From: Paragemmobacter kunshanensis | Lineage (GTDB): Bacteria; Pseudomonadota; Alphaproteobacteria; Rhodobacterales; Rhodobacteraceae | Length of the DNA: 64,000 nucleotides | Reading direction: 5' to 3' | Assembly: GCF_011059185.1 (NCBI RefSeq) | Contig: NZ_JAALFE010000003.1 | Location: 124,001-188,000, forward strand | Part shown: positions 1 to 64,000 of the stretch, in pieces | Position numbering within the stretch: the stretch's first letter is position 1 | How the letters are laid out: each line of letters starts with the position of its first letter | Position numbers and translations under genes: made by a program | The notes under the pieces: model-generated | What the model saw: only the letters and a program-made list of their open reading frames with translations | Told to the model about the DNA's origin: nothing | Databases searched by the model: none

Positions 1-2
1 AT

Positions 3-296
3 TCGGCCGATATCTCGACCGCCGATATCCAGCTGATGCGCGAGGAAGGATCGGCCTGGAAGGCCACGGCGGCCACCAACCCGGCCGTGGTGGGCGAGGT
101 TTCGGTGCGGTCGCTGGCGCTGCTGCTGGCGGGCGAGAATCCGGGGGCGAGCGTGATCGTGCCGCCGACGCTGATCACCCAGGCGATGCTGAACGAGCTG
201 GACATCAAGAACATGGAAGAGCTGGGCGCGAAGCTGCCCGCCTTTGCCCATGCCGATGTGGCGATGGCGCCGTGGATGACGCTGCCGCCCCGCTGA
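3..296 (+). CDS. Periplasmic sugar-binding protein, C-terminal part (gene runs in from the left)
   Basis: An open frame runs in from the window edge and ends at TGA 294-296, giving about 97 C-terminal residues. The stretch TAATNPAVVGEVSVRSLALL followed by VPPTLIT resembles the last lobe of type-1 sugar-binding proteins of ABC transporters, where the protein passes back between lobes and then gives a V-P-P-x-L-(V/I)-T strand. It would bind a sugar or sugar acid in the periplasm. The next gene follows 62 nt downstream on the same strand, so this is probably the uptake arm of the transketolase/RLP operon. The family call is moderate because the N-terminus, signal peptide and most ligand residues lie outside the window. 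Confidence 0.6.
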   Translation, partial: SADISTADIQLMREEGSAWKATAATNPAVVGEVSVRSLALLLAGENPGASVIVPPTLITQAMLNELDIKNMEELGAKLPAFAHADVAMAPWMTLPPR

Positions 297-358
297 GGAT
301 GCACCAACCGGGCGGGCCGTCGCAGGCCCGCCCCCTGCCCGCACAGGAGAGAGAGCCC

Positions 359-1288
359 TTGCGCAACGAGAAGACCACCGAAGAGATCGCGCGCGGCATC
401 CGTGCCCGCGTCTTCGAACATACGATCCGCAACAATGGTGGATATCTGAGCCAGGCCTGTTCGGCGGCGGAGCAGTTGGCCTTTCTGTATAACGAGGGGC
501 TGAACCTTGGCCCGTCGACCATGCCGATGGTGCCGCCGCCCTTTGGCGGCGTGCCCTCGGCGGACAATCCGGATTATGTGACGGGCGCGGGCTATAACGG
601 GCCCTTCGATGCCGTGCATGACCGGCTGTTCATCGCGCCCGCGCATTACGCGCTGGTCGCCTATGCCTGCCTGATCGAGGTGGGGCGCATGGCGCCCGAG
701 GGGCTTGGGATGTTCAACCGCGACGGATCGTCGGTCGAGATGATCGGGGCCGAGCATTCTCCGGGGATGGAGGTGCATAACGGCACGCTGGGGATCGGGC
801 TTTCGACGGCGGCGGGGCTGGCCTGGGGGCGCAAGCGGATGGGCCATAGCGGGCAGGTCTGCGTGTTCATGTCGGATGGCGAGGTGCAGGAGGGCCAGAC
901 ATGGGAGGCCGTGCAGGCCGCCGCGCATCACGGGATCGACAATCTGTGGGCGATCATGGACGTGAACCGCCAGCAATGCGACGGCGCGATGGACGAGGTG
1001 ATGACGGTGGGCGACATCGCCACGAAGTTCCGCGATTTCGGCGCGGTGGTGGCCGAATGCGATGCGCATGACCTGAAGGCGATGCGCGCGGCGCGGGCGA
1101 CGCCGCATCCGGGGCGGCCGCTGATCGTGCTGGCCCATTCGCGCCCGACGCAGGGGATGGAAAGCCTGATGAGCCGCTTCCCGCGCCTGCATTACGTGCG
1201 TTTCAAATCCGAGGAGGAGCGCGCGCGGATGAATATCGAGATCGCCGCCGAGCTTGGCGTGGCGCCCGTTGCCCTGGAGGCCCATTGA
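359..1288 (+). CDS. Transketolase-like subunit A (thiamine-diphosphate-binding half)
   Basis: A 309-residue protein matching the N-terminal (PP) domain of transketolase. The ThDP/metal signature is recognisable as SDGEVQEG followed about 26 residues on by DVN, so the usual first Gly of GDG is Ser. GAEHSPGMEVHNGTLGIGLS matches the H-G-x-L-G-x-G-L segment. The N-terminal block (NNGGYLSQACSAAE) departs from the common GHxGGSLS, marking a divergent branch. The start is the TTG at 359 behind AGGAGAGAG; earlier in-frame starts lie inside the preceding gene. The stop overlaps the next start (ATGA), implying coupled, stoichiometric synthesis with subunit B. Likely role: two-carbon ketol transfer in a sugar or branched-sugar catabolic pathway. 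The true substrate is unknown; two-subunit apulose-4-phosphate transketolase (AptA/AptB) is one precedent. Confidence 0.8.
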   Translation: MRNEKTTEEIARGIRARVFEHTIRNNGGYLSQACSAAEQLAFLYNEGLNLGPSTMPMVPPPFGGVPSADNPDYVTGAGYNGPFDAVHDRLFIAPAHYALVAYACLIEVGRMAPEGLGMFNRDGSSVEMIGAEHSPGMEVHNGTLGIGLSTAAGLAWGRKRMGHSGQVCVFMSDGEVQEGQTWEAVQAAAHHGIDNLWAIMDVNRQQCDGAMDEVMTVGDIATKFRDFGAVVAECDAHDLKAMRAARATPHPGRPLIVLAHSRPTQGMESLMSRFPRLHYVRFKSEEERARMNIEIAAELGVAPVALEAH

Positions 1289-2289
1289 TGGAGATGGTCA
1301 ACCGGCCCTATGCGGCCGCCTTTGAAGCCTATGCCGTGCAGCATCCCGAGGTTCTGTGCCTGTCGGCGGACCTGACGTCGAGCTGCGAGATCGACGGGTT
1401 CCGCGACCGGCATCCGGATCAGTTCCTGTCGCTGGGGATGGCCGAGCAGAACATGCTGTCTTTCGCGGGCGGCCTTGGCCTTGCCGGGTTCCGGCCCTTT
1501 CTGCATTCCTTCGGGGTATTCCTCTATCGGCGGCCCTATGACCAGCTGATGGCCTCGGTCGCCTATCCGCGGCGGAAGGTGCGGCTGATGGGGTTCCTGC
1601 CCGGGGTCACGACGCCGGGGGGCATGACGCATCAGGCGATCGAGGATATCTCGGTCATGCGGACGATCCCGAACATGACGGTGCTTGAGGCGGGGGATGC
1701 GACCGAGGTGGAAAGCATCGTGGCCGAGGCCGACCGGGTGGATGGCCCGGTCTATTGCCGCATCCTGCGCGGGGCGGTGCCGCGGCTGTTCGATACGCCG
1801 ATCCGCATCGGGCAGATGCGGGTGCTGGCCGAGGGCGAGGATGTGCTGGTGGTGACCGCCGGGATCACCACGGAAGAGGCGATCCGCGCGCGGGGGGCGC
1901 TGGCGCGAGCGGGGGTTTCGGTGCGGCATCTGCATCTGAACACGTTGAAGCCCTTTGACGCGGCGCAGATCGTGGACCATGCCGCCAGCGTGCGCCATGG
2001 GGTGATCACGCTGGAGAACCATCTGGTGACCGGGGGGATCGGGTCGATGGTGGCCGAGGCGCTGGCCGAGGCGGGGCTGGCGCGGCGGCTGATCCGGCTG
2101 GGCTTGCAGGATACCTATGCGCATGGCGGGTCGCGGCCCTATCTGATGAAGCATTACGGGATGGATGCGCTGTCGCTGGTGCGGGCGGTGGAACGGCTGA
2201 CCGGGCAGGCGACCGGGATCGACGAGGATGCGCTGGGCGCGGTGCGGATCGACGCGGTGCATTCCATCGTGAAGGCCGAGGCCCTGTGA
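1288..2289 (+). CDS. Transketolase-like subunit B (pyrimidine-binding and C-terminal domains)
   Basis: A 333-residue partner of the preceding subunit. It carries the pyrimidine-binding domain with the conserved GMAEQNM segment (the catalytic Glu that activates ThDP), a hypervariable FLPGVTTPGGMTHQAIEDI loop typical of transketolase/DXS-like enzymes, and the C-terminal transketolase domain (LVVTAGITTEEAIRA... VITLENHLVTGGIGSMVAE). Together A and B rebuild one transketolase. The start ATG at 1288 overlaps the stop of subunit A, and its stop at 2287-2289 overlaps the start of the RLP gene, so three genes are translationally chained. This argues that transketolase and RLP act in the same pathway, presumably handling successive phosphorylated ketose intermediates. 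The identity of the donor and acceptor cannot be read from the sequence. Confidence 0.82.
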   Translation: MEMVNRPYAAAFEAYAVQHPEVLCLSADLTSSCEIDGFRDRHPDQFLSLGMAEQNMLSFAGGLGLAGFRPFLHSFGVFLYRRPYDQLMASVAYPRRKVRLMGFLPGVTTPGGMTHQAIEDISVMRTIPNMTVLEAGDATEVESIVAEADRVDGPVYCRILRGAVPRLFDTPIRIGQMRVLAEGEDVLVVTAGITTEEAIRARGALARAGVSVRHLHLNTLKPFDAAQIVDHAASVRHGVITLENHLVTGGIGSMVAEALAEAGLARRLIRLGLQDTYAHGGSRPYLMKHYGMDALSLVRAVERLTGQATGIDEDALGAVRIDAVHSIVKAEAL

Positions 2290-3404
2290 TGACCCGCTTC
2301 ACGGTGACCTATCGCCTGCGTGCGGCGACGCGGGCCGAGGCGGTGGCGCGGGCCGAGGGGATCGCGCTGGAACAGACGGTGGAGATCCCGCGCGACGTGG
2401 TGCCGCCAGGCCCGGTGGAGGACGAAATCCTCGGGCGGGTGGAGGAGATCGGCGCGCTGGCGGACGGGGTCTGGCAGGCGGTGATCAGCTATTCGCCTGA
2501 CAGCGCGGGGGCGGAGTTCACGCAGTTCCTGAATGTGGTTTTCGGCAATTCCTCGATCCAGACGGGGATCCGGGTGACGGGGATCACGCCGGGGGCCGAG
2601 ATGGCGGCACGGATGCCCGGGCCGCGTTTCGGGATTGCGGGGATCCGCGCGCTGTGCGGGCGGGCGACGGGCGGGATGATCGCGCCGGTGCTGAAACCCA
2701 TGGGCCTGACGCCCGAGGATTTCGCGCGGCTGGCCGCGGGCTGTGTGCGGGGTGGCGCGGATATCGTGAAGGAGGATCACGGTCTGGCCGGGCAACCCGC
2801 GGCGCCGTTTCGCGCGCGGGTCGAGGCGGTGTGCCGGGCGATGGAGGCGGTGCGGGCCGAGACGGGGCGGCGGGCGCTGTATTTTCCCAACCTGTCGGGG
2901 CGGCCCGAAGAGATCGAGGACAATCTGCGCTTTCTGAAGGAGGCGGGGGCGGACGGGGTTCTGGTGATGCCGGGGCTGTTCGGCTTTGGCCTTGTTCACC
3001 GGATCGCGGGGGATGCGGCGCTGGGCCTGCCGGTGATGACGCATCCGTCATTTCTGGGGCCCTATGTGCTAGCCCCCGACAACGGGATCGACCATGGCGT
3101 CCTGTTCGGCACGATCCAGCGGCTGGCGGGTTCGGATATCTCGGTCTTTCCGAATGTGGGGGGGCGTTTCGGATTCACCGCAGCGGACTGCGGGCAGATC
3201 GCGGCGGCCTGCCGCGCGCCCGGGGGGCCGGGCAAGCCGATGCTGCCCAGCCCGGGCGGCGGCATGAGCGTGGCGCGCGCCGCCGAGATGCAGGCGATGT
3301 ATGGCGAGGATGTGGTCTATCTGCTGGGCGGAAGCCTGTTGCGGGATCCGGCGCGGATCGACGAGGCCGTGGCCGCGATGCGCGCGGCGCTGGATCGCGG
3401 ATAG
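2289..3404 (+). CDS. RuBisCO-like protein (form IV)
   Basis: A 371-residue RuBisCO large-subunit homologue, shorter than true large subunits (about 450-480). The Lys175 equivalent is K136 (LKPMGLTP). The carbamylation/metal motif KDDE reads KEDH at 161-164, keeping the Lys and the second Asp but replacing metal-ligand Glu204 with His164. The loop-6 region is NVGGRFGF without the carboxylase Lys334. Phosphate-binding glycines persist (PGGGMS 322-327, LLGGSLL 345-351). It therefore cannot be an ordinary carboxylase. Some form IV proteins act in sulfur salvage, and others (OiaX/OiaT) act on 3-oxo-isoapionate-4-phosphate in apionate breakdown. The sugar ABC and transketolase neighbours favour a carbohydrate role like the latter; this is inference. 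The ATG at 2289 overlaps the previous stop. Confidence 0.85.
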   Translation: MTRFTVTYRLRAATRAEAVARAEGIALEQTVEIPRDVVPPGPVEDEILGRVEEIGALADGVWQAVISYSPDSAGAEFTQFLNVVFGNSSIQTGIRVTGITPGAEMAARMPGPRFGIAGIRALCGRATGGMIAPVLKPMGLTPEDFARLAAGCVRGGADIVKEDHGLAGQPAAPFRARVEAVCRAMEAVRAETGRRALYFPNLSGRPEEIEDNLRFLKEAGADGVLVMPGLFGFGLVHRIAGDAALGLPVMTHPSFLGPYVLAPDNGIDHGVLFGTIQRLAGSDISVFPNVGGRFGFTAADCGQIAAACRAPGGPGKPMLPSPGGGMSVARAAEMQAMYGEDVVYLLGGSLLRDPARIDEAVAAMRAALDRG

Positions 3405-3416
3405 GGAGCGCGCCGC

Positions 3417-4493
3417 CTAGCCGGGCGGCGGGGTGACGATCAGGATTTCGAGATCGCGGTCGGGGGTGAAGTCGCGTTTGCGAACCTCGAATGTGGTGGG
3501 GCCTGTCTTTTCCACCCCGGAGGCGCAGAGGGAGATGACGTTCTCTGCCGCGCCCTTGTCGAGCGTGAGGCGGAAATCGCGGATCGGGCCTGCCCATGAA
3601 TTCGCGGTGCGCAGGACATAGGCGAGGTTGAGGGCAATGCCATAGCCATCGGGGCCAAGCCGCTTTGCGATGGCGCGCGAGGTTCCGTCATCAATGCAGT
3701 AGCGGGACTGGAATTCCAGTTCCCAATCATTGCGGGGCGGGTGCGTCCAGCCGAAGAGGCCGCCGGGCGGGCGGTTTTCGTATTCATGCGAGATGGTCAG
3801 GGTCTGGCCTGCGGGGAAGGTCTGCGTCCAGTGGTGGCGCAGGACGATGGACCAGAGGGGCCAGACTTCGGCGGGCATGCCGGTTGCGGGATCGCCGTCG
3901 TGGAATTCGGCAAAGCCGGCTGCGGTAAGCGCCGCGCGTTCGGCGGGGGTTTTGACGAAGAGGGCGTCGGTCAGGCTTTTGATGTCGATGGTCAGGGGGA
4001 GATTGGCCGCGCGGAGGGCGGCGGTGACATCGGTTCCGGGCGTGTCGTATTGGGCGGAGAGGGGGCGGGTTTCATCCCATGGCGGTTCGATCACGGCGAT
4101 GCGGTCGATGGTGACGGGGACGGGCTGGCCGTTCACCGTGGCGGTGAAGTTCACGAGGTTGTCGCGGTCGCCCTGGTGGATGTTGAAATCCGAGGTCATC
4201 AGCGCCTGAAGCGAGATGGGGGGGAGGGGGAAGATCACCTCGCCCGTCACATCGGCATCGGTGAGGTTGTGGAAGGTGTAGGTCACGCGGATGCGGTCGG
4301 GGGAGATGTAGAGGTCTTCCGATTCCATCGCGATGGCATCGGTGCGGGCGAAGTGGAGGCCGGTGGCGGACAGGCCGCCGAAGCCGTCATTTGCGCGGGC
4401 GGCGGGGGCGGGCAGCAGGGCGGCAGGGCCGAGGATCAGGCCCAGGATCAGGGCGCGGGCAGGGGCGGGCAGGCGGAACGGGGGGCGGAGCAT
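3417..4493 (-). CDS. Exported DUF4424 family protein
   Basis: A 358-residue protein with an N-terminal signal peptide (MLRPPFRLPAPARALILG, hydrophobic, cleaved near AARAND) followed by a secreted beta-rich domain with NDGFGGLSATGLHF and VTYTFHN segments characteristic of DUF4424. The function of the family is unknown; it is usually periplasmic or membrane-associated. I placed the start at ATG 4493, preceded on the minus strand by AAGGGA. The frame remains open 54 codons upstream, but that part is Pro/Ser/Arg-rich and precedes the signal peptide. It converges on the RLP gene with only 12 nt between stops and diverges from the MFS gene. The family call is made from recalled resemblance. Confidence 0.65.
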   Translation of the reverse strand: MLRPPFRLPAPARALILGLILGPAALLPAPAARANDGFGGLSATGLHFARTDAIAMESEDLYISPDRIRVTYTFHNLTDADVTGEVIFPLPPISLQALMTSDFNIHQGDRDNLVNFTATVNGQPVPVTIDRIAVIEPPWDETRPLSAQYDTPGTDVTAALRAANLPLTIDIKSLTDALFVKTPAERAALTAAGFAEFHDGDPATGMPAEVWPLWSIVLRHHWTQTFPAGQTLTISHEYENRPPGGLFGWTHPPRNDWELEFQSRYCIDDGTSRAIAKRLGPDGYGIALNLAYVLRTANSWAGPIRDFRLTLDKGAAENVISLCASGVEKTGPTTFEVRKRDFTPDRDLEILIVTPPPG

Positions 4494-4656
4494 GCGGCGC
4501 GATCCCTTGCTGGCTGACCGGGCAAGGATGCGCGCCTTGTCCGGGGCTGGCAAGGGTGATGCTGGGGCGATGCCGGGGGCTATGCCGGGGCTTTGCGGGG
4601 TTGCGGTGGCGGCGCGGGGTTGGCAGTGTGCGCGCCGGGATGGAGGAATTTTCACA

Positions 4657-5838
4657 ATGATTGCGGGGATAGCGGCGCTGGTGGCGGCCTATGTGCTGTC
4701 ACAGTTCTATCGGGCCTTTCTGGCGGTGCTGGCGCCGGTGCTGGGCAGCGAGATCGGGGCAAGCCCCGAGGATCTGGCGGCGGCCTCGGGGGTGTGGTTC
4801 CTGGTCTTTGCGGTGATGCAGATCCCTGTGGGATCGGCGCTGGACAGGGTGGGGCCGCGCCTGACGGCGGCGGTGCTGCTGGGTCTGGGCGGTGCGGGGG
4901 GCGCTGCGGTCTTTGCCATGGCCGAGGGGCCGGGGGCGGTGACGCTGGCCATGGCGCTGATCGGGGTGGGCTGCGCGCCGGTGCTGATGGCGGCCTATTA
5001 CATCTTTGCGCGGACCTATTCGGCGGCGGTCTTCGGCACGCTGGCGGGGGTGGTGATCGGGGTGGGCTCAATGGGGAACATCGCGTCGAGCCTGCCCCTG
5101 GCTGCGGCGGTGGAGGCCTTCGGCTGGCGCGAGACGCTGTGGGGGCTGGCGGGGGTGACGCTGCTGGTGGCGCTGGCGCTGGGCCTTCTGGTGCGCGATC
5201 CGCCCAAGGTCGAGGGGGCGGGACGCGGGTCGCTGATGGACCTTTTGCGGATGCCTGCGCTGTGGCCGGTGCTGATCATGATGGCGGTGTGCTACGTGCC
5301 TGCGGCGGGGCTGCGGGGGCTGTGGGTGGGGCCTTACTATCGCGACGTCTTCGGCGCGGATGCGGCGGCGATCGGGGTGACCACACTGGTGATGGGGGTG
5401 GCCATGGTGGCGGGCAATTTCGCCTATGGGCCGCTGGACCGGCTGCTGGGCACGCGGAAATGGCTGATCTTCGGGGGCAATCTGGGGGTGCTGGTCTGCC
5501 TGATCGGCCTGTGGGCGATGCCCGCTGCCGGGGGGTGGTGGACGCTGGGCCTGCTGGCGGCGCTGGGATTCTTTGGCGCGTCCTTCCCGATGGTGATGGC
5601 GCATGGACGGGCATTCGTGCCGCCGCATCTGATGGGGCGGGGGGTGACGCTGCTCAATCTGTTCGGGATCGGGGCGGTGGGGCTGGCGCAGGTGGCGACG
5701 GGGCGGCTGCATGCCGTGCTGCAGGCCGGGGCCGGAGGCGCGGCGACCCTGCCCTATCAGGGACTGTTTGCCTTTTTCGCGCTGCTGCTGGCGGGGGGGA
5801 TGGTGGTCTATCTGTTCTCGCAGGATCGCACTGACTGA
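4657..5838 (+). CDS. MFS transporter
   Basis: A 393-residue hydrophobic protein with about 12 predicted membrane spans in two halves, typical of the major facilitator superfamily. The loop after the second span reads GSALDRVGPRLT, matching the conserved G-x-x-x-D-R-x-G-x-R cytoplasmic motif, and the second half carries a related LDRLLGTRKWL loop. It moves a small solute across the inner membrane by a proton or solute gradient; the substrate cannot be inferred. The start at ATG 4657 has a Shine-Dalgarno GGAGG at about -12. Longer in-frame extensions would run through the divergent DUF4424 gene and are unlikely. It is a single gene, followed by a possible terminator and then asd. Confidence 0.8.
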   Translation: MIAGIAALVAAYVLSQFYRAFLAVLAPVLGSEIGASPEDLAAASGVWFLVFAVMQIPVGSALDRVGPRLTAAVLLGLGGAGGAAVFAMAEGPGAVTLAMALIGVGCAPVLMAAYYIFARTYSAAVFGTLAGVVIGVGSMGNIASSLPLAAAVEAFGWRETLWGLAGVTLLVALALGLLVRDPPKVEGAGRGSLMDLLRMPALWPVLIMMAVCYVPAAGLRGLWVGPYYRDVFGADAAAIGVTTLVMGVAMVAGNFAYGPLDRLLGTRKWLIFGGNLGVLVCLIGLWAMPAAGGWWTLGLLAALGFFGASFPMVMAHGRAFVPPHLMGRGVTLLNLFGIGAVGLAQVATGRLHAVLQAGAGGAATLPYQGLFAFFALLLAGGMVVYLFSQDRTD

Positions 5839-5870
5839 CGGATTGCCGCGCGGCCTGCGAATCCGCTTTT
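5839..5870 (+). terminator. Possible terminator of the MFS gene
   Basis: Immediately after the MFS stop, CGGATT (5839-5844) pairs with AATCCG (5860-5865), enclosing a GC-rich inner palindrome, and is followed by CTTTTCCCC. It is a modest intrinsic terminator; the inner pairing and short U tract make the call tentative. Confidence 0.4.
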
Positions 5871-5935
5871 CCCCCTGACACGCTTGGGGTATGCGGCCCC
5901 GTCCCCGATGTTGGGGCGCAAGAAGGAGATCCATG

Positions 5936-6958
5936 ATGGGCTACAAGGTCGTAGTCGTCGGTGCCACGGGCAACGTTGGCAAGGAAATGCTGAACATCCT
6001 CGCGGAACGCGAGTTTCCGGTCGATGAGATCGCGGCGCTGGCGTCGCGAAAATCGCTGGGGACGGAAGTCAGCTTTGGCGACCGAACTTTGAAGACGCAG
6101 GATCTGGACACGTTCGATTTCACGGGCTGGGATATTGCGCTGTTCGCCATCGGGTCGGACGCGACGAAGGTCTATGCGCCCAAGGCGGCAAGCCAGGGTT
6201 GCGTGGTGATCGACAACTCGTCGCTGTATCGCTACGACCCGGAGATCCCGCTGATCGTGCCGGAAGTGAACGCCGATGACGTGGTCCGCTACAAGAACAA
6301 GATGATCATCGCGAACCCGAACTGTTCCACCGCGCAGATGGTGGTGGCGCTGAAGCCGCTGCATGACCGCGCGCGGATCAAGCGGGTGGTGGTGGCGACC
6401 TATCAATCCGTGTCGGGGACCGGCAAGGAGGCGATGGACGAGCTGTGGAACCAGACCAAGGGCATTTTCGTGCCGGGTCAGGAAGTGGAGCCGAAGGTTT
6501 ACCCCAAACAGATCGCTTTCAACGTGATCCCGCATATCGATGTGTTCCTGGACTCGGGCGAGACCAAGGAAGAATGGAAGATGGTGGCCGAGACGAAGAA
6601 GATCCTTGATCCCAAGATCAAGGTGACGGCGACCTGCGTGCGGGTGCCGGTCTTCGTGGGCCATTCGGAAGCCATCAACATCGAGTTCGAGGATTACCTC
6701 GACTGGGAAGAGGCGACGGACATCCTGCGCGAGGCGCCCGGTGTGCTGGTCGTCGACAAGCGCGAGGCCGGTGGCTACATCACCCCCATCGAATGCGTGG
6801 GCGAATATGCGACCTATATCAGCCGCATCCGGCAGGACAGCACGATCGAGAACGGGCTGAACATCTGGTGCGTGAGCGACAACCTGCGCAAGGGGGCCGC
6901 GCTGAACGCGGTGCAGATCGCCGAAGTGCTGGGAAGCCGCTGCCTGAAGAAGGGCTGA
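5936..6958 (+). CDS. asd: Aspartate-semialdehyde dehydrogenase
   Basis: A 340-residue enzyme that reduces aspartyl-4-phosphate to aspartate-4-semialdehyde with NADPH, the branch-point step to Lys (and diaminopimelate), Met and Thr. The NADP-binding VVVGATGNVGKEML is at the N-terminus, the nucleophile is Cys130 in NPNCSTAQM, and substrate/acid-base residues R236 and H243 lie in RVPVFVGHSE. The length is right for the family. Two ATGs occur in frame (5933 and 5936). The second gives MGYKVVVVG and better spacing (7 nt) from AAGGAG at about 5923-5928, so I chose it. It is monocistronic, between two hairpins. Confidence 0.96.
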   Translation: MGYKVVVVGATGNVGKEMLNILAEREFPVDEIAALASRKSLGTEVSFGDRTLKTQDLDTFDFTGWDIALFAIGSDATKVYAPKAASQGCVVIDNSSLYRYDPEIPLIVPEVNADDVVRYKNKMIIANPNCSTAQMVVALKPLHDRARIKRVVVATYQSVSGTGKEAMDELWNQTKGIFVPGQEVEPKVYPKQIAFNVIPHIDVFLDSGETKEEWKMVAETKKILDPKIKVTATCVRVPVFVGHSEAINIEFEDYLDWEEATDILREAPGVLVVDKREAGGYITPIECVGEYATYISRIRQDSTIENGLNIWCVSDNLRKGAALNAVQIAEVLGSRCLKKG

Positions 6959-6979
6959 TCGCGGATCGAGCGAGACAGG

Positions 6980-7007
6980 GGGCCGTCCCGGCGGGGCGGC
7001 CCTTTTT
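6980..7007 (+). terminator. Intrinsic terminator of asd
   Basis: A 10-bp GC-rich stem (GGGCCGTCCC at 6980-6989 with GGGGCGGCCC at 6993-7002, one G-U pair), a 3-nt loop and then TTTTT. It sits 22 nt after the asd stop codon and is a textbook Rho-independent terminator. Confidence 0.85.
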
Positions 7008-7088
7008 CATTCCGCGCAGTGATCTTGCGGAGCGGCGTGCCGCCGCGAGCCTTTCCTGTCGTCGGCGCCTGCGCGCCTCCTCCGGTGT

Positions 7089-7170
7089 CAGGGGGCGTTC
7101 CGCCCCCTCTGTCCGCGCGTGCCGCGCGGCCATTCACCCCCTGAGGGTATTTTTCGCCAAGATGAAGGAG
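7089..7170 (+). repeat. Dispersed hairpin plus GTATTT...CCAAGATGAAG element, copy 1
   Basis: The space between asd and the carbonic anhydrase gene holds a GC hairpin (about 7090-7108, GGGGGCG/CGCCCCC) followed by the core GAGGGTATTTTTCGCCAAGA and TGAAG at 7143-7167. The core recurs near-identically at about 14562, 18368 and 25145. The core ends 12 nt from the stop of the minus-strand carbonic anhydrase gene. It could be a terminator/3'-end element or a non-autonomous intergenic repeat. Confidence 0.7.
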
Positions 7171-7181
7171 ACGGGGGCGGA

Positions 7182-7829
7182 TCAGACCGGGATGAAGGCG
7201 GCGCGTGAGGGATCGAACTGTTCCAGCGCGCCGGCGCCGGTATCGTTCCAGAGCCCGTGCAGGGTGAGGCGGTCATCCTCGACGGCGGCGCGGACGAAGG
7301 GGAAGGTCATCAGGTTTTCGAGGCTGACGAGGACGGCTTCCTTTTCCAGGGCGCGGAGCGGATCTTCCGGCGCGGCCTGGCGGACGCGGTCGAAGCCGGG
7401 GCGGAGGATATCCATCCAGCGGCCGACGAAGGAGGATTTCTCCTCCAGGGCCGGGGCGTGGCCGGAGCACATGTCATGGCAGCCCTTGACGCCGCCGCAG
7501 TTGGAATGGCCCAGCACGACGATATGGGCGACGCCGAGCGAGGTGACGGCATATTCCACCGCCGCCGAGGTGCCATGGTATTCGCCGTCGGGATTGTAGG
7601 GCGGCACGAGGTTCGCCACGTTGCGATGGATGAAGAATTCGCCTTCATCCGCGCCGAAGATCGAGGTGACATGGACGCGGCTGTCGCAGCAGGAGATCAC
7701 CATGGCGCGGGGATGCTGGCCGCTTTCGGCGAGGCGGCGGAACCAGGCCTTGTTGTCCTGATAGGTGGTCGCCCGCCAGCCGTGGAAGCGGCTGATCAGA
7801 TAGGCGGGAAGGGGCCGGGCCTGTTGCAT
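7182..7829 (-). CDS. Beta-carbonic anhydrase
   Basis: A 215-residue cytosolic zinc enzyme interconverting CO2 and bicarbonate. The zinc ligands are visible: C47 with the D49/R51 dyad in SCCDSRV, H108 and C111 in LGHSNCGG. The length fits bacterial beta-class enzymes. It starts at ATG 7829 after a short divergent promoter gap shared with the next plus-strand gene. Bicarbonate supply supports carboxylases such as acetyl-CoA carboxylase, whose AccD is encoded further on. The catalytic set is complete and no oddity was seen. Confidence 0.93.
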   Translation of the reverse strand: MQQARPLPAYLISRFHGWRATTYQDNKAWFRRLAESGQHPRAMVISCCDSRVHVTSIFGADEGEFFIHRNVANLVPPYNPDGEYHGTSAAVEYAVTSLGVAHIVVLGHSNCGGVKGCHDMCSGHAPALEEKSSFVGRWMDILRPGFDRVRQAAPEDPLRALEKEAVLVSLENLMTFPFVRAAVEDDRLTLHGLWNDTGAGALEQFDPSRAAFIPV

Positions 7830-7975
7830 GGGGCATCCTTCTTGGGCGGCTGCGATGGGGCCTTCCTAGGATGAAGTATCAGAAAATTCGAGAGTCTATT
7901 TTTCCGCGCGGCAACCTTTCGTTCAGTGGCATGAAACATGCTGTCAGCGGGTGTGATGCGCTTTCGGGGGACGGA

Positions 7976-8335
7976 ATGGCGGGCAGTGTGGTGATGCTGC
8001 ACCCGCAGGAGCGGGTGGATGAGGATGAGGGGGCGATCCTGGCGATCTTTGACAGGCTGGGGCCGGATCCGGCGGCGAAGCTGGTCTCGCGGGCTGTCGG
8101 GGAACTGGCGCTGGCAGTCACGGTGATGGCGGCGCAGGTGGACCGACATGAACTGGACGGGTTGCCGCGCGGGTTGAAGCGGATCCAGGTGATGGCGGCA
8201 GGCGTCGGCATGGTGAGCCTGTCGCAGGTGGCCGGGGATGCGCGGTCGGTGCTGATGCGCGATGATCCCACGGCCTTTTCCGCCGTCTGGGCGCGGCTGG
8301 TGCGGGTGGCGGAGCGGTCGCTGGTGCGCGATTAG
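7976..8335 (+). CDS. Hypothetical helical protein, possible degenerate HPt-like domain
   Basis: A 119-residue, mostly alpha-helical protein of no family I can name. Residues 35-95 (AKLVSRAVGELALAVTVMAA ... LPRGLKRIQVMAAGVGMVSL) have a four-helix-bundle look. The stretch around GLKRIQVMAAGVGM loosely resembles the H-x-L-K-G-x(n)-G region of histidine phosphotransfer domains, but with Arg where the phospho-His would be, so any such relation is weak. Frames are open back to ATG 7871, with another ATG at 7931. I chose 7976 because GGGGGACGG precedes it and because 7871-7930 is AT-richer and promoter-like. Divergent from carbonic anhydrase. Confidence 0.5.
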   Translation: MAGSVVMLHPQERVDEDEGAILAIFDRLGPDPAAKLVSRAVGELALAVTVMAAQVDRHELDGLPRGLKRIQVMAAGVGMVSLSQVAGDARSVLMRDDPTAFSAVWARLVRVAERSLVRD

Positions 8336-8512
8336 GCGCCTGCGCCCGGGCGTGGGTTTGCTCCTTAAGTCGCGCCGGGTGGCGTTTGCGGTGGCCGTCC
8401 CTTTCAATGCAGCGCCATGCCCTTTGCAGTGCCCTTGCGGGCGGGGCGGGGTGTTTCTAGGCTGCGGCACCTGCCCGGAGGTGGTTCCGGGCCTGATGCC
8501 GGATGCCTTTAG

Positions 8513-9922
8513 ATGACCCTGGATGCGCTGCCTTTCCTGACGCCTGAATTCGCCGATGCCTCTGCCGAGGCGCGGGTGCTGCATGTCGTTTCGCCCGAGG
8601 GGGTGGAGGGGCTGGGCGCGGCCCTGGGGCCGGAGGCGGCGGCATGGCTGGCGGCGACGGGTTTCAAGGGCGATATGGGGGAGGTGCGGCTGTTGCCGGG
8701 GGCGGATGGGTCTGTCTTGGCGGCGGTGGCCGGGTTCGGCACGGCGAAGGCGCGGCGGCGGCAGCGGTTCGGGCTGGCCCGCGCGGTGGCGGGATTGCCT
8801 GCGGGGGCGTGGCGTCTGGCGGGGCTGGAGGCGGTGGCGGATCGGGCGGAGGCGGCGCTGGGGGCCTTGCTGGCAGTGTATCGGTTCGGCCGCTATCGCG
8901 CGGCGAAGGATGCGGCGGGGGCGCGGCTGATCTGCCCGGAGGGGGTGGATGCGGGGCGTCTTGTCGCGATGGCGCGGGGGGAGTTCCTGACGCGCGACCT
9001 GATCAACACGCCGGCGCAGGATATGGGGCCTGCGGAACTGGAGGCAGAGTTCGTGGCGCTGGCGGGGCGGCATGGGGCGGCCGTGACGGTGGTGCGGGGG
9101 GAAGACCTGCTGGAGCAGGGCTTTCCCATGGTGCATGCGGTGGGGCGGGCCAGTCCGCGCGCGCCGCGGATCATGGAGATGCGCTGGGGTGCGGCGGGGC
9201 CTCTTCTCACGCTGGTGGGCAAGGGGGTGTGTTTCGACACCGGAGGCCTGAACCTGAAGCCGTCGAACGGCATGAACCTGATGAAGAAGGACATGGGGGG
9301 TGCCGCCACGGTGATGGGGCTGGCGCAGATGATCATGGAACTGGGCCTGCCCGTCCGGCTGCGGGTGATCGTGCCTGCGGTGGAGAATGTGGTTTCGGGC
9401 AATGCATTGAAGCCGAAGGATATTCTGACCAGCCGGAAGGGATTGACGGTGGAGGTGAACGACACCGATGCCGAGGGGCGTCTGGTCCTTGGCGATGCGC
9501 TGGCCTGGGCGGGGGAGGAGCCTTGCGACCTGCTGGTGTCGATGGCCACGCTGACGGGGGCGGCGCGGGTGGCGGTGGGGCCGGATCTGGCGCCCTATTA
9601 CTGCGACGATGCGGGGATCGTGGCGGCGCTGGAGGCGGGGGCGGTGGCGGGCTGCGATCCGGTCTGGCGGCTGCCCTTCCATGACGCCTATGAAAGCGTG
9701 ATCGAGCCAGGGATTGCCGATCTGGACAATGCGCCGGGCTTTGGCTTTGCGGGGTCGATCACGGCGGCGCTTTTCCTGCGGCGGTTCGCGGATCATCCGC
9801 GCTATGTGCATTTCGACATCTATGGCCATACGCCGACCGAGGCGCCGGGGCGGCCCAAGGGCGGGGTCGGGCAGGGGGCGCGGGCCCTGCTGTGCGGGTT
9901 GCCCGCGATGCTGGGGCTGTGA
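8513..9922 (+). CDS. M17 family leucyl aminopeptidase
   Basis: A 469-residue metallopeptidase removing N-terminal residues from peptides. The di-metal/catalytic set of the M17 family is complete: K237 (VGKG), D242 (FDTGG), K249, D260 (KKDMGG), D319, E321 and R323 (NDTDAEGRL). The N-terminal 160 residues form the variable oligomerisation domain. The stop overlaps the start of the NlpC/P60 gene (TGATGG), so the two are coupled. This pairing suggests a joint role in degrading cell-wall or other peptides. The start ATG at 8513 has only a weak Shine-Dalgarno. The exact substrate preference is not readable. Confidence 0.92.
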   Translation: MTLDALPFLTPEFADASAEARVLHVVSPEGVEGLGAALGPEAAAWLAATGFKGDMGEVRLLPGADGSVLAAVAGFGTAKARRRQRFGLARAVAGLPAGAWRLAGLEAVADRAEAALGALLAVYRFGRYRAAKDAAGARLICPEGVDAGRLVAMARGEFLTRDLINTPAQDMGPAELEAEFVALAGRHGAAVTVVRGEDLLEQGFPMVHAVGRASPRAPRIMEMRWGAAGPLLTLVGKGVCFDTGGLNLKPSNGMNLMKKDMGGAATVMGLAQMIMELGLPVRLRVIVPAVENVVSGNALKPKDILTSRKGLTVEVNDTDAEGRLVLGDALAWAGEEPCDLLVSMATLTGAARVAVGPDLAPYYCDDAGIVAALEAGAVAGCDPVWRLPFHDAYESVIEPGIADLDNAPGFGFAGSITAALFLRRFADHPRYVHFDIYGHTPTEAPGRPKGGVGQGARALLCGLPAMLGL

Positions 9923-10737
9923 TGGACCGGAGGGTGACGCCGCATTCCGGCCGCGTGGCGCTGGAGGCGCTGCGCGGGCGGGTGGAGGCCGAGGCTTTCG
10001 TTGCCGGAGAGGCGGGGGCGGTGGCGGTGCCGTTGGTTGATCTGTGTGCAAGCCCCGGCGGGGCGCGGGATCGGCAGGTGGTGCTGGGCGAACCGCTGGT
10101 GGTGGTGGAGCGGCGCGGGGGCCATGCCTTCGTGCAGATGGGCAAGGATGGCTATTGCGGCTGGCTGGAGGCGGGGGCGGTCGGGCCTGCGCTGGCGGCG
10201 ACGCATTGGGTGGCCGCGCGGGGCACGCATCTTTACCCCGAGGCGCGGGTGCAGGCACGGGAGATGGCGGCGCTGCCCTTCGGCGCACGGGTGGTGGTGC
10301 TGGAGGAGGATGGCAGATGGGCGCGGGTGGCGGGCGGGTTCTTGCCCGCGATGCATCTGCGGCGGCTGGGGGACTGGTGCGACGATCCTGTTGCGGTGGC
10401 CGAGGGGTTTCTGGGCGTGCCCTATCTGTGGGGCGGCAACAGCGCGGCGGGGATCGACTGTTCGGGATTGGTGCAGGCGGCGCTGCTGGCCTGCGGGCGG
10501 GACTGTCCGGGCGACAGCGACATGCAGGCGCGGATGGGTGCGCCGGTGGCGGCAGGGGATCTGCGGCGGGGGGACCTGATGTTCTGGAAGGGGCATGTGG
10601 CGATGGTCGTGGATGGGGCGCGACTGATCCATGCCAATGGGCACAGCATGGATGTGTGCCATGAGGGTATCGAGGCGGCCATCGCGCGCATCGCGGCGCA
10701 GGGGGGCGGGCCGGTGACGGCGCTGCGGCGGGTTTGA
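9922..10737 (+). CDS. NlpC/P60 family cell-wall peptidase
   Basis: A 271-residue cysteine peptidase. The N-terminal 150 residues look like SH3b-type modules (GEPLVVVERRGGHAFVQM and ALPFGARVVVLEEDGRWARV). The C-terminal NlpC/P60 domain has Cys180 (GIDCSGLV), His225 (KGHVAMV) and His237 (LIHANG) as the catalytic triad. Such enzymes cut gamma-D-Glu-diaminopimelate bonds in peptidoglycan peptides. No signal peptide is evident, so a role on recycled muropeptides in the cytoplasm is plausible, consistent with its coupling to the aminopeptidase gene. The start at ATG 9922 overlaps the upstream stop. Confidence 0.9.
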   Translation: MDRRVTPHSGRVALEALRGRVEAEAFVAGEAGAVAVPLVDLCASPGGARDRQVVLGEPLVVVERRGGHAFVQMGKDGYCGWLEAGAVGPALAATHWVAARGTHLYPEARVQAREMAALPFGARVVVLEEDGRWARVAGGFLPAMHLRRLGDWCDDPVAVAEGFLGVPYLWGGNSAAGIDCSGLVQAALLACGRDCPGDSDMQARMGAPVAAGDLRRGDLMFWKGHVAMVVDGARLIHANGHSMDVCHEGIEAAIARIAAQGGGPVTALRRV

Positions 10738-10788
10738 CGGGTGCGGGCGGGGCGGTCTATGGTCGCGCGTTTCTAGGGGGTGGGTGGC

Positions 10789-11415
10789 ATGGGTGACGAG
10801 AGCCAGGTGATCCGGCGGGGGCGCAAGTTCGATCAGGTGCTGGCGGGCGCGCGCGAGATATTCCTGCGCGACGGTTTCGAAGGCGCGTCGGTCGATGACA
10901 TCGCCCGCGAGGCGGGGGTGAGCAAGGCCACGCTTTACAGCTATTTCCCCGACAAGCGGCTGCTGTTCCTTGAGGTGGCCAAGGCCGAGTGCCGCCGCGC
11001 GGCGGATGAGGCGGAGGCGCTGATCGGTGACGATGCCCCGGTGGCCGAGGTGCTGCGTCTGGCGGGGGAGCGGATCGTGGGCTTTGCGCAGTCGGAATTC
11101 GGGCAGCGCATGTTCCGGATGTGCGTGGCGGAGAGCGACAGGTTCCCGGCCTTGGGAACCGCGTTCTATGAGAGCGGGCCGGAACTGGTGCGCGGGCGGC
11201 TGGTGCGGTTCCTGACCAAGGCGGTCGCGCGGGGAGAGGTGCGGATCGACGATCTGGACCTTGCGGCGGATCAGTTCGCGCAACTGTGCAAGGCCGATCT
11301 GCATGACCGCGCGATCTTTGGCCTTGGCGCGGCCGCCCCGCGCGAGGTGAAGCGCGTGGTGGAAGGGGCGGTGGCCATGTTCATGGCGCGCTATGGGGTG
11401 AGAGGGGCTGGTTAG
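10789..11415 (+). CDS. TetR/AcrR family transcriptional regulator
   Basis: A 208-residue one-component repressor. The N-terminal HTH is canonical: ILAGAREIFLRDGF-like helix 1, then ASVDDIAREAGVSKATLYSYF. The rest is the variable helical ligand-binding/dimerisation domain. The start at ATG 10789 has AGGGGG at -14 to -9; an in-frame GTG at 10780 lies inside that Shine-Dalgarno and is rejected. Its target is unknown. The only near neighbours are the NlpC gene upstream and a convergent NYN nuclease gene whose stop overlaps its own by 4 nt. Confidence 0.9.
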   Translation: MGDESQVIRRGRKFDQVLAGAREIFLRDGFEGASVDDIAREAGVSKATLYSYFPDKRLLFLEVAKAECRRAADEAEALIGDDAPVAEVLRLAGERIVGFAQSEFGQRMFRMCVAESDRFPALGTAFYESGPELVRGRLVRFLTKAVARGEVRIDDLDLAADQFAQLCKADLHDRAIFGLGAAAPREVKRVVEGAVAMFMARYGVRGAG

Positions 11416-12086
11416 CGGACCAGCCGAACCCTGGACTGCGGGCCTTTCGGATCGCAGGTGAAGTGCTGCGGGCGGGCCTGAAGCCATTTACGCCATGACT
11501 TTTCCGGCTGAAGCGAGATGCGGACACCTTGGCGGTGCAGCAGCGGGTTGAGTGCCGCGATGGTGATGCCGTCCGGGCCGCCATGTGCCTTGATCGCGGC
11601 GCGGACCTTTTCCAGCAAGGATCCGCTGTCCGCCGCGAGGGCGGGGGCAGGGGGGCTGGCGCTTTGTGGTGCGGGCATTGTCTTGGCGGCTTCGGTGCTG
11701 GTGGCGGGCTGTGACCTGATCTGTATGGCGGTGCAGCCGATCCTGTGCAGGTGCCGGATCAGGGGTTCGAAATCGCGATCGTTCGAGGCGATGAGAAAGG
11801 CCGTCGCCAGCCCGCGATAGGCGAGGTCGAGGGCGGCAATGCAGAGCGAGATATCGGCGCTGTTCTTGCCGGGGCGACCTTTGCAATGGGTCGTGTCGAT
11901 GCCGGTTTCGGCGGCCCAGTCGGACCTGAGTGAGAGGTCGCAGAAGAGTTGCGTGGAGGCGACGGAGCCCAGTCTGGCGGCTTCGAGGGCGATGCTTGGG
12001 CGAGAGGAGGGGGGAATGTGGTCACCGTCGATGAAGACGGCGACGCGGGCTTTGGTCTGGGAGGGAAGGGGGGAAAAGGCTGTCAT
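11412..12086 (-). CDS. NYN domain (PIN-like) RNase-family protein
   Basis: A 224-residue protein. Residues 14-120 form an NYN/LabA-type PIN-like nuclease domain with acidic metal-site residues D20 (VFIDGD), D78 (KNSADISL) and D103/D105 (SNDRDFEPLI). A linker rich in Ala/Pro/Ser follows, then a C-terminal domain (about 150-224, LLEKVRAAIKAHGGPDGITI and RQGVRISL) resembling OST-HTH/LOTUS RNA-binding modules. It probably processes or binds RNA. It is convergent with the TetR gene (4-nt overlap). Upstream, between it and folC, lie two consecutive hairpins. A second NYN-LOTUS protein is encoded at 52.4-53.1 kb. Confidence 0.78.
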   Translation of the reverse strand: MTAFSPLPSQTKARVAVFIDGDHIPPSSRPSIALEAARLGSVASTQLFCDLSLRSDWAAETGIDTTHCKGRPGKNSADISLCIAALDLAYRGLATAFLIASNDRDFEPLIRHLHRIGCTAIQIRSQPATSTEAAKTMPAPQSASPPAPALAADSGSLLEKVRAAIKAHGGPDGITIAALNPLLHRQGVRISLQPEKSWRKWLQARPQHFTCDPKGPQSRVRLVR

Positions 12087-12162
12087 GGAATGGAACCGTC
12101 ATGGACAATGCGCCCAGCATGACGGGGATTCGGGCGCAAGTTTGGCCTTGGCGTGGGGAGGA

Positions 12163-12203
12163 CGATTTTTCTGCGAAAAATCGGGATTGTTCGCAGAACA
12201 ATC
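12163..12203. repeat. Two consecutive AT-stemmed hairpins (locus A)
   Basis: Two perfect inverted repeats lie side by side in the folC/NYN gap: CGATTTTT/AAAAATCG (12163-12170 with 12176-12183) and GATTGTTC/GAACAATC (12185-12192 with 12196-12203). The centre of the first (TTCTGCGAA) is the reverse complement of the centre of the second (TTCGCAGAA). They lie just downstream of the folC stop on the minus strand, so termination is possible, but the paired layout recurs at two other loci. Confidence 0.75.
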
Positions 12204-12209
12204 TTCGGG

Positions 12210-13481
12210 TCAGCCGTTCTCGCGGAGGATCGCGCCTGCGAGGTAGAGCGAGCCGCAGATGAGGATGCGGGCTTCGGGGTTTTCGTCCGTGATGGCGGAT
12301 ACTGCCTCGGCCACGGAGGGGGCTGTGGTGGCGTCGATCCCGGCGCTGCGGGCGGCGTCGCGCGTGGCCTCGGCCGGAAGGGTGTTCTTTTCGCCGGGGA
12401 TGGAGACGGCGTGCAGGCGGGCGACATGGGGCGCGAGGGGGCGCATGTAGCCCGTCACGTCCTTGGTGTTCAGCATGCCGCAGATCAGATGCGTGTCGCG
12501 GTCGGGCATCCGGGCGAGGGTGGCGGCGACGGCCTCGCCGCCTGCCGGATTGTGGCCGCCGTCGAGCCAGAGTTCGGCATCCGGCGCGAGGTCGATCAGC
12601 GGGCCGCGGCGCAGGCGCTGCATCCTAGCGGGCCATTCGGCGCGGGTGACGGCGGCTTCGCAGGCGGCCTCGTCATGGCCGAGGAAGCGCAGGGCGGTGA
12701 TTGCGGCGCCGGCGTTCTGGATCTGGTGGGGGCCGGGGAGGTTGGGGAGGGGGAGGTCGAGGAGGCCCGTCTCATCCTGATAGATCAGGCGACCGCGTTC
12801 TTCCCACACCTGCCAGTGCTGGCCATGGGCGAGGACGGGGGCGCCGAGGCGGGCGGCGGTGGTTTCCATGACCTGCAGCCCGTCGGGGTGCTGTGGGCCG
12901 AGGATGACCGGGATGCCGCGCTTGATGATGCCCGCCTTTTCGGCGGCGATCTTCGCCAGCGTGTCGCCGAGGAAGGCTTCGTGATCCATCGAGACGGGGG
13001 TGATGATCGACAGGCGGGGCGTGATGACATTGGTGGCGTCGAGCCGGCCGCCGAGGCCGACTTCGAGCAGCGTCCAGTCGGCTTGGGTACGGGCGAAGGC
13101 GAGGAAGGCCGCGCAGGTGGTGATTTCGAAGAAGGTGATCTCGTCCGGGCCGTTCTTCGCCACGCATTCGTCGAGCAGGGCGGCGAGGGCGGGTTCCTCG
13201 ATAAGCGCCCCGGCGAGGCGGATGCGTTCTTGGAAGCGGGCGAGATGGGGCGAGGTATAGGCGTGGACCTTTTGGCCCGCCGCCTCGAGCCCGGCGCGGA
13301 TCATGGCCTGGGTGCTGCCCTTGCCATTGGTGCCCGCGATATGGATCGCGGGGGGGATGGCGCGTTCGGGGTTGCCGAGAAGGGCGAGGAGGCGGTGGAC
13401 GCGGTCAAGCGTCAGGTCGATGACCTTGGGGTGCAGGGTCATCATCCGTTCGAGGATGGCGTCGGAGGGGAGTGAGGTCAC
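12210..13481 (-). CDS. folC: Bifunctional dihydrofolate synthase/folylpolyglutamate synthase
   Basis: A 423-residue Mur-ligase-fold enzyme that adds glutamate to dihydropteroate and then to reduced folates, using ATP. The P-loop GTNGKGS is at 50-56, with further family blocks at TLLEVGLGGRLDATN, ITPVSMDHEAFLG and LDGGHNPAGGEA. The start is the GTG at 13481 (protein begins TSLPSDAIL); an in-frame ATG lies 13 codons in, but homologues I recall begin with a similar short lead. It lies 19 nt downstream of accD on the same strand, the common accD-folC operon. The stop is followed by the locus A hairpins. Confidence 0.95.
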   Translation of the reverse strand: MTSLPSDAILERMMTLHPKVIDLTLDRVHRLLALLGNPERAIPPAIHIAGTNGKGSTQAMIRAGLEAAGQKVHAYTSPHLARFQERIRLAGALIEEPALAALLDECVAKNGPDEITFFEITTCAAFLAFARTQADWTLLEVGLGGRLDATNVITPRLSIITPVSMDHEAFLGDTLAKIAAEKAGIIKRGIPVILGPQHPDGLQVMETTAARLGAPVLAHGQHWQVWEERGRLIYQDETGLLDLPLPNLPGPHQIQNAGAAITALRFLGHDEAACEAAVTRAEWPARMQRLRRGPLIDLAPDAELWLDGGHNPAGGEAVAATLARMPDRDTHLICGMLNTKDVTGYMRPLAPHVARLHAVSIPGEKNTLPAEATRDAARSAGIDATTAPSVAEAVSAITDENPEARILICGSLYLAGAILRENG

Positions 13482-13500
13482 GGGTTCCGGTCTCTGCGGA

Positions 13501-14394
13501 TCAGGCTTCGGCGGGTTGCGCGGTCAGTTCGCCCTTGATCGCCGGGGGCTGGTTGGTGAGCATCCGGAGGATGGTGACCAGTTCCTCGCGCAGGGCCTTT
13601 CTGTGGGTGACGCGGTCAAGCATGCCGTGGTCGAGCAGGTATTCTGCGCGCTGGAAGCCTTCGGGGAGTTTCTCGCGGATGGTCTGTTCGATGACGCGGG
13701 GGCCGGCGAAGCAGATCAGCGCATTGGGTTCCGCGATCTGGACATCGCCCAGCATGGCATAGGAGGCCGTCACCCCGCCCGTGGTGGGATGGGTGAGGAC
13801 GACGATATAGGGAAGGTTCGCTTCCTTCAGCATCTGCACGGCAACGGTGGTGCGGGGCATCTGCATCAGCGAGAGGATGCCTTCCTGCATGCGCGCGCCG
13901 CCTGCGGCGGAAAAGAGGACGAGGGGACGTTTCATCTTCACCGCGCGTTCGGCGGCGGCGAGGATGGCGTTGCCGACATACATCCCCATGGAGCCTGCCA
14001 TGAAGGAGAAATCCTGCGCCACGGCGACGATGGCTGTCTTGGCGATTTCGCCTTCGGCGACGAGCATCGCCTCTTTTTCGCCCGTTGCTTTCTGCGCGGC
14101 CTTGAGGCGTTCGGGGTATTTCTTCTGATCGCGGAAATGCAGGGGATCGGTGACGGGTTCGGGGACCTTCACCTCGGTGAAGATGCCGCCGTCGAAGAGG
14201 GCGGAGAAGCGGTCGCGCGGGCTGATCGCCATGTGATGGTCGCAGGAGGTGCAGACGTTCAGATTGGCGGCGAGTTCGCGGTGGAAGAGCATCGTCCCGC
14301 ATTCGGGGCACTTCGTCCACAGGTTCTCGGGCACTTCCCGGCGGGAGAAGAGCGAGTTGATCTTGGGGCGGACGTAGTTGGAGATCCAGTTCAT
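13501..14394 (-). CDS. accD: Acetyl-CoA carboxylase carboxyltransferase beta subunit
   Basis: A 297-residue beta subunit of the carboxyltransferase, which with AccA transfers CO2 from biotinyl-AccB to acetyl-CoA to start fatty-acid synthesis. The N-terminal four-Cys zinc ribbon is present (C29, C32, C48, C51). The crotonase-fold body holds [11 protein letters not shown] and [16 protein letters not shown], typical of acyl-CoA carboxylases. The start ATG at 14394 gives [12 protein letters not shown], the usual N-terminus. It is the first gene of accD-folC as seen here, and the 204-nt gap upstream carries a dispersed repeat element. Confidence 0.97.
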
Positions 14395-14561
14395 GCGGGC
14401 TTGGCCTTTATGCGCGGGTCCGTCGGTTGGCTGGCAGAGATAAGCCGAGGGGGTGGGAATTGCAATCGGGGCTTGCCGGGCGGGGCAGGAAGGCGCGCGG
14501 AGGATGGCCCGGGGCGCCCGGGGCGGCCAAATCGCGGCGTTGCGCCTTTGGTGATAGGGAA

Positions 14562-14588
14562 ACGGGTATTTGGGCCAAGATGAAGGGG
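14562..14588 (+). repeat. Dispersed GTATTT...CCAAGATGAAG element, copy 2
   Basis: The core ACGGGTATTTGGGCCAAGAT followed by GAAGGGG matches the copies at 7143, 18368 and 25145. It ends 11 nt from the stop of the minus-strand GNAT gene, almost the same spacing as copy 1 to the carbonic anhydrase stop. A GC-rich stretch (about 14510-14530) precedes it. The rest of the accD-GNAT gap shows nothing else I can name. Confidence 0.7.
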
Positions 14589-14598
14589 CGGGCGGCGG

Positions 14599-15045
14599 TC
14601 AGGTGGTGGGGACGGAATAGAGGATGAAGGGGGTTCGGGGGCGGTAGCTGTCGTAGAGGTGCCGTGCGGTCCTGTTGTCCTCGGCGGTGAGCCAGCGGAC
14701 ATTGGGCAGGCCGCGGTCGCGGGCGAAGGCGAGGACATGGTCGATCAGGGCGCGGCCTATGCCCTGACCGCGGGCCTCGGGCGTGGTGAAGAGGTCGGAG
14801 AGGTAGCAGACCATGGAACCGCCCAGGGAGCGGTGCATGAGCTGGTACTGGACGAGGCCGAGAGGGTGGCCGTCGTCGGAGAGTGCGAGGGCGCACCAGA
14901 AGGGGTTGGCGGGATCGTGGATCCAGCCCCAGACCGTGTCGCGCGTCTGATCGGTGAGCGGGGTTTGGTAGAAGGCGGCATAGGCGTCGAAGAGCGGGGT
15001 CCAGAGGGCGCGGTCGGACGGGGTGGCGAGGCGGATCAGGGGCAT
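14599..15045 (-). CDS. GNAT family N-acetyltransferase
   Basis: A 148-residue acetyl-CoA-dependent acetyltransferase. The GNAT motif A is clear at residues 85-100 (LFTTPEARGQGIGRAL, the R/Q-x-x-G-x-G/A pyrophosphate loop), followed by a C-terminal EDNRTARHLYDSYRPRTPFI segment typical of small-molecule or protein N-acetyltransferases. The substrate is unknown. The gene begins 3 nt after the stop of the M23 peptidase gene, so the two form an operon. It ends 11 nt from a dispersed repeat. Confidence 0.87.
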   Translation of the reverse strand: MPLIRLATPSDRALWTPLFDAYAAFYQTPLTDQTRDTVWGWIHDPANPFWCALALSDDGHPLGLVQYQLMHRSLGGSMVCYLSDLFTTPEARGQGIGRALIDHVLAFARDRGLPNVRWLTAEDNRTARHLYDSYRPRTPFILYSVPTT

Positions 15046-15048
15046 GGG

Positions 15049-15993
15049 TCAGACCTTGAAGGACGCGGCGGGAAGGCGGAGGAGGAGGTTCGGATCGGGG
15101 CTGATGTCGGACCAGACATCCATGAGGCCGCCATGGCCGACACCGAAGAAGTTGCCATCGGTGGCGAGGAGGTCGGTGATGATCTGGAAGTGGATATGCG
15201 GCGCCCAGCCGCCGTTTTCGGGCCAGTCGCCGAGATGGGCGATGATCTGGCCGGGTTCCACGCGGCCTGTCGGGTGGAGGCCCGGCAGGGTGGCGGCGAG
15301 GTGGCCGTAGAGGGTGAAGAAGCGCGTTCCGTTCAGGGCATGTTCGAGGATCAGCGTATGGCCGTAATCGAGCGGGTCGGCATTGTAGGTGAGATGCCTG
15401 ACGCGGCCCGGAAGTGGGGCGTATACGGGGGTTCCGGCCGGGGCGAAGACGTCGATGCCGAGATGGATGGTGCGGCGTTCGGGGCTGGCGGCGTCGGCGA
15501 ATTGCGGTGTGGCATAGACGGTGCGGTTTTCGCCGTAGAGGCCGAGGCCGTAGCGGATGCCGCCTGCCTGATGTGCGGCGAACCATGGATCGAAGGCCGG
15601 GTCCGAGAAGGCGGGCATGTCGGGGCGGGGGCCGGTCGTGGGCAGGGCCATCGTCAGGCTTGCGGCCGGATCGGGCAGGAAGAGGGGATGGGTCGGGACC
15701 TGTGCGAGATCGGCGCGCAGGCGGTCTGCACCGGGCACGGCAGAGCCGGTGGTGGCCTTGCGGGCAATGGCGGCAAGCAGGCCCGCATCGACGGCGGCAA
15801 GGCGGGCGGCGGTGGCGGGGTCGCAGGCGGCGATCAGGGCGGGAATGTCGGGCATCGCCTCGCCCGGGGCGAGGCCATGGCGCAGGGCGGCATAGAGATC
15901 CGCCTGCCCGGCAAGGCTGCGGGCCAGGCGCTGGACGGGATCCTGGGGCGGGGCGGTCTGTGCGGGCATGTCGTCCTGGGGATGGCGGTGCAT
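15049..15993 (-). CDS. M23 family metallopeptidase domain protein
   Basis: A 314-residue protein whose C-terminal half is an M23 (LytM) zinc peptidase domain. H177 and D181 lie in IHLGIDVFAP, and H266/H268 lie in WAPHIHFQ, so zinc ligands and the catalytic HxH are intact. The N-terminal 150 residues are helical and unassigned. No signal peptide is seen. Similar M23 domains also occur fused to aminotransferase/kinase modules, so a cytoplasmic role rather than wall hydrolysis is possible. I chose ATG 15993; the frame is open 121 codons further, but that stretch is a Pro/Ser/Ala-rich translation of a repeat tract. Followed at once by the GNAT gene. Confidence 0.75.
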   Translation of the reverse strand: MHRHPQDDMPAQTAPPQDPVQRLARSLAGQADLYAALRHGLAPGEAMPDIPALIAACDPATAARLAAVDAGLLAAIARKATTGSAVPGADRLRADLAQVPTHPLFLPDPAASLTMALPTTGPRPDMPAFSDPAFDPWFAAHQAGGIRYGLGLYGENRTVYATPQFADAASPERRTIHLGIDVFAPAGTPVYAPLPGRVRHLTYNADPLDYGHTLILEHALNGTRFFTLYGHLAATLPGLHPTGRVEPGQIIAHLGDWPENGGWAPHIHFQIITDLLATDGNFFGVGHGGLMDVWSDISPDPNLLLRLPAASFKV

Positions 15994-16066
15994 GGGTAGC
16001 GGTTCGGCGGGCGCGGTTCGGCTGTGAGTGAAGACCTTTCCGCGCGGGGATGCAACCGGGGACGGG

Positions 16067-16149
16067 GGAGAGGGGGTTGGGGGAGAGGGGGCAGGGACGG
16101 AGAGGGGGCAGGGAAGGAGAGGGCGCAGGGAAGGAAAGGGGGTTCGGGT
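16067..16149. repeat. 17-bp purine-rich minisatellite
   Basis: In the 459-nt gap between the M23 gene and the lipoprotein gene, a 17-bp unit (GGAGAGGGGGCAGGGAA and variants) is repeated at 16082, 16099 and 16116, with degenerate copies at 16067 and 16133. One strand is almost all purine with many G runs, so quadruplex or triplex formation is conceivable. The unit length is not a multiple of three, so it is not coding. Further on, TGGCGAGAGGGCGC occurs twice (16202 and 16285). No gene is seen in this gap. Confidence 0.75.
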
Positions 16150-16452
16150 CGCGGATGGCAGCGTGGGGGGAAGGGTTCGCTGCACAGCGGTTGCAGGATC
16201 GTGGCGAGAGGGCGCTTTGGCGGGCGGGCTGGCGGGCGATTGCAGGGGAGACGGGGCGGCGTGGGGAGACGTGGGGCGGGGCCATGGCGAGAGGGCGCCC
16301 TGGCGGGAAGGGTTGGCAGGTGCAGGCGAGGGCTTGCCGGGGGCAGGGAGCGGCAATGGACGGGGCGCGGGCCGGGCGCTATGGAGGCGGTGCCGGGGTG
16401 GGGCGCGCGGATGCGTGCCGCTTGCAGACCGGACAGGAGGACAGGCGGGATC

Positions 16453-17052
16453 ATGGTGGTAAGGGGTGTGGCTGCGCTGGTGCTGGCGGTCGGGCTGGCG
16501 GGATGCGTGGCGGAGGAAGGTGGTGGGATCCGGTCGGTCGCGCTGCTGGACGGTCAGATCACGGCCACGGCGCCGGCGGGCTATTGCATCGCGCCGGGGG
16601 CAGGACGCCGCGATGCGGACAGTGCGGTGATCCTGATGGGGCCTTGCCGCGCCGGGGGCGCGACGGTGCCCTCGCTGGTGACGGTGACCGTGGGACCGGG
16701 GGCCTCGGCCGGGGCGATGGCCGGGGGCGGCGAGGCGCTGGCCGCTTTCTTTGCATCGGAGGCGGGGCGTGCGACGCTAAGCCGGTCGGGCCGGGGGCGC
16801 GATGTCGTGGTGCTGGAGGCCAAGGCGCAGGGGGATGTGTTCCTCTTGCGGTTGCGTGACAGGATCGCAGGCGATTACTGGCGGGCCATTTCCGGGTTGC
16901 GCGGGCGACTTGTCAGCGTCACGGCGGATGGACCCGGGGGGGAGACGCTGGATCCGGCGGCGGGCAAGACGCTTGTGCTGGCGGCGATGGCGGCGATGGC
17001 GCGGGCCAATGCCGGCAAGGGGCCGACCAACGGGGTGGCGACGGGCGGCTGA
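16453..17052 (+). CDS. Hypothetical lipoprotein
   Basis: A 199-residue protein with a short type-II signal peptide and a lipobox (LAGC, Cys18), so it is probably anchored to the membrane and faces the periplasm. The mature part begins VAEEGGGIRSVALLDGQITA and contains GYCIAPGA and FLLRLRDRIAGDYWRAISGL segments. I do not recognise the family; similar cation-poor, Ala/Gly-rich lipoproteins of unknown role occur in Rhodobacteraceae. The start at ATG 16453 has AGGAGG at 16435-16440 (12 nt away) and GGCGGG nearer. The longer open frame upstream runs through the minisatellite and is rejected. Confidence 0.7.
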   Translation: MVVRGVAALVLAVGLAGCVAEEGGGIRSVALLDGQITATAPAGYCIAPGAGRRDADSAVILMGPCRAGGATVPSLVTVTVGPGASAGAMAGGGEALAAFFASEAGRATLSRSGRGRDVVVLEAKAQGDVFLLRLRDRIAGDYWRAISGLRGRLVSVTADGPGGETLDPAAGKTLVLAAMAAMARANAGKGPTNGVATGG

Positions 17053-17163
17053 GAACTTCGCATTCGAGGCGAAAAGGCGGTGGCGCGGTGCGGCCTTTCC
17101 GGCGATAGATAGGGTCGGGGTCGTGCAAGGACATGATCTGTCGGTGCTGTTTCGGGACAGGGT

Positions 17164-17937
17164 ATGGTGGGGAAAGTGCAAGGCGTGCTGGATCGGCTGC
17201 TGCACAGGCGGTTTGTCCGGCGCTGGGAAGAAATGGCCGAGGCCGCGCCCTTGGCGGAGGCGGATTTGCTGCGGGGATGGCGGTCGCGGGCGCGATCGCT
17301 GCGGCGGCAGCTGGACCGGGTGATCCATGAGGCAGAGCATCGGCTGGCCCTGCCGGTGATCGGATCGAATGCGATGAAGAAGCCCCTGGGCACGGATTGG
17401 GCGTGGCGGCCTGATCTGTGGCGGGGGCCGATGCCGGTGCCGGGGCAGGCCTCGGTGCCGAACCGCATGGCCTTTTGCGAGGGGGCGACGGTCTTTCACG
17501 ACTGCCGGCAGAGCGAGCTGACCGTCCGCCAGATCCGCAACGAACGCGAGAGCGATGTCGCCCCCTTCGGCTTTCGCATGGATGTGTTCCGCTTTGACGG
17601 ATCCTTCCTGTCGCTGGTGATCGACCTGCCGGACCAGGCGGCGCAGGGGTTGAAGCTGCGCCATCTGATCCGGCTGGATGTGATCGTGGAACTGGAGAAG
17701 CCGCTGGAGATCTTTGCCCGGCTGAACGTGAAGCATGGGCCGAATACCGAGCAGATCGTGCTGGAACTGCCGCTGGGCGCGGAAGAGGTGATGGTGGAGT
17801 TCGACCTGACCTATACCAAGATCAACGAGAAGCGGATCGAGAGGCTGTGGATCGACCTGATCTTCGAGGGGCCGGAGATGAACCAGATCATCCTGCGGGA
17901 TGTGACGGTCAGTCGTCGGCCGCGGGCGGAATTGTGA
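17164..17937 (+). CDS. Conserved hypothetical protein (DUF6478-like)
   Basis: A 257-residue soluble protein without signal or membrane segments. The N-terminus is basic and helical (LLHRRFVRRWEEMAEAAPLA). The C-terminal two-thirds is beta-rich (FRMDVFRFDGSFLSLVIDLP, QIVLELPLGAEEVMVEFDLT). I associate it with DUF6478, a family seen in Rhodobacteraceae, but only from memory of its length and style. It is followed after 10 nt by a small coiled-coil protein gene, with which it probably forms an operon. Function unknown. The start ATG at 17164 is the first in a frame that opens after the previous gene. Confidence 0.6.
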   Translation: MVGKVQGVLDRLLHRRFVRRWEEMAEAAPLAEADLLRGWRSRARSLRRQLDRVIHEAEHRLALPVIGSNAMKKPLGTDWAWRPDLWRGPMPVPGQASVPNRMAFCEGATVFHDCRQSELTVRQIRNERESDVAPFGFRMDVFRFDGSFLSLVIDLPDQAAQGLKLRHLIRLDVIVELEKPLEIFARLNVKHGPNTEQIVLELPLGAEEVMVEFDLTYTKINEKRIERLWIDLIFEGPEMNQIILRDVTVSRRPRAEL

Positions 17938-17947
17938 GGGGGTGGCG

Positions 17948-18319
17948 ATGGACGGCGTGAAACTGACCAAGACGCGCATTCGGGCCGGCGTCTGGGAGGG
18001 TGTGCTGTCGGGCAGTGCCAGCCCGGCGCTGGAGGTGCGGCATCTCGAGGCCGAGGTGCCGGGCGTGACGGTGACGGCGATTCCAGAACGGCCCGGGGAA
18101 TGGGCCGTGCGGGTGCCGGTGCCGGTGGCGTCGCTGACCGAGGGGGTTCAGACCTTCCTGATCCGCGACAAGGCGCTGGGCGAGACGCTGGCGCATTTCA
18201 CCATCATCACCGGCGTGGCGATGGAAGATGACCTGCGGGCTGAGGTCGATCTGTTGCGGGCGGAACTGGACATGCTGAAGCGGGCCTTCCGGCGGCATTG
18301 CGTGGAAACGCTGGGGTAG
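17948..18319 (+). CDS. Small hypothetical protein with C-terminal coiled coil
   Basis: A 123-residue protein: an N-terminal beta-rich domain (GVKLTKTRIRAGVWEGVLSG, PGEWAVRVPVPVASLTEG) followed by a heptad-like helix at about 93-118 (EDDLRAEVDLLRAELDMLKR) likely to form a coiled coil. The family is not recognised. The start at ATG 17948 is preceded by AGGGGG at 17937-17942; the GTG at 17942 overlaps that signal. It lies 10 nt after the DUF6478-like gene, so the two are probably co-translated and may be partners. Confidence 0.6.
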   Translation: MDGVKLTKTRIRAGVWEGVLSGSASPALEVRHLEAEVPGVTVTAIPERPGEWAVRVPVPVASLTEGVQTFLIRDKALGETLAHFTIITGVAMEDDLRAEVDLLRAELDMLKRAFRRHCVETLG

Positions 18320-18339
18320 CGCCTTTTGGGGGCGGCGGA

Positions 18340-18395
18340 CCGGGGGCGCTTCGCCCCCCGGACCCCCCGAGGGTATTTTTCCCAAGATGAAGGGG
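18340..18395 (+). repeat. Dispersed hairpin plus GTATTT...CCAAGATGAAG element, copy 3
   Basis: A GC hairpin (GGGGGCG/CGCCCCC around 18342-18358) and then CGAGGGTATTTTTCCCAAGA with TGAAGGGG at 18368-18395. This is the most complete copy of the composite element, placed between the coiled-coil protein gene and fadH. The hairpin could end transcription of the upstream pair. Confidence 0.7.
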
Positions 18396-18495
18396 CAGGG
18401 CCTTTTGCGCCGCTTGCGGGGTTTGCGCGCATGACGTCGCGTTGCCCGTGACAGGGCGCTGCGGCTGCGGCACTGTCGCAGGCCGGAGGATCTGA

Positions 18496-20502
<2,007 letters not shown>

Positions 20503-20658
20503 CAGGGAATTTCCGGGACTTGCGGGCCGGGGCCTGTGTTTCCCCGCCTTCAACGATCCCAAGGAAAACCCCGGATCGGCCCCGCCTGCGCCCCGATCCT
20601 GCCTGAATTCGCGGTCAATCCTCGTCCACACGACCTCATAGCTTGCCAGAGGGTAACA

Positions 20659-21564
20659 ATGGACCGACTGACGGAAATGGAAGCCTTTGCCATGGTCGTG
20701 GACCAGGGCGGCTTCACCGATGCGGCCAAGAAGATGGGAATTTCGAAATCTGCGGTGTCAAAGCATGTATCGGCACTGGAGGCGCGGCTGGGGGCCCGCC
20801 TTCTGAACCGGACCACGCGCCGCGTTTCGCCCACCGAGATTGGCCTTGCCTATTACGACCGCGCGCGCCGCGTCCTGAATGATGCAGGAGAGGCGGATGC
20901 GCTGGTCACATCCATGCAGTCGGCCCCTTCGGGCCTGTTGCGCATCAGTGTCGCCACCGATTTCGGGGTGAACCTCTTGTCGCCGATCCTGGGGGATTTC
21001 CTGCTGGAATACCCGGATATCACGGTGAACATGGTGCTGAACAACCGCTATGTCGAGTTGATCAGCGAAGGGTTCGACATGGCGATCCGGGTGGGGGAGC
21101 TGGAGGATTCGTCCTTGCGCGCGCGCAAACTGACGGAGACGACGAAGCGGATGATCGCCTCGCCCTCCTATTTCCAGCGCTATGGCCGCCCGATGAAGAT
21201 CGACGATCTGAACGAGCACAAGCTGCTGCACTATTCGAATCAGGCCAATGGCAATGTGTGGAAGATCACCGCGCCATCGGGGGAAAAGCGGCAGGTGCGA
21301 TCTGTCGGCTGGCTGACAGTGAATGACGGGCAATCCCTGCTGAATGCCGCGATTTCCGGGCTGGGCATCGCCTATCTGCCGTCCTTCCTTTACGCCGATG
21401 CGATGCGGCAGGGGTTGGTGGAAGAGGCGATCCCGGGACTGCCGACGGAAGTTCTGGGGATCTATGCCGTCTATCCGCCGGGGCGGTTCACGCAGCCCAA
21501 GGTGCGGGCCTTCATTGATTTTCTGGCGCGGCAACTGATCGACAAGGGGCCGGACAGCTGGTGA
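20659..21564 (+). CDS. LysR family transcriptional regulator (CrgA-like)
   Basis: A 301-residue LysR-type regulator. The winged HTH spans residues 1-60 (MEAFAMVVDQGGFTDAAKKM, SKSAVSKHVSALEARLGARL). The effector-binding domain contains the GFDMAIRVGELEDSSL block typical of the CrgA/DsdC-like cluster of LysR proteins. It acts as a tetrameric DNA-binding activator or repressor of unknown targets. The start ATG at 20659 follows GAGGGTAAC. It lies alone between fadH (same strand) and a convergent OmpA-like gene, so its target is not marked by a divergent promoter. Confidence 0.92.
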   Translation: MDRLTEMEAFAMVVDQGGFTDAAKKMGISKSAVSKHVSALEARLGARLLNRTTRRVSPTEIGLAYYDRARRVLNDAGEADALVTSMQSAPSGLLRISVATDFGVNLLSPILGDFLLEYPDITVNMVLNNRYVELISEGFDMAIRVGELEDSSLRARKLTETTKRMIASPSYFQRYGRPMKIDDLNEHKLLHYSNQANGNVWKITAPSGEKRQVRSVGWLTVNDGQSLLNAAISGLGIAYLPSFLYADAMRQGLVEEAIPGLPTEVLGIYAVYPPGRFTQPKVRAFIDFLARQLIDKGPDSW

Positions 21565-21610
21565 AATTCGCCGGTTTCCCGAAAGGGGGACCGTCAACTC
21601 CTGGGGGAGT

Positions 21611-22645
21611 TCACAGGGTCGGGGTCGCCAAGACCTCGACCCTTCTGTTCTGGGCGCGGCCTTCGGCCGTGTCGTTGCTGGCGACGGGCTCTGCCGGGCC
21701 TGCGCCGCGCGTGGAAATGCGGGCGGGATCCGCACCATAAAGCGTGACGAGCGCGTCGCGCGTGGCGTCCGCCCGGGCGAGGGAGAGGGCGGTGTTGGTC
21801 TGCGCGTTGCCCGAAGCATCGGTATGGCCGACAAGTTCGATCCGCGCTGCGGGATTTGCAGAGAGCCAGTCGGCCAGGGCCGCGAGCGAGGGATAGGTGC
21901 CGGGTTCGAGGCTGGCGCGGCCCGAAGCGAAGGCCAGGTCGGCAAGGGCATGGGGCCGCCCTTCGGCCAGGGCCGCGGCGAGCGGATCATCGGCCGGAAG
22001 CAAGGAAAGGGTTGGGGCGTCTGGCGCCGCGGGCAGGGTGCCTGTGGTCAGATCCGGGGCCGGAGAGAAGGGTGACTTGGTCGAGATGGTCAGATCCGGG
22101 GTGCCGATGCTGGGCGCGCTGATGCGGGTGAGCTGGACGAAGCCGGTATCAGCGCTGCGGCTGACGATCAGCGTCAGCCATTCCGGGGTCTTGCCGGTGC
22201 CACCGTCGCGGCGGGCGGCGAGAAAGCGGAAGTCGCCCAGATCCACATGCATTTCCGGTTCCGGCAGGATGTCGGTTCCATAGCGGAAGTCGAAGCCGCC
22301 GCAGGCGACGGTTTCGCATTCGAACAGGGTTTCGAAGCCCGCCGCGCGGATCTGTTCGCGCAGGGGTTGCAGGATCTGCAGGGTTGTCTGCTTCGCGGCC
22401 GGGATCTGCCAGGCGGTCTGGTCAAGGCGGCCTTCGGCAGTTTCGGCGGGGATCGTGCCAGCGCGCCAGGGGCCGGTGGCAACGGTGTAGGAGGCCAGCA
22501 CCTCATGCCGCTTGCCCGAGGGGATGGCGGGCGTGCCGAAATCCAGCTCCATCGCCTGCGCGGGAAGCGCGGCCGAGAGGATCAGGGCAGGCATGGCCAT
22601 GAGGCGGCCAAGCCGTTTGAGGACGTGCGGGCGCGTTTGGTTCAC
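21611..22645 (-). CDS. OmpA/MotB-domain envelope protein
   Basis: A 344-residue exported protein. It has a signal peptide (basic start, then MAMPALILSAALPAQA, cleaved near AQAMEL), a central 200-residue domain of unknown family with FETLFECETVACGGFDFRYG, and a C-terminal OmpA-like peptidoglycan-binding domain (IELVGHTDASGNAQTNTALS, RAQNRRVEV). The N-terminal half may sit in the periplasm while the C-terminal domain binds the wall. The start is GTG 22645, 20 nt before the GNAT stop; internal Met16/Met18 are alternatives that still keep the signal peptide. It is downstream of the GNAT gene on the same strand. Confidence 0.83.
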   Translation of the reverse strand: MNQTRPHVLKRLGRLMAMPALILSAALPAQAMELDFGTPAIPSGKRHEVLASYTVATGPWRAGTIPAETAEGRLDQTAWQIPAAKQTTLQILQPLREQIRAAGFETLFECETVACGGFDFRYGTDILPEPEMHVDLGDFRFLAARRDGGTGKTPEWLTLIVSRSADTGFVQLTRISAPSIGTPDLTISTKSPFSPAPDLTTGTLPAAPDAPTLSLLPADDPLAAALAEGRPHALADLAFASGRASLEPGTYPSLAALADWLSANPAARIELVGHTDASGNAQTNTALSLARADATRDALVTLYGADPARISTRGAGPAEPVASNDTAEGRAQNRRVEVLATPTL

Positions 22646-22665
22646 TGCTCAGCCTTCTGCGGGGC

Positions 22666-23376
22666 CTACAACTTGCGGTAGTGATAGTGTCCCACAATCT
22701 GCATGTTCAGGGAAGCATAGAGCGCGCGGGCGGCGGTGTTCCGCTCAGTCACCAGAAGCGCGATGGCTTCGGCCCCGTGATCGCGTGCCCAAAGCGCGGC
22801 TGCCCGCAAGATGTTGTGGCCGCAGCCATTTCTGCGCAGGGCGGGGGCGACCTCGAGCGCGTGAAGCATTGCAATATTTCCATGGATCGCCGTGAAGGCG
22901 ATGCCCGCCGCGCGGTCGCCGCTGCGCCCGAGAATGGCGGTCTTCGGCCCCTGGACGCGGTGCATGACGGCAAGGCGGGCGGGGCCGATTCCGCCTTCGG
23001 CCCAGATCTGGGCGCCGACGGCGAGAGGGGGCCAATGCGGAAAGGCGGTGAGAAAGGGCGGTTCCGTGGCGGCGAGATCGGCGGTGGAGCCGGCATAGGC
23101 GACGACGGGATCGTGATGGGCGTAGCCGCGCGCGGCGAGGGCCTGGTCCAGCGCGGTTTCGGAGGGGCGCAGGACGAAAAGGGGCGATTGGCCAAGGGCG
23201 CGCATCGCGGATTCGGCCAGGGGAATGTCATCGGGCTGCCAGTCGCCGATGGCGGAGGCGGCCGAGACGCGCTGTCCGCCGCCCTTGCCTTCGCGGATGA
23301 GCCAAGGCCCCTGCCGATGGGTGGCGGCGGGGGGCCATGTCGCCTCGGCCAGTTGGGCGAGATCGTCTTCGGTCAT
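22666..23376 (-). CDS. GNAT family N-acetyltransferase
   Basis: A 236-residue acetyltransferase. The acetyl-CoA site is in the C-terminal domain: LHALEVAPALRRNGCGHNIL, with RRNGCG as the R-x-x-G-x-G loop, followed by LLVTERNTAARALYASLNM. The N-terminal half is an extra domain, giving a length above that of simple GNATs. The substrate is unknown. Its ATG overlaps the stop of the CinA-like gene (23373-23376), and it precedes the OmpA-like gene by 20 nt, so three minus-strand genes form one transcription unit. Confidence 0.83.
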   Translation of the reverse strand: MTEDDLAQLAEATWPPAATHRQGPWLIREGKGGGQRVSAASAIGDWQPDDIPLAESAMRALGQSPLFVLRPSETALDQALAARGYAHHDPVVAYAGSTADLAATEPPFLTAFPHWPPLAVGAQIWAEGGIGPARLAVMHRVQGPKTAILGRSGDRAAGIAFTAIHGNIAMLHALEVAPALRRNGCGHNILRAAALWARDHGAEAIALLVTERNTAARALYASLNMQIVGHYHYRKL

Positions 23377-24092
23377 GGGAAGAGGGCGGCGAGGCGGGTC
23401 ATGGCGGCGTCGATCCGGCCCGGATCGGTGCCGCGGATGACAAGGTTGGTGCCATAGACGCCATTGGTGTTGAAGGGATAGCTGCCCATGGAGAGATCGG
23501 GGAATTCGGCGGCCAAGGCGCCGAATTCGGCCGCGATCTCGCCCTCGCCCCGGTTCACGCGCAGCGATTGCGACAGGAGCGGCGCGCCGCCGGTGAGGGT
23601 GGGGAGGATGCCTTCGAACATCGCTTCGAAGATGTTGGGGACGCCTGCCATGACATGGACATTGCCCAGCGTGAAGCCCGGCGCGGTGGAGATCGGGTTT
23701 TCGATCAGGGTTGCGCCATCGGGGATGCGGGCCATGCGCTGGCGCGCCTCGTTGAAGGGGAGGCCCGCGCGGTCGTAATGCGCCTGCAGGAGGGCCATGG
23801 CATCGGCGCGCTGGGTGATCGGGGTGGCGAAGGCGGCGGCGATGGCCTCGGCCGTGATGTCGTCATGGGTGGGGCCGATGCCGCCAGAGGTGAAGACATG
23901 GTCATGCCGGGCGCGCAGGTCGTTGACGGCGGCGATGATGGCGCCGTGATCGTCGGCCACGACGCGGGCCTCGGTCAGGCGGATGCCGTGATCCGTCAGG
24001 CGGCGGGCGAGATGGTGCATGTTCGAATCGCGCGTCCGGCCCGAGAGGATTTCGTCGCCGATCACAAGCATGGCTGCGGTGGGATTGGGCAT
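23373..24092 (-). CDS. CinA-like molybdopterin-binding domain protein
   Basis: A 239-residue protein made of the MoaB/MogA-like domain seen at the N-terminus of CinA: MLVIGDEILSGRTRDSN, FTSGGIGPTHDDITAEAIA and FTLGNVHVMAGVPNIFEAMF are the family blocks. It lacks the C-terminal nicotinamide-nucleotide amidase domain of full CinA. Members are annotated as competence/damage-inducible proteins or nucleotide pyrophosphatases; the actual reaction here is uncertain. The start ATG at 24092 fits the conserved motif 8 residues in. It is the first gene of the CinA-like/GNAT/OmpA-like run and is divergent from map. Confidence 0.88.
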   Translation of the reverse strand: MPNPTAAMLVIGDEILSGRTRDSNMHHLARRLTDHGIRLTEARVVADDHGAIIAAVNDLRARHDHVFTSGGIGPTHDDITAEAIAAAFATPITQRADAMALLQAHYDRAGLPFNEARQRMARIPDGATLIENPISTAPGFTLGNVHVMAGVPNIFEAMFEGILPTLTGGAPLLSQSLRVNRGEGEIAAEFGALAAEFPDLSMGSYPFNTNGVYGTNLVIRGTDPGRIDAAMTRLAALFP

Positions 24093-24227
24093 GGCGATTC
24101 CTTCTGAGGCGGCAGAGAGGGGTATAGGCCGCGACGGGCGGCTTTCAAAGGGGATGCGGTGGCGCAGGTCTGGCCTTTGCGGGCGGCTTTGCTTATCTAG
24201 GCCGGGAAGCAGAAGGGGTGACAGGCG

Positions 24228-25055
24228 GTGGACGAGACGCGCGGGCGCATCACCAAGGACGGAATCCGGGTCCATGAGGATGCGGATTTCGCGGGCATGG
24301 CCAGGGCGGGCCGCGTGGCGGCGGAGATCCTTGATGCCATCGGGCCGCTGGTGGTGCCGGGGGCCACGACGGGCGAGATCGACGCCTTCATCACCGCCGA
24401 GGTGGAGCGGAGGGGGGTGACCTCGGCCACGATCGGTTACAAGGGCTATCGCCATGCGTCCTGCATCAGCGTGAACCATGTGGTCTGCCACGGGATCCCG
24501 GGGGCGAAGATCCCGGGGCGCAGCAGCGATGTGCTGCAGGCGCAGGACATCCTGAACGTGGATGTGACGGTGATCGTGGACGGTTGGTATGGCGATACGA
24601 GCCGGATGTATGTCGCGGGCACGGCCAAGCCCTTTGCGCAGCGCCTGATCAATGTGACGCATGAGGCGCTGATGCGGGGGATCGCGGCGGTGAAGCCGGG
24701 AAATACCTTTGGCGATATCGGTCATGCGATCCAGTCTTACGTGGAAAGCCAGCGGATGAGCGTGGTGCGCGATTTCTGCGGCCATGGGCTGGGACGGGTG
24801 TTCCATTCGCCGCCCAATGTGCTGCATTACGGGCGGCCCGGCAGCGGGCCGGTGCTGGAGGAAGGCATGTTCTTCACCATCGAGCCGATGGTGAATCTGG
24901 GGCGGCCGGAGACCAAGGTTCTGGCCGATGACTGGACAGCGATCACGCGGGACAAGTCGCTGTCGGCGCAGTTCGAGCATTCGGTTGGGGTGACGGCGAC
25001 GGGCTGCGAGATATTCACCCTGTCGCCCGCCGGGAAATTCCATCCCACGCAGTGA
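24228..25055 (+). CDS. map: Type I methionine aminopeptidase
   Basis: A 275-residue enzyme removing initiator Met from nascent proteins. All metal ligands are present and in register with E. coli MetAP after a constant offset of 15: D112, D123, H186, E219, E250. The catalytic His is in VNHVVCHGIP. A short insertion (PGRSSDVLQ) after the CHGIP segment is the only visible difference. The start is GTG 24228 behind AGAAGGGGTGACAGG. It is divergent from the CinA-like gene and followed by a GC hairpin and repeat element. Confidence 0.96.
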   Translation: MDETRGRITKDGIRVHEDADFAGMARAGRVAAEILDAIGPLVVPGATTGEIDAFITAEVERRGVTSATIGYKGYRHASCISVNHVVCHGIPGAKIPGRSSDVLQAQDILNVDVTVIVDGWYGDTSRMYVAGTAKPFAQRLINVTHEALMRGIAAVKPGNTFGDIGHAIQSYVESQRMSVVRDFCGHGLGRVFHSPPNVLHYGRPGSGPVLEEGMFFTIEPMVNLGRPETKVLADDWTAITRDKSLSAQFEHSVGVTATGCEIFTLSPAGKFHPTQ

Positions 25056-25072
25056 CGTTTCGGGCGCGGGCC

Positions 25073-25170
25073 GGGGGGGCATGCGCCCCCCCGGACCCCC
25101 CCCGTTCCCACCCCCCGATGTGGCGCCCTGTTGTCAGGTCGGATCGGGTATTTGGGCCAGGACGAAGGGG
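25073..25170 (+). repeat. Dispersed hairpin plus GTATTT...CCARGAYGAAG element, copy 4
   Basis: A GC hairpin (GGGGGGC-ATGC-type palindrome at about 25075-25092) downstream of map, then the core CGGGTATTTGGGCCAGGACG and AAGGGG at 25145-25170, a slightly diverged copy of the element at 7143, 14562 and 18368. The hairpin may end map transcription. The remaining space to fghA shows no other feature. Confidence 0.65.
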
Positions 25171-25230
25171 CGGTGGCTTGCATCCCTGTGCGGGGCATGG
25201 AAGCTTGCGCCAAAAGAGACGAGGTGAGGC

Positions 25231-26061
25231 ATGAAGACCCTTTCGGAGAACCGGGCATTTGGCGGCGTGCAGGGGGTTTATTCCCACCCCTCGGCGGCCT
25301 GCGAATGCGACATGACCTTCGGGTTGTTCCTGCCCGAACAGGCCGAGGATGGGCCGGTGCCGGTGCTGTGGTATCTGTCGGGGCTGACCTGCACGCATGA
25401 GAATGCCATGGTGAAGGCCGGCGCGCAGCGCTGGGCGGCCGAGGCGGGGATTGCGCTGGTCTTTCCCGATACCAGCCCGCGCGGGCCGGGCGTGGCGAAT
25501 GACGAGGCCTATGATCTGGGACAGGGGGCGGGGTTCTATGTGAATGCCAGCCAGGAGCCCTGGGCGCCGCATTTCCAGATGTGGGACTACATCACGGACG
25601 AATTGCCGACCGTGCTGTTTTCGGCCTTTCCCCTAGCCGAGGCCGCGCAGGCGATTACGGGCCATTCGATGGGGGGGCATGGTGCGCTGACCATTGCGAT
25701 GAGCTTTCCGGGACGGTTCCGGTCGGTTTCGGCCTTTGCGCCGATCTGCAATCCGACCGCGAGTGACTGGGGGCGGAAGCAATTCACGGCCTATCTGGGC
25801 GCGGATGAGGCGGCCTGGGCGGGGTATGACGCGACGCTGCTGATGCGGCGCTATGGGTTTGACGGGCCGATGCTGATTGATACGGGGACGGCGGACCAGT
25901 TTCTTGATCTGCTGAAGCCCGAAGCGCTGGCCGAGGCGATGGCGGCGCGGCGGCAGGGGGGCGCGTTCCGGATGCAGAAGGGCTATGATCACAGCTATTT
26001 CTTCGTCTCGACCTTCATGGAAGAGCATGTCGCCTTCCACGCGGCGGCGCTGCTGGGATAG
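25231..26061 (+). CDS. fghA: S-formylglutathione hydrolase
   Basis: A 276-residue alpha/beta hydrolase that splits S-formylglutathione to formate and glutathione, the second step of glutathione-dependent formaldehyde oxidation. The catalytic triad is S146 (GHSMGG), D222 (TGTADQFL) and H254 (GYDHSYFF). The oxyanion-region WYLSGLTCTHENAM is typical of the family. The start ATG at 25231 is preceded by GAGGTGAGG. Its metabolic partner frmA lies about 28 kb away on the other strand, so the pathway is split here. A UPF0178 gene follows 3 nt after the stop. Confidence 0.95.
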   Translation: MKTLSENRAFGGVQGVYSHPSAACECDMTFGLFLPEQAEDGPVPVLWYLSGLTCTHENAMVKAGAQRWAAEAGIALVFPDTSPRGPGVANDEAYDLGQGAGFYVNASQEPWAPHFQMWDYITDELPTVLFSAFPLAEAAQAITGHSMGGHGALTIAMSFPGRFRSVSAFAPICNPTASDWGRKQFTAYLGADEAAWAGYDATLLMRRYGFDGPMLIDTGTADQFLDLLKPEALAEAMAARRQGGAFRMQKGYDHSYFFVSTFMEEHVAFHAAALLG

Positions 26062-26064
26062 GCG

Positions 26065-26520
26065 ATGGCGCGGCTGTTCGTGGATGCCGATGCCTGCCCC
26101 GTGAAGGAGGAATGCGAGCGCGTTGCCACGCGGCATGGGGTGCGGATGCTGGTGGTTTCCAATGGAGGCATCCGACCGAGTGCCAACCCCTTGGTGGAGA
26201 GCGTGTTCGTGGCAGCAGGGCCAGATGAGGCGGACAAGTGGATCGCGGATCAGGCGGGGCCGGGGGATGTGGTGGTGACGGGGGATATCCCCTTGGCCGC
26301 GCGTGTCATTGCGGGCGGCGCGGTGGTGGTGAAGCATAATGGCGAGGTGCTGACGGACCGCAATATCGGCAATGTGCTGGCGACGCGCGACCTGATGGCG
26401 GATCTGCGCAGCGCCGATCCGTTCCGGCAGGGGGGCGGACGGCCCTTTTCCAAGGCGGACCGGTCGCGGTTCCTTGAGGCGCTGGAACGGGTGATGCGGG
26501 GCGCGCTGGCGGGCGGGTGA
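26065..26520 (+). CDS. UPF0178 (YaiI/YqxD) family protein
   Basis: A 151-residue protein of the DUF188/UPF0178 family, with signature blocks [13 protein letters not shown] at the N-terminus, [14 protein letters not shown] in the middle and [20 protein letters not shown] near the end. The fold is PIN-like, with Asp residues that could bind metal, but the biological role of the family is unknown. The start ATG at 26065 lies 3 nt beyond the fghA stop, so the two are co-transcribed. The length matches the family. Confidence 0.9.
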
Positions 26521-26587
26521 TCTGCGGCATGCCCGTGTCGCGGGGGGGACAGATTTCGCGCGGCGGCAGGGGTTTGCTGCTCCCATC

Positions 26588-27556
26588 ATGACCGAGATTT
26601 CCAGCCGGGCCACATTGACCGGCATCCTTCTGGCGATTGGCGGCAGCGCGATGCTGTCGGTCAATGACGTGGCGATCAAGTTCCTGTCGGGGGATTATGC
26701 GCTGCATCAGGTGATCCTGATCCGGGCGGGAGTGGGGATGATCTTCCTGCTGGGCCTGATGCATTTTTCCGGCACCGGATTCCGGCAGATCCTGACGCGA
26801 CGCGGGCGGGATCATCTGATCCGGGTCGGATTCGTGATGGTGTCGAATGTCTGCTATTTCCTTGGGCTGGCGGCGCTGCCCCTGGCGGATGCGGTAGCGA
26901 TTGCCTTCGTGTCGCCCTTGCTGGTGACGCTGCTTTCGGTGGTGGTTCTGGGCGAGGCGGTGGGGCCGAGGCGCTGGGCGGCGGTGGCGGTGGGGATGCT
27001 GGGCGTGGTGGTGATGCTGCGGCCGGGGACGGGGGTGATCCAGCCTGCGGCGATCCTCGTGCTGATTTCGGCCTTCTGCTATGCGTCGAGCCATATGATG
27101 ACGCGGCGGATGAAGGATACGGAAAGCGCGATGACGCTGTCCTTCTATGTGCAATGCGGGTTCATTCTGGTGTCCACCTCCATGGGGCTGGTGGTGGGGG
27201 ATGGGCATCTGGCGGGGTCGTCCGATGCCTCGCTGGCCTTTCTGTTCCGGACATGGGTCTGGCCGCCGATGGCGGATTGGCCCTGGTTCCTGGCGACCGG
27301 GCTTTCGGTGGCGATCGGGGGGCTGATGGTGAGCCAGGCCTATCGGACGCTGGAGGCGGCGCTGGTGGCACCGTTCGAATATGCGGCGATGCCGCTGGCG
27401 ATCTTCTGGGGGGTGTTGATCTTTGGCACCTGGCCCGATCTGATGGCGGCGCTGGGGATTGCCCTGATCTGCGGGGCGGGCCTTTACACGCTGTGGCGCG
27501 AGACGGTGCGCCGGAAGAAGGATGTGACGGGTGATCCCAGAGGCGGTGGTCTTTGA
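26588..27556 (+). CDS. DMT superfamily (EamA) transporter
   Basis: A 322-residue inner-membrane protein with ten predicted spans in two EamA repeats (TGILLAIGGSAMLSVNDVAI and PAAILVLISAFCYASSHMMT begin the halves). It probably exports or imports a small metabolite; the substrate is unknown. The start ATG at 26588 is preceded by weak ribosome-binding sequence only. Its 3' end overlaps the next gene by 26 nt, suggesting coupling with the HAD phosphatase. A second DMT transporter of different sequence is encoded at 35.2-36.2 kb. Confidence 0.88.
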   Translation: MTEISSRATLTGILLAIGGSAMLSVNDVAIKFLSGDYALHQVILIRAGVGMIFLLGLMHFSGTGFRQILTRRGRDHLIRVGFVMVSNVCYFLGLAALPLADAVAIAFVSPLLVTLLSVVVLGEAVGPRRWAAVAVGMLGVVVMLRPGTGVIQPAAILVLISAFCYASSHMMTRRMKDTESAMTLSFYVQCGFILVSTSMGLVVGDGHLAGSSDASLAFLFRTWVWPPMADWPWFLATGLSVAIGGLMVSQAYRTLEAALVAPFEYAAMPLAIFWGVLIFGTWPDLMAALGIALICGAGLYTLWRETVRRKKDVTGDPRGGGL

Positions 27557-28154
27557 CATCGGCAATGTGCTGCTGGAATGGCAGCCGGAGCGGTTCTATG
27601 ACCGCGAGATCGGCGAGGCGCGGCGGCGGCGGCTGTTTGCCGAGGTCGATCTGGCAGGGATGAATGACGGGGTCGATCTGGGCGCGCCCTTTGCCGCATC
27701 GGTGGAGACGCTGGCCGAGACGCATCCGGACTGGGCGCCGGAGATCCGGATGTGGCGGGATCGGTGGTTCGAGATCGCGCATCCGCCCATCGACGGGTCG
27801 ATCCGGTTGCTGCGGGCGCTGAAGGCGCGGGGGGTGCCGGTGTTGGCGCTGACGAATTTCGGGCGCGAGACATTCGATGCGGCGGTGGAGCGGTTGCCGT
27901 TTCTGGCAGAGTTCGACAGGGCATGGGTCAGTGGCCGGATGGGGGTGATGAAGCCCGATCCGGCGATCTTTGCCGCGCTGGAGGCGGAAAGCGGGATTGC
28001 GCCGGAGCGGTTGATCTTTACCGATGACCGGGCGGACAATATCGCCGCCGCGGCGGCGCGGGGCTGGCAGACGCATCTGTTCGAGGGATGGCAGGGCTGG
28101 GCGGCGCGGCTGGTGGCGGCGGGTATGCTGGACAGGACGGAGGCAGGGTTGTGA
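27531..28154 (+). CDS. HAD-IA family hydrolase
   Basis: A 207-residue haloacid-dehalogenase-type phosphatase. The nucleophile is D9 in VVFDIGNVL, motif II is the LALTNFGRE segment, motif III K is in MGVMKPDPAIF and the acidic motif IV is FTDDRADNI. The substrate is unknown; related proteins are described as phosphoglycolate-like or 2-haloacid-type enzymes. The start is GTG 27531 inside the end of the transporter gene. The stop overlaps the start of the next gene (GTGA), so transporter, HAD and ornithine cyclodeaminase-like protein form one tightly coupled operon. Confidence 0.85.
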   Translation: MIPEAVVFDIGNVLLEWQPERFYDREIGEARRRRLFAEVDLAGMNDGVDLGAPFAASVETLAETHPDWAPEIRMWRDRWFEIAHPPIDGSIRLLRALKARGVPVLALTNFGRETFDAAVERLPFLAEFDRAWVSGRMGVMKPDPAIFAALEAESGIAPERLIFTDDRADNIAAAAARGWQTHLFEGWQGWAARLVAAGMLDRTEAGL

Positions 28155-29050
28155 GCGTGGATTTCGTGCCCTTCGAGGCAGAGCGGCTGTTGACCTGGGC
28201 GGGGCTGCTGGCGGCCTTCGAGGTGGGGCATCGGCTGCCCAAGCCCGATATCAAGGATCTGTTCGTCTATCGCGGGGCGGACACGATCCTGGACCGGGCG
28301 ACATGGATCGACGGGCTGGGCGCGCTGGTGAAGGTGGCCACGGTGGTGCCGGGGAATGTGGCGCGGGGCAAGCCCACGATCCATGGGGCGGTGACGCTGT
28401 ATGACGATGTGACCGGGGAACTGACGGGGCTGGTCGATTTCCATCTGGTGACGAAGTGGAAGACGGCGGGGGACAGCCTGTTCGCGGCCAGCCGCCTTGC
28501 GCGCAGGGATGCGCGGCGGTTCCTGCTGGTGGGGGCGGGGAATGTGGCGCGGTCGATGGTGGATGCCTACCGGTCGATCTTTCCAGAGGCGGAATTCACG
28601 GTCTGGAGCCGGTCGCGCGAGAGTGCGGCGGCGATGGGCCTGCCGGTGGCCGATGATCTGGAAACTGCGGTGAAGGCGGCGGATGTGATCTGCACCGCCA
28701 CGATGGCGACAGAGCCGCTGATCAGGGGAGAGTGGTTGCAGCCGGGCCAGCATCTGGATCTGATCGGGGCCTACAAGCCCGGCATGCGCGAGGTGGACGA
28801 TACCGCGATGCAGCGGGCGCGGGTGTTCGTCGATGCGCGGGCGACGACGCTGCATCACATTGGCGAGTTGATCGAGCCGCTGAAATCGGGCGCGATCACG
28901 GAAGGCGATATCGTGGCCGATTACTATGATGATCCGGCGACGTTCTCCCGCCGGTCGGCGGAGGAGATCACCCTCGCCAAGAATGGCGGCGGGGCGCATC
29001 TTGATCTGATGACGGCGCTGTACATCCAGAGGGCCTGGCGCGCGCGCTGA
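28151..29050 (+). CDS. Ornithine cyclodeaminase/mu-crystallin family protein
   Basis: A 299-residue NAD(P)-binding protein. The Rossmann motif is FLLVGAGNVARSMVDAY, and the substrate-loop Lys is in LGALVKVATVVPGN, followed by LVDFHLVTKWKTAGDS. Family members include ornithine cyclodeaminase, alanine dehydrogenase and ketimine reductases, so the exact reaction is uncertain; an amino- or imino-acid substrate is likely. The start is the GTG at 28151 overlapping the HAD stop, with another GTG two codons later. Frames upstream of that lie in the HAD gene and are rejected. Confidence 0.88.
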   Translation: MSVDFVPFEAERLLTWAGLLAAFEVGHRLPKPDIKDLFVYRGADTILDRATWIDGLGALVKVATVVPGNVARGKPTIHGAVTLYDDVTGELTGLVDFHLVTKWKTAGDSLFAASRLARRDARRFLLVGAGNVARSMVDAYRSIFPEAEFTVWSRSRESAAAMGLPVADDLETAVKAADVICTATMATEPLIRGEWLQPGQHLDLIGAYKPGMREVDDTAMQRARVFVDARATTLHHIGELIEPLKSGAITEGDIVADYYDDPATFSRRSAEEITLAKNGGGAHLDLMTALYIQRAWRAR

Positions 29051-29084
29051 GGCGCGAAAGGCGGCGGGGCGGGAAGGGATCGGG

Positions 29085-29957
29085 ATGGACATACGCTGGT
29101 TGCAGGATTTTCTGGCGCTGGCCGAGTTGCGCAACTTCACCCGCGCGGCCGAGTTCCGCAATCTTTCGCAGGCGGCGTTTTCGCGGCGGATCCAGTCGCT
29201 GGAACATTGGGTGGGCACGGCGCTGGTGGTGAAGGGATCGCAGCCCGTGCGGCTGACCGAGGCAGGCGAGCAGTTCCGCGAAGGGGCGGGCGCGTCGGTG
29301 GAGCGGCTGCTGGAGACGCGGGCCGCGATCCGGGGCAGCCAGTTCGAAGTGATGAGCCAGATCCGGCTGGCCATGCCCAATGTGCTGGCGCGCAGCGATT
29401 TCCGGCGGATTCTGGCGGTGATCGGGCCGAAGGTGCGCAGTTCCTTTTCGGTGATCGTGGGCACGACGGCCGAGGTGACGGCGCGCTATCTGGCGGGGGA
29501 TGCGGATATCCTTCTGGCGCATGATTGCCCGGCGCTGCCCAGCCATGAGACATTGGCCACGCAGGAAAGGGCGGTGCTGCGGGCGGACCGGTTCCTGCCC
29601 TATGCGGCGCGGGGGCAGGATTTCGGCTTTCCCGGCACGCCGAAGGCGCCCTTTCCCCTGATCGCCTATGCGCAGCGGGCCTATTTCGCGCGGCTTTTCG
29701 AACATGTGATCGAACGGGGCGGGGGGGTGCTGTCCTATCGGCTGGCGGTGCAGTGCGACATGTCGGATGTGCTGAAAGAGGTCATCGCGGCGGGGCATGG
29801 CGTGGGCTGGCTGCCCGAAAGTGCGGTGGAGCCGGGGGCGGGTCTTGTGGCGCTGGGCGGGGCGGAATGGGAATTGCCGCTGGAGATCTGCGCCTTTCGC
29901 CCGCGCCGGGCGGCGGGGCCGAAGCTGGATGCGCTTTGGGGGGCCTTGCAGGGCTAG
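29085..29957 (+). CDS. LysR family transcriptional regulator (HypT/YjiE-like)
   Basis: A 290-residue LysR regulator with an N-terminal winged HTH (WLQDFLALAELRNFTRAAEF, SQAAFSRRIQSLEHWVGTAL). The unusually long first helix and FRNLSQAAFSRRI wording resemble HypT/YjiE-type LysR proteins rather than classical ones. The gene lies 110 nt upstream of aspA on the same strand, so control of aspartase expression is a natural guess but unproven. The start ATG at 29085 follows GGGAAGGGATCGGG. Confidence 0.88.
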   Translation: MDIRWLQDFLALAELRNFTRAAEFRNLSQAAFSRRIQSLEHWVGTALVVKGSQPVRLTEAGEQFREGAGASVERLLETRAAIRGSQFEVMSQIRLAMPNVLARSDFRRILAVIGPKVRSSFSVIVGTTAEVTARYLAGDADILLAHDCPALPSHETLATQERAVLRADRFLPYAARGQDFGFPGTPKAPFPLIAYAQRAYFARLFEHVIERGGGVLSYRLAVQCDMSDVLKEVIAAGHGVGWLPESAVEPGAGLVALGGAEWELPLEICAFRPRRAAGPKLDALWGALQG

Positions 29958-30067
29958 GTGGTTCAACGTCTTTGGGGCCTGCATGGGCCATGCAGGATTT
30001 GCATTGGACCGATGGGCGGGTGCCGGTGCAGGTCTGCGCCAATGCGATTGGCCAGAGGATGCGCCCC

Positions 30068-31459
30068 ATGATGATGCATGATATCCGCCGCGAGGAAGAC
30101 AGCCTTGGTCCGATGGACCTGCCGCGAACCTGCCTCTGGGGGATCCATACCCAGCGTGCGATCGAGAATTTCCCGATCTCGGGCCTGCCGCTTTCGACTT
30201 TCCCGGAATTCATCCGTGCGCTGGCCTGGGTGAAGAAGGCGGCGGCGCGGGCCAATCTGGCGCTTGGGGTGCTGTCGGCGGAAAAGGCGCGGGTGATCGA
30301 GGAGGTCTGCGACGAGATCGCCGCCGGGCGCTGGCATGAGGCGTTCCGCGTGGACATGATCCAGGGCGGGGCCGGCACATCGACCAACATGAATGCCAAT
30401 GAGGTGATCGCGAATCTTGGCCTGCTGAAGATGGGCCATCGCGCGGGGGATTACGCGCATCTGCACCCGAATGACGATGTGAACCGGTCGCAATCCACCA
30501 ATGACGTCTATCCCACGGCGATGCGGCTGGCGATCGTCAGCCAGTGCGAGGCGTTCCGCGCGGCGCAGTCGCGGCTGGCGGATGCCTTTGGCGAAAGGGC
30601 GGTGGCCTTTGCGCAGGTGCGCAAGATCGGGCGGACGCAGTTGCAGGATGCGGTGCCCATGACGCTGGGCCAGGAATTCGCGGGCTTTGCCGTGACGATC
30701 CGCGAGGATGTGGAGATCATCGGGCGGCTGTCGAACCTGCTTCTGGAGGTGAACCTGGGCGGCACGGCCATCGGGACGCGGGTGAACACGCCCGACGGCT
30801 ATGCCGAGGCGGCGGTGGCGGAACTGGCGCTGGTGACGGGGCTGCCGGTGAAGCTGGCGGGCGACCTGATCGAGGCGAGCAGCGATTGCGGGGCCTATGT
30901 CACCTTTTCCGGCGTGCTGAAGCGGATCGCGGTGAAGCTGTCGAAGATCTGCAACGATCTGCGGTTGCTGTCATCCGGGCCAAGGTCGGGCTTCAACGAG
31001 ATCCGCCTGCCTGCGGTGCAGGCGGGATCGTCGATCATGCCGGGCAAGATCAACCCGGTGATCCCGGAAGTGGTCAACCAGGTGGCGTTTCAGGTGATCG
31101 GCAATGATCTGACGGTGACGATGGCGGCCGAGGCGGGGCAGTTGCAACTGAACGCGTTTGAGCCGGTGATCGTGCTGAACGTGCTGCAATCCATGCGGAT
31201 CCTGATGCAGGCGATGGATACGCTGGCCACGCGCTGCGTGGCGGGGATCGAGGCGAATGTCGCGCAATGCGAGGGGGCGCTGGAGAACAGCCTGGTGCTG
31301 GCGACGATGCTGGTGCCCCATATCGGCTATGCCAAGGCCGCCAGCGTGGCCAAGCTCGCGCTGGCCGAGGGGGCATCGGTCGCGGCGACGGTGGTGAAGC
31401 TGGGCTATGCCGATGAGGCGGGGGCGGCGGCGATGCTGGCCGATCTGCCGGCAGGGTGA
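30068..31459 (+). CDS. aspA: Aspartate ammonia-lyase (aspartase)
   Basis: A 463-residue member of the aspartase/fumarase superfamily that deaminates L-aspartate to fumarate and ammonia. The signature GSSIMPGKINP is at 320-330 and its Ser is the catalytic base. GAGTSTNMNANEVIANLG and GRTQLQDAVPMTLGQEF follow E. coli aspartase closely and favour aspartase over class II fumarase. Three consecutive ATG codons at 30068-30076 form the start, with AGAGGA upstream; I take the first. The long in-frame extension upstream crosses the LysR gene and is rejected. A HypT-like LysR gene precedes it. Confidence 0.93.
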   Translation: MMMHDIRREEDSLGPMDLPRTCLWGIHTQRAIENFPISGLPLSTFPEFIRALAWVKKAAARANLALGVLSAEKARVIEEVCDEIAAGRWHEAFRVDMIQGGAGTSTNMNANEVIANLGLLKMGHRAGDYAHLHPNDDVNRSQSTNDVYPTAMRLAIVSQCEAFRAAQSRLADAFGERAVAFAQVRKIGRTQLQDAVPMTLGQEFAGFAVTIREDVEIIGRLSNLLLEVNLGGTAIGTRVNTPDGYAEAAVAELALVTGLPVKLAGDLIEASSDCGAYVTFSGVLKRIAVKLSKICNDLRLLSSGPRSGFNEIRLPAVQAGSSIMPGKINPVIPEVVNQVAFQVIGNDLTVTMAAEAGQLQLNAFEPVIVLNVLQSMRILMQAMDTLATRCVAGIEANVAQCEGALENSLVLATMLVPHIGYAKAASVAKLALAEGASVAATVVKLGYADEAGAAAMLADLPAG

Positions 31460-31469
31460 TCCGCGCGGA

Positions 31470-32600
31470 TCAGGCGGGGGTCAGGAAGGCGCGGATTTCG
31501 TCGGCGCGGGACAGCGTATCGGCATGGCCAAGGTCGATCAGCGCGCCGACATAGCCCGGTTCGAACATCAGGTAGCTTTCGATCCGGGCATCGCCCCCGG
31601 AATAGCCGATGCTGCGCAGCAGAAGGCGCAGGGAGCGGGGCATTTCCCCGGCATGGGCCTTGGCCAGATCGCGGATGTCGCGCGAGGGGGCGATGGACAT
31701 CGCGTCGATCACGCGCAGGCGGGTCTTGGCGCGGGCCTCGTCCGAGAGCAGGGAAATGGTGTGGTTGATGCGTTCCAGCCGTTCGACATCGGCCTCGAGA
31801 TTGTCGTTGAAAAGGATGTCGAGCGCGTGGCCCGCGATTTCGCCGAGGCTTGGCTGGGTGGAGCGGCGGGGGCCTACGGCATGGTCGCGCGTGCCGACGA
31901 CAAGGATGCGGTCCGCGCCGGTATGGATGGCGGGCGAGAGGGGCGAGGTTGTCCTGAGCGCGCCATCGCCGAAATAGCGGTTGTCCAGATGCACGGGCGC
32001 AAAGGCGAAGGGCAGCGCCGCCGAGGCGAGGATGTGATCGGCCCGCAGCACCGCGCTTTCGCCAAGGCGGCGGGCGCGGGACCAGGGGCGGAGGCTGTCA
32101 TCGCCCTGAAAGAAGGTGGTCGAGGTGCCGTCGGAATAGCTGGAGGTGGTGATGCAGAGCGCGTGCAGCGCACCCGAGCGGATCGCGCGGCGCAGGTGTT
32201 TCTGGCTGAATTCACGTTCGAGAAGGGCGCGGAGCGGGCTGTAATCGAGCAGGCCCCCCGTCACCCGCAGGCCAAGCTGGCCGAGGACCAGCGTCATGGC
32301 CCAGCGGGAACTGCGGGCCAGCATGGGCAGGGCGCGCGAATCGTAGATGGATTGGCAGTGCAAGGATCGCCAGAGGGATTCGAGCCGTTCGGCCCCCAGC
32401 CGGAAATCGACCGATGTCATGGCGATGGAAGCGGCGTTGATCGCCCCCACCGAGGAACCGCAGACGATCTGGAAGGGCGAGCGCTGGCCATCGGTGATTT
32501 CGGCAATCGCGCGCAGGACGCCCACATGATAGGCCCCCCGCGCCCCGCCCCCTTGCAGGACCAGCGCAATCTTCGGGGGCTGATCGGCCCTTGCCGACAT
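31470..32600 (-). CDS. Patatin-like phospholipase
   Basis: A 376-residue patatin-family lipid acyl hydrolase. The oxyanion loop is GGGARGAYHVG (17-27), the nucleophile is S50 in GSSVG, and the catalytic Asp is D212 in GDGALR, so the Ser-Asp dyad is complete. No signal peptide is visible, pointing to cytoplasmic or inner-membrane-surface action on phospholipids or storage granule lipids. The C-terminal third (from about 290) is a family-specific extension. Convergent with aspA (10 nt between stops). The start ATG at 32600 has GGAGATGGC just upstream. Confidence 0.9.
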   Translation of the reverse strand: MSARADQPPKIALVLQGGGARGAYHVGVLRAIAEITDGQRSPFQIVCGSSVGAINAASIAMTSVDFRLGAERLESLWRSLHCQSIYDSRALPMLARSSRWAMTLVLGQLGLRVTGGLLDYSPLRALLEREFSQKHLRRAIRSGALHALCITTSSYSDGTSTTFFQGDDSLRPWSRARRLGESAVLRADHILASAALPFAFAPVHLDNRYFGDGALRTTSPLSPAIHTGADRILVVGTRDHAVGPRRSTQPSLGEIAGHALDILFNDNLEADVERLERINHTISLLSDEARAKTRLRVIDAMSIAPSRDIRDLAKAHAGEMPRSLRLLLRSIGYSGGDARIESYLMFEPGYVGALIDLGHADTLSRADEIRAFLTPA

Positions 32601-32738
32601 CTGCCATCTCCTTCGTGACCGGATGCCACCGGAAGGAGCGTAACGCAGCCGGGGCAGATTGCTAAGAACGACCCGGCTGCAATTTTGTTCAGTTTTGCGT
32701 GGTTTCGCGGGTGGCCCCGGGGGCCACCTGCAACAGGA

Positions 32739-34907
32739 TCAATCCACCTTGCCGATGGTCCAGAACAGGGTTTCGCCCGAACTGTCATCCACGCCGTCAT
32801 TGTCGGTCACGACCCAGCCCTGGCCTTCGGCGTCGATGGCGAAGCCTTCGACCTTGTCGGGAACGAAACCGTTCAGAATGGCAAGATCGGGCAGAAGGTC
32901 GCGCACCATCTCTTTGGTGACGACGGGCAGGGGGCCGCCGAGTTCGGCCGGTTGCAGCGCCGAGGCGGGGATGCGGTAGAGCCGCTTCACCTGTGCGCGG
33001 TCGGCGATCTGGTTGTCGCGTTCAAGGACATAGACCCAATCGCCATGGGCGGTGATTTCGGACAGGCCCATCCATGCGCCTTCGGCCGGGGTTTCCAGCG
33101 GGTAGTGGACGGCCCCCCAGGTTTCATCGCCGATGTCATAGGAAACCAGCTTGACCATGCCCGCCGGATCATCCTGCCATTCGCGCTGCATCGCCAGCCA
33201 GAGCCTGTCGCCCATCACGGTGATGCCTTCCATGCCGAAGCGGATCTCGTTGTCGAGCAGGGCTTCGGGCAGGGCGATGGATTGGGTGATGGCACCCTCT
33301 GCATCGACATGATGGATCGCATGCGGGATCAGGCGGTCGCTGCGGCCCTCGCTGGCCAGCCAGAAGCCGCCTTCGCCATCGGGGGCGATGCCTTCGAGAT
33401 CGAGGAGCTGGGCCGGTTGGCCGCCGCGGGTGATGTCGATCGCGGCTGTGATGCGGGCGGGGGTGGTGGTGGTGTCGATGCGATAGATGCGTGGCATGCT
33501 GCCATAGACGCTGTCCGACACGGCGAAAAGCTCGCCCGGGCCAGCCCCGGCGGCGAGGCCCGACAGGGCCCCCCAGCCGATCAGGGGATCGCTGCCTTCG
33601 CTGGTCAGCATCGGATAGGCGGGGCTGCCTTCGGCGTGTTCGAAAAGCATCACATGCGCGGGGGCAAGCCCGTCGGCGCGCAGGTCCACCTCGTTTGCCG
33701 TGGCAAGGAGGTTGCGGGCAGGGATGGCTGCCAGCCCTTCGGGGCTGATCCCGGAGGGCAGGAGTTGGCGCAGCGCGGGCGCGGCCGGATCGGTGACATC
33801 GTAGACGGCGATCATCGAGCCGCGTTCGGAGGCCACGAAGAGATGCGGCACGCCGTCGAACGTAGCGAAGGCTAGTCCTTCGGGTTCCACCCCCTTTGAG
33901 CCGGAGCGATGTTCGGGATAGTGGCCGATGGCGGCGATGGCGCGTTCGAGGCTGGCCCCGGCTTCGAAGACGGGGGTGCCATCCTTGCGCCAGATGGTGA
34001 AGCCGCGCGCACCGCCGTTGTAATCGCCTTCATTGGCGGTGGCGAAGTGATCGGCGTCGATCCATTTCACGGCATCGGGTTCGCGGAGGACGGATGTCAG
34101 GCTGCCGGTGAAATCGAGACGGCCGTCGCGGCGCGTGTCGATCCCGGCCAGATCAACCGATCCGGCGCTGAAATGGGTGGCAACCGCACCATCCGCGCCG
34201 ATGACGACGATTTCGTTGTTTTCCTGCAGCGTCACGACGATCTCGCCCGCCGCGTTCACATCGAGGAATTCGGGTTCCGGATCTTCGGGGGCGATGGCGG
34301 CAAGGCCCGTCAGGCCGATGCGCTGCTGCGCGGCGCAATCCATCGCGCCGTCCAGGACCGGGATCTTGACGACATAACCGGCGGGCATCTGCGGCAGGGC
34401 GCCGTCATTCAGATCTTCGTCGCGTTCGTTTTCCACCGCGATGGCGATGAAGCCGCCATCCGCGGCCCGGGCCACGGCATCCGGCTGGCCGCCGATATCG
34501 CATTCCGCGGCGATGCTGCGCGAGGCGAGGTCGACCATCACGACCTTGCCCGAGGGATTGGTGAAGCTTTCGGATGTGTTGACCCCGGCAAAGGCGCGGT
34601 TGCCGATGACGACCGTGGTCGTCGGTTCGCCGCCCATGGCGATGTTGCCCAGCGGTTTCGGTGCGCGGGGATCGGTGATGTCAACGAGGCCAAGAACGCC
34701 GAGCGGGCTGTCGGAATAGATCAGCGTCATGCCGTCTTCGGTGGCGGTGATGATCTCGGCGCTGCTTTCGCGCGCGGTGTCCTCGCCTTCGGCCATGTTC
34801 GCGGGGGTGGCGAAGGTGGCGATCCGGTTGAAGACAGGATCCGCCGCAACCGGAAGCGCCGAGGCAAGGGCAAGCGCGGATGACAGGCAGGCAAGGCGGC
34901 GTGACAT
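32739..34907 (-). CDS. Exported phytase-like esterase / beta-propeller protein
   Basis: A 722-residue secreted protein with a signal peptide (MSRRLACLSSALALASALPV, cleaved after VAA). The first 350 residues look like a repeated beta-propeller (VVIGNRAFAGVNTSESFTNP, GFIAIAVENERDED). The second half holds LDLEGIAPDGEGGFWLASEG and GMEGITVMGDRLWLAMQREW, typical of the 'esterase-like activity of phytase' family. It would act in the periplasm or outside, possibly releasing phosphate or cleaving esters. ATG 34907 is the start; the in-frame extension is not signal-like. A candidate Pho box lies 67 nt upstream, in line with a phosphate-scavenging role. Confidence 0.75.
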   Translation of the reverse strand: MSRRLACLSSALALASALPVAADPVFNRIATFATPANMAEGEDTARESSAEIITATEDGMTLIYSDSPLGVLGLVDITDPRAPKPLGNIAMGGEPTTTVVIGNRAFAGVNTSESFTNPSGKVVMVDLASRSIAAECDIGGQPDAVARAADGGFIAIAVENERDEDLNDGALPQMPAGYVVKIPVLDGAMDCAAQQRIGLTGLAAIAPEDPEPEFLDVNAAGEIVVTLQENNEIVVIGADGAVATHFSAGSVDLAGIDTRRDGRLDFTGSLTSVLREPDAVKWIDADHFATANEGDYNGGARGFTIWRKDGTPVFEAGASLERAIAAIGHYPEHRSGSKGVEPEGLAFATFDGVPHLFVASERGSMIAVYDVTDPAAPALRQLLPSGISPEGLAAIPARNLLATANEVDLRADGLAPAHVMLFEHAEGSPAYPMLTSEGSDPLIGWGALSGLAAGAGPGELFAVSDSVYGSMPRIYRIDTTTTPARITAAIDITRGGQPAQLLDLEGIAPDGEGGFWLASEGRSDRLIPHAIHHVDAEGAITQSIALPEALLDNEIRFGMEGITVMGDRLWLAMQREWQDDPAGMVKLVSYDIGDETWGAVHYPLETPAEGAWMGLSEITAHGDWVYVLERDNQIADRAQVKRLYRIPASALQPAELGGPLPVVTKEMVRDLLPDLAILNGFVPDKVEGFAIDAEGQGWVVTDNDGVDDSSGETLFWTIGKVD

Positions 34908-34973
34908 GGCACACTCCGTTCTGTTTCGATGCCCGTCCAGTGACAGTGGCCTGTATCGGGCGTTCGACAGGGA

Positions 34974-34991
34974 GGTGAAAGCTTTGTGACA
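34974..34991 (-). promoter_or_regulatory. Candidate PhoB-binding site (Pho box)
   Basis: Read on the minus strand, TGTCACA-AAGC-TTTCACC forms two direct repeats with an 11-bp period, close to the CTGTCAT-type half-sites of the Pho box. It lies 67 nt upstream of the ATG of the phytase-like gene. The second half-site is imperfect (TTTCAC), so this is a candidate only. Confidence 0.4.
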
Positions 34992-35086
34992 GACAGGCCG
35001 CGGCACAGAAAGCGGGGCCGGGTCCGTGGTGGCATGCGAGGCGGTTTCCGCCTGAGCCTGGGTAAGGTTTTTCGGGATTCTTTATT

Positions 35087-35163
35087 TGGTCGGAGCGAGA
35101 GGATTCGAACCTCCGACCCCCTGCTCCCGAAGCAGGTGCGCTACCAGGCTGCGCTACGCTCCG
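35087..35163 (-). tRNA. tRNA-Pro (anticodon CGG)
   Basis: On the minus strand a 77-nt cloverleaf runs from 35163 to the encoded CCA at 35087-35089. The 7-bp acceptor stem pairs CGGAGCG with CGCTCCG. The anticodon arm loop is TTCGGGA with CGG at 35129-35127, reading proline CCG codons, which fits the high GC content. The T arm GGTTCGAATCC is canonical. Downstream of the 3' end there is a short T/A-rich run but no obvious hairpin. Confidence 0.96.
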
Positions 35164-35224
35164 ACCGTGGGGGTGGGTTACAGCCCCGCCGGAGCATTTG
35201 CAAGGGGGCTTGGGCGGGGTTGTG

Positions 35225-36196
35225 TCAATCCTGACGTTCGGGAATCCCCATCCGTTGCATCATCACGCTGACACGCGGCATCCCGCCGTTTTCAGGGCGG
35301 CCCTTGGTGGAGAGGACGGGGCGGTTGCCCGAGACGGAGGGCGTCCCCTCGCGCAGGACGATGTAGATGCCCGAGGCGATGATGATCGCGCTGCCGATGG
35401 CGGTGAAGCGGTCGATCGTTTCATCGAAAAGGAGCGTGCCGTAGAGGGCGGCCCAGAGGATCTGCGAATACTGCATGGGGGCCACGATGATTGCAGGGGC
35501 CGTGCGATAGGCCTTGATCACCAGAAGACCGGCGAGGAAGGAAAACAGCGCGATGATGCCCATCAGGCCAAGGTCGGTGATCTGCATGGGCTGATAGACG
35601 AAGGGCAGCGCTGCCCCCATGGCCAGCACGTTGCCCAGCATGGGGTAGAGCATGAGGACGGCCGAGCGTTCGTCCTTGCCGATCTTGCGCACGATGACAG
35701 AGCCGAGGGCCGCCGTGACGGCGGCGGCCAGCGCCGCGAGATGGCCGAGTTCCAGATCGGCCTGGCCGGGGCGCAGCACGACGAGGACACCCAGCAGCCC
35801 GACGATCACGGCGACGCCGCGGCGCAGGCCCACCTTTTCGCCCAGCATGGGAATGGCCATCAGGGTGATGAGCAGCGGCATGGAGAAGAAGATTGCATAG
35901 CATTGTGCCAGCGGCAGTTTGGAAAAGGCGTAGAAACCGAGGACGCCACTGATGACGGCAGAACCTGCGCGCAGCAGGCTCCACCATGGGTGGCGGGGGA
36001 CGAGGTTCTCGTCCCGCCTGTCGCCCAACAGCATGACCGACAGGATCGGAAAGGACAGCAGTCCGGAAAAGAAGATGATCTGCACCGCCGAGAAGGAACC
36101 GCCGAGGTATTTCACCACGACGTCATGGGTGGCGTAGATGCCGAAGGCGGCAAGCGAAAGCGCCGCGCCCTTGAGGTTGGAATGCGATGTGGTCAT
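35225..36196 (-). CDS. DMT superfamily (EamA) transporter
   Basis: A 323-residue membrane protein with ten predicted spans in two EamA halves (LKGAALSLAAFGIYATHDVV; LGHLAALAAAVTAALGSVIV) and a hydrophilic C-terminal tail of about 40 residues (SGNRPVLSTKGRPENGGMPR). It is probably a metabolite or drug exporter of unknown substrate. It starts at ATG 36196, about 160 nt beyond the leuB stop, with the leuB terminator between. It ends 61 nt from the tRNA gene. It differs from the DMT protein encoded at 26.6 kb. Confidence 0.88.
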   Translation of the reverse strand: MTTSHSNLKGAALSLAAFGIYATHDVVVKYLGGSFSAVQIIFFSGLLSFPILSVMLLGDRRDENLVPRHPWWSLLRAGSAVISGVLGFYAFSKLPLAQCYAIFFSMPLLITLMAIPMLGEKVGLRRGVAVIVGLLGVLVVLRPGQADLELGHLAALAAAVTAALGSVIVRKIGKDERSAVLMLYPMLGNVLAMGAALPFVYQPMQITDLGLMGIIALFSFLAGLLVIKAYRTAPAIIVAPMQYSQILWAALYGTLLFDETIDRFTAIGSAIIIASGIYIVLREGTPSVSGNRPVLSTKGRPENGGMPRVSVMMQRMGIPERQD

Positions 36197-36289
36197 GGAG
36201 AGCGGCCTTCGGTCCGGGCGCGGGCTGATAGCGGTAACCTAATGGACCGGGACGCGCCTTTGCGCAAGGTGGGGTTGTGCCAGCCAGCG

Positions 36290-36316
36290 AAAAGGGGGCA
36301 CCGCTGGTGCCCCCTT
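36290..36316 (-). terminator. Intrinsic terminator of leuB
   Basis: GGGGGCACC (36294-36302) pairs with GGTGCCCCC (36306-36314) around a 3-nt loop. On the minus strand the hairpin is followed by TTTT, placing it 38 nt after the leuB stop codon. Confidence 0.75.
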
Positions 36317-36353
36317 CCTGATGATCATCCCGGCCCGCCGGGTGCGCGTGGCG

Positions 36354-37460
36354 TCAGATCGAGGCGTCGAGCGCGGCGACCACCGCATCGCCCATCTGCG
36401 AGGTGGAGACGGGCGTGCCGCCATCCGGGCCCATCAGATCGGCGGTGCGCAGGCCGTTGGCAAGGACGGTTTCGACCGCAGCCTCGACGCGCGCGGCCTC
36501 ATCCCCCAGATCGAAGCTGTAGCGCAGCGCCATGGCGAAGGAGAGGATGCAGGCGATGGGGTTGGCCTTGCCCTGACCGGCGATGTCGGGGGCAGAGCCG
36601 TGGACGGGTTCGTAAAGCGCCTTGGGTCGGCCATTGGCCATCGGCGCGCCGAGGGAGGCCGAGGGCAGCATGCCCAGCGAGCCGGTCAGCATGGCGGCGG
36701 CATCCGACAGCAGGTCGCCGAAGAGGTTGTCGGTCACGATCACGTCGAACTGTTTCGGCCAGCGGCAGAGCTGCATGGCGCCCGCATCGGCATACATGTG
36801 GGAAAGCTGGACGTCGGGATATTCCTTGTCGTGGATTTCCTGCACGACCTGACGCCACAGGATGCCCGATTCCATGACATTGGCCTTCTCCATCGAGCAG
36901 ACCTTGTTGTTGCGGCGGCGGGCGAGTTCGAAGGCCGAGCGGGCGACGCGGGCGATTTCGCTTTCGGTATAGCGCTGGGTGTTGATGCCCACGCGTTCAT
37001 TGCCCTCGGTGAAGATGCCGCGCGGTTCGCCGAAATAGACGCCCGAGGTGAGTTCGCGGACGATGACGATATCCAGACCGGCAACGACTTCCTTCTTCAG
37101 CGAGGAGAAGTCGGCCAGCGCGTCGAAGCACTGGGCGGGGCGGAGGTTGGAATAGAGGTCCATCTCCTTGCGCAGGCGCAGCAGGCCGCGTTCGGGTTTC
37201 ACCGAGAAATCGAGATTGTCGTATTGCGGGCCGCCCACGGCGCCCAGAAGGACGGCGTCGACTTCCTGCGCCTTGGCCATCGTGTCGTCATGCAGGGGGG
37301 TGCCGTGCTTGTCATAGGCGCAGCCGCCGACGAGGTCTTCGGTCACGTCGAAGGTGATGCCGCGCCGGGTGCCGAACCAGCCGATGATCTTTTTCACCTC
37401 GGCCATGACTTCGGGGCCGATGCCGTCGCCGGCGAGGATGAGGATGGAGGGATTTGCCAA
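36354..37460 (-). CDS. leuB: 3-isopropylmalate dehydrogenase
   Basis: A 368-residue NAD-dependent enzyme that oxidises and decarboxylates 3-isopropylmalate in leucine synthesis. Family blocks: [15 protein letters not shown] at the N-terminus, [20 protein letters not shown] for metal and substrate, and [16 protein letters not shown] for NAD binding. The start is an unusual TTG at 37460 (MANPSILIL) with a good AGGAG 8 nt upstream; no ATG fits. It ends at a clear terminator. leuC and leuD lie about 4.4-7 kb away on the same strand, separated by unrelated genes. Confidence 0.95.
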
Positions 37461-37645
37461 GGCGGGCTCCTGCGCTGATCGGAAGGGTCGCGGGGTGGCC
37501 TAGCGGGTCGGCCCTTCCCGGTCAAGGTCGGGCGAGGCGGTGGGGGCGGTGTCGGGGGCAAGAGCTGGCCAAAAGTATAGTCGCGCGGATCGAAAAGGCC
37601 GTGCGCTTGCCGCAGGCGCGGAGTGGCCCTAACATTTCTTTCTGT

Positions 37646-38743
37646 ATGTTCGATTGGTGGCTTATGGTTACACTTGCAGATTTCGTTTCCCGGATGACCG
37701 CCCGAGATGATCAGGAAGAGACGTCTGCCCTGACGGCGGACAGGGGCATCGTGCTGGCGCAGTTGGGGGCGGCCGTCCATTTTTCCGATACCGCAGAGGT
37801 GATGGCAGCCTTCCGGCACCGCTATCTTCTGGCGCATTACTTTGCCTTTTCGGTAAAGGTGCTTGTCCTGAGCTATCTGCTTTCGCTGTCGGATTCCGTG
37901 GTCGGCGTCCTTTACCCGGCGATCTTGATCGGCTTTGCGGCGGCCTTCTGGACGGTGGCGGCCTATCTTTGGGTCGCGTTCCGGCTGCGGCGCCCCGCAG
38001 AGGCAAGGGAACCTGTGCGGATGCGCCTTGAGCCCGGCATTGTGCTGGGCGGGTTGGCCATGGGTCTTGCCATGGCCTTTGTGGTGTCGCGGATCGGTGC
38101 AGGCCATAGCGGGCGGATGGAGCCCGACCTGTCGGGGATCCTGCTGCCTGTTCTCTATCTGCTTCTGGCTGTTGCCTATCTTTTGCGTCGGCCAATTCCC
38201 CGGGCGCTGAACCGCCTGCGTGGTGATCATGCAAGCGCGCCGGTGGCTGAGGCGCGGCCGGTGGCCGGATTGCCAATTGCAGAGGCCGGGGAGGACGCCC
38301 CGCCGGAAGGCGATCCTGCGGGGGATGATGCCCGATCGGATGATGGTCCCGCGGGGGATGCGGCAGAGCAGGCCGTGGAGATAGGGGATGATCTGAAGGG
38401 ATCGGTGGAACAGGCTGCCTTGGCCGCCGTCCTGCGGCTGGAGGCGGATGGAAATTATGTGACCGTCGTGACCGAGCGGGGCCGGATGTCGGTGCCGGGC
38501 CCCTTTGCCGCTGTCGTGGCGCGGATGCCCGTCGGGGCCGGGCGGCAGGTGCATCGGTCTCATTGGGTGGCGCGGCGCGCCGTCACGGGTGACCGGCGGG
38601 TGGGCCGCGATGTGCGGTTGCAGACGGTGGACGGCGAAAGCGTGCCCGTTTCCGCAGCACAGGTGGCCGCCGTCCGGGCGTGGCTGTCGCAGGGCGGCGA
38701 GGGGCGCGGCCATGGCAAATCGCGGGAGGCGAGGACCTGGTGA
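37646..38743 (+). CDS. Membrane-anchored LytTR DNA-binding regulator 1
   Basis: A 365-residue protein with four predicted membrane spans (about 66-82, 88-112, 130-150, 163-181), an acidic Ala/Gly/Asp-rich linker (195-250) and a C-terminal LytTR DNA-binding domain (255-347, VLRLEADGNYVTVVTERGRM and RQVHRSHWVARRAV). It would bind DNA from the membrane as a one-component regulator. The start is ATG 37646, with ATG 37664 as an alternative; neither has a strong ribosome-binding site. Its stop overlaps the GTG start of a related gene. HRYLLAHY at 58-65 before the first span is shared with that neighbour. Confidence 0.78.
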   Translation: MFDWWLMVTLADFVSRMTARDDQEETSALTADRGIVLAQLGAAVHFSDTAEVMAAFRHRYLLAHYFAFSVKVLVLSYLLSLSDSVVGVLYPAILIGFAAAFWTVAAYLWVAFRLRRPAEAREPVRMRLEPGIVLGGLAMGLAMAFVVSRIGAGHSGRMEPDLSGILLPVLYLLLAVAYLLRRPIPRALNRLRGDHASAPVAEARPVAGLPIAEAGEDAPPEGDPAGDDARSDDGPAGDAAEQAVEIGDDLKGSVEQAALAAVLRLEADGNYVTVVTERGRMSVPGPFAAVVARMPVGAGRQVHRSHWVARRAVTGDRRVGRDVRLQTVDGESVPVSAAQVAAVRAWLSQGGEGRGHGKSREARTW

Positions 38744-39678
38744 AGGCCCCTGCGCGCCCCGCATTCCGAGATCGATGGCTTGAGATCCAGATGTTCTCGG
38801 GCGACGTTATCGCATTCCGCGGCACGGAATTCCTGCGCGTTGTCGTGCATCGCTATCTTCTGGCCCATTACGTGCTGATCGCCCTTGGGATTGCCCTGCT
38901 GGAGGTCCGCAGCGGCAATTATGACATGACCGGGGTGGAGATGATGCAGGTTGTCGTCATCTCGATCTCGGTGGCGGTGGTCATCCTTGTCGCCTTGCCT
39001 GCCTTGGCGATGGTGCTGGTGCCGATGCCGTCGGGCGTGTTGCGATTGCGATCTTCGGTGCTGCAGGTTTCGGCCACCGTTCTCGCTGTTGGGGCAGGTC
39101 AGGTCGCGCTTGTCACCATTTCGGGGAATTGGCCGGCCGGCTTTGTGCCGGTGATTGTGATGACCGTCTTCTATTACCTGCTTTGCGAGGCGATCTGTCA
39201 TTACGTGATGCTGGTGGTGGTGCCGCGCGTCCTGCGCGACATGCGGGGCGATGTGCCGCAACGCCCGCGCCCGCAGCCAGAGGATGCCAGGGCAATCACG
39301 ATCCGGGGGGAGCGTTTCCTGCCGGAAACGCTGTTCCATCTGCGGGCGGATGGGAACTACATGCATGTGCGGACCACAGAGCGACGTGCCTTTCTGCCGG
39401 GGCCGTTCGGACCAGTCGTCGAGGCCATTCCCGAGGAATTGGGCATGCGGGTTTCCAGATCCGATTGGGTGGCGCGGTCTGCCGCGAAGCGGACCATGCT
39501 CAGCGGGCGAGAGGTGACGCTGGAACTTGTCGATGGAACGCTTGTGCGCGTCGCCCAGTCCCGGGCAAAGGCGGTGCAGGAATGGGTCTTGGCCGCGCGT
39601 CAGGGAGGGGGAGGCGAGGCTGTTGTCGGCGGGGGTCCCGATGGCGGGACGGAGATGTCGATCCAGACCGGAAAGTGA
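38740..39678 (+). CDS. Membrane-anchored LytTR DNA-binding regulator 2
   Basis: A 312-residue paralogue of the preceding protein: four predicted spans (about 38-56, 66-95, 103-127, 134-163), no long acidic linker, and a LytTR domain at 190-284 (LFHLRADGNYMHVRTTERRA, MRVSRSDWVARSAA). HRYLLAHY occurs again, at 37-44, so tandem duplication is likely. The start is GTG 38740 overlapping the upstream stop, behind GGGAGGCGAGG; an in-frame ATG at 38791 is a weaker alternative. Its last 79 nt overlap the convergent exonuclease/phosphatase gene. Target genes are unknown. Confidence 0.78.
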   Translation: MKAPARPAFRDRWLEIQMFSGDVIAFRGTEFLRVVVHRYLLAHYVLIALGIALLEVRSGNYDMTGVEMMQVVVISISVAVVILVALPALAMVLVPMPSGVLRLRSSVLQVSATVLAVGAGQVALVTISGNWPAGFVPVIVMTVFYYLLCEAICHYVMLVVVPRVLRDMRGDVPQRPRPQPEDARAITIRGERFLPETLFHLRADGNYMHVRTTERRAFLPGPFGPVVEAIPEELGMRVSRSDWVARSAAKRTMLSGREVTLELVDGTLVRVAQSRAKAVQEWVLAARQGGGGEAVVGGGPDGGTEMSIQTGK

Positions 39679-40721
39679 CGCGACGCCGTCGTCAGGGACG
39701 CGTGCAGGGGATCGGTCCGGTCCGGCCAGAACACGCCCGCCGCCCGCAGGTCGATGTCCCTCGATGGCAGGATGTATTCCAGCCGCAGCCCGCCCAATTG
39801 CGGATAAAGGACGGTGTCGAGCGCGGGATCGCCGCGGTGGCCCGGTTCGCTGCGGCCATGGCTGCCCCTGGGTGCGGGGTCCTGCAGGCCGGGATGGGCG
39901 AGCAGGGCCGAGATCGCCCCGGCCCGCCCGTCCCCGTCAAGCGGATCGAGATTGGCATCGCCCATCAGGATGAAGGGCGGAGTCGGGGCCGGGTAGGGAA
40001 GCCTGCCGTCGATCAGATGAAGCCAGAAGGCGGCCTCGTCCGCGTTGCGGCGGCCATTGCGATCCTCGGGCCCGTCGAAGACGGGTGGGGTTGCATGCCA
40101 GATCAGCAGCGTAAGCCTGCCGCCGCCGGGCAGTTGCACCGGCAGGGCTGCGTGGCTGCGTGAGGAGAGGGGCAGATCGGCCAGCGGGCTGGCCGCATCC
40201 CCCGGGGGAAGATTGGCGCCGGGCAGATCGCGCCAGGGGAAGGCAGAGTAATCCTGCGCCTCGTCGGCCAGCAGGGGCAGGCGTGACAGGATCGCAAGAC
40301 CGCCCGCGCCGGGGAAGGGCCCCCAGCCAAGCGCATCCTCTGCCTCGTTCAGGCGGCCATCGCCATCGAGATCGCGGCCGCTGGGCTGGCCGCTGTTGGG
40401 GCGGGGGGCGTAGAGGTGGGGATAGGGCTGGCCTGCGGCTTGCAGCAGGGCTTCCAGCGCGGAGAGTGCCTGCAGGCCCGGATCGTGATCCACCCCGGCA
40501 AGGACGAGGATATCGGCATCGAGCCGGGCGATGACGGCAAGCGCTGCGGTGATCGCGGGATCATCGCCGCGGTCAAGATCGCGCAGAAGAAGGCCGGGGC
40601 CCTTGCGTTCCAGCCCGATATTCCACAGCGCAAGGCGCAGGGTTTCCGCCGCCGTTGCGGGGATGGCTGGCAGCAGCGGCAGGCAGGCCAGCAGGGCAAG
40701 GACGGCCCGCGCGCGCGGCAT
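39600..40721 (-). CDS. Exported endonuclease/exonuclease/phosphatase-fold protein
   Basis: A 373-residue protein with a signal peptide (MPRARAVLALLACLPLLPAI, cleaved near ATAAE) and an EEP-type domain: LRLALWNIGLE at the start of the fold, GGLAILSRLPL, LIWHATPPVF, ILMGDANLDPLDGDG and a final TTASRHFPVWIDI with the catalytic His. Such proteins cleave phosphodiesters in nucleic acids, lipids or inositol phosphates; here it would act in the periplasm. DLDGDGRLNEAED resembles an EF-hand-like calcium loop. The start ATG at 40721 overlaps the stop of the upstream membrane-protein gene. The 3' end overlaps LytTR 2 by 79 nt. Confidence 0.8.
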   Translation of the reverse strand: MPRARAVLALLACLPLLPAIPATAAETLRLALWNIGLERKGPGLLLRDLDRGDDPAITAALAVIARLDADILVLAGVDHDPGLQALSALEALLQAAGQPYPHLYAPRPNSGQPSGRDLDGDGRLNEAEDALGWGPFPGAGGLAILSRLPLLADEAQDYSAFPWRDLPGANLPPGDAASPLADLPLSSRSHAALPVQLPGGGRLTLLIWHATPPVFDGPEDRNGRRNADEAAFWLHLIDGRLPYPAPTPPFILMGDANLDPLDGDGRAGAISALLAHPGLQDPAPRGSHGRSEPGHRGDPALDTVLYPQLGGLRLEYILPSRDIDLRAAGVFWPDRTDPLHASLTTASRHFPVWIDISVPPSGPPPTTASPPPP

Positions 40722-41557
40722 CAGGCGGCGAAGAGTGCCTCGGAATGCGAGCGGGTGCTTTCGCGGCGCTTGTCGCGCACCATCTGCGCCACACGATGCA
40801 TCGCGATGCCGCGCATGAAGAGACTTGCCGGAAGGAAGGCCCATGCTGTCACCGTCCAGATCAGGCTGTGCGGCGAGTCGAGGCTGGCGGGGTCGATCCC
40901 GCCCATGACAAGTTGCACCAGCGCCGGGGCCAAGAATGGCAGCAGAAACCCTAATGCAATGTTAATGCGGGCATCCCTTTCCAGCCGGCCGACGATATCG
41001 GAGCCGCTGGTGGGGTCGAAGGTCGGCAGGTTGATCCAGACGTTGAACACCTGGCCGGAACGCGGCCAGTAGCCGCGCCGCATGTGGAAGGAGAAGAGGA
41101 TCATCGTCAGCAGCGCTGTCAGATAGGCCATGCCTGCCGAAGCGCGCAGGAGGGCGATATCGGCATCTGTGGCACCTTCCGTCAGCGTCAGGGTGACAAG
41201 GCGCACCGGGCTGTAGGGGAAATCCATCGCCTGCCCGACCAGTGCCCCGATGGCATCGAGCAGCTGGCTGAGCGTCGAGGGATCGGTGCGGCCGCGTTCG
41301 ATGAGCGAAAGCGTCAGCAGGGTGGTGGCAAGCAGAATGTAGCGGATGCGGTTGAACGGGGCGGCATCGCGGAATTCCACGAGACCGGGCGCCTCGGCCT
41401 TGTATTCCACGAAGGTGAGCAGGCCTGCGAAAAGGGCGACAAGGGCGACGGTCTGCTGGGCATCCGCTTCCATGCCGGGGACCAGCATGGAGGGCGCGAC
41501 CACCACCGCCACTATCAACACCGCACGCATGAACGCGCCAGCCAGTCGTGAGACCAC
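40721..41557 (-). CDS. Hypothetical multi-span membrane protein
   Basis: A 278-residue inner-membrane protein with about five hydrophobic stretches (MRAVLIVAVVVAPSMLVPGM; VALVALFAGLLTFVEY; IRYILLATTLLTLSLI; AYLTALLTMILFSFHM; FLLPFLAPALVQLVMGGI and SLIWTVTAWAFLPASLFM). I do not recognise a family. The start GTG at 41557 follows AAGGAAACAGGG. The open frame extends 66 codons further, but that part is basic, lower in GC and promoter-like. Its stop overlaps the ATG of the EEP gene, so the two are coupled. Confidence 0.65.
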   Translation of the reverse strand: MVSRLAGAFMRAVLIVAVVVAPSMLVPGMEADAQQTVALVALFAGLLTFVEYKAEAPGLVEFRDAAPFNRIRYILLATTLLTLSLIERGRTDPSTLSQLLDAIGALVGQAMDFPYSPVRLVTLTLTEGATDADIALLRASAGMAYLTALLTMILFSFHMRRGYWPRSGQVFNVWINLPTFDPTSGSDIVGRLERDARINIALGFLLPFLAPALVQLVMGGIDPASLDSPHSLIWTVTAWAFLPASLFMRGIAMHRVAQMVRDKRRESTRSHSEALFAA

Positions 41558-41762
41558 TGCCCTGTTTCCTTCCCGCCAGTGATCGACCCGCGGTTTGCCC
41601 GTGGTGCCTTTCCCGGCGATTTTCCGCACATTGTGGCGGACTGCCTCAATCTTGCCCAATTTGTGCCTACTTTCGCGAACCGTTACAACACCTATGCGGA
41701 TGGAAGCAGAGCAATACGGCCATTTCGCGAACAAGGTGTCGCGCGATTGCATCAAGATTCTG

Positions 41763-41793
41763 GTAATAAATGGGCCGCCCCGAGGGACGGCCC
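41763..41793 (-). terminator. Probable terminator of leuD
   Basis: GGGCCG (41772-41777) pairs with CGGCCC (41788-41793), with an interrupted inner stem. On the minus strand the hairpin is followed by ATTTATTA. It lies about 45 nt after the leuD stop. The surrounding gap (41558-41839) is AT-richer and also contains TTTCGCGAAC twice (41671 and 41723). Confidence 0.55.
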
Positions 41794-41839
41794 AAGATAT
41801 TGTGGTTAATGAAAAATAAACCGCAAGCGGGCGGCAGGG

Positions 41840-42445
41840 TCAGGCCCAGGGGCGCAGCGTGGCGTTCCTTGCCTCGAACGCGTCGATGGAGGCGGCCTTT
41901 TCCAGCGTGAGGCCGATGTCATCCAGCCCGTTCAGCAGGCAGTGCTTGCGGTGGGGGTCCACCTCGAAGCTGAAGGACTGGCCATCAGAGGTGGTGACGG
42001 TCTGGCTGGGCAGGTCGACGGTGACGCGGGCATTGGCGCCATTTTTCGCGTCGGCCATCAGGATATCGACCTGATCCTGCGGCAGGACGATGGGCAGGAT
42101 GCCGTTCTTGAAGCAGTTGTTGAAGAAGATGTCGGCAAAGCTGGTGGAGATCACGCAGCGGATGCCGAAATCCAGAAGCGCCCAAGGCGCGTGTTCGCGC
42201 GAGGAGCCGCAGCCGAAATTGTCGCCCGCGACGATGATCTCGGCCTTGCGATAGGCGGGCTGGTTCAGGACGAAATCGGGGATTTCCTGCCCGTCCTGGG
42301 TATAGCGCATCTCGTCGAACAGGTTCTTGCCGAGACCCGAACGCTGGATCGTCTTCAGGAACTGCTTGGGGATGATCATGTCGGTGTCGATGTTGACCAG
42401 CGGCATGGGGGCCGCGATGCCGGTCAGGGTGGTGAATTTGTCCAT
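41840..42445 (-). CDS. leuD: 3-isopropylmalate dehydratase small subunit
   Basis: A 201-residue small subunit of isopropylmalate isomerase, which with LeuC converts 2- to 3-isopropylmalate. Family blocks are [16 protein letters not shown] and [20 protein letters not shown]. The start ATG at 42445 is preceded by AAAGGTGC. It lies 17 nt beyond the stop of an unrelated low-GC membrane gene that separates it from leuC. The length is normal and nothing essential is missing. Confidence 0.96.
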
Positions 42446-42462
42446 TCGGGGTGCACCTTTGG

Positions 42463-42876
42463 TTAGCTGACTTGGCCCTTGTCGATGATGTCCAAAGCCT
42501 TTCGCTCAACCTTGTTCATCCAGCGGAGCGCAGACACTAGGTAGACCAGCGCCACAGCGTAGAGAACAAGATTAGCAGGATAGAAAAGGCCAAGGAGATC
42601 GCCGACATAGGCGATTATGACGGCAATGAAGAACAAGCGCAGAGCTCGTGCCTGCGCGATACCGAAAGCGAAAGGAGCGAAGTGGCTCGCGGAACTTAGT
42701 GCCGCTTCGAACTTCTCGTCTTTGCGTCGTTCTTGCTCGGATTTGGTTCTCCATGTCGCAACGGATGTTCGAAAAACGTAGAGAAAGGATCCGATAATCG
42801 CGGCTGCCAAGATGGACGAAGCGACCCCGATCCAAACCCCCTTCAGCTCCTCGGCACTCAGGTACTGTGCAAACAT
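42463..42876 (-). CDS. Small membrane protein inserted between leuC and leuD
   Basis: A 137-residue protein with two or three predicted membrane segments (about 13-34 and 80-118, [20 protein letters not shown]) and a charged middle ([20 protein letters not shown]). No family is recognised. Base composition and codon use are visibly lower in GC than in flanking leuC and leuD, suggesting recent acquisition. It is fitted tightly: 6 nt after the leuC stop and 17 nt before leuD, with AGGTG as a ribosome-binding site, so it is transcribed with the leu genes. A link to leucine synthesis is not indicated by the sequence. Confidence 0.7.
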
Positions 42877-42882
42877 TTAGAT

Positions 42883-44298
42883 TTACACCTGTTCCGACAT
42901 CATCTCGCGCACGTCGGTCAGATGACCGGTGATCGCCGCCGCCGCCGCCATCGCGGGCGAGAGGAGGTGCGTGCGGCCGCCGCGGCCCTGACGGCCTTCG
43001 AAGTTGCGGTTCGACGTTGCCGCGCAGCGTTCGCCGGGGGCGAGCTGGTCAGGGTTCATCGCGAGGCACATGGAGCAGCCCGCAAGCCGCCATTCAAACC
43101 CTGCGTCGATGAAGATCTGGGCCAGACCTTCCTCTTCCGCCTGCGCGCGGACGAGGCCGGAGCCGGGCACGACCATGGCGCGTTTGACCTTGATCTTCTT
43201 GCCCTTCAGGATCGCCGCCGCGGCGCGGAGGTCTTCGATCCGGCCATTGGTGCAGGAGCCGATGAAGACCGTGTCGATGGCGATATCGGTCAGCTTCATG
43301 CCGGGGGTCAGGCCCATGTAATCGAGCGAGCGCTTGGCTGCGTCGACCTTGCCGCCGGTGAAGTCTTCGGGGGAGGGCACGGTGCCGGTGATGGGCAGCA
43401 CGTCTTCGGGCGAGGTGCCCCAGGTCACGACGGGGGCGATGTCTTCGCCCTTGATCGTGATGACCTTGTCGAAATGCGCGCCTTCATCGGTGAAGAGGGT
43501 TTTCCAATAGGCGAGTGCGGCTTCCCACTTCGCGCCTTTCGGCGCGTGGGGGCGGCCCTGCACATACTGATAGGTCTTTTCATCGGGGGCGATGAGGCCC
43601 GCGCGGGCGCCGCCTTCGATGGCCATGTTGCAGACGGTCATGCGGCCTTCCATCGACAACTCGCGGATCGCCTGGCCGCAATATTCGATGACATAGCCCG
43701 TGCCGCCCGCCGTGCCGGTCGCGCCGATCACCGACAGGGTGATGTCCTTCGCCGTGACGCCGGGGCGGAGGGAGCCGGTGATTTCCACCTTCATGTTCTT
43801 CGATTTCTTCTGGATCAGCGTCTGGGTGGCCAGAACATGTTCCACTTCCGACGTGCCGATGCCGTGGGCCAGCGCGCCGAAGGCGCCGTGGGTGGCGGTG
43901 TGCGAGTCACCGCAGACCACGGTCATGCCCGGCAGCGTCCAGCCCTGTTCGGGGCCGACGATGTGGACGATGCCTTGGCGGATGTCGGAGACGGGGTAGT
44001 AGTTGATGCCGAAATCGCGGGCGTTCTTGTCCAGCGCCTCGACCTGGATGCGCGATTCCTCGTTGTCGATGTGGGTGTCGCGGCCGGCGGTCGTGGGGAC
44101 GTTGTGATCCGGCACGGCGATGGTCTTTTCCGGCGCGCGGACCTTGCGGCCCGTCATGCGAAGCCCTTCGAAGGCCTGCGGCGAGGTCACCTCATGCACG
44201 AGGTGGCGGTCGATATACAGAAGGCAGGTGCCGTCTTCGGCCTGATGGACGACGTGATCGTCCCAGATCTTGTCATAGAGGGTGCGCGGAGCGGTCAT
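42883..44298 (-). CDS. leuC: 3-isopropylmalate dehydratase large subunit
   Basis: A 471-residue aconitase-family [4Fe-4S] enzyme subunit of leucine synthesis. The cluster region is recognisable in [17 protein letters not shown] and [20 protein letters not shown]; the N-terminal block is [20 protein letters not shown]. The start ATG at 44298 gives [16 protein letters not shown], the usual beginning. Downstream comes the inserted membrane gene and then leuD. The 208-nt upstream space contains a 29-codon open frame (see separate entry) but no run of Leu codons. Confidence 0.97.
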
Positions 44299-44363
44299 GG
44301 CTCATCTCTTTCGGATATGGCTGTGAAGGAGGCGCTAATGCGCCGGACGCGGGGGAGGCTGCG

Positions 44364-44453
44364 TCAGATAAGTCGTGCGAGGACGGACCGGCTTTCGCGG
44401 GTGAAGCGCCAGGGAAGGCGGGCGTGATCGGCCATGTCGAAGAAGCGGGTCAT
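44364..44453 (-). CDS. Possible 29-residue ORF upstream of leuC
   Basis: An ATG at 44453 opens 29 codons (MTRFFDMADHARLPW...) ending at TGA 44364, 65 nt before leuC. The composition looks protein-like (aromatic and charged residues, few Ala/Gly). There is no convincing ribosome-binding site, and it lacks the Leu-codon run of a classical attenuation leader. It could be a small protein or chance. Confidence 0.22.
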   Translation of the reverse strand: MTRFFDMADHARLPWRFTRESRSVLARLI

Positions 44454-44506
44454 GGGGGGCTAGATACGCGCGAATCCCCTGTGAGGCAAGATGCGCTTGG
44501 CGCGGG

Positions 44507-44974
44507 TCAGAGATCGCGCCAGCGCGGCAGGCCCGCGCGGGCGGCCTGGGCGCGGATGATGGCGGCGAAGCCTGCGCCGATGGCCAGCGAGAGGAAGGCG
44601 ACGCCGGGCCAGCCCAGCGAGACGAGGCCGCGGATCGGGCCTGCCGGGGCGACGGGCATGGTGTCGGAGGCGAAGAGCCACAGGATGCCGCCGAAGACGC
44701 CGAGGCCGAGGCAGAGGCCGGAAAAAAAGAGCGAGATCAGCGACTTGAAGTGAAGCGGGCGGATGGGAAGGCCGAGGGCGGACAGGGCCTGCATGGCCGG
44801 GGGGAAGCAGTCCCTGCGGCTGATGCCTGCGGCGGCGGCGGCGGCAAGGGCGCGGTCGAGCCTTTCGCGATGGTTGTCGGCCGGACCGCCGGGCGGGGTG
44901 CCCGGGGCAATCTTGCGCTGCTGCTGCGCCTGATGCAGGCGGGCGAGACGATCCTGGAAATCGGAACTGGGCAT
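44507..44974 (-). CDS. Hypothetical small membrane protein
   Basis: A 155-residue-scale protein (154 counted without extension) with a soluble helical N-terminus (SSDFQDRLARLHQAQQQRKI) and two C-terminal membrane spans (SLISLFFSGLCLGLGVFGGI and VAFLSLAIGAGFAAII). No family is recognised. The start ATG at 44974 is chosen; a longer open frame (35 extra codons) is Pro/Arg-rich and unlikely. It is divergent from rsfS across a 434-nt gap that contains a perfect palindrome CGCGTTTTC/GAAAACGCG at 45255-45276 and a leader ORF, but no other gene that I can see. Confidence 0.6.
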   Translation of the reverse strand: MPSSDFQDRLARLHQAQQQRKIAPGTPPGGPADNHRERLDRALAAAAAAGISRRDCFPPAMQALSALGLPIRPLHFKSLISLFFSGLCLGLGVFGGILWLFASDTMPVAPAGPIRGLVSLGWPGVAFLSLAIGAGFAAIIRAQAARAGLPRWRDL

Positions 44975-45408
44975 GGCTGGTGTCCGGCAGGGAAGGGGTC
45001 GGGGTGCAGATTGGCGGGGATTTCCGGCGCGCTTGCGACGGGAATGGGGCGGGGAGGGGGCCGGTTGGGCCCTGTGCATCTGTGCGCTGGATGGGGGTTC
45101 CCTGAGGGAGGTTCATTCTGCAGCATTCATGGCTGGCCTCTGGCGATGGCAGTCTGGCCCGTTTCGGGTGAGCAACCTTTCGAGGACGCAGGAGCCAGGG
45201 CCAGGGATTCCTTGCGGAATTTCCCGGGGGCTGCCCTTTGGCGATGGATCGGGGCGCGTTTTCGCAGGAAAACGCGTGTTCCCCTTGTGTTTTCTGTGGC
45301 CAGCCTGTATCGCGCGCGCTTCGCGTGCCGTTGAGATACGGGGCGCGCGGTGATACCCTTGTCCTATCCCTGCGCCGGGGCCTTGCGGCGTGCAACTTCC
45401 GGAGGACG

Positions 45409-45471
45409 ATGTCCTGTCTCATTCTGACCCAGCGACCGGGCTTCCGGTCGGGCCGAGGGCGCCGCGCATGA
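45409..45471 (+). CDS. Candidate 20-codon leader ORF of rsfS
   Basis: ATG 45409 sits directly behind a strong Shine-Dalgarno (CCGGAGGACG) and opens 20 codons (MSCLILTQRPGFRSGRGRRA). Its TGA at 45469-45471 overlaps the rsfS ATG as ATGA, the arrangement used for translational coupling. The rsfS start itself has only a weak ribosome-binding sequence. The basic C-terminus is striking, but conservation is unknown. Confidence 0.35.
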   Translation: MSCLILTQRPGFRSGRGRRA

Positions 45472-45842
45472 GCGATGCTGCCACGGCGAACGCGCCCACC
45501 TATACGTCCGAAGAGATTCTGGCCGCCGTCCTGAAATCCGTCGATGACGACAAGGCCGAGGATATCGTGCAGATTGATCTGCGCGGGCGGTCGGATGTGG
45601 CCGATTACATGGTCATCTGTTCGGGCCGGTCGTCGCGGCAGGTGGCGGCCATCTCGGAAAAGCTGGTGGATCGGCTGAAGCAGGAATTCCGCGTGTCGTC
45701 CAAGATGGAAGGCAAGGAAACCGGCGACTGGGTGCTGATCGATACGGGCGATGTGATCGTCCATGTCTTCCGGCCCGAGGTGCGCGAGTTCTATCAGCTT
45801 GAAAAGATGTGGCTTCCCGGAAGCGCCCATCGCGGGGCGTAA
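45468..45842 (+). CDS. rsfS: Ribosomal silencing factor RsfS
   Basis: A 124-residue RsfS/Iojap protein. It binds ribosomal protein uL14 on the 50S subunit and blocks subunit joining when nutrients are scarce. The core DKAEDIVQIDLRGRSDVADY, VICSGRSSRQVAAISEKL and GDWVLIDTGDVIVHVFRPEV is unmistakable. The start ATG at 45468 overlaps the stop of a small leader ORF; an in-frame GTG at 45390 would add 26 residues of no family likeness. rlmH follows 5 nt later, the usual rsfS-rlmH pair. Confidence 0.94.
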   Translation: MSDAATANAPTYTSEEILAAVLKSVDDDKAEDIVQIDLRGRSDVADYMVICSGRSSRQVAAISEKLVDRLKQEFRVSSKMEGKETGDWVLIDTGDVIVHVFRPEVREFYQLEKMWLPGSAHRGA

Positions 45843-45847
45843 GGCCC

Positions 45848-46318
45848 GTGCGGGTGCATCTCTGCGCCGTCGGGCGGATGCGGGCGGGGCCGGAGCGTTA
45901 CCTTGTCGATGATTATGTGACGCGGTTCGACCGGACGGGGCGGGCGCTTGGCCTTGGTCCCCTGAGCGAGCATGAGGTCGAGGATCGCAAGGGCGGCGGG
46001 ATGGAGGCGGAGGCGGAACTGCTGTCGCGCGCCATTCCGGGCGGGGCCCTTGTGGTGACCATGGACGAGCGCGGCAAGTCCTTGTCTTCGCCGGAATTTT
46101 CGGCGGAACTGGCGCGCTGGCGGGATGCCGGGCGGCAGGATGTGGCCTTTGTCATCGGGGGGGCGGACGGGATTGCGCCGTCGCTTCGGTCGCGGGCGGA
46201 TTTTTCCATCAGTTTCGGGCGGATGGTCTGGCCGCATATGCTGGTGCGGGTGATGCTGGCCGAGCAGTTGTATCGGGCGGCGACCATTCTGGCGGGCGGG
46301 CCGTATCACCGGGTTTGA
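45848..46318 (+). CDS. rlmH: 23S rRNA (pseudouridine-1915-N3) methyltransferase RlmH
   Basis: A 156-residue SPOUT-class methyltransferase that methylates pseudouridine 1915 in helix 69 of 23S rRNA, using S-adenosylmethionine. The knotted SAM site is VAFVIGGADGIAPSLRSRA, and the C-terminus SFGRMVWPHMLVRVMLAEQL matches the family. The start is GTG 45848 behind TAAGG; the open frame before it overlaps rsfS. With rsfS it forms a ribosome-maturation operon. Confidence 0.95.
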   Translation: MRVHLCAVGRMRAGPERYLVDDYVTRFDRTGRALGLGPLSEHEVEDRKGGGMEAEAELLSRAIPGGALVVTMDERGKSLSSPEFSAELARWRDAGRQDVAFVIGGADGIAPSLRSRADFSISFGRMVWPHMLVRVMLAEQLYRAATILAGGPYHRV

Positions 46319-46376
46319 GGGCGGCCAAGCCCTTGGGAACGCTGCATTTACCACCAGGTTTTCCGCCGGGTCCGCA

Positions 46377-46430
46377 TGCAACGCCCGGTGCAGCGTGGCA
46401 GTGCAGCAGCCGGTGCAGACGGGCGGTGCC
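46377..46430 (+). repeat. Iteron-like TGCA array, locus 1
   Basis: TGCA occurs at 46377, 46389, 46402 and 46414, with TGCC at 46427, a regular 12-13 bp spacing, each preceded by GG or AG. Positions 46391-46429 match 63387-63424 almost base for base. It is followed by GTTAAGGTTAACG (46441-46453), which contains CtrA-like TTAA half-sites, and by ATTCGCGAA. It lies in the rlmH-gpmI gap, upstream of gpmI. Confidence 0.6.
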
Positions 46431-46557
46431 TCCACGAGCCGTTAAGGTTAACGAAACCTGACGATTCGCGAAAACTGCGGGCCAGCCCAAGCGGTGCGTT
46501 GCCCGCCGGGGCTGTGGGCGGTATGGAACGGGCAGGACGAAGAAGAGGTCATCTGCC

Positions 46558-48075
46558 ATGAGCGTTCCGAAGCCTGTCGTGCTGTGCATCCTTGACGGCT
46601 GGGGGCTTTCCGAAATCCGCGAGGGCAATGCGCCTGCGCAGGCGGATGTGCCGAATTTCAACCGGCTTTGGGCGACCTGTCCGAAGGCCACACTGATCAC
46701 CCATGGGCCGGATGTGGGCCTGCCCAGCGGGCAGATGGGCAATTCCGAGGTGGGGCATACCAACATCGGCGCGGGGCGCGTGGTGGCGATGGATCTGGGC
46801 GCCATTGATCTGGCGGTGGAGGACGGATCCTTCGCGACCAATCCGGCGCTGGTGGCCTTTGCGGCGAAGGTGAAGGCGGCGGGCGGGGCGGCGCATCTGA
46901 TGGGCGTCGTGTCGGATGGCGGGGTGCATGGGCATGTCGTGCATGTGCTGGCGGCGGCCCGTGCGATCACCGCGCTGGGCGTGCCGGTCTGGCTGCATGC
47001 GATCACCGACGGGCGCGACGTGGCGCCTTCGTCGGCGGAAGGGTTTGTCGCGGCGCTGGAGGCGAAGCTGCCGGTGGGGGCGCGGATTGCCACGGTGATC
47101 GGGCGCTATTGGGCGATGGACCGCGACAACCGCTGGGAGCGGGTGGGCCGCGCCTATGCCGCGATGGTGCGGGGTGAGGGCGAGACCGCGCCGGATGCGG
47201 TGGCGGCGGTCGCGGCGTCCTATGCCAAGGGCGAGACGGATGAATTCCTCGCCCCCACGGTGATCGGCGGGTATCGGGGCGCGCGGGATGGCGACGGGCT
47301 CTTCTGCCTGAACTTCCGGGCGGACCGGGCGCGGGAGATCCTGGCGGCGATCGGGCAGCCGGGGTTTGATGCCTTTGACGTAGGGGCGCGGCCGGCATGG
47401 TCGGCCCTGCTGGGGATGGTGGAATATTCGGACGCGCATAACGGGTATATGGCGACGGCCTTTCCGAAGCGGTCGATCCCCAACACGCTGGGGGAATGGG
47501 TGGCAAGGCAGGGGCGGACGCAGTTCCGGCTGGCCGAGACGGAGAAATATCCGCATGTGACCTTTTTCCTGAATGGCGGGCGGGAGGAGCCTTTCGCGGG
47601 CGAGGATCGGTTCATGCCGAAATCGCCCAAGGTGGCGACCTATGACCTGCAACCCGAGATGAGCGCGCCGGAGGTTGGGGCCTCGCTCGTGGGGGCGATC
47701 CGCAAGGGCTATGACCTGATCGTGGTGAATTTCGCCAATCCCGACATGGTGGGCCATACCGGCGATCTGGCGGCGGCGATGAAGGCCTGCGAGGCGGTGG
47801 ATGCCTGCCTTGGCGATGCGGTCGCGGCTTTGTCGGAATGCGGCGGCGCGATGATCGTGACGGCGGATCACGGGAATTGCGAGATGATGGTCGATCCGGT
47901 GACGGGCGGGCCGCATACGGCCCATACGACGAATCCGGTGCCGGTGATGCTGTTCGGCGGGCCTGAGGGGGCGCGGCTGCGCGATGGGCGGCTGGCCGAT
48001 CTGGCGCCGACGGTGCTGCAGCTGATGGGGCTGGCGAAGCCTGCGGAAATGACGGGCGAGAGCCTGATCGCATGA
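46558..48075 (+). CDS. gpmI: 2,3-bisphosphoglycerate-independent phosphoglycerate mutase
   Basis: A 505-residue two-manganese enzyme interconverting 3- and 2-phosphoglycerate in glycolysis and gluconeogenesis. D13 (LCILDGWGLS) and the phospho-accepting S63 (GQMGNSEVGHTN) belong to the active site; MVGHTGDL and VTADHGNCEMM supply further metal ligands. The start ATG at 46558 follows AAGAAGAGG. It heads a four-gene run with envC, ctpA and rppH, a common alphaproteobacterial order, and its stop overlaps the envC start. Confidence 0.96.
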   Translation: MSVPKPVVLCILDGWGLSEIREGNAPAQADVPNFNRLWATCPKATLITHGPDVGLPSGQMGNSEVGHTNIGAGRVVAMDLGAIDLAVEDGSFATNPALVAFAAKVKAAGGAAHLMGVVSDGGVHGHVVHVLAAARAITALGVPVWLHAITDGRDVAPSSAEGFVAALEAKLPVGARIATVIGRYWAMDRDNRWERVGRAYAAMVRGEGETAPDAVAAVAASYAKGETDEFLAPTVIGGYRGARDGDGLFCLNFRADRAREILAAIGQPGFDAFDVGARPAWSALLGMVEYSDAHNGYMATAFPKRSIPNTLGEWVARQGRTQFRLAETEKYPHVTFFLNGGREEPFAGEDRFMPKSPKVATYDLQPEMSAPEVGASLVGAIRKGYDLIVVNFANPDMVGHTGDLAAAMKACEAVDACLGDAVAALSECGGAMIVTADHGNCEMMVDPVTGGPHTAHTTNPVPVMLFGGPEGARLRDGRLADLAPTVLQLMGLAKPAEMTGESLIA

Positions 48076-49184
48076 TGCGCCGCGCCGCCCTTTGCCTGCT
48101 GATCTGCCTGGCCGGGCGGGCCGGGGCCGAAGGCGTGGCGGAGCAGGCGGCCCAGGCGGCGGCGGATCTGCAGGCGGCGGTGCAGGCGCTGGAAGAGGCC
48201 GAGGGGGCGAAGGACCGGGTGGATGCGCTGACCCAGACGATCCGCGCCTATGAGGACGGGCTGTCCGCGCTGCGCGGATCGCTGCGGCAGGCATCGCTGC
48301 GCGAGACGGCGCTGACGCTGCGCTTCAATGCCGAGCGGGACCGGATCGCAAAGCTGGTGGGAATTCTGGGGCAGTTGGAGGCCGAGCCGGGGCCGCTGCT
48401 GCTGCTGCATCCGACGGGGCCTGTGGGGACGGTGCGTTCGGGGATGGTGCTGGCCGATGTGACGCCTGCCTTGCAGGCCGAGGCCGAAAGGCTGCGCGGG
48501 GAATTGCGGGAATTGCGCGACCTGCGGGCGCTGCAGCTTGCCGCCGGAGAGACGCTGCTGCGCGGGCTGGGCGCGGCGCAGGAGGCGCGGACGGCGCTGA
48601 GCCAGGCGATCAGCGACCGGACGGAACTGCCGCTGCGGTTCACCGAGACGCCCGAGGCGCTGCGCGACCTGCTGGAAAGCGCGGATACGCTGGAGGCCTT
48701 TGCCGCCGGGCTGGCCCCGGGCGGGGCGGATGGCGAGGATTTCGCCACGGCGCAGGGGCGGCTGGCGCTGCCGGTGCTGGGGCGTGTGCTGCGGCGCGCG
48801 AACGAGGCCGATGCCGCAGGCGTGCGGCGGCCCGGCCTTGCCATCGCGACGCGGGCGCGGGCGCTGGTGACAGCGCCCTGGCCTGCGACGATCCGCTACA
48901 GGGGGCCTTTGCTCGACTACGGAAATGTGATGATCCTCGAACCCGGGGGCGGCTATCTATTGATCCTGGCCGGGCTGGGAACCGTCTATGGCGAAGTGGG
49001 CGAGGTGGTGGCGCAGGGGGCGCCGCTGGGCCTGATGGGGGGCGCCGAACCGGAGCTTGCGGACATTCTTGCCGTGTCGGAAGAAGGTGGTGGCACGCGC
49101 GAGTCGGAAACGCTTTACTTGGAACTGCGGCAGGGTGCCGAACCGGTGGATCCGGGACCATGGTTCACCGAAGGAAGGGAATGA
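48072..49184 (+). CDS. envC: EnvC-like murein hydrolase activator (degenerate M23)
   Basis: A 370-residue exported protein with a signal peptide (MMRRAALCLLICLAGRAGAE), a long coiled-coil region (about 25-170, QAVQALEEAEGAKDRVDALT) and a C-terminal LytM/M23-like domain. That domain lacks the zinc ligands (YLLILAGLGTVYG where YAHL would be, LYLELR without HxH), as in EnvC/NlpD-type activators of amidases at the division site. The start is ATG 48072 overlapping the gpmI stop, with a second ATG just after. ctpA follows 7 nt later. Confidence 0.88.
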   Translation: MMRRAALCLLICLAGRAGAEGVAEQAAQAAADLQAAVQALEEAEGAKDRVDALTQTIRAYEDGLSALRGSLRQASLRETALTLRFNAERDRIAKLVGILGQLEAEPGPLLLLHPTGPVGTVRSGMVLADVTPALQAEAERLRGELRELRDLRALQLAAGETLLRGLGAAQEARTALSQAISDRTELPLRFTETPEALRDLLESADTLEAFAAGLAPGGADGEDFATAQGRLALPVLGRVLRRANEADAAGVRRPGLAIATRARALVTAPWPATIRYRGPLLDYGNVMILEPGGGYLLILAGLGTVYGEVGEVVAQGAPLGLMGGAEPELADILAVSEEGGGTRESETLYLELRQGAEPVDPGPWFTEGRE

Positions 49185-49191
49185 GAGCGAA

Positions 49192-50538
49192 ATGAAGAAG
49201 TTCGTCATGGCCGCACTGGGCGGCACGGTGGCCGGGGTCCTGCTGACGACGCAGGTGGCCGGGCCGCTGATCGCGCAGGAAGCCGAGCGCAACGAGAATG
49301 TCTATCAGCAGCTTGACCTGTTCGGCGACATCTTCGAGCGGATCCGCGGCCAGTATGTGGAAGAGGTGGACAGCAAGAAGCTGATCGAAGCGGCGATCAA
49401 CGGCATGCTGACGAGCCTTGACCCGCATTCGAGCTATCTCGCGCCGGAAGATTTCGACGATATGCAGGTGCAGACCCGGGGCGAGTTCGGGGGACTTGGC
49501 ATCGAGGTCACGCAGGAAGAGGGTTTCGTGAAGGTCGTCTCGCCCATGGATGACACGCCGGCGGATGCGGCGGGGATCGAGGCGGGGGATTTCATCACCC
49601 ATGTGAACGGCGAAAGCGTGCTGGGCCTGACGCTGGACCAGGCGGTGGAGATGATGCGCGGTCCGGTCGGATCGGAGATCATCATCACCGTGGTGCGCGA
49701 GGGTGTGGACGAGCCGTTCGACGTGTCGATCATCCGCGACACGATCAAGGTGACGGCGGTGCGCAGCCGCGTGGTGGGCAATACGGTGGTGCTGCGGATC
49801 ACCACCTTCAACGACCAGACGACGCCGGGGCTTGAGACGCAGCTTGCCAAGTCGATCGAGGAACTGGGCGGGATGGAGAATGTCGATGGCTTCGTCATCG
49901 ACCTGCGCAACAATCCGGGCGGCTTGCTGACCGAGGCGATCTCTGTGTCGGATGCCTTCCTCGAGAAGGGCGAGATCGTGTCGACGCGCGGGCGCGATCC
50001 GGCGGATGGCGAAAGGTTCAACGCGACGCCGGGCGATCTGGCGGCGGGCAAGCCCATCGTGGTGCTGATCAATGGCGGGTCGGCCTCGGCCTCGGAGATC
50101 GTGACGGGGGCCTTGCAGGACCATCGCCGGGCGATCGTGGTGGGGACCAAGAGTTTCGGCAAGGGATCGGTGCAGACCGTGGTGCCGCTGCGCGGCGATG
50201 GCGCGATGCGGCTGACGACGGCGCGGTATTACACGCCGTCGGGCCGGTCGATCCAGGCGCTGGGGGTGATGCCGGATATCGTGGTGAACCAACCGGTGCA
50301 GAACCCGGCGGCCGAGGGGGAAGAGGCGGATACGCCCGCCCGCGCGCCGTCTTCGGAGGCGGATCTGCGGGGCATCATCTCGAACGATTCGATGACCGAG
50401 GACGAGCGGAAGCTGCTGGAGGAAGAGCGGGCCCGCGTCGAGGAAGCGGCGAAGCTGCGCGACGAGGATTACCAGCTGGCCTATGCGGTGGACATCCTGC
50501 GCGGGCTGAACGCAGTCGCCGCCCCGGCGGCCGAGTGA
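49192..50538 (+). CDS. ctpA: C-terminal processing (S41) periplasmic protease
   Basis: A 448-residue serine protease. An N-terminal signal/anchor ([20 protein letters not shown]) is followed by a PDZ domain (about 95-175, [20 protein letters not shown]) and an S41 peptidase domain with nucleophile S299 ([10 protein letters not shown]) and general base K324 ([10 protein letters not shown]). It trims or degrades exported proteins and cell-wall hydrolases at their C-termini. The C-terminal tail beyond 380 is acidic. It follows envC by 7 nt, linking it to envelope remodelling. A strong hairpin follows its stop. Confidence 0.95.
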
Positions 50539-50544
50539 GGGGAG

Positions 50545-50568
50545 GGGCCGCCCGTCACGGGGCGGCCC
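50545..50568 (+). terminator. Hairpin between ctpA and rppH
   Basis: A perfect 9-bp stem, GGGCCGCCC (50545-50553) with GGGCGGCCC (50560-50568), and a 6-nt loop, followed by GGTTT. It lies 6 nt after the ctpA stop and ends 8 nt before the rppH ATG, so it could limit read-through and also mask the rppH ribosome-binding region. Confidence 0.5.
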
Positions 50569-50576
50569 GGTTTGCC

Positions 50577-51059
50577 ATGGTGGATCCCGAGACGCTGCCC
50601 TATCGGCCCTGCGTGGGCGTGGTGCTGATCAACGCGAAGGGCGAGATCTTCGCGGGCCAGCGGCTGGATTCCGAAAGCCCGGCCTGGCAGATGCCGCAGG
50701 GCGGGATCGACGCGGGCGAGAAGCCGCGCAAGGCGGCGCTGCGGGAGCTTTGGGAAGAGACGGGGGTGACCGAGGATCTGGTCGAATTCGTCGCCAGGAC
50801 CGAGGGCTGGGTGACCTATGACCTGCCGCCTGAATTGCTGGGCAAGGTCTGGGGCGGCAAGTATCGGGGGCAGCGGCAGAAGTGGTTCCTGTTCCGCTTC
50901 CTTGGGACGGATGATCAGGTACGGATCGACAGCGATCATCCCGAATTCTCGCGCTGGCGCTGGATCGGGGCGGGCGAGATGGTGGCGGCGATCGTGCCCT
51001 TCAAGCGCAAGGTCTATGAAGAGGTCGTCGCGGCCTTTCGGCCGCATCTGGCGGGGTAG
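50577..51059 (+). CDS. rppH: RNA pyrophosphohydrolase
   Basis: A 160-residue Nudix enzyme that removes pyrophosphate from the 5' end of primary transcripts and so starts mRNA decay. The Nudix box spans 42-64 ([20 protein letters not shown] then TGV), matching G-x5-E-x7-R-E-U-x-E-E-x-G-U. The N-terminus ([20 protein letters not shown]) and [17 protein letters not shown] are typical of RppH. The start is ATG 50577; an in-frame GTG at 50535 overlaps ctpA and would read through the hairpin. It is the last gene of the gpmI run. Confidence 0.94.
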
Positions 51060-51086
51060 TCTGCGGTAGGCCACAAGGTCCGCCTT

Positions 51087-51108
51087 GGCGGGGAGATCCC
51101 CGCCCTAC
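51087..51108. repeat. GC palindrome repeat unit, single copy
   Basis: GGCGGGGAGATCCCCGCC followed by CTAC. It belongs to the same family as the tandem copies at 57.7 and 60.2 kb. It lies at the 3' end of the LLM gene, whose minus-strand TAG stop (51105-51107) is supplied by the repeat's own TAGGGCGGGG. Confidence 0.75.
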
Positions 51109-52145
51109 GCCGCGTTCTGGACGCCCGCGACCATCTCCTTGACCATGGGGATGACCTTTTCGCCATAGAGGCGGATGCTGTCGCAAAGCTGATCATGCGG
51201 CATCGGGCCGGTGGCGTATTTCATGTCGAAGCGGGTGACCCCGAGGGCCGTGACGGCGGCTGCGATCTTCCGTGCCACGGTTTCGGGGCTGCCGACATAG
51301 AGCGAGCCATGCTGGATTTCCCCCATGAAGCGGTCAGGGGTGACGGGGGGCCAGCCGCGCTCGGCGCCGATGCGGTCGAACATGGCCTTGTAATGGGGCC
51401 AGAGCTGTTCGGCGGCCAGGTCATCGGTTGCGGCGATATGGCCGGGGGAATGGATGCCGACGGGTTTGACGGTGCGCCCCATCTGGGCGCAGGCGCGGTG
51501 GTAGAGATCGACGTAAGGCTTGAAGCGACGCGGATCGCCGCCGATGATGGCGAGCATCAGCTGCAGGTCGTGGCGGACAACGCGGATCACGGAGTCCGGG
51601 CTGCCGCCGACGCCGACCCAGACCTGCATTCCGGGTCCGAGGGTCGGGTAGACGCGCTGGTTCTGCAGGGGTGGGCGGGTCTGGCCGGACCAGGTGACCG
51701 CCTCATCCCGGATCAGATGGGCGAAGAGGTCGAGCTTTTCCTCGAACAGGAGTTCGTAATCGTCGAGGGCATAGCCGAAGAGCGGGAAGCTTTCTGTGAA
51801 GGAGCCACGCCCGAGGATCACCTCGGCGCGACCGTTCGAGAGCGCGTTCAGTGTGGAAAACCGCTGGAACACGCGGATCGGATCATCGGAGGACAGCACC
51901 GTGACAGCGGAGCCGAGGCGGATGCGCGCGGTGCGGGCGGCAATGGCGGACAGCACGATCTCGGGCGCGGAGACCGCGAAATCGGCGCGGTGGTGTTCGC
52001 CAATGCCGATGAAATGGATGCCGAGTTCATCGGCGAGGACGGCCTGTTCGACGACGTCGCGCAGGACCTGATCCTGTGGTTTGAGTTTGCCGTCCGCGCC
52101 AAGCGTGGTGTCGCCAAAGGTGTCGAGTCCGAGTTCGATCTGCAT
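51105..52145 (-). CDS. LLM class flavin-dependent oxidoreductase
   Basis: A 346-residue luciferase-like monooxygenase-fold protein, expected to use reduced FMN. Family features: the N-terminal ELGLDTFGD strand, GIGEHHRADFAVSAPEIVLS, RIRLGSAVTVLSSDDPIRVF, and GRAEVILGRGSFTESFPLFG. The substrate is unknown; relatives oxidise alkanes, sulfonates or aldehydes, or are uncharacterised. The start ATG at 52145 follows AGGAGATGACCC. Its stop codon lies inside a GC palindrome repeat, so the gene's 3' end may have been rewritten by repeat insertion. Confidence 0.88.
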   Translation of the reverse strand: MQIELGLDTFGDTTLGADGKLKPQDQVLRDVVEQAVLADELGIHFIGIGEHHRADFAVSAPEIVLSAIAARTARIRLGSAVTVLSSDDPIRVFQRFSTLNALSNGRAEVILGRGSFTESFPLFGYALDDYELLFEEKLDLFAHLIRDEAVTWSGQTRPPLQNQRVYPTLGPGMQVWVGVGGSPDSVIRVVRHDLQLMLAIIGGDPRRFKPYVDLYHRACAQMGRTVKPVGIHSPGHIAATDDLAAEQLWPHYKAMFDRIGAERGWPPVTPDRFMGEIQHGSLYVGSPETVARKIAAAVTALGVTRFDMKYATGPMPHDQLCDSIRLYGEKVIPMVKEMVAGVQNAA

Positions 52146-52240
52146 GGGTCATCTCCTGCCTGCGCATAGGATATGAAAAGATGCACGGTTTTCACAGGGG
52201 AGACCCACGCAGGGCATGCGTGCAGCCTTGCACCGTTGGA

Positions 52241-52345
52241 CGCCCAAAACTTTTCCAGAAAAGTTTTGGGCGGAAGGTCCTGAAAATCTTGCGGGCAAGA
52301 TTTTCAGGGGGGGCGCTGCCAAAATTCTTCGCGAAGAATTTTGGC
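52241..52345. repeat. Three consecutive perfect 14-bp inverted repeats (locus B)
   Basis: Within 105 bp: CGCCCAAAACTTTT with its complement (52241-52254 and 52259-52272), CCTGAAAATCTTGC with its complement (52279-52292 and 52295-52308), and GCCAAAATTCTTCG forming a perfect 28-nt palindrome (52318-52345). All have AT-rich inner stems and GC ends, but they differ in sequence. They lie between the NYN gene stop and the LLM gene start, both on the minus strand. Confidence 0.85.
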
Positions 52346-52369
52346 GCGGGGGCCGTCGGTTGTCACCTG

Positions 52370-53122
52370 TCAGGCGACATCGCGCATCTGCAACTGGCCG
52401 CCGGGGCCGGGGCGCACCTCGAAGCGGCTGATCTTGCGGACAAGGTCCGAGAGTTTCGCGCTGCCATAGGTGCGGGTGTCGAAGTCGGGGTTCCCTTGCG
52501 TGATGAACTGGCCGACCTGACCCAGCGAATACCATTCGGCATCGGGGTCGATCGCGCGCATGGCGGCGATGATGTAGGGAATGGCCTTTGCGGGGGCCTC
52601 CTTGGTGCCGGGTCTGGGCGCGTCCGGCTGTTCGACTTTTGGTGCGCCACGCGCGGGGGTGGGATCGGGGGCCTCATCCGCCGCGCCGAGGTTTTCGACA
52701 TAGATGAAGCGTTTGCAGGCCATGCGGAAGGCTTCCGGCGTCTTCTTCTCGCCGATGCCATAGACATCGAGCCCCTGCTCGCGGATGCGGGCGGCGAGGC
52801 GGGTGAAATCGCTGTCGGAGGAGACGAGGACGAAGCCGTCGAACAGGCCGGAATGCAGGAAATCCATCGCGGCGATGACGAGGCCGATATCGGAGGCGTT
52901 CTTGCCCTTGGTATTGGAGAATTGCTGATCGGCAACGAGGCCGAGGGCTGCCACCTTCTTGGCCCATCCGGCAAGGCGCTGGGCGGACCAGTCGCCATAG
53001 ATGCGGCGGACGGAGGCTTCGCCCAGGGAGGCGACTTCCTCGAAGATCGCCTCGGCATAGCCGGAGGGGACATTGTCGGCGTCGATCAGGACGCAGAGGC
53101 GGGGGGCGCGGGATTCGGGCAT
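52370..53122 (-). CDS. NYN domain plus OST-HTH/LOTUS protein
   Basis: A 250-residue protein. Residues 8-125 are an NYN (LabA/DUF88) PIN-like nuclease domain with acidic residues D14 (VLIDADN), D78 (NASDIGL) and D103/D105 (SSDSDF). A charged Pro-rich linker (145-178) leads to a C-terminal OST-HTH/LOTUS RNA-binding domain (180-245, AIPYIIAAMRAIDPDAEWYS, DTRTYGSAKLSDLVRKI). It probably acts on RNA; the target is unknown. It is better preserved than the NYN protein at 11.4 kb. The start ATG at 53122 follows AAAAGGAC. Three perfect hairpins lie just downstream. Confidence 0.85.
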   Translation of the reverse strand: MPESRAPRLCVLIDADNVPSGYAEAIFEEVASLGEASVRRIYGDWSAQRLAGWAKKVAALGLVADQQFSNTKGKNASDIGLVIAAMDFLHSGLFDGFVLVSSDSDFTRLAARIREQGLDVYGIGEKKTPEAFRMACKRFIYVENLGAADEAPDPTPARGAPKVEQPDAPRPGTKEAPAKAIPYIIAAMRAIDPDAEWYSLGQVGQFITQGNPDFDTRTYGSAKLSDLVRKISRFEVRPGPGGQLQMRDVA

Positions 53123-53178
53123 GGGCAGTCCTTTTCGGGCAGGGTGCGCCTTTGTACGGGGAAGCGAAAGGGGAAAGG

Positions 53179-53649
53179 TCAGGCGACCAGGGGGGCGGCG
53201 ATGGCGGGGATTGTCATCAGTGCGTGGGTAGGCGCGATGCCGAGGAGAAGGCCGCGCTGGCCGGCATTGATCCAGACCCTGGGCGCAGTGGTGGCCGTCG
53301 CTTCGATCGCGGTGGGGATGGGGCGGCGCTGGCCGAAGGGGCCTATGCCGCCGACCTTGTAGCCGGTCAGCTTTTCCGCCTTTGCCGGGGGCATCATGGC
53401 GGCGGATTTTGCCCCGAAGGCGGCGGCGACCTTCTTCATCGACAACTGGCGATCAGAGGGTATGACGCAGCAGGCGGGTTTGCCGTCCACCTCGACCATC
53501 AGCGTCTTGAGGGTGAGGGCGGGGTCGAGGTTCAGGGCCAGTGCTGCGGCGAGGCCCACCGCCTCTGCGCGCGGGTCGTAGTCATAGGGGTGGAGCGTGA
53601 ACTCCACCCCCTTGGCCTTGAGCGCCCTGGTTCCGGGTGTTTCAGCCAC
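53179..53649 (-). CDS. ybaK: Cys-tRNA(Pro)/Cys-tRNA(Cys) deacylase-like protein
   Basis: A 156-residue YbaK/EbsC-family protein that hydrolyses mischarged Cys-tRNA(Pro). Family blocks: HPYDYDPRAEAVGLAAALAL, TLMVEVDGKPACCVIPSDRQ with the conserved Lys upstream (LKTLMVE), and KVGGIGPFGQRRPIP near the C-terminus. The start is GTG 53649 (protein begins AETPGTRAL). A GC palindrome repeat lies in the 33-nt gap between it and the upstream frmA gene, which is on the same strand. Confidence 0.88.
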   Translation of the reverse strand: MAETPGTRALKAKGVEFTLHPYDYDPRAEAVGLAAALALNLDPALTLKTLMVEVDGKPACCVIPSDRQLSMKKVAAAFGAKSAAMMPPAKAEKLTGYKVGGIGPFGQRRPIPTAIEATATTAPRVWINAGQRGLLLGIAPTHALMTIPAIAAPLVA

Positions 53650-53655
53650 GACCGC

Positions 53656-53676
53656 AGGGCGGGGTGAACCCCGCCC
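53656..53676. repeat. GC palindrome repeat unit between frmA and ybaK
   Basis: AGGGCGGGGTGAACCCCGCC is the same palindrome as in the tandem arrays at 57737 and 60341. It fills most of the gap between the frmA stop and the ybaK GTG, and could form a hairpin in the joint transcript. Confidence 0.75.
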
Positions 53677-53682
53677 CCCCCT

Positions 53683-54819
<1,137 letters not shown>

Positions 54820-54992
54820 CACTTCCTCCACGATTTCTGCGATCTGGTGGCAGGCTGGTCGAAAGCCCGGGGAATTGCAACGCGGGAAACGGCCATTCCT
54901 TGCCGGTTCGCGGCGGCGCGGCTTGCTTTCGCGGCGGGCTGCGGGAAGGCTGGCGGGAAGGACGCAATCATCCGGAGCAAGGGAGCAAGGCG

Positions 54993-55295
54993 ATGATCAG
55001 GCTGGGAAAAGGGGTGGCGGGCATGGCCCTTGCGGTGGCGGTCGGGGCCTGTGTCCCGGCGAGCGATCCCTATCCGGGGGTCGCCGATCCGGCGCCGGGC
55101 GGGGTGAACCAGTGCGGCGCGCTGGATCTGCAATATCTGCTGGGCGCGCCCGCGCGCGATCTGGAGACGATACGTTTCAACAAGCCGGTGCGGGTGATCC
55201 GCCCGGGCATGGCGGTGACGATGGATTACAACCCTGACCGGCTGAATTTCGAGGTGGACCGGTCGGAGCGGATCGCCCGGGTGAGTTGCGGCTGA
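54993..55295 (+). CDS. I78 family peptidase inhibitor lipoprotein
   Basis: A 100-residue protein. A type-II signal peptide with lipobox (VGAC, Cys20) suggests a periplasmic lipoprotein. The mature part (QYLLGAPARDLETIRF ... VIRPGMAVTMDYNPDRLNFE then VDRSERIARVSCG) matches the small I78/elastase-inhibitor fold, whose reactive loop follows TMDYNPDRLN. It may protect envelope proteins from serine proteases. The start ATG at 54993 has AAGGGAGCAAGG upstream. It is followed by paired hairpins and a terminator. Confidence 0.85.
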   Translation: MIRLGKGVAGMALAVAVGACVPASDPYPGVADPAPGGVNQCGALDLQYLLGAPARDLETIRFNKPVRVIRPGMAVTMDYNPDRLNFEVDRSERIARVSCG

Positions 55296-55339
55296 GGCGC
55301 CGGTCCGGCGCCTGATCTTCGGGGGCTGACGGTCGGGAT

Positions 55340-55386
55340 CCGGAATTTGTGTCAAATTCCGGCGCGGTTTCTGTGTCAGAAACCGC
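55340..55386. repeat. Two consecutive inverted repeats with identical loops (locus C)
   Basis: CCGGAATTTG-TGT-CAAATTCCGG (55340-55362) and GCGGTTTCTG-TGT-CAGAAACCGC (55364-55386) are two perfect 10-bp stems, one base apart, sharing the loop TGT but with different stems. They lie downstream of the I78 gene. Confidence 0.8.
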
Positions 55387-55404
55387 TGACCCGCGTGGGG
55401 GACA

Positions 55405-55434
55405 TGGAAAAGCCGCCGGGGATCCGGCGGCTTT
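55405..55434 (-). terminator. Bidirectional terminator between I78 gene and cytochrome c' gene
   Basis: An 11-bp stem (AAAGCCGCCGG at 55409-55419 with CCGGCGGCTTT at 55424-55434) and a 4-nt loop. On the minus strand it ends in TTTT and serves the cytochrome c' gene, whose stop is 25 nt away; on the plus strand it is followed by CGCTTTGG and could also serve the I78 gene. Confidence 0.8.
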
Positions 55435-55458
55435 CGCTTTGGCCCGGGAGGGGGCGGA

Positions 55459-55896
55459 TCAGGACGGGATGCGATAGGTGCTGTGGCAATCCTTGCAGCT
55501 GCCGCCGATGGCGCCCATGCCGGCCTGAACGCCTTCGAGCGTGGTGGCATCCATCGCCTCGGCCGCGGCCTTCAGCGCATCGCCCTTCTTCACGAAATCA
55601 TCCCAGTTCGCCCAGATATCCTCTTTCGCGGTGGATTTCGGATCGGCGGCCTGGGGTTCGAACTTGGCCGCGATTTCCGCGGCCGCGCCCGCGATGGCGG
55701 CCTTGGCGCCTTCGGCGGCGGCGGCGTCGAAGGGGGTCTCGCCGCCCGCCATCTTGCCCAGGATGCCGGTGTTCATGCCGATGACATCCATCAGCTCTTG
55801 CCGGGCCTTGACGGTGGGATCGGTCGCCTCGGCCGCCATGGCGACACCTGCGACGAGGGCAAGGCCGAGGGCGAGGGCTTTGGTTGCATGTTTCAT
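55459..55896 (-). CDS. cycP: Cytochrome c' (class II c-type cytochrome)
   Basis: A 145-residue periplasmic haem protein. A signal peptide (MKHATKALALGLALVAGVAM, cleaved after MAA) is followed by a four-helix bundle and a C-terminal haem motif CKDCH (C134, C137, H138). Class II cytochromes bind NO and CO and are linked to nitric-oxide resistance. The start ATG at 55896 follows GGAGCC. It is monocistronic with its own terminator, and its 5' region is shared with the divergent imuB gene. Confidence 0.93.
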   Translation of the reverse strand: MKHATKALALGLALVAGVAMAAEATDPTVKARQELMDVIGMNTGILGKMAGGETPFDAAAAEGAKAAIAGAAAEIAAKFEPQAADPKSTAKEDIWANWDDFVKKGDALKAAAEAMDATTLEGVQAGMGAIGGSCKDCHSTYRIPS

Positions 55897-56048
55897 TTTC
55901 TGGCTCCCTGCTGGAAATGACGCTTCACTATAGAGGCGAGCATGTCCTGCGGAAGTGATCTTGTCACTGGCAGGAGGCCGGAAAATCCCCTGATCACGGA
56001 AAGTTGGCTGCGGGTGCTGGACTTTTGGCCCCTGAAGCGCAAGATCGG

Positions 56049-56063
56049 GAACAAAATGTGAAC
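56049..56063. promoter_or_regulatory. LexA (SOS) box upstream of imuB
   Basis: GAAC-N7-GAAC (GAAC at 56049-56052 and at 56060-56063) exactly fits the alphaproteobacterial LexA motif, a direct repeat with seven-base spacer. It ends 12 nt before the chosen imuB ATG, so bound LexA would block transcription or initiation there. Confidence 0.8.
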
Positions 56064-56075
56064 GAATGGCGACTC

Positions 56076-57731
56076 ATGGCCCAGCGCCGCATCCTTTCCC
56101 TGTGGTTCCCGCGGCTTGCGGCGGAACGTGTGCTGCGCCGGTCGCGCCTGGCGGTGCCGGAGGGGCCGCTGGCCATCGTGGCGGATCGCGGCGGGGCGCA
56201 GGTGATCCTGTCGGTTTCGGCCGAGGCCGAGGCGTTGGGGCTGCAGCCGGGCCAGCCCTTGCGCGATGCGACGGCGGTCTGCCCGGGATTGCAGACGGTG
56301 CCCGCCGATCCCCAGGGCGATGCGGCATTCCTGACGGGCCTGCGGCGCTGGGCGGGCAAGTTCAGCCCCTGGGTGGCGGAAGAGCCGCCGGCGGGGCTGG
56401 TGGTGGATCTGACGGGCTGCGCGCATCTGTTCGGCGGCGAGGCCGCGCTTCTGGCGCAGGTCGAGGCGGATTGCGAGGCGCTGGGCCTGTCCCTGCGGGC
56501 GGCGATTGCCGATACGCCGGGGGCGGCCTGGGCGCTGTCGCGCCATGCCGGGCGCGGGGTGCAGCTGCATCGCAGCGGGGATGCGATCCAGCAGGAGGCG
56601 CATGCGACGCGGTCGCGGGCGGCCAAGCGGCGGGGCTGGGAAAGGGGCGGGGCGCTGCCGGTCGGCGGGATGGGTGCGGGGGCGGAGGCGGGGCCGCGCG
56701 GGGTGATCGCGCCGCGCGGGCAGATGCGGCAGGCGCTGGCCCCGCTGCCGGTGGCGGCGCTGCGGCTGGAGGCGGAGGCGGTGGAGGGGTTGGTGCGGCT
56801 GGGCCTGCGCCGGGTAGAGGATATCGCCGTGCTGCCGCGCGCCGCGCTGGCGCGGCGGTTCGGGGCGGGCGTCCTCAGGCGGCTGGATCAGGCGCTGGGG
56901 CTGGAGCCAGAGCCGGTGACGCCGGCAGGCGCGCCGTTGCATTTCGCGGCGCGGATCAGCCTGCCCGATCCCATCGGCCTGCTGGCCGATGTGGAGGCGG
57001 GGGTGGAGCGGTTGCTGCCGGTGCTCTGCGCGCGGCTGCGCCGCCATGGCCGGGGGGCGCGGCGGGTGCGGTTGCAGGCGTTCCGCGCCGATGGGCGGGT
57101 GGAGGTGGCCGAGGTGGGGCTGGCCCGCGCCTCGGACCGCGAGGATCGGATCCGGCCCCTGCTGTGGATGAAGCTGCCGGATCTGGAGGCCGGTTTCGGG
57201 ATCGACATGCTGCGGCTGGAGGCGGTGGTGACCGAGGCGCTGTCGCCGGTGCAGCATCGCAGCCCGGCGGCGGGGGGCGGGGCGCCGCAGGAGGGGGGGC
57301 TGGACGACCTTCTGGGCAAGCTGGGCGTGCGGCTGGGGGCCGAGGCGGTGACGCGGTTTCATCCGGGGGAAAGCCATCTGCCCGAGAAGGGGGCGCAGGT
57401 TCTGGCGGCGGCCTGGTCTGCCCCCTTTGCCGGGCCATGGCCGAAGCGGGGGGTGCGGCCCCTGGTGCTGTTCCGGCCCGAGCCGGTGGGCGCGCCGCAG
57501 GATGACCCGACGCCCCCCGCGCGCTTCCGCTGGCGGCGGCGCGAGATGGTGACGCGGGTGGCGACGGGGCCGGAGCGGATCGCGCCGGAATGGTGGCTGG
57601 ACGATCCCGACTGGCGGTCGGGGCCGCGCGATTACTGGCGGGTGGAGACGGAGGGCGGCGAAAGGCTGTGGCTGTTCTTTGCCCATGGCGGCGACGTGAC
57701 GGGGGGATGGTTCTGTCACGGCGGGGAGTGA
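56076..57731 (+). CDS. imuB: ImuB-like Y-family DNA polymerase homologue
   Basis: A 551-residue member of the ImuB branch of the Y family, the adaptor of the ImuA-ImuB-DnaE2 mutasome for SOS mutagenesis. The palm begins ILSLWFPRLAAERVLRRSRL; the catalytic acidic D-x-D of active Y polymerases is replaced by WFPRL, as in other ImuB proteins. SAEAEALGLQPGQPLRDATA and RFGAGVLRRLDQALGLEPEP are further family blocks. ATG 56076 is the start; the LexA box lies just before it. No imuA or dnaE2 is adjacent: upstream is cytochrome c' on the other strand, downstream a pentapeptide gene. Confidence 0.85.
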   Translation: MAQRRILSLWFPRLAAERVLRRSRLAVPEGPLAIVADRGGAQVILSVSAEAEALGLQPGQPLRDATAVCPGLQTVPADPQGDAAFLTGLRRWAGKFSPWVAEEPPAGLVVDLTGCAHLFGGEAALLAQVEADCEALGLSLRAAIADTPGAAWALSRHAGRGVQLHRSGDAIQQEAHATRSRAAKRRGWERGGALPVGGMGAGAEAGPRGVIAPRGQMRQALAPLPVAALRLEAEAVEGLVRLGLRRVEDIAVLPRAALARRFGAGVLRRLDQALGLEPEPVTPAGAPLHFAARISLPDPIGLLADVEAGVERLLPVLCARLRRHGRGARRVRLQAFRADGRVEVAEVGLARASDREDRIRPLLWMKLPDLEAGFGIDMLRLEAVVTEALSPVQHRSPAAGGGAPQEGGLDDLLGKLGVRLGAEAVTRFHPGESHLPEKGAQVLAAAWSAPFAGPWPKRGVRPLVLFRPEPVGAPQDDPTPPARFRWRRREMVTRVATGPERIAPEWWLDDPDWRSGPRDYWRVETEGGERLWLFFAHGGDVTGGWFCHGGE

Positions 57732-57736
57732 GGGGG

Positions 57737-57846
57737 GGCGGGGTGAACCCCGCCCTACCTTTGCGGTGGTTGTAGGGAGTGGCGGGGTGAACCCCGCCCT
57801 ACCTTTGCGGTGGTTTCGGGGAGTGGCGGGGTGAACCCCGCCCTAC
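57737..57846. repeat. 44-bp tandem repeat carrying the GC palindrome (2.5 copies)
   Basis: Units begin GGCGGGGTGAACCCCGCCCT and continue ACCTTTGCGGTGGTT... at 57737, 57781 and (partial) 57825. The two full 44-bp units differ only near their ends. Each holds a perfect GC-rich palindrome. They fill most of the gap between imuB and the pentapeptide gene. Confidence 0.85.
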
Positions 57847-57920
57847 GCGCTTCGCCCTGTTGACGGGCGGGGGCGGGTGTGGCCTCGTTGGGCAGGGATC
57901 TGCCAAGGAGAGGGGAAGCC

Positions 57921-58223
57921 ATGGACCTGCATCGCGTGACGGCGCGGCTGGATGTGAACGATGCCGATCTGTCGGGATCGCGGTTCAACGATGCGAACCT
58001 GTCGGGGGCGAGTTTCAACCAGATCAACTTCTCGGGCGCGCGGTTCAACGACAGCAACATGACCGGCTGGCGGGTGAATGACGTGAACCTGTCGGGCGCG
58101 GTGTTCGAGAACCTGAACCTGTCCGGCGCGGTGCTGCGGAATTGCCGCCTGGCCGGCGTGACGATCGACGGGGTGCCGCTGGAGGAGATGATGGCGGCCT
58201 ACAGGCGGGTTGCCGGGGGGTGA
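57921..58223 (+). CDS. Pentapeptide repeat protein
   Basis: A 100-residue protein whose centre (about 16-85) is a run of A(D/N)LSG/xRFND-type pentapeptides (ADLSGSRFNDANLSGASFNQ, VNLSGAVFENLNLSGAVLRN) expected to fold as a short right-handed quadrilateral beta-helix. Longer relatives mimic DNA and bind gyrase, but the role of this short one is unknown. The C-terminus (PLEEMMAAYRRVAGG) is helical. The start ATG at 57921 follows AAGGAGAGGGG. A DUF2267 gene follows 84 nt later. Confidence 0.85.
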   Translation: MDLHRVTARLDVNDADLSGSRFNDANLSGASFNQINFSGARFNDSNMTGWRVNDVNLSGAVFENLNLSGAVLRNCRLAGVTIDGVPLEEMMAAYRRVAGG

Positions 58224-58307
58224 AGATGCTTCCTTCCGGGCGGCCAGTCTGATGCGCAGGGCCGTCTGATCCTGGGGGCCGCGGGAACGGAGGAGAGGGG
58301 ACGGAAG

Positions 58308-58766
58308 ATGCCGATGCCGTGGACCTATCGCCATGCTTCAAGAGAATGGCGGGCCATTCTGGACGATCTGAAGGAGCGGATGGTGCTGGAGTCCGACAAC
58401 ATGGCCTATACGGCGATGGATGCCGTCTTGCAGGTGTTCCGGCGGCGGCTGACAGCGCAGCAGGGGTTGGATTTCGCCTCGGTCCTGCCCGCGATCCCAC
58501 GGGCGGTGTTCGTCGCGGGATGGGTGATTCTGGATCCGCCCCTGCCCTTTGCGGCGCGCGGCGCGCTGGTGCGGGAGGTGAAGCAGGTCCGGCCACATCA
58601 CAACCTGACACCCGACCATGCCATCGAGGCCACGGCATGGGCCCTGCGCCGCCATTGTGACCGGGCCGATCTGGAGCGGGTTCTGGCCCGTCTGCCGGAG
58701 GGGGCGGTGGCGTTCTGGCATGTCGATGTCGCGGATCCGCGGGAGTTGGAGCGGCGGATCCTCTGA
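58308..58766 (+). CDS. DUF2267 family protein
   Basis: A 152-residue soluble helical protein resembling DUF2267: the N-terminal DNMAYTAMDAVLQVFRRRLT and the acidic/hydrophobic FASVLPAIPRAVFVAGWVIL block are typical, with a second related half (ATAWALRRHCDRADLERVLA, LPEGAVAFW). The family function is unknown. The start ATG at 58308 has GGAGGAGAGGGG upstream. It converges on the lytic transglycosylase gene with 37 nt between stops. Confidence 0.75.
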   Translation: MPMPWTYRHASREWRAILDDLKERMVLESDNMAYTAMDAVLQVFRRRLTAQQGLDFASVLPAIPRAVFVAGWVILDPPLPFAARGALVREVKQVRPHHNLTPDHAIEATAWALRRHCDRADLERVLARLPEGAVAFWHVDVADPRELERRIL

Positions 58767-58803
58767 CGCGCAGCGGCTGGCCGGAGGGGAATGAGACGAC
58801 AGC

Positions 58804-59952
58804 CTAGCCCAGACTTTGCAGCAGCGCCTGCGAGGGTTGGCCGGTGACGGGCAGGCCGCGGGCGGCCTGGAAGGCGCGGATGGCGGTTTCGGTGTTCTTG
58901 CCGATGACGCCGTCGCTGCCCTGCGTATCAAAGCCCAGCGCGGTGAGGCGTTGCTGCAGGCGGATGCGGTCGGCCTTGGTCAGGCCGTTGGCATCGGGCG
59001 GGAAGCTGCCGCGCAGGGGGCCACCGCCCGCGATGCGGTCGGCCAGATGGCCCACGCCGATCGCATAGGCATCGGAGTTGTTGTAGCGCTTGATCACGCG
59101 GAAATTGGCGGTGGTGGCGAATTGCGGCCCGCCTGCCTGCGGCTGGATGATGCTGCCTGCGGGGGCGTTGTTTCCCACCTCTCCGCCCCAGCGCAGGCCG
59201 CGGGACCAGCCGTTCCTTTGCAGATAGGCGGCGGCGGAGGCCAGCGCATCGGAGGGGTCGTCCGACCAGATGTCGCGCCGCCCGTCGCCGGTATAGTCGA
59301 CGGCGAAGTCGAGATAGGAGGTGGGGATGAACTGGGTATGGCCCATGGCCCCTGCCCAGCTGCCCGTCATCCGGTTGGCGGGGATATCGCCGTTCTGCAG
59401 GATGCGGAGCGCGGCGGTCAGTTGCTGTTCGAAGAAGGCCCCGCGGCGGCCGTCGAAGGCCAGGGTCGAGGTGGCCGAGATCACCGGAACATCGCCGCGC
59501 CTTTCGCCGTAGAAGCTTTCCAATCCCCAGATCGCGCAGATGATTTCGGCATCCACGCCGCTGCGGGATTGCAGATCCGTCAGCAGGCCGCGATGGCGGG
59601 CAAAGGCGGCGCGGCCCTTGGTGACGCGCTCGTCCGAGACGGCGATGGAGAGGTAATCCTCGAGGCTGCGGGAGGTTTCGGTCTGGTTGCGGTCGCGGGT
59701 GATGACGCCGGGCAGGAAGCCCGCGTCGCGGAAGGCCGCCGAAAGGGTGGGCTGCGCGATGCCGCGATCCGCGGCCCGGGCGCGGAAAGAGGCGACCCAG
59801 GCGTCATAGGCGGCATTGGGCACGGGGCGCAGGTCATCGGGCAGGGATTGCGGAAGGCTGCCGCCCCCGCCGACCATCGGCAGGCTTTGGCTGCAGGCGG
59901 AAAGGCCGAGGCCGATGAGGCCGAGGTTGAAGGCGCGACGGTCGATCTGCAC
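58804..59952 (-). CDS. MltB-type lytic murein transglycosylase with peptidoglycan-binding domain
   Basis: A 382-residue envelope enzyme cleaving peptidoglycan glycan strands to 1,6-anhydro ends. The N-terminus DRRAFNLGLIGLGLSAC has a twin-arginine-like start and a lipobox with Cys20, so it is a likely lipoprotein. The MltB/SLT fold spans 45-300 with catalytic E145 (IWGLESFYGERRG) and AGAMGHTQFIPTSYL. A C-terminal peptidoglycan-binding type-1 domain (318-380, LQQRLTALGFDTQGSDGVIG) follows. The start is GTG 59952 behind AAGGGCAGA; the long open frame upstream is repeat DNA and is rejected. Confidence 0.9.
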   Translation of the reverse strand: MQIDRRAFNLGLIGLGLSACSQSLPMVGGGGSLPQSLPDDLRPVPNAAYDAWVASFRARAADRGIAQPTLSAAFRDAGFLPGVITRDRNQTETSRSLEDYLSIAVSDERVTKGRAAFARHRGLLTDLQSRSGVDAEIICAIWGLESFYGERRGDVPVISATSTLAFDGRRGAFFEQQLTAALRILQNGDIPANRMTGSWAGAMGHTQFIPTSYLDFAVDYTGDGRRDIWSDDPSDALASAAAYLQRNGWSRGLRWGGEVGNNAPAGSIIQPQAGGPQFATTANFRVIKRYNNSDAYAIGVGHLADRIAGGGPLRGSFPPDANGLTKADRIRLQQRLTALGFDTQGSDGVIGKNTETAIRAFQAARGLPVTGQPSQALLQSLG

Positions 59953-60098
59953 GGTTCTGCCCTTGTTGCTTGTGGTTCCGGCGATTGTGCAGGGAGAAGG
60001 CGCTGCGGACAATGGGCGAGGCCGGGCCGCCCCCTGCGGCGGCGATTGCGCGCCGGGAGGGGCGGCGAAGGCGGTGTCAAGGCGGCCCCTCCCCCGGC

Positions 60099-60127
60099 AA
60101 CCCCGTCCCGGGCCTGACCCGGGACCT
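60099..60127. repeat. CCCGGG palindrome repeat, copy 1
   Basis: AACCCCGTCCCGGGCCTGAC then CCGGGACCT. Read on the minus strand it matches 63512-63540 closely. It lies in the 415-nt gap between the transglycosylase and peroxiredoxin genes, which holds no gene that I can see. Confidence 0.6.
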
Positions 60128-60188
60128 CCTCCGCTCATGGCGCAGCAGGGCAGCCGGGGGAGGCCCCGGATCACGTCCGGGGCGCGCG

Positions 60189-60361
60189 GGGTTGACCCCG
60201 CCCTACCCGAAAGCGCCGCCGTAGGGCGGGGGTCTCCCCGCCATCCGCCATGAGACGGGGTAGGGCGGGGGTCTCCCCGCCATCCGCCATGAGACGGGGG
60301 TAGGACGGGGGTCTCCCCGCCATCCGCCATGAGACAGGGGTAGGGCGGGGTTCACCCCGCC
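60189..60361. repeat. 39-40 bp tandem repeat carrying the GC palindrome
   Basis: Three units starting TAGGGCGGGGGTCTCCCCGC with CATCCGCCATGAGAC between them begin at 60222, 60261 and 60301, followed by a partial TAGGGCGGGGTTCACCCCGC at 60341 and preceded by an inverted GGGGTTGACCCCGCCCTAC at 60189. The third unit has TAGGAC. The array ends 6 nt before the stop of the peroxiredoxin gene. Unit length and the absence of unique spacers rule out a CRISPR. Confidence 0.85.
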
Positions 60362-60367
60362 TTTCCG

Positions 60368-60856
60368 TCAGATCGCCTTGAGCAGCGCCTCGCCGCCCGA
60401 GATTTCGCAGGTGCCGGGGCTTTCCTCGAGGTGCAGCGCCTTGACCACGCCATCCTCGGCGTAAAGCGCATAGCGCTTGGAGCGGGCCAGCAGCCCGACC
60501 GGGGGCGCGTCGAAGGCCAGGCCCATGGCCTTGGTGAAGCTTGAATCCGCGTCGGCCAGCATGGTGATGCCGGCATTTGCCGCGCCCGTCGACTCGCCCC
60601 AGGCCTTCATCACGAAGGGATCGTTGACCGAGATGCAGATGATCTCATCCACGCCCTTGGCGGCGAAGCCATCCTTGGTGCGGATGAAGCTGGGCACATG
60701 GGCCGAATGGCAGGTGGGCGTGAAGGCCCCCGGCACGGCGAAGATCACGACCTTGCGGCCCTTGGCCTTGGCATGGACCGATACGGATTCGGCCCCGTTG
60801 GGGCCCATCTGGATCAGCGTGGCATCCGGCAGCGGCTGGCCTACGGAAATCGTCAT
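60368..60856 (-). CDS. Peroxiredoxin (Prx5 type)
   Basis: A 162-residue thiol peroxidase reducing hydrogen peroxide and organic hydroperoxides. The peroxidatic Cys is C49 in PGAFTPTCHSAHVP. A second Cys near the C-terminus (SPGTCEISGG) could resolve it. The N-terminal ISVGQPLPDATL and the DPFVMKAWGES segment are typical of Prx5/glutaredoxin-dependent enzymes. The start ATG at 60856 follows GAGGGACGAAG. The open frame upstream overlaps the divergent ferredoxin reductase and is rejected. Confidence 0.93.
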   Translation of the reverse strand: MTISVGQPLPDATLIQMGPNGAESVSVHAKAKGRKVVIFAVPGAFTPTCHSAHVPSFIRTKDGFAAKGVDEIICISVNDPFVMKAWGESTGAANAGITMLADADSSFTKAMGLAFDAPPVGLLARSKRYALYAEDGVVKALHLEESPGTCEISGGEALLKAI

Positions 60857-60944
60857 TCTTCGTCCCTCATCAAGTTGCGTTCCTGTGATGCTGGGATATA
60901 GGGTCCGGCCCGGGCTTCGGCCAGATGGAAACGGGGGGATGGCG

Positions 60945-62153
60945 ATGGCGCATGTGGTGATCGTGGGGGCCGGGCAGGCGGGGGCCGCCTGTGCGGCGAA
61001 GCTGCGGGCGCTGGGATTTGACGGCGCGGTGACGATCATCGGCGAGGAACCCGCGCCGCCCTATCAGCGGCCGCCTTTGTCGAAAGCCTATCTTCTGGGC
61101 GAGATGGAGGAAGAGCGGCTGTGGCTGCGATCTGCCGATTTCTATGCGGAACAGGGGATTACGCTGCGGCTGGGCGCGCGGGTGGAGGCGATCGACACCG
61201 CCGCGCGGGTGGTGACGCTGGGCGGCGAGGCGGTGGGCTATGACGAGCTGGTGCTGACCACGGGATCGGTGCCGCGCCGGTTGCCTGCGGCCATCGGGGG
61301 CGATCTGGGCGGGGTGTTCACCGTGCGGACGCTGGCCGATGTGGATGCGATGCGGGGCGAGTTCGCGGCTGGGCGGCGGTTGGTGATCGTGGGGGGCGGC
61401 TATATCGGGCTGGAGGCGGCGGCGGTGGGGGCGAAGCTGGGGCTGGATGTGACCGTGCTGGAGATGGCGCCGCGCATCCTGCAGCGGGTGGCTTCGCCGG
61501 AGACATCGGATTATTTCCGCGCGCTGCATGGGGCGCGGGGGGTGAAAATCCTTGAATCCACGGGGCTTGATCGGTTGCTGGGTGAGGGGCGGGTGACGGG
61601 CGTGCGCCTGTCGGACGGGCGGGAATTGCCTGCGGATTTCGTCATCGCGGGGGTGGGGATCGTGCCGGCCACCGCGCTGGCCGAAGCGGCGGGGATCGCG
61701 GTGGAGAACGGGATTGCCTGCGATGACCACGGGCGGACCTCTGCGCCGCATGTCTGGGCGGCGGGGGATTGCGCGTCTTTCCCCTGGAAGGGCGGGCGGC
61801 TGCGGCTGGAATCGGTGGGGAACGCCATCGACATGGCCGAGGCTGTGGCGGAAAATATCTGCGGTTTGGCAAAGGCTTATGAGGCCAAGCCGTGGTTCTG
61901 GTCGGACCAGTACGATTGCAAGTTGCAGATCGCGGGGCTGAATGCGGGCTATGACCGGATCGTCACGCGGCCGGGCGAGGGGGGGGCGGTTTCCTTCTGG
62001 TATTATCGCGGGGATGCGCTGCTGGCGGTGGATGCGATGAATGACAGCCGCGCCTATATGGTGGGCAAGCGGTTGATCGAGATGGGGAAATCCCCCGCGG
62101 CAGAGGTCGTGGCCGATCCGGCGGTGGAGTTGAAGGGCCTGCTGAAGGCATGA
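60945..62153 (+). CDS. FAD-dependent ferredoxin/rubredoxin reductase family protein
   Basis: A 402-residue flavoprotein oxidoreductase. FAD site: HVVIVGAGQAGAACAAKLRA at the N-terminus; NAD site: LVIVGGGYIGLEAAAVGAKL; second FAD block: APHVWAAGDCASFP. PPYQRPPLSKAYLLGEMEEE is characteristic of reductases that feed ferredoxins of oxygenases or P450s. No electron-acceptor gene is adjacent, so the partner is unknown. ATG 60945 is chosen because GGGGGG lies 6 nt upstream; an ATG at 60939 directly abuts that tract. Divergent from the peroxiredoxin gene. Confidence 0.9.
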   Translation: MAHVVIVGAGQAGAACAAKLRALGFDGAVTIIGEEPAPPYQRPPLSKAYLLGEMEEERLWLRSADFYAEQGITLRLGARVEAIDTAARVVTLGGEAVGYDELVLTTGSVPRRLPAAIGGDLGGVFTVRTLADVDAMRGEFAAGRRLVIVGGGYIGLEAAAVGAKLGLDVTVLEMAPRILQRVASPETSDYFRALHGARGVKILESTGLDRLLGEGRVTGVRLSDGRELPADFVIAGVGIVPATALAEAAGIAVENGIACDDHGRTSAPHVWAAGDCASFPWKGGRLRLESVGNAIDMAEAVAENICGLAKAYEAKPWFWSDQYDCKLQIAGLNAGYDRIVTRPGEGGAVSFWYYRGDALLAVDAMNDSRAYMVGKRLIEMGKSPAAEVVADPAVELKGLLKA

Positions 62154-62166
62154 CGGTGGCGGGCGC

Positions 62167-62730
62167 ATGAGGATCATCGGCGGCCAGTTCCGGGGGCTGC
62201 ATCTGGCGCCGGTGGGCGAGGGGGATGCGAAGGCGCATCTGCGCCCCACCTCGGACCGGGTGCGGGAGTCGATCTTCAACCTGTTGATAAACGGGGGTTT
62301 TGGCGACCCGATCAGCGGGGCGAGGGTGCTGGATCTGTTTGCCGGGACGGGGGCCTTGGGGTTGGAGGCGATCTCGCGCGGGGCGGCGCGGGTGGCTTTT
62401 GTCGATGACGGGGCGGCGGCAAGGGCGCTGCTTCGGCGGAACATCGAGTTGACGCGGACGATGGGCGTGACGGATGTCTGGCGGCGGGATGCGACGCGGA
62501 TGGGGCCGAACCGGGGGGCGGGGTATTCGCTGGTGTTCCTGGACCCGCCCTATGGCAAGGGGCTGGGGGAAAAGGCGCTTGTCTCTTGCATCGAGGGCGG
62601 GTGGATTGCCCCCGGCGCGATGATTGTCTGGGAAGAGGGCGTGGCGCCGGAGATCCCGCAAGGCTTTGAAATGCTTGATCAACGGCGCTATGGCGATACG
62701 CTGGTCACGCTGCTGGAGGCGCCGGAATGA
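62167..62730 (+). CDS. rsmD: 16S rRNA (guanine-966-N2)-methyltransferase
   Basis: A 187-residue Rossmann-fold methyltransferase modifying G966 in 16S rRNA, using SAM. SAM motif I is VLDLFAGTGALGLEAISRGA and the catalytic motif is VFLDPPYGKGL. The N-terminal MRIIGGQFRGLHL and LRPTSDRVRESIFNLL are diagnostic for RsmD. The start ATG at 62167 lies 13 nt after the reductase stop, and its stop overlaps the ATG of the HAD gene, so the three are probably transcribed together. Confidence 0.95.
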   Translation: MRIIGGQFRGLHLAPVGEGDAKAHLRPTSDRVRESIFNLLINGGFGDPISGARVLDLFAGTGALGLEAISRGAARVAFVDDGAAARALLRRNIELTRTMGVTDVWRRDATRMGPNRGAGYSLVFLDPPYGKGLGEKALVSCIEGGWIAPGAMIVWEEGVAPEIPQGFEMLDQRRYGDTLVTLLEAPE

Positions 62731-63371
62731 GGCCGGGCGCGGTGCTGTTCGATTGCGATGGCGTGGTGGTGGACAGCGAGCATCAGATGCTGGCCATGCT
62801 GCGCGAGGATCTGGCGGCGCATGGCCTGCCGCTGCGCATGGACGAGATCGAGCGCGACTATATCGGCATCACGGTGGAGGTGCTGGCCGAGCGGGCCGCG
62901 GCGCAGGGCGCGCGGCTGCCCGAAGGGTGGGTCGGCGATTTCTATGCGCGGATGTATGATCTGCTGCGGGCCGATGTGGCGCTGGTGCCGGGGATCCTTG
63001 ACGTTCTGGAAGCCCTTGAAAAGGCAGGGATTCCCTTTGCGATGGGATCGAACGGGACGGAAGAGAAGATGCAGATCACGCTGGGCCAGCATGGGCTGGT
63101 GGAGCGGTTTCGCGGGCATCTTTATTCGGGGCAGGCGCTGGGGCGGCCAAAGCCTGCGCCGGATCTTTACCTGTATGCGGCGGCGCGGCTGGGGGTGGAG
63201 CCGGGGCGCTGCGTGGTGATCGAGGACAGCGCGGCGGGGGCGCGGGCGGCGCGGCTGGCGGGGATGCGCTGTCTGGGCTATGCGCCGAAGGGGGCGCATC
63301 CGGGGCTGGAGGCGGAAGGCGCGATCCTGTTCGACGCCATGGTTAAAGTGCCTGCATTGCTGGGGCTTTAG
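62727..63371 (+). CDS. HAD-IA family phosphatase
   Basis: A 214-residue haloacid-dehalogenase-type hydrolase with the cap-1 type. The nucleophile and acid are in VLFDCDGVVVDSE, motif II is FAMGSNGTEEKM, motif III Lys is in GRPKPAPDLY and motif IV is VVIEDSAAGARAA. It resembles beta-phosphoglucomutase/phosphoglycolate phosphatase-like enzymes, but the substrate is unknown. The start ATG at 62727 overlaps the rsmD stop. Its 3' end contains the first copy of GACGCCATGGTTAA, repeated 115 nt downstream. Confidence 0.88.
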   Translation: MRPGAVLFDCDGVVVDSEHQMLAMLREDLAAHGLPLRMDEIERDYIGITVEVLAERAAAQGARLPEGWVGDFYARMYDLLRADVALVPGILDVLEALEKAGIPFAMGSNGTEEKMQITLGQHGLVERFRGHLYSGQALGRPKPAPDLYLYAAARLGVEPGRCVVIEDSAAGARAARLAGMRCLGYAPKGAHPGLEAEGAILFDAMVKVPALLGL

Positions 63372-63384
63372 CCCGAAACGACCG

Positions 63385-63425
63385 TTCAGCGCGGCAGTGC
63401 AGCGGCCGGTGCAGATGGCGGTGCA
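63385..63425 (+). repeat. Iteron-like TGCA array, locus 2
   Basis: TGCA at 63398, 63410 and 63422 (12-bp period), with a degenerate TTCA at 63385. It matches the array at 46391-46429 in at least nine of every ten positions. It lies in the gap between the HAD gene and the rlmN stop, and is flanked by two copies of GACGCCATGGTTAA (63336 and 63451). Confidence 0.6.
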
Positions 63426-63511
63426 TACAAATCCCGGCAGGTTGGCAGGTGACGCCATGGTTAAGGGTGCGCTGGCGCACACATTCGGGGCGGTGGTCTG
63501 CGTGGAAGGGG

Positions 63512-63540
63512 AGGCCCCGGGTCGGGCCCGGGGCGGGGTT
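63512..63540. repeat. CCCGGG palindrome repeat, copy 2
   Basis: AGGCCCCGGGTCGGGCCCGG then GGCGGGGTT, an inverted near-copy of 60099-60127. It ends 10 nt from the rlmN stop codon and may form a hairpin at the end of that transcript. Confidence 0.6.
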
Positions 63541-63550
63541 GCGCGTGGAG

Positions 63551-64000
63551 TCAGCCCGCGATGCCGGCCTCGGCCGCGATTTCGGCGCGGCTCTTGCGGG
63601 CGCGTTCGGTGGCGGATTTCAACTGCCCGCAGGCGGCCATGATATCCTCGCCCCGCGGGGTGCGGATGGGGCTGGCGTAACCCGCCTTGTAGATGATGTC
63701 GGCGAAGGCCTCGATCCGGTCCCAGTCAGAGCGCTGATAGGGCGCGCCGGGCCATTCGTTGAAGGGGATCAGGTTGATCTTGGCGGGGATGCCCGCGATC
63801 AGCTTGACCAGCCGCCTTGCATCGGCGTCGCTGTCATTCACGCCCTTGAGCATGACATATTCGAAGGTGATGCGTTCGCTGTTGGACAGGCGCGGGTAAT
63901 CGCGCAGGGCGTTCAGCAGCGTTTCGATGTTCCACTTCTTGTTGACGGGGACCAGCTTGTCGCGGACCTCGTCGGTTGTGGCGTGGAAGGAGACCGCCAG
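63551..64000 (-). CDS. rlmN: Dual-specificity RNA methyltransferase RlmN, C-terminal part (gene runs off the right edge)
   Basis: The visible 149 residues are the C-terminal third of RlmN, the radical-SAM enzyme making 2-methyladenosine at 23S A2503 and tRNA A37. [40 protein letters not shown] and [19 protein letters not shown] are diagnostic. The end carries [16 protein letters not shown] with the conserved Cys that forms the methyl intermediate. The radical-SAM Cys cluster and start lie beyond the window. The gene reads leftward, convergent with the HAD gene. Confidence 0.95.

Follow-up and report, generated by a model that had tools for sequence, protein, structure and literature searches.

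Three genes for a split transketolase-like enzyme and a RuBisCO-like protein

The window analysed here, a stretch of 64,000 nucleotides, begins within a sugar-binding protein gene, which is followed head to tail by genes for the two halves of a split transketolase-like enzyme (TKa and TKb) and for a form IV RuBisCO-like protein (RLP):

1..296, + strand: 3' end of the gene for the periplasmic sugar-binding protein, which starts upstream of the window, at L002:19259 (= C41:123259)
359..1288, + strand: TKa, N-terminal (diphosphate-binding) half of the split transketolase-like ThDP enzyme (Transketolase_N, 56.9 bits)
1288..2289, + strand: TKb, C-terminal (pyrimidine-binding) half of the same enzyme (Transket_pyr, 89 bits; Transketolase_C, 76.4 bits)
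2289..3404, + strand: RLP, form IV RuBisCO-like protein of a DeepYkr-related, transketolase-linked group (RuBisCO_large, 72.2 bits, cut-off 30.1)

Pfam domains and ORF coordinates confirmed the gene assignments of an earlier, sequence-only reading, which had recognised a binding-protein tail, transketolase halves A and B and a form IV RLP. That reading had also joined the genes by ATGA overlaps. The genes do overlap, but at two junctions and not three: TKa/TKb and TKb/RLP both read TGATG, a 1-nt overlap that becomes 4 nt with TTG/GTG starts, and 62 nt separate the binding protein gene from TKa. The likely start of TKa is TTG 359, with the same start residue in a relative (L050). TKb starts at ATG 1288, or alternatively TTG 1285, and the RLP at ATG 2289, with GTG 2286 also possible.

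Upstream genes point to methylthioribose catabolism

The rest of the operon had been expected left of the window, and it was found there, in the upstream flank L002 (C41:104001-124000):

L002 11041-13107, - strand: aldolase/dehydrogenase fusion (class II aldolase fused to SDR)
L002 13204-14181, + strand: SorC/DeoR-type regulator
L002 14178-15281, - strand: mtnA (MtnA above the methylthioribose equivalog cut-off)
L002 15278-16543, - strand: mtnK (MtnK above the methylthioribose equivalog cut-off)
L002 16664-18178, + strand: ABC ATPase
L002 18175-19188, + strand: ABC permease

Between them, mtnK, mtnA and the class II aldolase make up the gene set of the DHAP shunt. The binding protein aligns over 291 positions, at 35% identity (E 1e-53), with the one encoded beside the methionine-salvage cluster of Priestia. 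Judged by their sequences, the left-flank genes belong to methylthioribose/5-deoxyribose catabolism, with an importer of the methylthioribose type. Further left, on the far side of the aldolase and an MFS-like gene, L002:3250-9140 contains a cluster of sugar-acid type with a DGOK kinase, SMP-30/gluconolactonase, GH42 and a member of the alpha-amylase family.

The idea of a catabolic sugar operon held, but its assignment to a branched or rare sugar acid such as apiose or apionate did not agree with these neighbours. Under that assignment TKa/TKb would correspond to AptA/AptB, and the RLP would be an enzyme of the OiaX/OiaT type. The apulose-4-phosphate transketolase AptA/AptB is a two-subunit transketolase in a catabolic operon whose defining context is a sugar isomerase and a ketose kinase. 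A form IV RLP, a split transketolase and a sugar ABC transporter do occur together here, and the sugar-acid type cluster also favours apiose or apionate. However, neither a sugar isomerase nor an FGGY kinase is encoded between the aldolase and the RLP, and tblastn gave no FGGY kinase match in the surrounding 26 kb. A second operon of the same genome, at C1, encodes an isomerase-like protein, a split transketolase and an FGGY kinase, and fits the apulose type better than the window's operon. The RLP reached only 78.9 bits against the NCBIfam equivalog model for OiaX (3-oxo-isoapionate-4-phosphate decarboxylase; cut-off 700), and four RLPs adjoining four-carbon acid sugar kinases fell in another clade. 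We consider a role in the use of apiose, apionate or another branched sugar acid extremely improbable.

The RLP is related to the cupin-linked isomerases

Transketolase-linked and cupin-linked RLPs formed one clade in both of our trees, with support of 98/93 in the first (near-duplicate rows L011, L031, L045, L058 and L060 removed, L060 being apparently the same contig as L095) and 100/99 in a smaller, re-sampled tree (39 chosen rows of 92, omitting the long Vibrio row). We called the cupin-linked group DeepYkr because of its cupin neighbour and 3qfw. Neither tree placed the transketolase-linked RLPs within the core cupin clade; by sequence they are its kin, not its members. The cupin group was nested inside the transketolase-linked group in the first tree, whereas the smaller tree gave sister groups (88/83); an origin of cupin-linked RLPs from within transketolase-linked ones, seen in the first tree only, was not retained. 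The sequence-only reading had set a placement among the sulfur-salvage clades against its own sugar-acid proposal, and the grouping of the RLP with the methylthioribulose-isomerase clade is essentially that outcome.

Active-site residues H165, R294 and C302 were invariant in 62/62 transketolase-linked and 15/15 cupin-group rows, and these positions differed in 2/2 MtnW and 8/8 NonPhoto-like rows. F295 was likewise invariant, but is common to 7/8 NonPhoto-like rows too. PMC5893883 describes RLP1 of R. palustris, a member of the DeepYkr clade, as a methylthioribulose-1-phosphate 1,3-isomerase. A role as MtnW was considered and rejected: MtnW proteins form a separate clade with different active-site residues, and the RLP scored 167.8 and 121.4 bits against the NCBIfam equivalog models (cut-offs 409 and 513.6, respectively).

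The trio is conserved and accompanied by MtnA

The TKa-TKb-RLP trio was intact in 58/62 related loci and, since these had been collected by RLP similarity alone, this is more than chance. The pairing of RLP and two-subunit transketolase noticed by the sequence-only reading is thus recurrent, and it occurs with MtnA, which was present at 51/62 loci and at all 39 of those whose flanks each span 7 kb or more. MtnK was found at 41/62 loci, PNP at 8/62 and a class II aldolase at 39/62, with no aldolase within the available flanks of the eight PNP-type loci. A tblastn search with the Terrarubrum cupin as query detected the cupin methylsulfurylase at 0/62 loci. The cupin was present in 13/14 cupin-group RLP loci, the fourteenth (L105) stopping just past the RLP, and also at the Terrarubrum RLP locus.

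Among 295 family genomes, all 20 carriers of a window-type RLP (identity at least 52%) have MtnA, compared with 84/295 overall (P = 2e-12, by a statistic that ignores kinship). TKa and TKb adjoin the RLP in 14 of the 15 flanks covered among the 19 other RLP-carrying family genomes; G960 (L191) is without them, as is the RLP of L054, apparently the same contig. In two later loci (L183, L184) the trio stands alone and MtnA is encoded elsewhere in the genome. In some Rhizobiales the genes are contiguous. The order mtnK-mtnA-TKa-TKb-RLP is a single run in Mariluticola, Shinella, Pararhizobium and L182, TKa-TKb-RLP-mtnA is one in L035, and in L094 MtnA is fused to TKa in one 656-aa frame. Two loci add an aceE-like ThDP enzyme, for which our model does not account.

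The Ponticoccus operon has PNP and an amidohydrolase in place of MtnK. The amidohydrolase resembles MTA/5-deoxyadenosine deaminases, scoring below their cut-offs, and the operon also encodes a bisC-type S/N-oxide reductase (901.2 bits, under the 1017.55 cut-off), indicative of a thioether or sulfoxide substrate. The PNP itself scores 305.4 bits as a member of the inosine/guanosine family (cut-off 218), as would suit unsubstituted ribose: an MtnA-like step from ribose 1-phosphate to ribulose 1-phosphate, conversion by the RLP to xylulose 5-phosphate, and a normal transketolase reaction. The weak similarity of the binding protein to ribose-type proteins (31.5 bits) is also consistent with this. 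However, MtnK and MtnA score above methylthioribose equivalog cut-offs, TKa lacks two histidines that the other split transketolase of the same genome keeps, and ribokinase with housekeeping enzymes would already suffice for ribose, which makes this route improbable. In Vibrio, the trio is accompanied by an FGGY kinase, with no MtnA within the 25 kb covered, and the RLP keeps R294, F295 and C302 with Asp at 165. This suggests that a wider substrate range is possible.

TKa/TKb is a predicted ThDP enzyme with altered pocket residues

The catalytic Glu (AEQ) and the ThDP-binding DG motif were each conserved in 59/59 rows, placing predicted TKa/TKb in the transketolase/DXS superfamily of ThDP enzymes. 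In TKa, Tyr replaces the transketolase histidine of the GHP motif in 58/59 rows, and a DXS-like GAEHS loop stands in place of the second histidine loop in 59/59; one row that deviates over the GGYLSQ motif, perhaps through an extraction or frame error, was left in the count. A TktA row was excluded because its frame was antisense. TKa/TKb further has a conserved C-terminal tail. A Tyr and GAEHS pocket would suit a donor without a C1 hydroxyl, an argument that rests on what we take to be the roles of the two histidine positions.

These replacements also bear on whether 5-deoxyribose or methylthioribose might instead be the transketolase acceptor, as in 7-deoxysedoheptulose formation, with an unrelated role for the RLP. 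Promiscuous enzymes of S. elongatus convert 5-deoxyribose to 7-deoxysedoheptulose, with an in vitro transketolase-based reaction (PMC8102628). Against such a role, MtnK and MtnA already remove the free aldehyde, the trio is kept together, and conserved histidines are altered on the TKa side. We regard it as very improbable.

A proposed pathway for 5-substituted riboses

5-Methylthioribose and 5-deoxyribose are leftovers of S-adenosylmethionine use. We propose, with a probability of about 0.58, that the operon serves the breakdown of riboses substituted at C5, with 5-methylthioribose as the main substrate and 5-deoxyribose as a probable second one, through the RLP and then cleavage by TKa/TKb. 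The substrate would be imported by the ABC transporter, and its 1-phosphate would come, by family assignment, from MtnK or from internal MTA via MtnP, which this genome encodes. MtnA, again by family, would yield 5-methylthioribulose 1-phosphate. From its clade and active-site signature, the RLP would shift the carbonyl from C2 to C4, giving 1-methylthio-xylulose/ribulose 5-phosphate. Operon logic and pocket residues suggest that TKa/TKb would then split this ketose between C2 and C3 into glyceraldehyde 3-phosphate and a ThDP-bound methylthio-acetyl unit. The earlier suggestion that the RLP product or substrate is a transketolase partner is thus probably right; the transketolase reaction itself is a guess.

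When the substituent is SCH3, the most economical end, a speculative one, would be for the ThDP adduct to expel methanethiol and leave acetyl-phosphate or acetate. TKa/TKb might then act as a phosphoketolase that releases methanethiol (1-methylthioxylulose 5-phosphate to glyceraldehyde 3-phosphate, methanethiol and acetyl-phosphate or acetate), a ThDP enzyme of a new kind; we put this forward tentatively. The genome encodes O-acetylhomoserine sulfhydrylase, for which methanethiol is a possible substrate; an SBP56-family methanethiol oxidase was not found in it. The aldolase-dehydrogenase would be a parallel outlet to DHAP and an aldehyde, suited to 5-deoxyribose because no leaving group exists there. 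As an outlet already present at many loci, the aldolase also counts against the proposed pathway.

Alternatively, 5-deoxyribose could be the main substrate, with the RLP converting 5-deoxyribulose 1-phosphate to 1-deoxyxylulose 5-phosphate (DXP) and TKa/TKb transferring acetyl from DXP to an aldehyde acceptor in a retro-DXS-like reaction. The products would be glyceraldehyde 3-phosphate plus either an acyloin or a 1-deoxyketose. E. coli MtnK and MtnA are described as active on both substrates (PMC10986504), the GAEHS loop and the loss of both histidines are compatible with a methyl at C1, and class II aldolases are frequent. Two observations nevertheless indicate sulfur, namely the relative of S-oxide reductases in the Ponticoccus-type operon and the kinship of the RLP to methylthioribulose isomerases, and no acceptor-forming or follow-up enzyme was recognised within the operon. 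We judge this alternative unlikely, though the least so of those considered.

Implications

In the PMC papers searched, outside which most subscription journals lie, we found no account of MTA, methylthioribose or 5-deoxyribose metabolism that combines an RLP with a transketolase; PMC7895386 places a transketolase beside true RuBisCO and Prk, another context. Our proposal supplies a substrate context for RLPs that sit beside, yet outside, the characterised cupin-linked isomerases, and apparently one RLP chemistry feeds two unrelated follow-up enzymes. The proposal also predicts a bypass of 2-methylthioethanol, with which the DHAP shunt of E. coli ends (PMC10986504). If the release of methanethiol is true, this would be an oxygen-independent methylthioribose pathway with a split transketolase in place of the MTA-isoprenoid-shunt cupin, and Rhodobacteraceae and Rhizobiales would be a source of volatile methanethiol, perhaps a further one in soil and sea.

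Comparison with known systems

The window's operon shares with AptA/AptB a two-subunit transketolase in a catabolic setting, but has neither isomerase nor FGGY kinase and has lost the two transketolase histidines. In sulfoacetaldehyde acetyltransferase and phosphoketolase, a beta leaving group is lost from the ThDP adduct to give acetyl-ThDP. These are different proteins, and TKa/TKb would resemble them only in the speculative final chemistry. MtnW (2,3-diketo-5-methylthiopentyl-1-phosphate enolase) is likewise an RLP that serves methylthioribose salvage; in Priestia its gene lies close to mtnK/mtnA and to those of an ABC importer. It differs from the window's RLP in clade, active site and profile score. 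The DHAP shunt (mtnK-mtnA-ald2; E. coli ATCC 25922, R. rubrum, B. thuringiensis) uses the same three enzyme types that the window's locus encodes in mtnK, mtnA and its class II aldolase, but in this locus the aldolase is fused to a dehydrogenase, and TKa, TKb and the RLP would open a second outlet. Finally, the MTA-isoprenoid shunt (R. rubrum; R. palustris RLP1 with the cupin methylsulfurylase) shares with the proposed pathway the MtnA product as substrate, and with the window's RLP the larger clade and the active-site signature. There the partner of the RLP is a cupin, whereas here it is a split ThDP enzyme, and most transketolase-linked loci add an importer and MtnK.

Gene content and predicted substrate class

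The split transketolase-like ThDP enzyme (halves TKa and TKb) and the form IV RuBisCO-like protein (RLP) are preceded by genes that begin in the 20 kb left of the window (L002, C41:104001-124000):

L002:11041-13107, - strand: class II aldolase/short-chain dehydrogenase fusion (PRK08324 models)
L002:13204-14181, + strand: SorC/DeoR-type regulator
L002:14178-15281, - strand: mtnA, equivalog cut-off passed
L002:15278-16543, - strand: mtnK, equivalog cut-off passed
L002:16664-18178, + strand: ABC ATPase
L002:18175-19188, + strand: ABC permease
From L002:19259, + strand: sugar-binding protein, ending at window 1-296
Window 359-1288, + strand: TKa, N-terminal half (Pfam Transketolase_N, above cut-off)
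Window 1288-2289, + strand: TKb, C-terminal half (Pfam Transket_pyr and Transketolase_C, above cut-off)
Window 2289-3404, + strand: RLP (Pfam RuBisCO_large, above cut-off)

The ABC genes run on into TKa-TKb-RLP, whose junctions, taken for ATGA overlaps in the sequence-only reading, are in fact TGATG. Profile search found a single RuBisCO_large match in the whole genome, and six other places resemble TKb.

MtnK and MtnA scored 473.8 and 423 bits against equivalog cut-offs of 275 and 279, while the aldolase fusion reached one PRK08324 cut-off (836.6 against 639 bits) and missed another (902.9 against 931). The genome has a single mtnA and an MTA phosphorylase above cut-off (509.2 against 437), and the binding protein shares 35% identity with its counterpart beside a methionine-salvage cluster on a Priestia megaterium plasmid. 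An apiose or rare sugar acid operon had been proposed earlier; with the aldolase fusion, mtnA, mtnK and an ABC importer to the left, the operon is instead predicted to serve methylthioribose/5-deoxyribose metabolism. A second sugar cluster lies further left, past an MFS-like gene (L002:3250-9140: 2-keto-3-deoxy-galactonokinase (DGOK), SMP-30/gluconolactonase, GH42 beta-galactosidase and alpha-amylase family proteins), and the gene content of the 20 kb gives no sign that it belongs to the TKa-TKb-RLP operon.

Relationship and active site of the RLP

The solved structure nearest to the window RLP is 3qfw (2.4e-66). Since an RLP from another genome that adjoins the cupin of the MTA-isoprenoid shunt matches 3qfw at 2.8e-126, 3qfw is assigned by similarity to this cupin-linked group. 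Trees joined the TK-linked RLPs (those adjoining TKa/TKb) and cupin-linked RLPs with support of 98/93 (84 rows) and 100/99 (39 rows), apart from MtnW and from the RLPs of four-carbon acid sugar kinase neighbourhoods; the cupin group is nested within the TK group in one tree and sits next to it in the other. H165, R294 and C302 were invariant in 62/62 TK-linked and 15/15 cupin-group rows and differ in outgroups, position 165 being Glu in MtnW and NonPhoto-like rows and Asp in the Vibrio row. For R. palustris RLP1, a member of the DeepYkr clade, the available text of PMC5893883 describes conversion of 5-methylthioribulose 1-phosphate into 1-methylthio-xylulose 5-phosphate and 1-methylthio-ribulose 5-phosphate. 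Because of kinship, the window RLP most likely performs the same conversion.

A draw of 385 alphaproteobacterial genomes gave an RLP match in 20, the window's own included. The other 19 comprised two TK-linked, 14 cupin-group and three distant RLPs; a cupin was observed in 13 of the 14 cupin-group loci, one locus being cut by a contig end.

Residue changes at the probable donor site of TKa/TKb

Each half is similar to the Carboxydothermus split transketolase (6yak/6yaj). The catalytic Glu, the APAHYA and THQ histidines and the two arginines of the YRRPYDQ and LRG motifs were retained in 59/59 rows. The GHP histidine of transketolase is replaced by Tyr in 58/59, and the loop of the next histidine reads GAEHSPG in all 59, a loop that aligns with GAAHS in the two DXS-type enzymes of this genome. 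In transketolase structures, histidines of this kind touch the donor on the side of its C1 hydroxyl, so an enzyme lacking them would suit a donor whose C1 carries CH3 or CH2-S-CH3. The genome's other split pair, putatively of apulose type, retains the canonical histidines and belongs to a second operon:

L124:8610-13354 (C1:416610-421354): isomerase-like protein, TKa, TKb, FGGY kinase

This operon adjoins a ribose-type ABC transporter, and we take it to be of the apulose/apiose type. TKb ends in KAE(A/G)L (window 2272-2286), almost invariant over 59 rows (KPEAL in Vibrio); neither the other split transketolase nor the DXS of this genome has a matching tail.

Conservation across genomes

RLP similarity was used to scan named genome contigs, which yielded 56 loci, and a plasmid scan gave annotated relatives. 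In a set of 62 loci (L005-L059, L061-L064, L094, L095 and the window), which includes close relatives and hence non-independent loci, the TKa-TKb-RLP trio was complete in 58/62; three exceptions are cut by contig edges and one (L054) is an RLP alone. MtnA was present in 51/62, and in 39/39 of those whose flanks each span 7 kb or more; MtnK was present in 41, aldolase in 39 and purine-nucleoside phosphorylase (PNP) in eight, none of which has the aldolase. Of 18 further loci (L182-L199), from assemblies partly shared with the first set, 17 had the trio and 15 had MtnA. L183 and L184 contain the trio by itself, MtnA lying elsewhere in those genomes; L191, which appears to be the L054 contig again, lacks both trio and MtnA. 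Among 295 genomes from the window's own family, RLP occurs in 20 and MtnA in 84, including all 20 RLP carriers (hypergeometric P = 2e-12, uncorrected for kinship); a 21st match (G890) is a distant RLP and is not among the 20.

Operon variants

An uninterrupted mtnK-mtnA-TKa-TKb-RLP run occurs in Mariluticola, Shinella and Pararhizobium, with importer and regulator-aldolase alongside. In Ponticoccus the order is PNP, amidohydrolase, mtnA, molybdopterin oxidoreductase, TKa, TKb, RLP, adjoined by a BMP-type importer. Other variants are:

L061:7788-10064 (also L053): bisC-type S/N-oxide reductase relative within a PNP-mtnA-TK-RLP operon
L061:13166-14176 (also L053): 336-aa secreted-looking protein behind RLP, no Pfam or NCBIfam match
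L094:7149-9119, - strand: MtnA-TKa fusion, a 656-aa single frame in an alphaproteobacterial genome, both halves recognised by NCBIfam models
L056:5771-7780, + strand: TKa-TKb fusion, a 669-aa single frame adjoining RLP in a Hyphomicrobiaceae MAG, behind what we take to be rimP-nusA-infB
L039:8308-10647 and L046:11144-13486: aceE-like 780-aa ThDP enzyme directly behind RLP
L066:9944-14563: distant TKa-TKb-RLP trio, then FGGY kinase, on a Vibrio nigripulchritudo plasmid

The Ponticoccus amidohydrolase stays below cut-off in every model it matches (TRZ/ATZ and 5-deoxyadenosine/MTA deaminase). The molybdoenzyme, found in 3/62 loci (L047 and the near-copies L053 and L061), scored 901.2 bits in Ponticoccus against the bisC model's cut-off of 1017.55, and is thus counted as a relative of the S/N-oxide reductase and not as a certified member. 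If it is an S-oxide reductase, its presence in this operon would indicate a thioether substrate. L053/L185, labelled Enemella evansiae (Actinomycetota), carries an operon nearly identical to that of Ponticoccus; this label is probably wrong, since G745, a genome placed in the window's own family, has an equally long contig with the same operon. On the Vibrio plasmid, an FGGY kinase takes the place of mtnK/mtnA, MtnA not being found within the 25 kb examined. This suggests that the use of the RLP-TK module extends to another ketose phosphate.

Proposed pathway

Sequence analysis shows the genes, their families and linkage, the RLP clade and the conserved residues; the substrates, the RLP and TKa/TKb reactions and the products given here are inferred. 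The MtnA product, 5-X-ribulose 1-phosphate, has its phosphate on C1 and should not serve as a transketolase donor. A carbonyl shift by the RLP would give 1-X-xylulose 5-phosphate, a possible donor, which TKa/TKb would cleave to glyceraldehyde 3-phosphate and X-CH2-CO-ThDP. Where X is SCH3, expulsion of methanethiol would yield acetyl-ThDP, whose acetyl group would be freed as acetyl-phosphate or acetate; sulfoacetaldehyde acetyltransferase and phosphoketolase are precedents for leaving-group loss to acetyl-ThDP. This route would need no additional enzyme, which fits the operon content. Where X is H there would be no leaving group, and the aldolase would serve. The available text of PMC10986504 describes an E. 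coli aldolase route ending at 2-methylthioethanol, an end product that the RLP-TK branch, if real, would bypass. The genome encodes an O-acetylhomoserine sulfhydrylase (above cut-off) that could reuse methanethiol; an SBP56-type methanethiol oxidase was not found in it.

Comparison with known systems

In the available text of the PMC literature searched, we found no paper in which an RLP is linked with a transketolase in the metabolism of MTA, methylthioribose or 5-deoxyribose. We rate the locus as DHAP-shunt genes combined with an isoprenoid-shunt-type RLP that has a new partner enzyme. The RLP is kin to those of the MTA-isoprenoid shunt, but its predicted partner is a split transketolase, a cupin being found at 0/62 loci. 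The genes of the DHAP shunt (the mtnK-mtnA-aldolase route) are present, and to these the locus adds the RLP with its transketolase partner.
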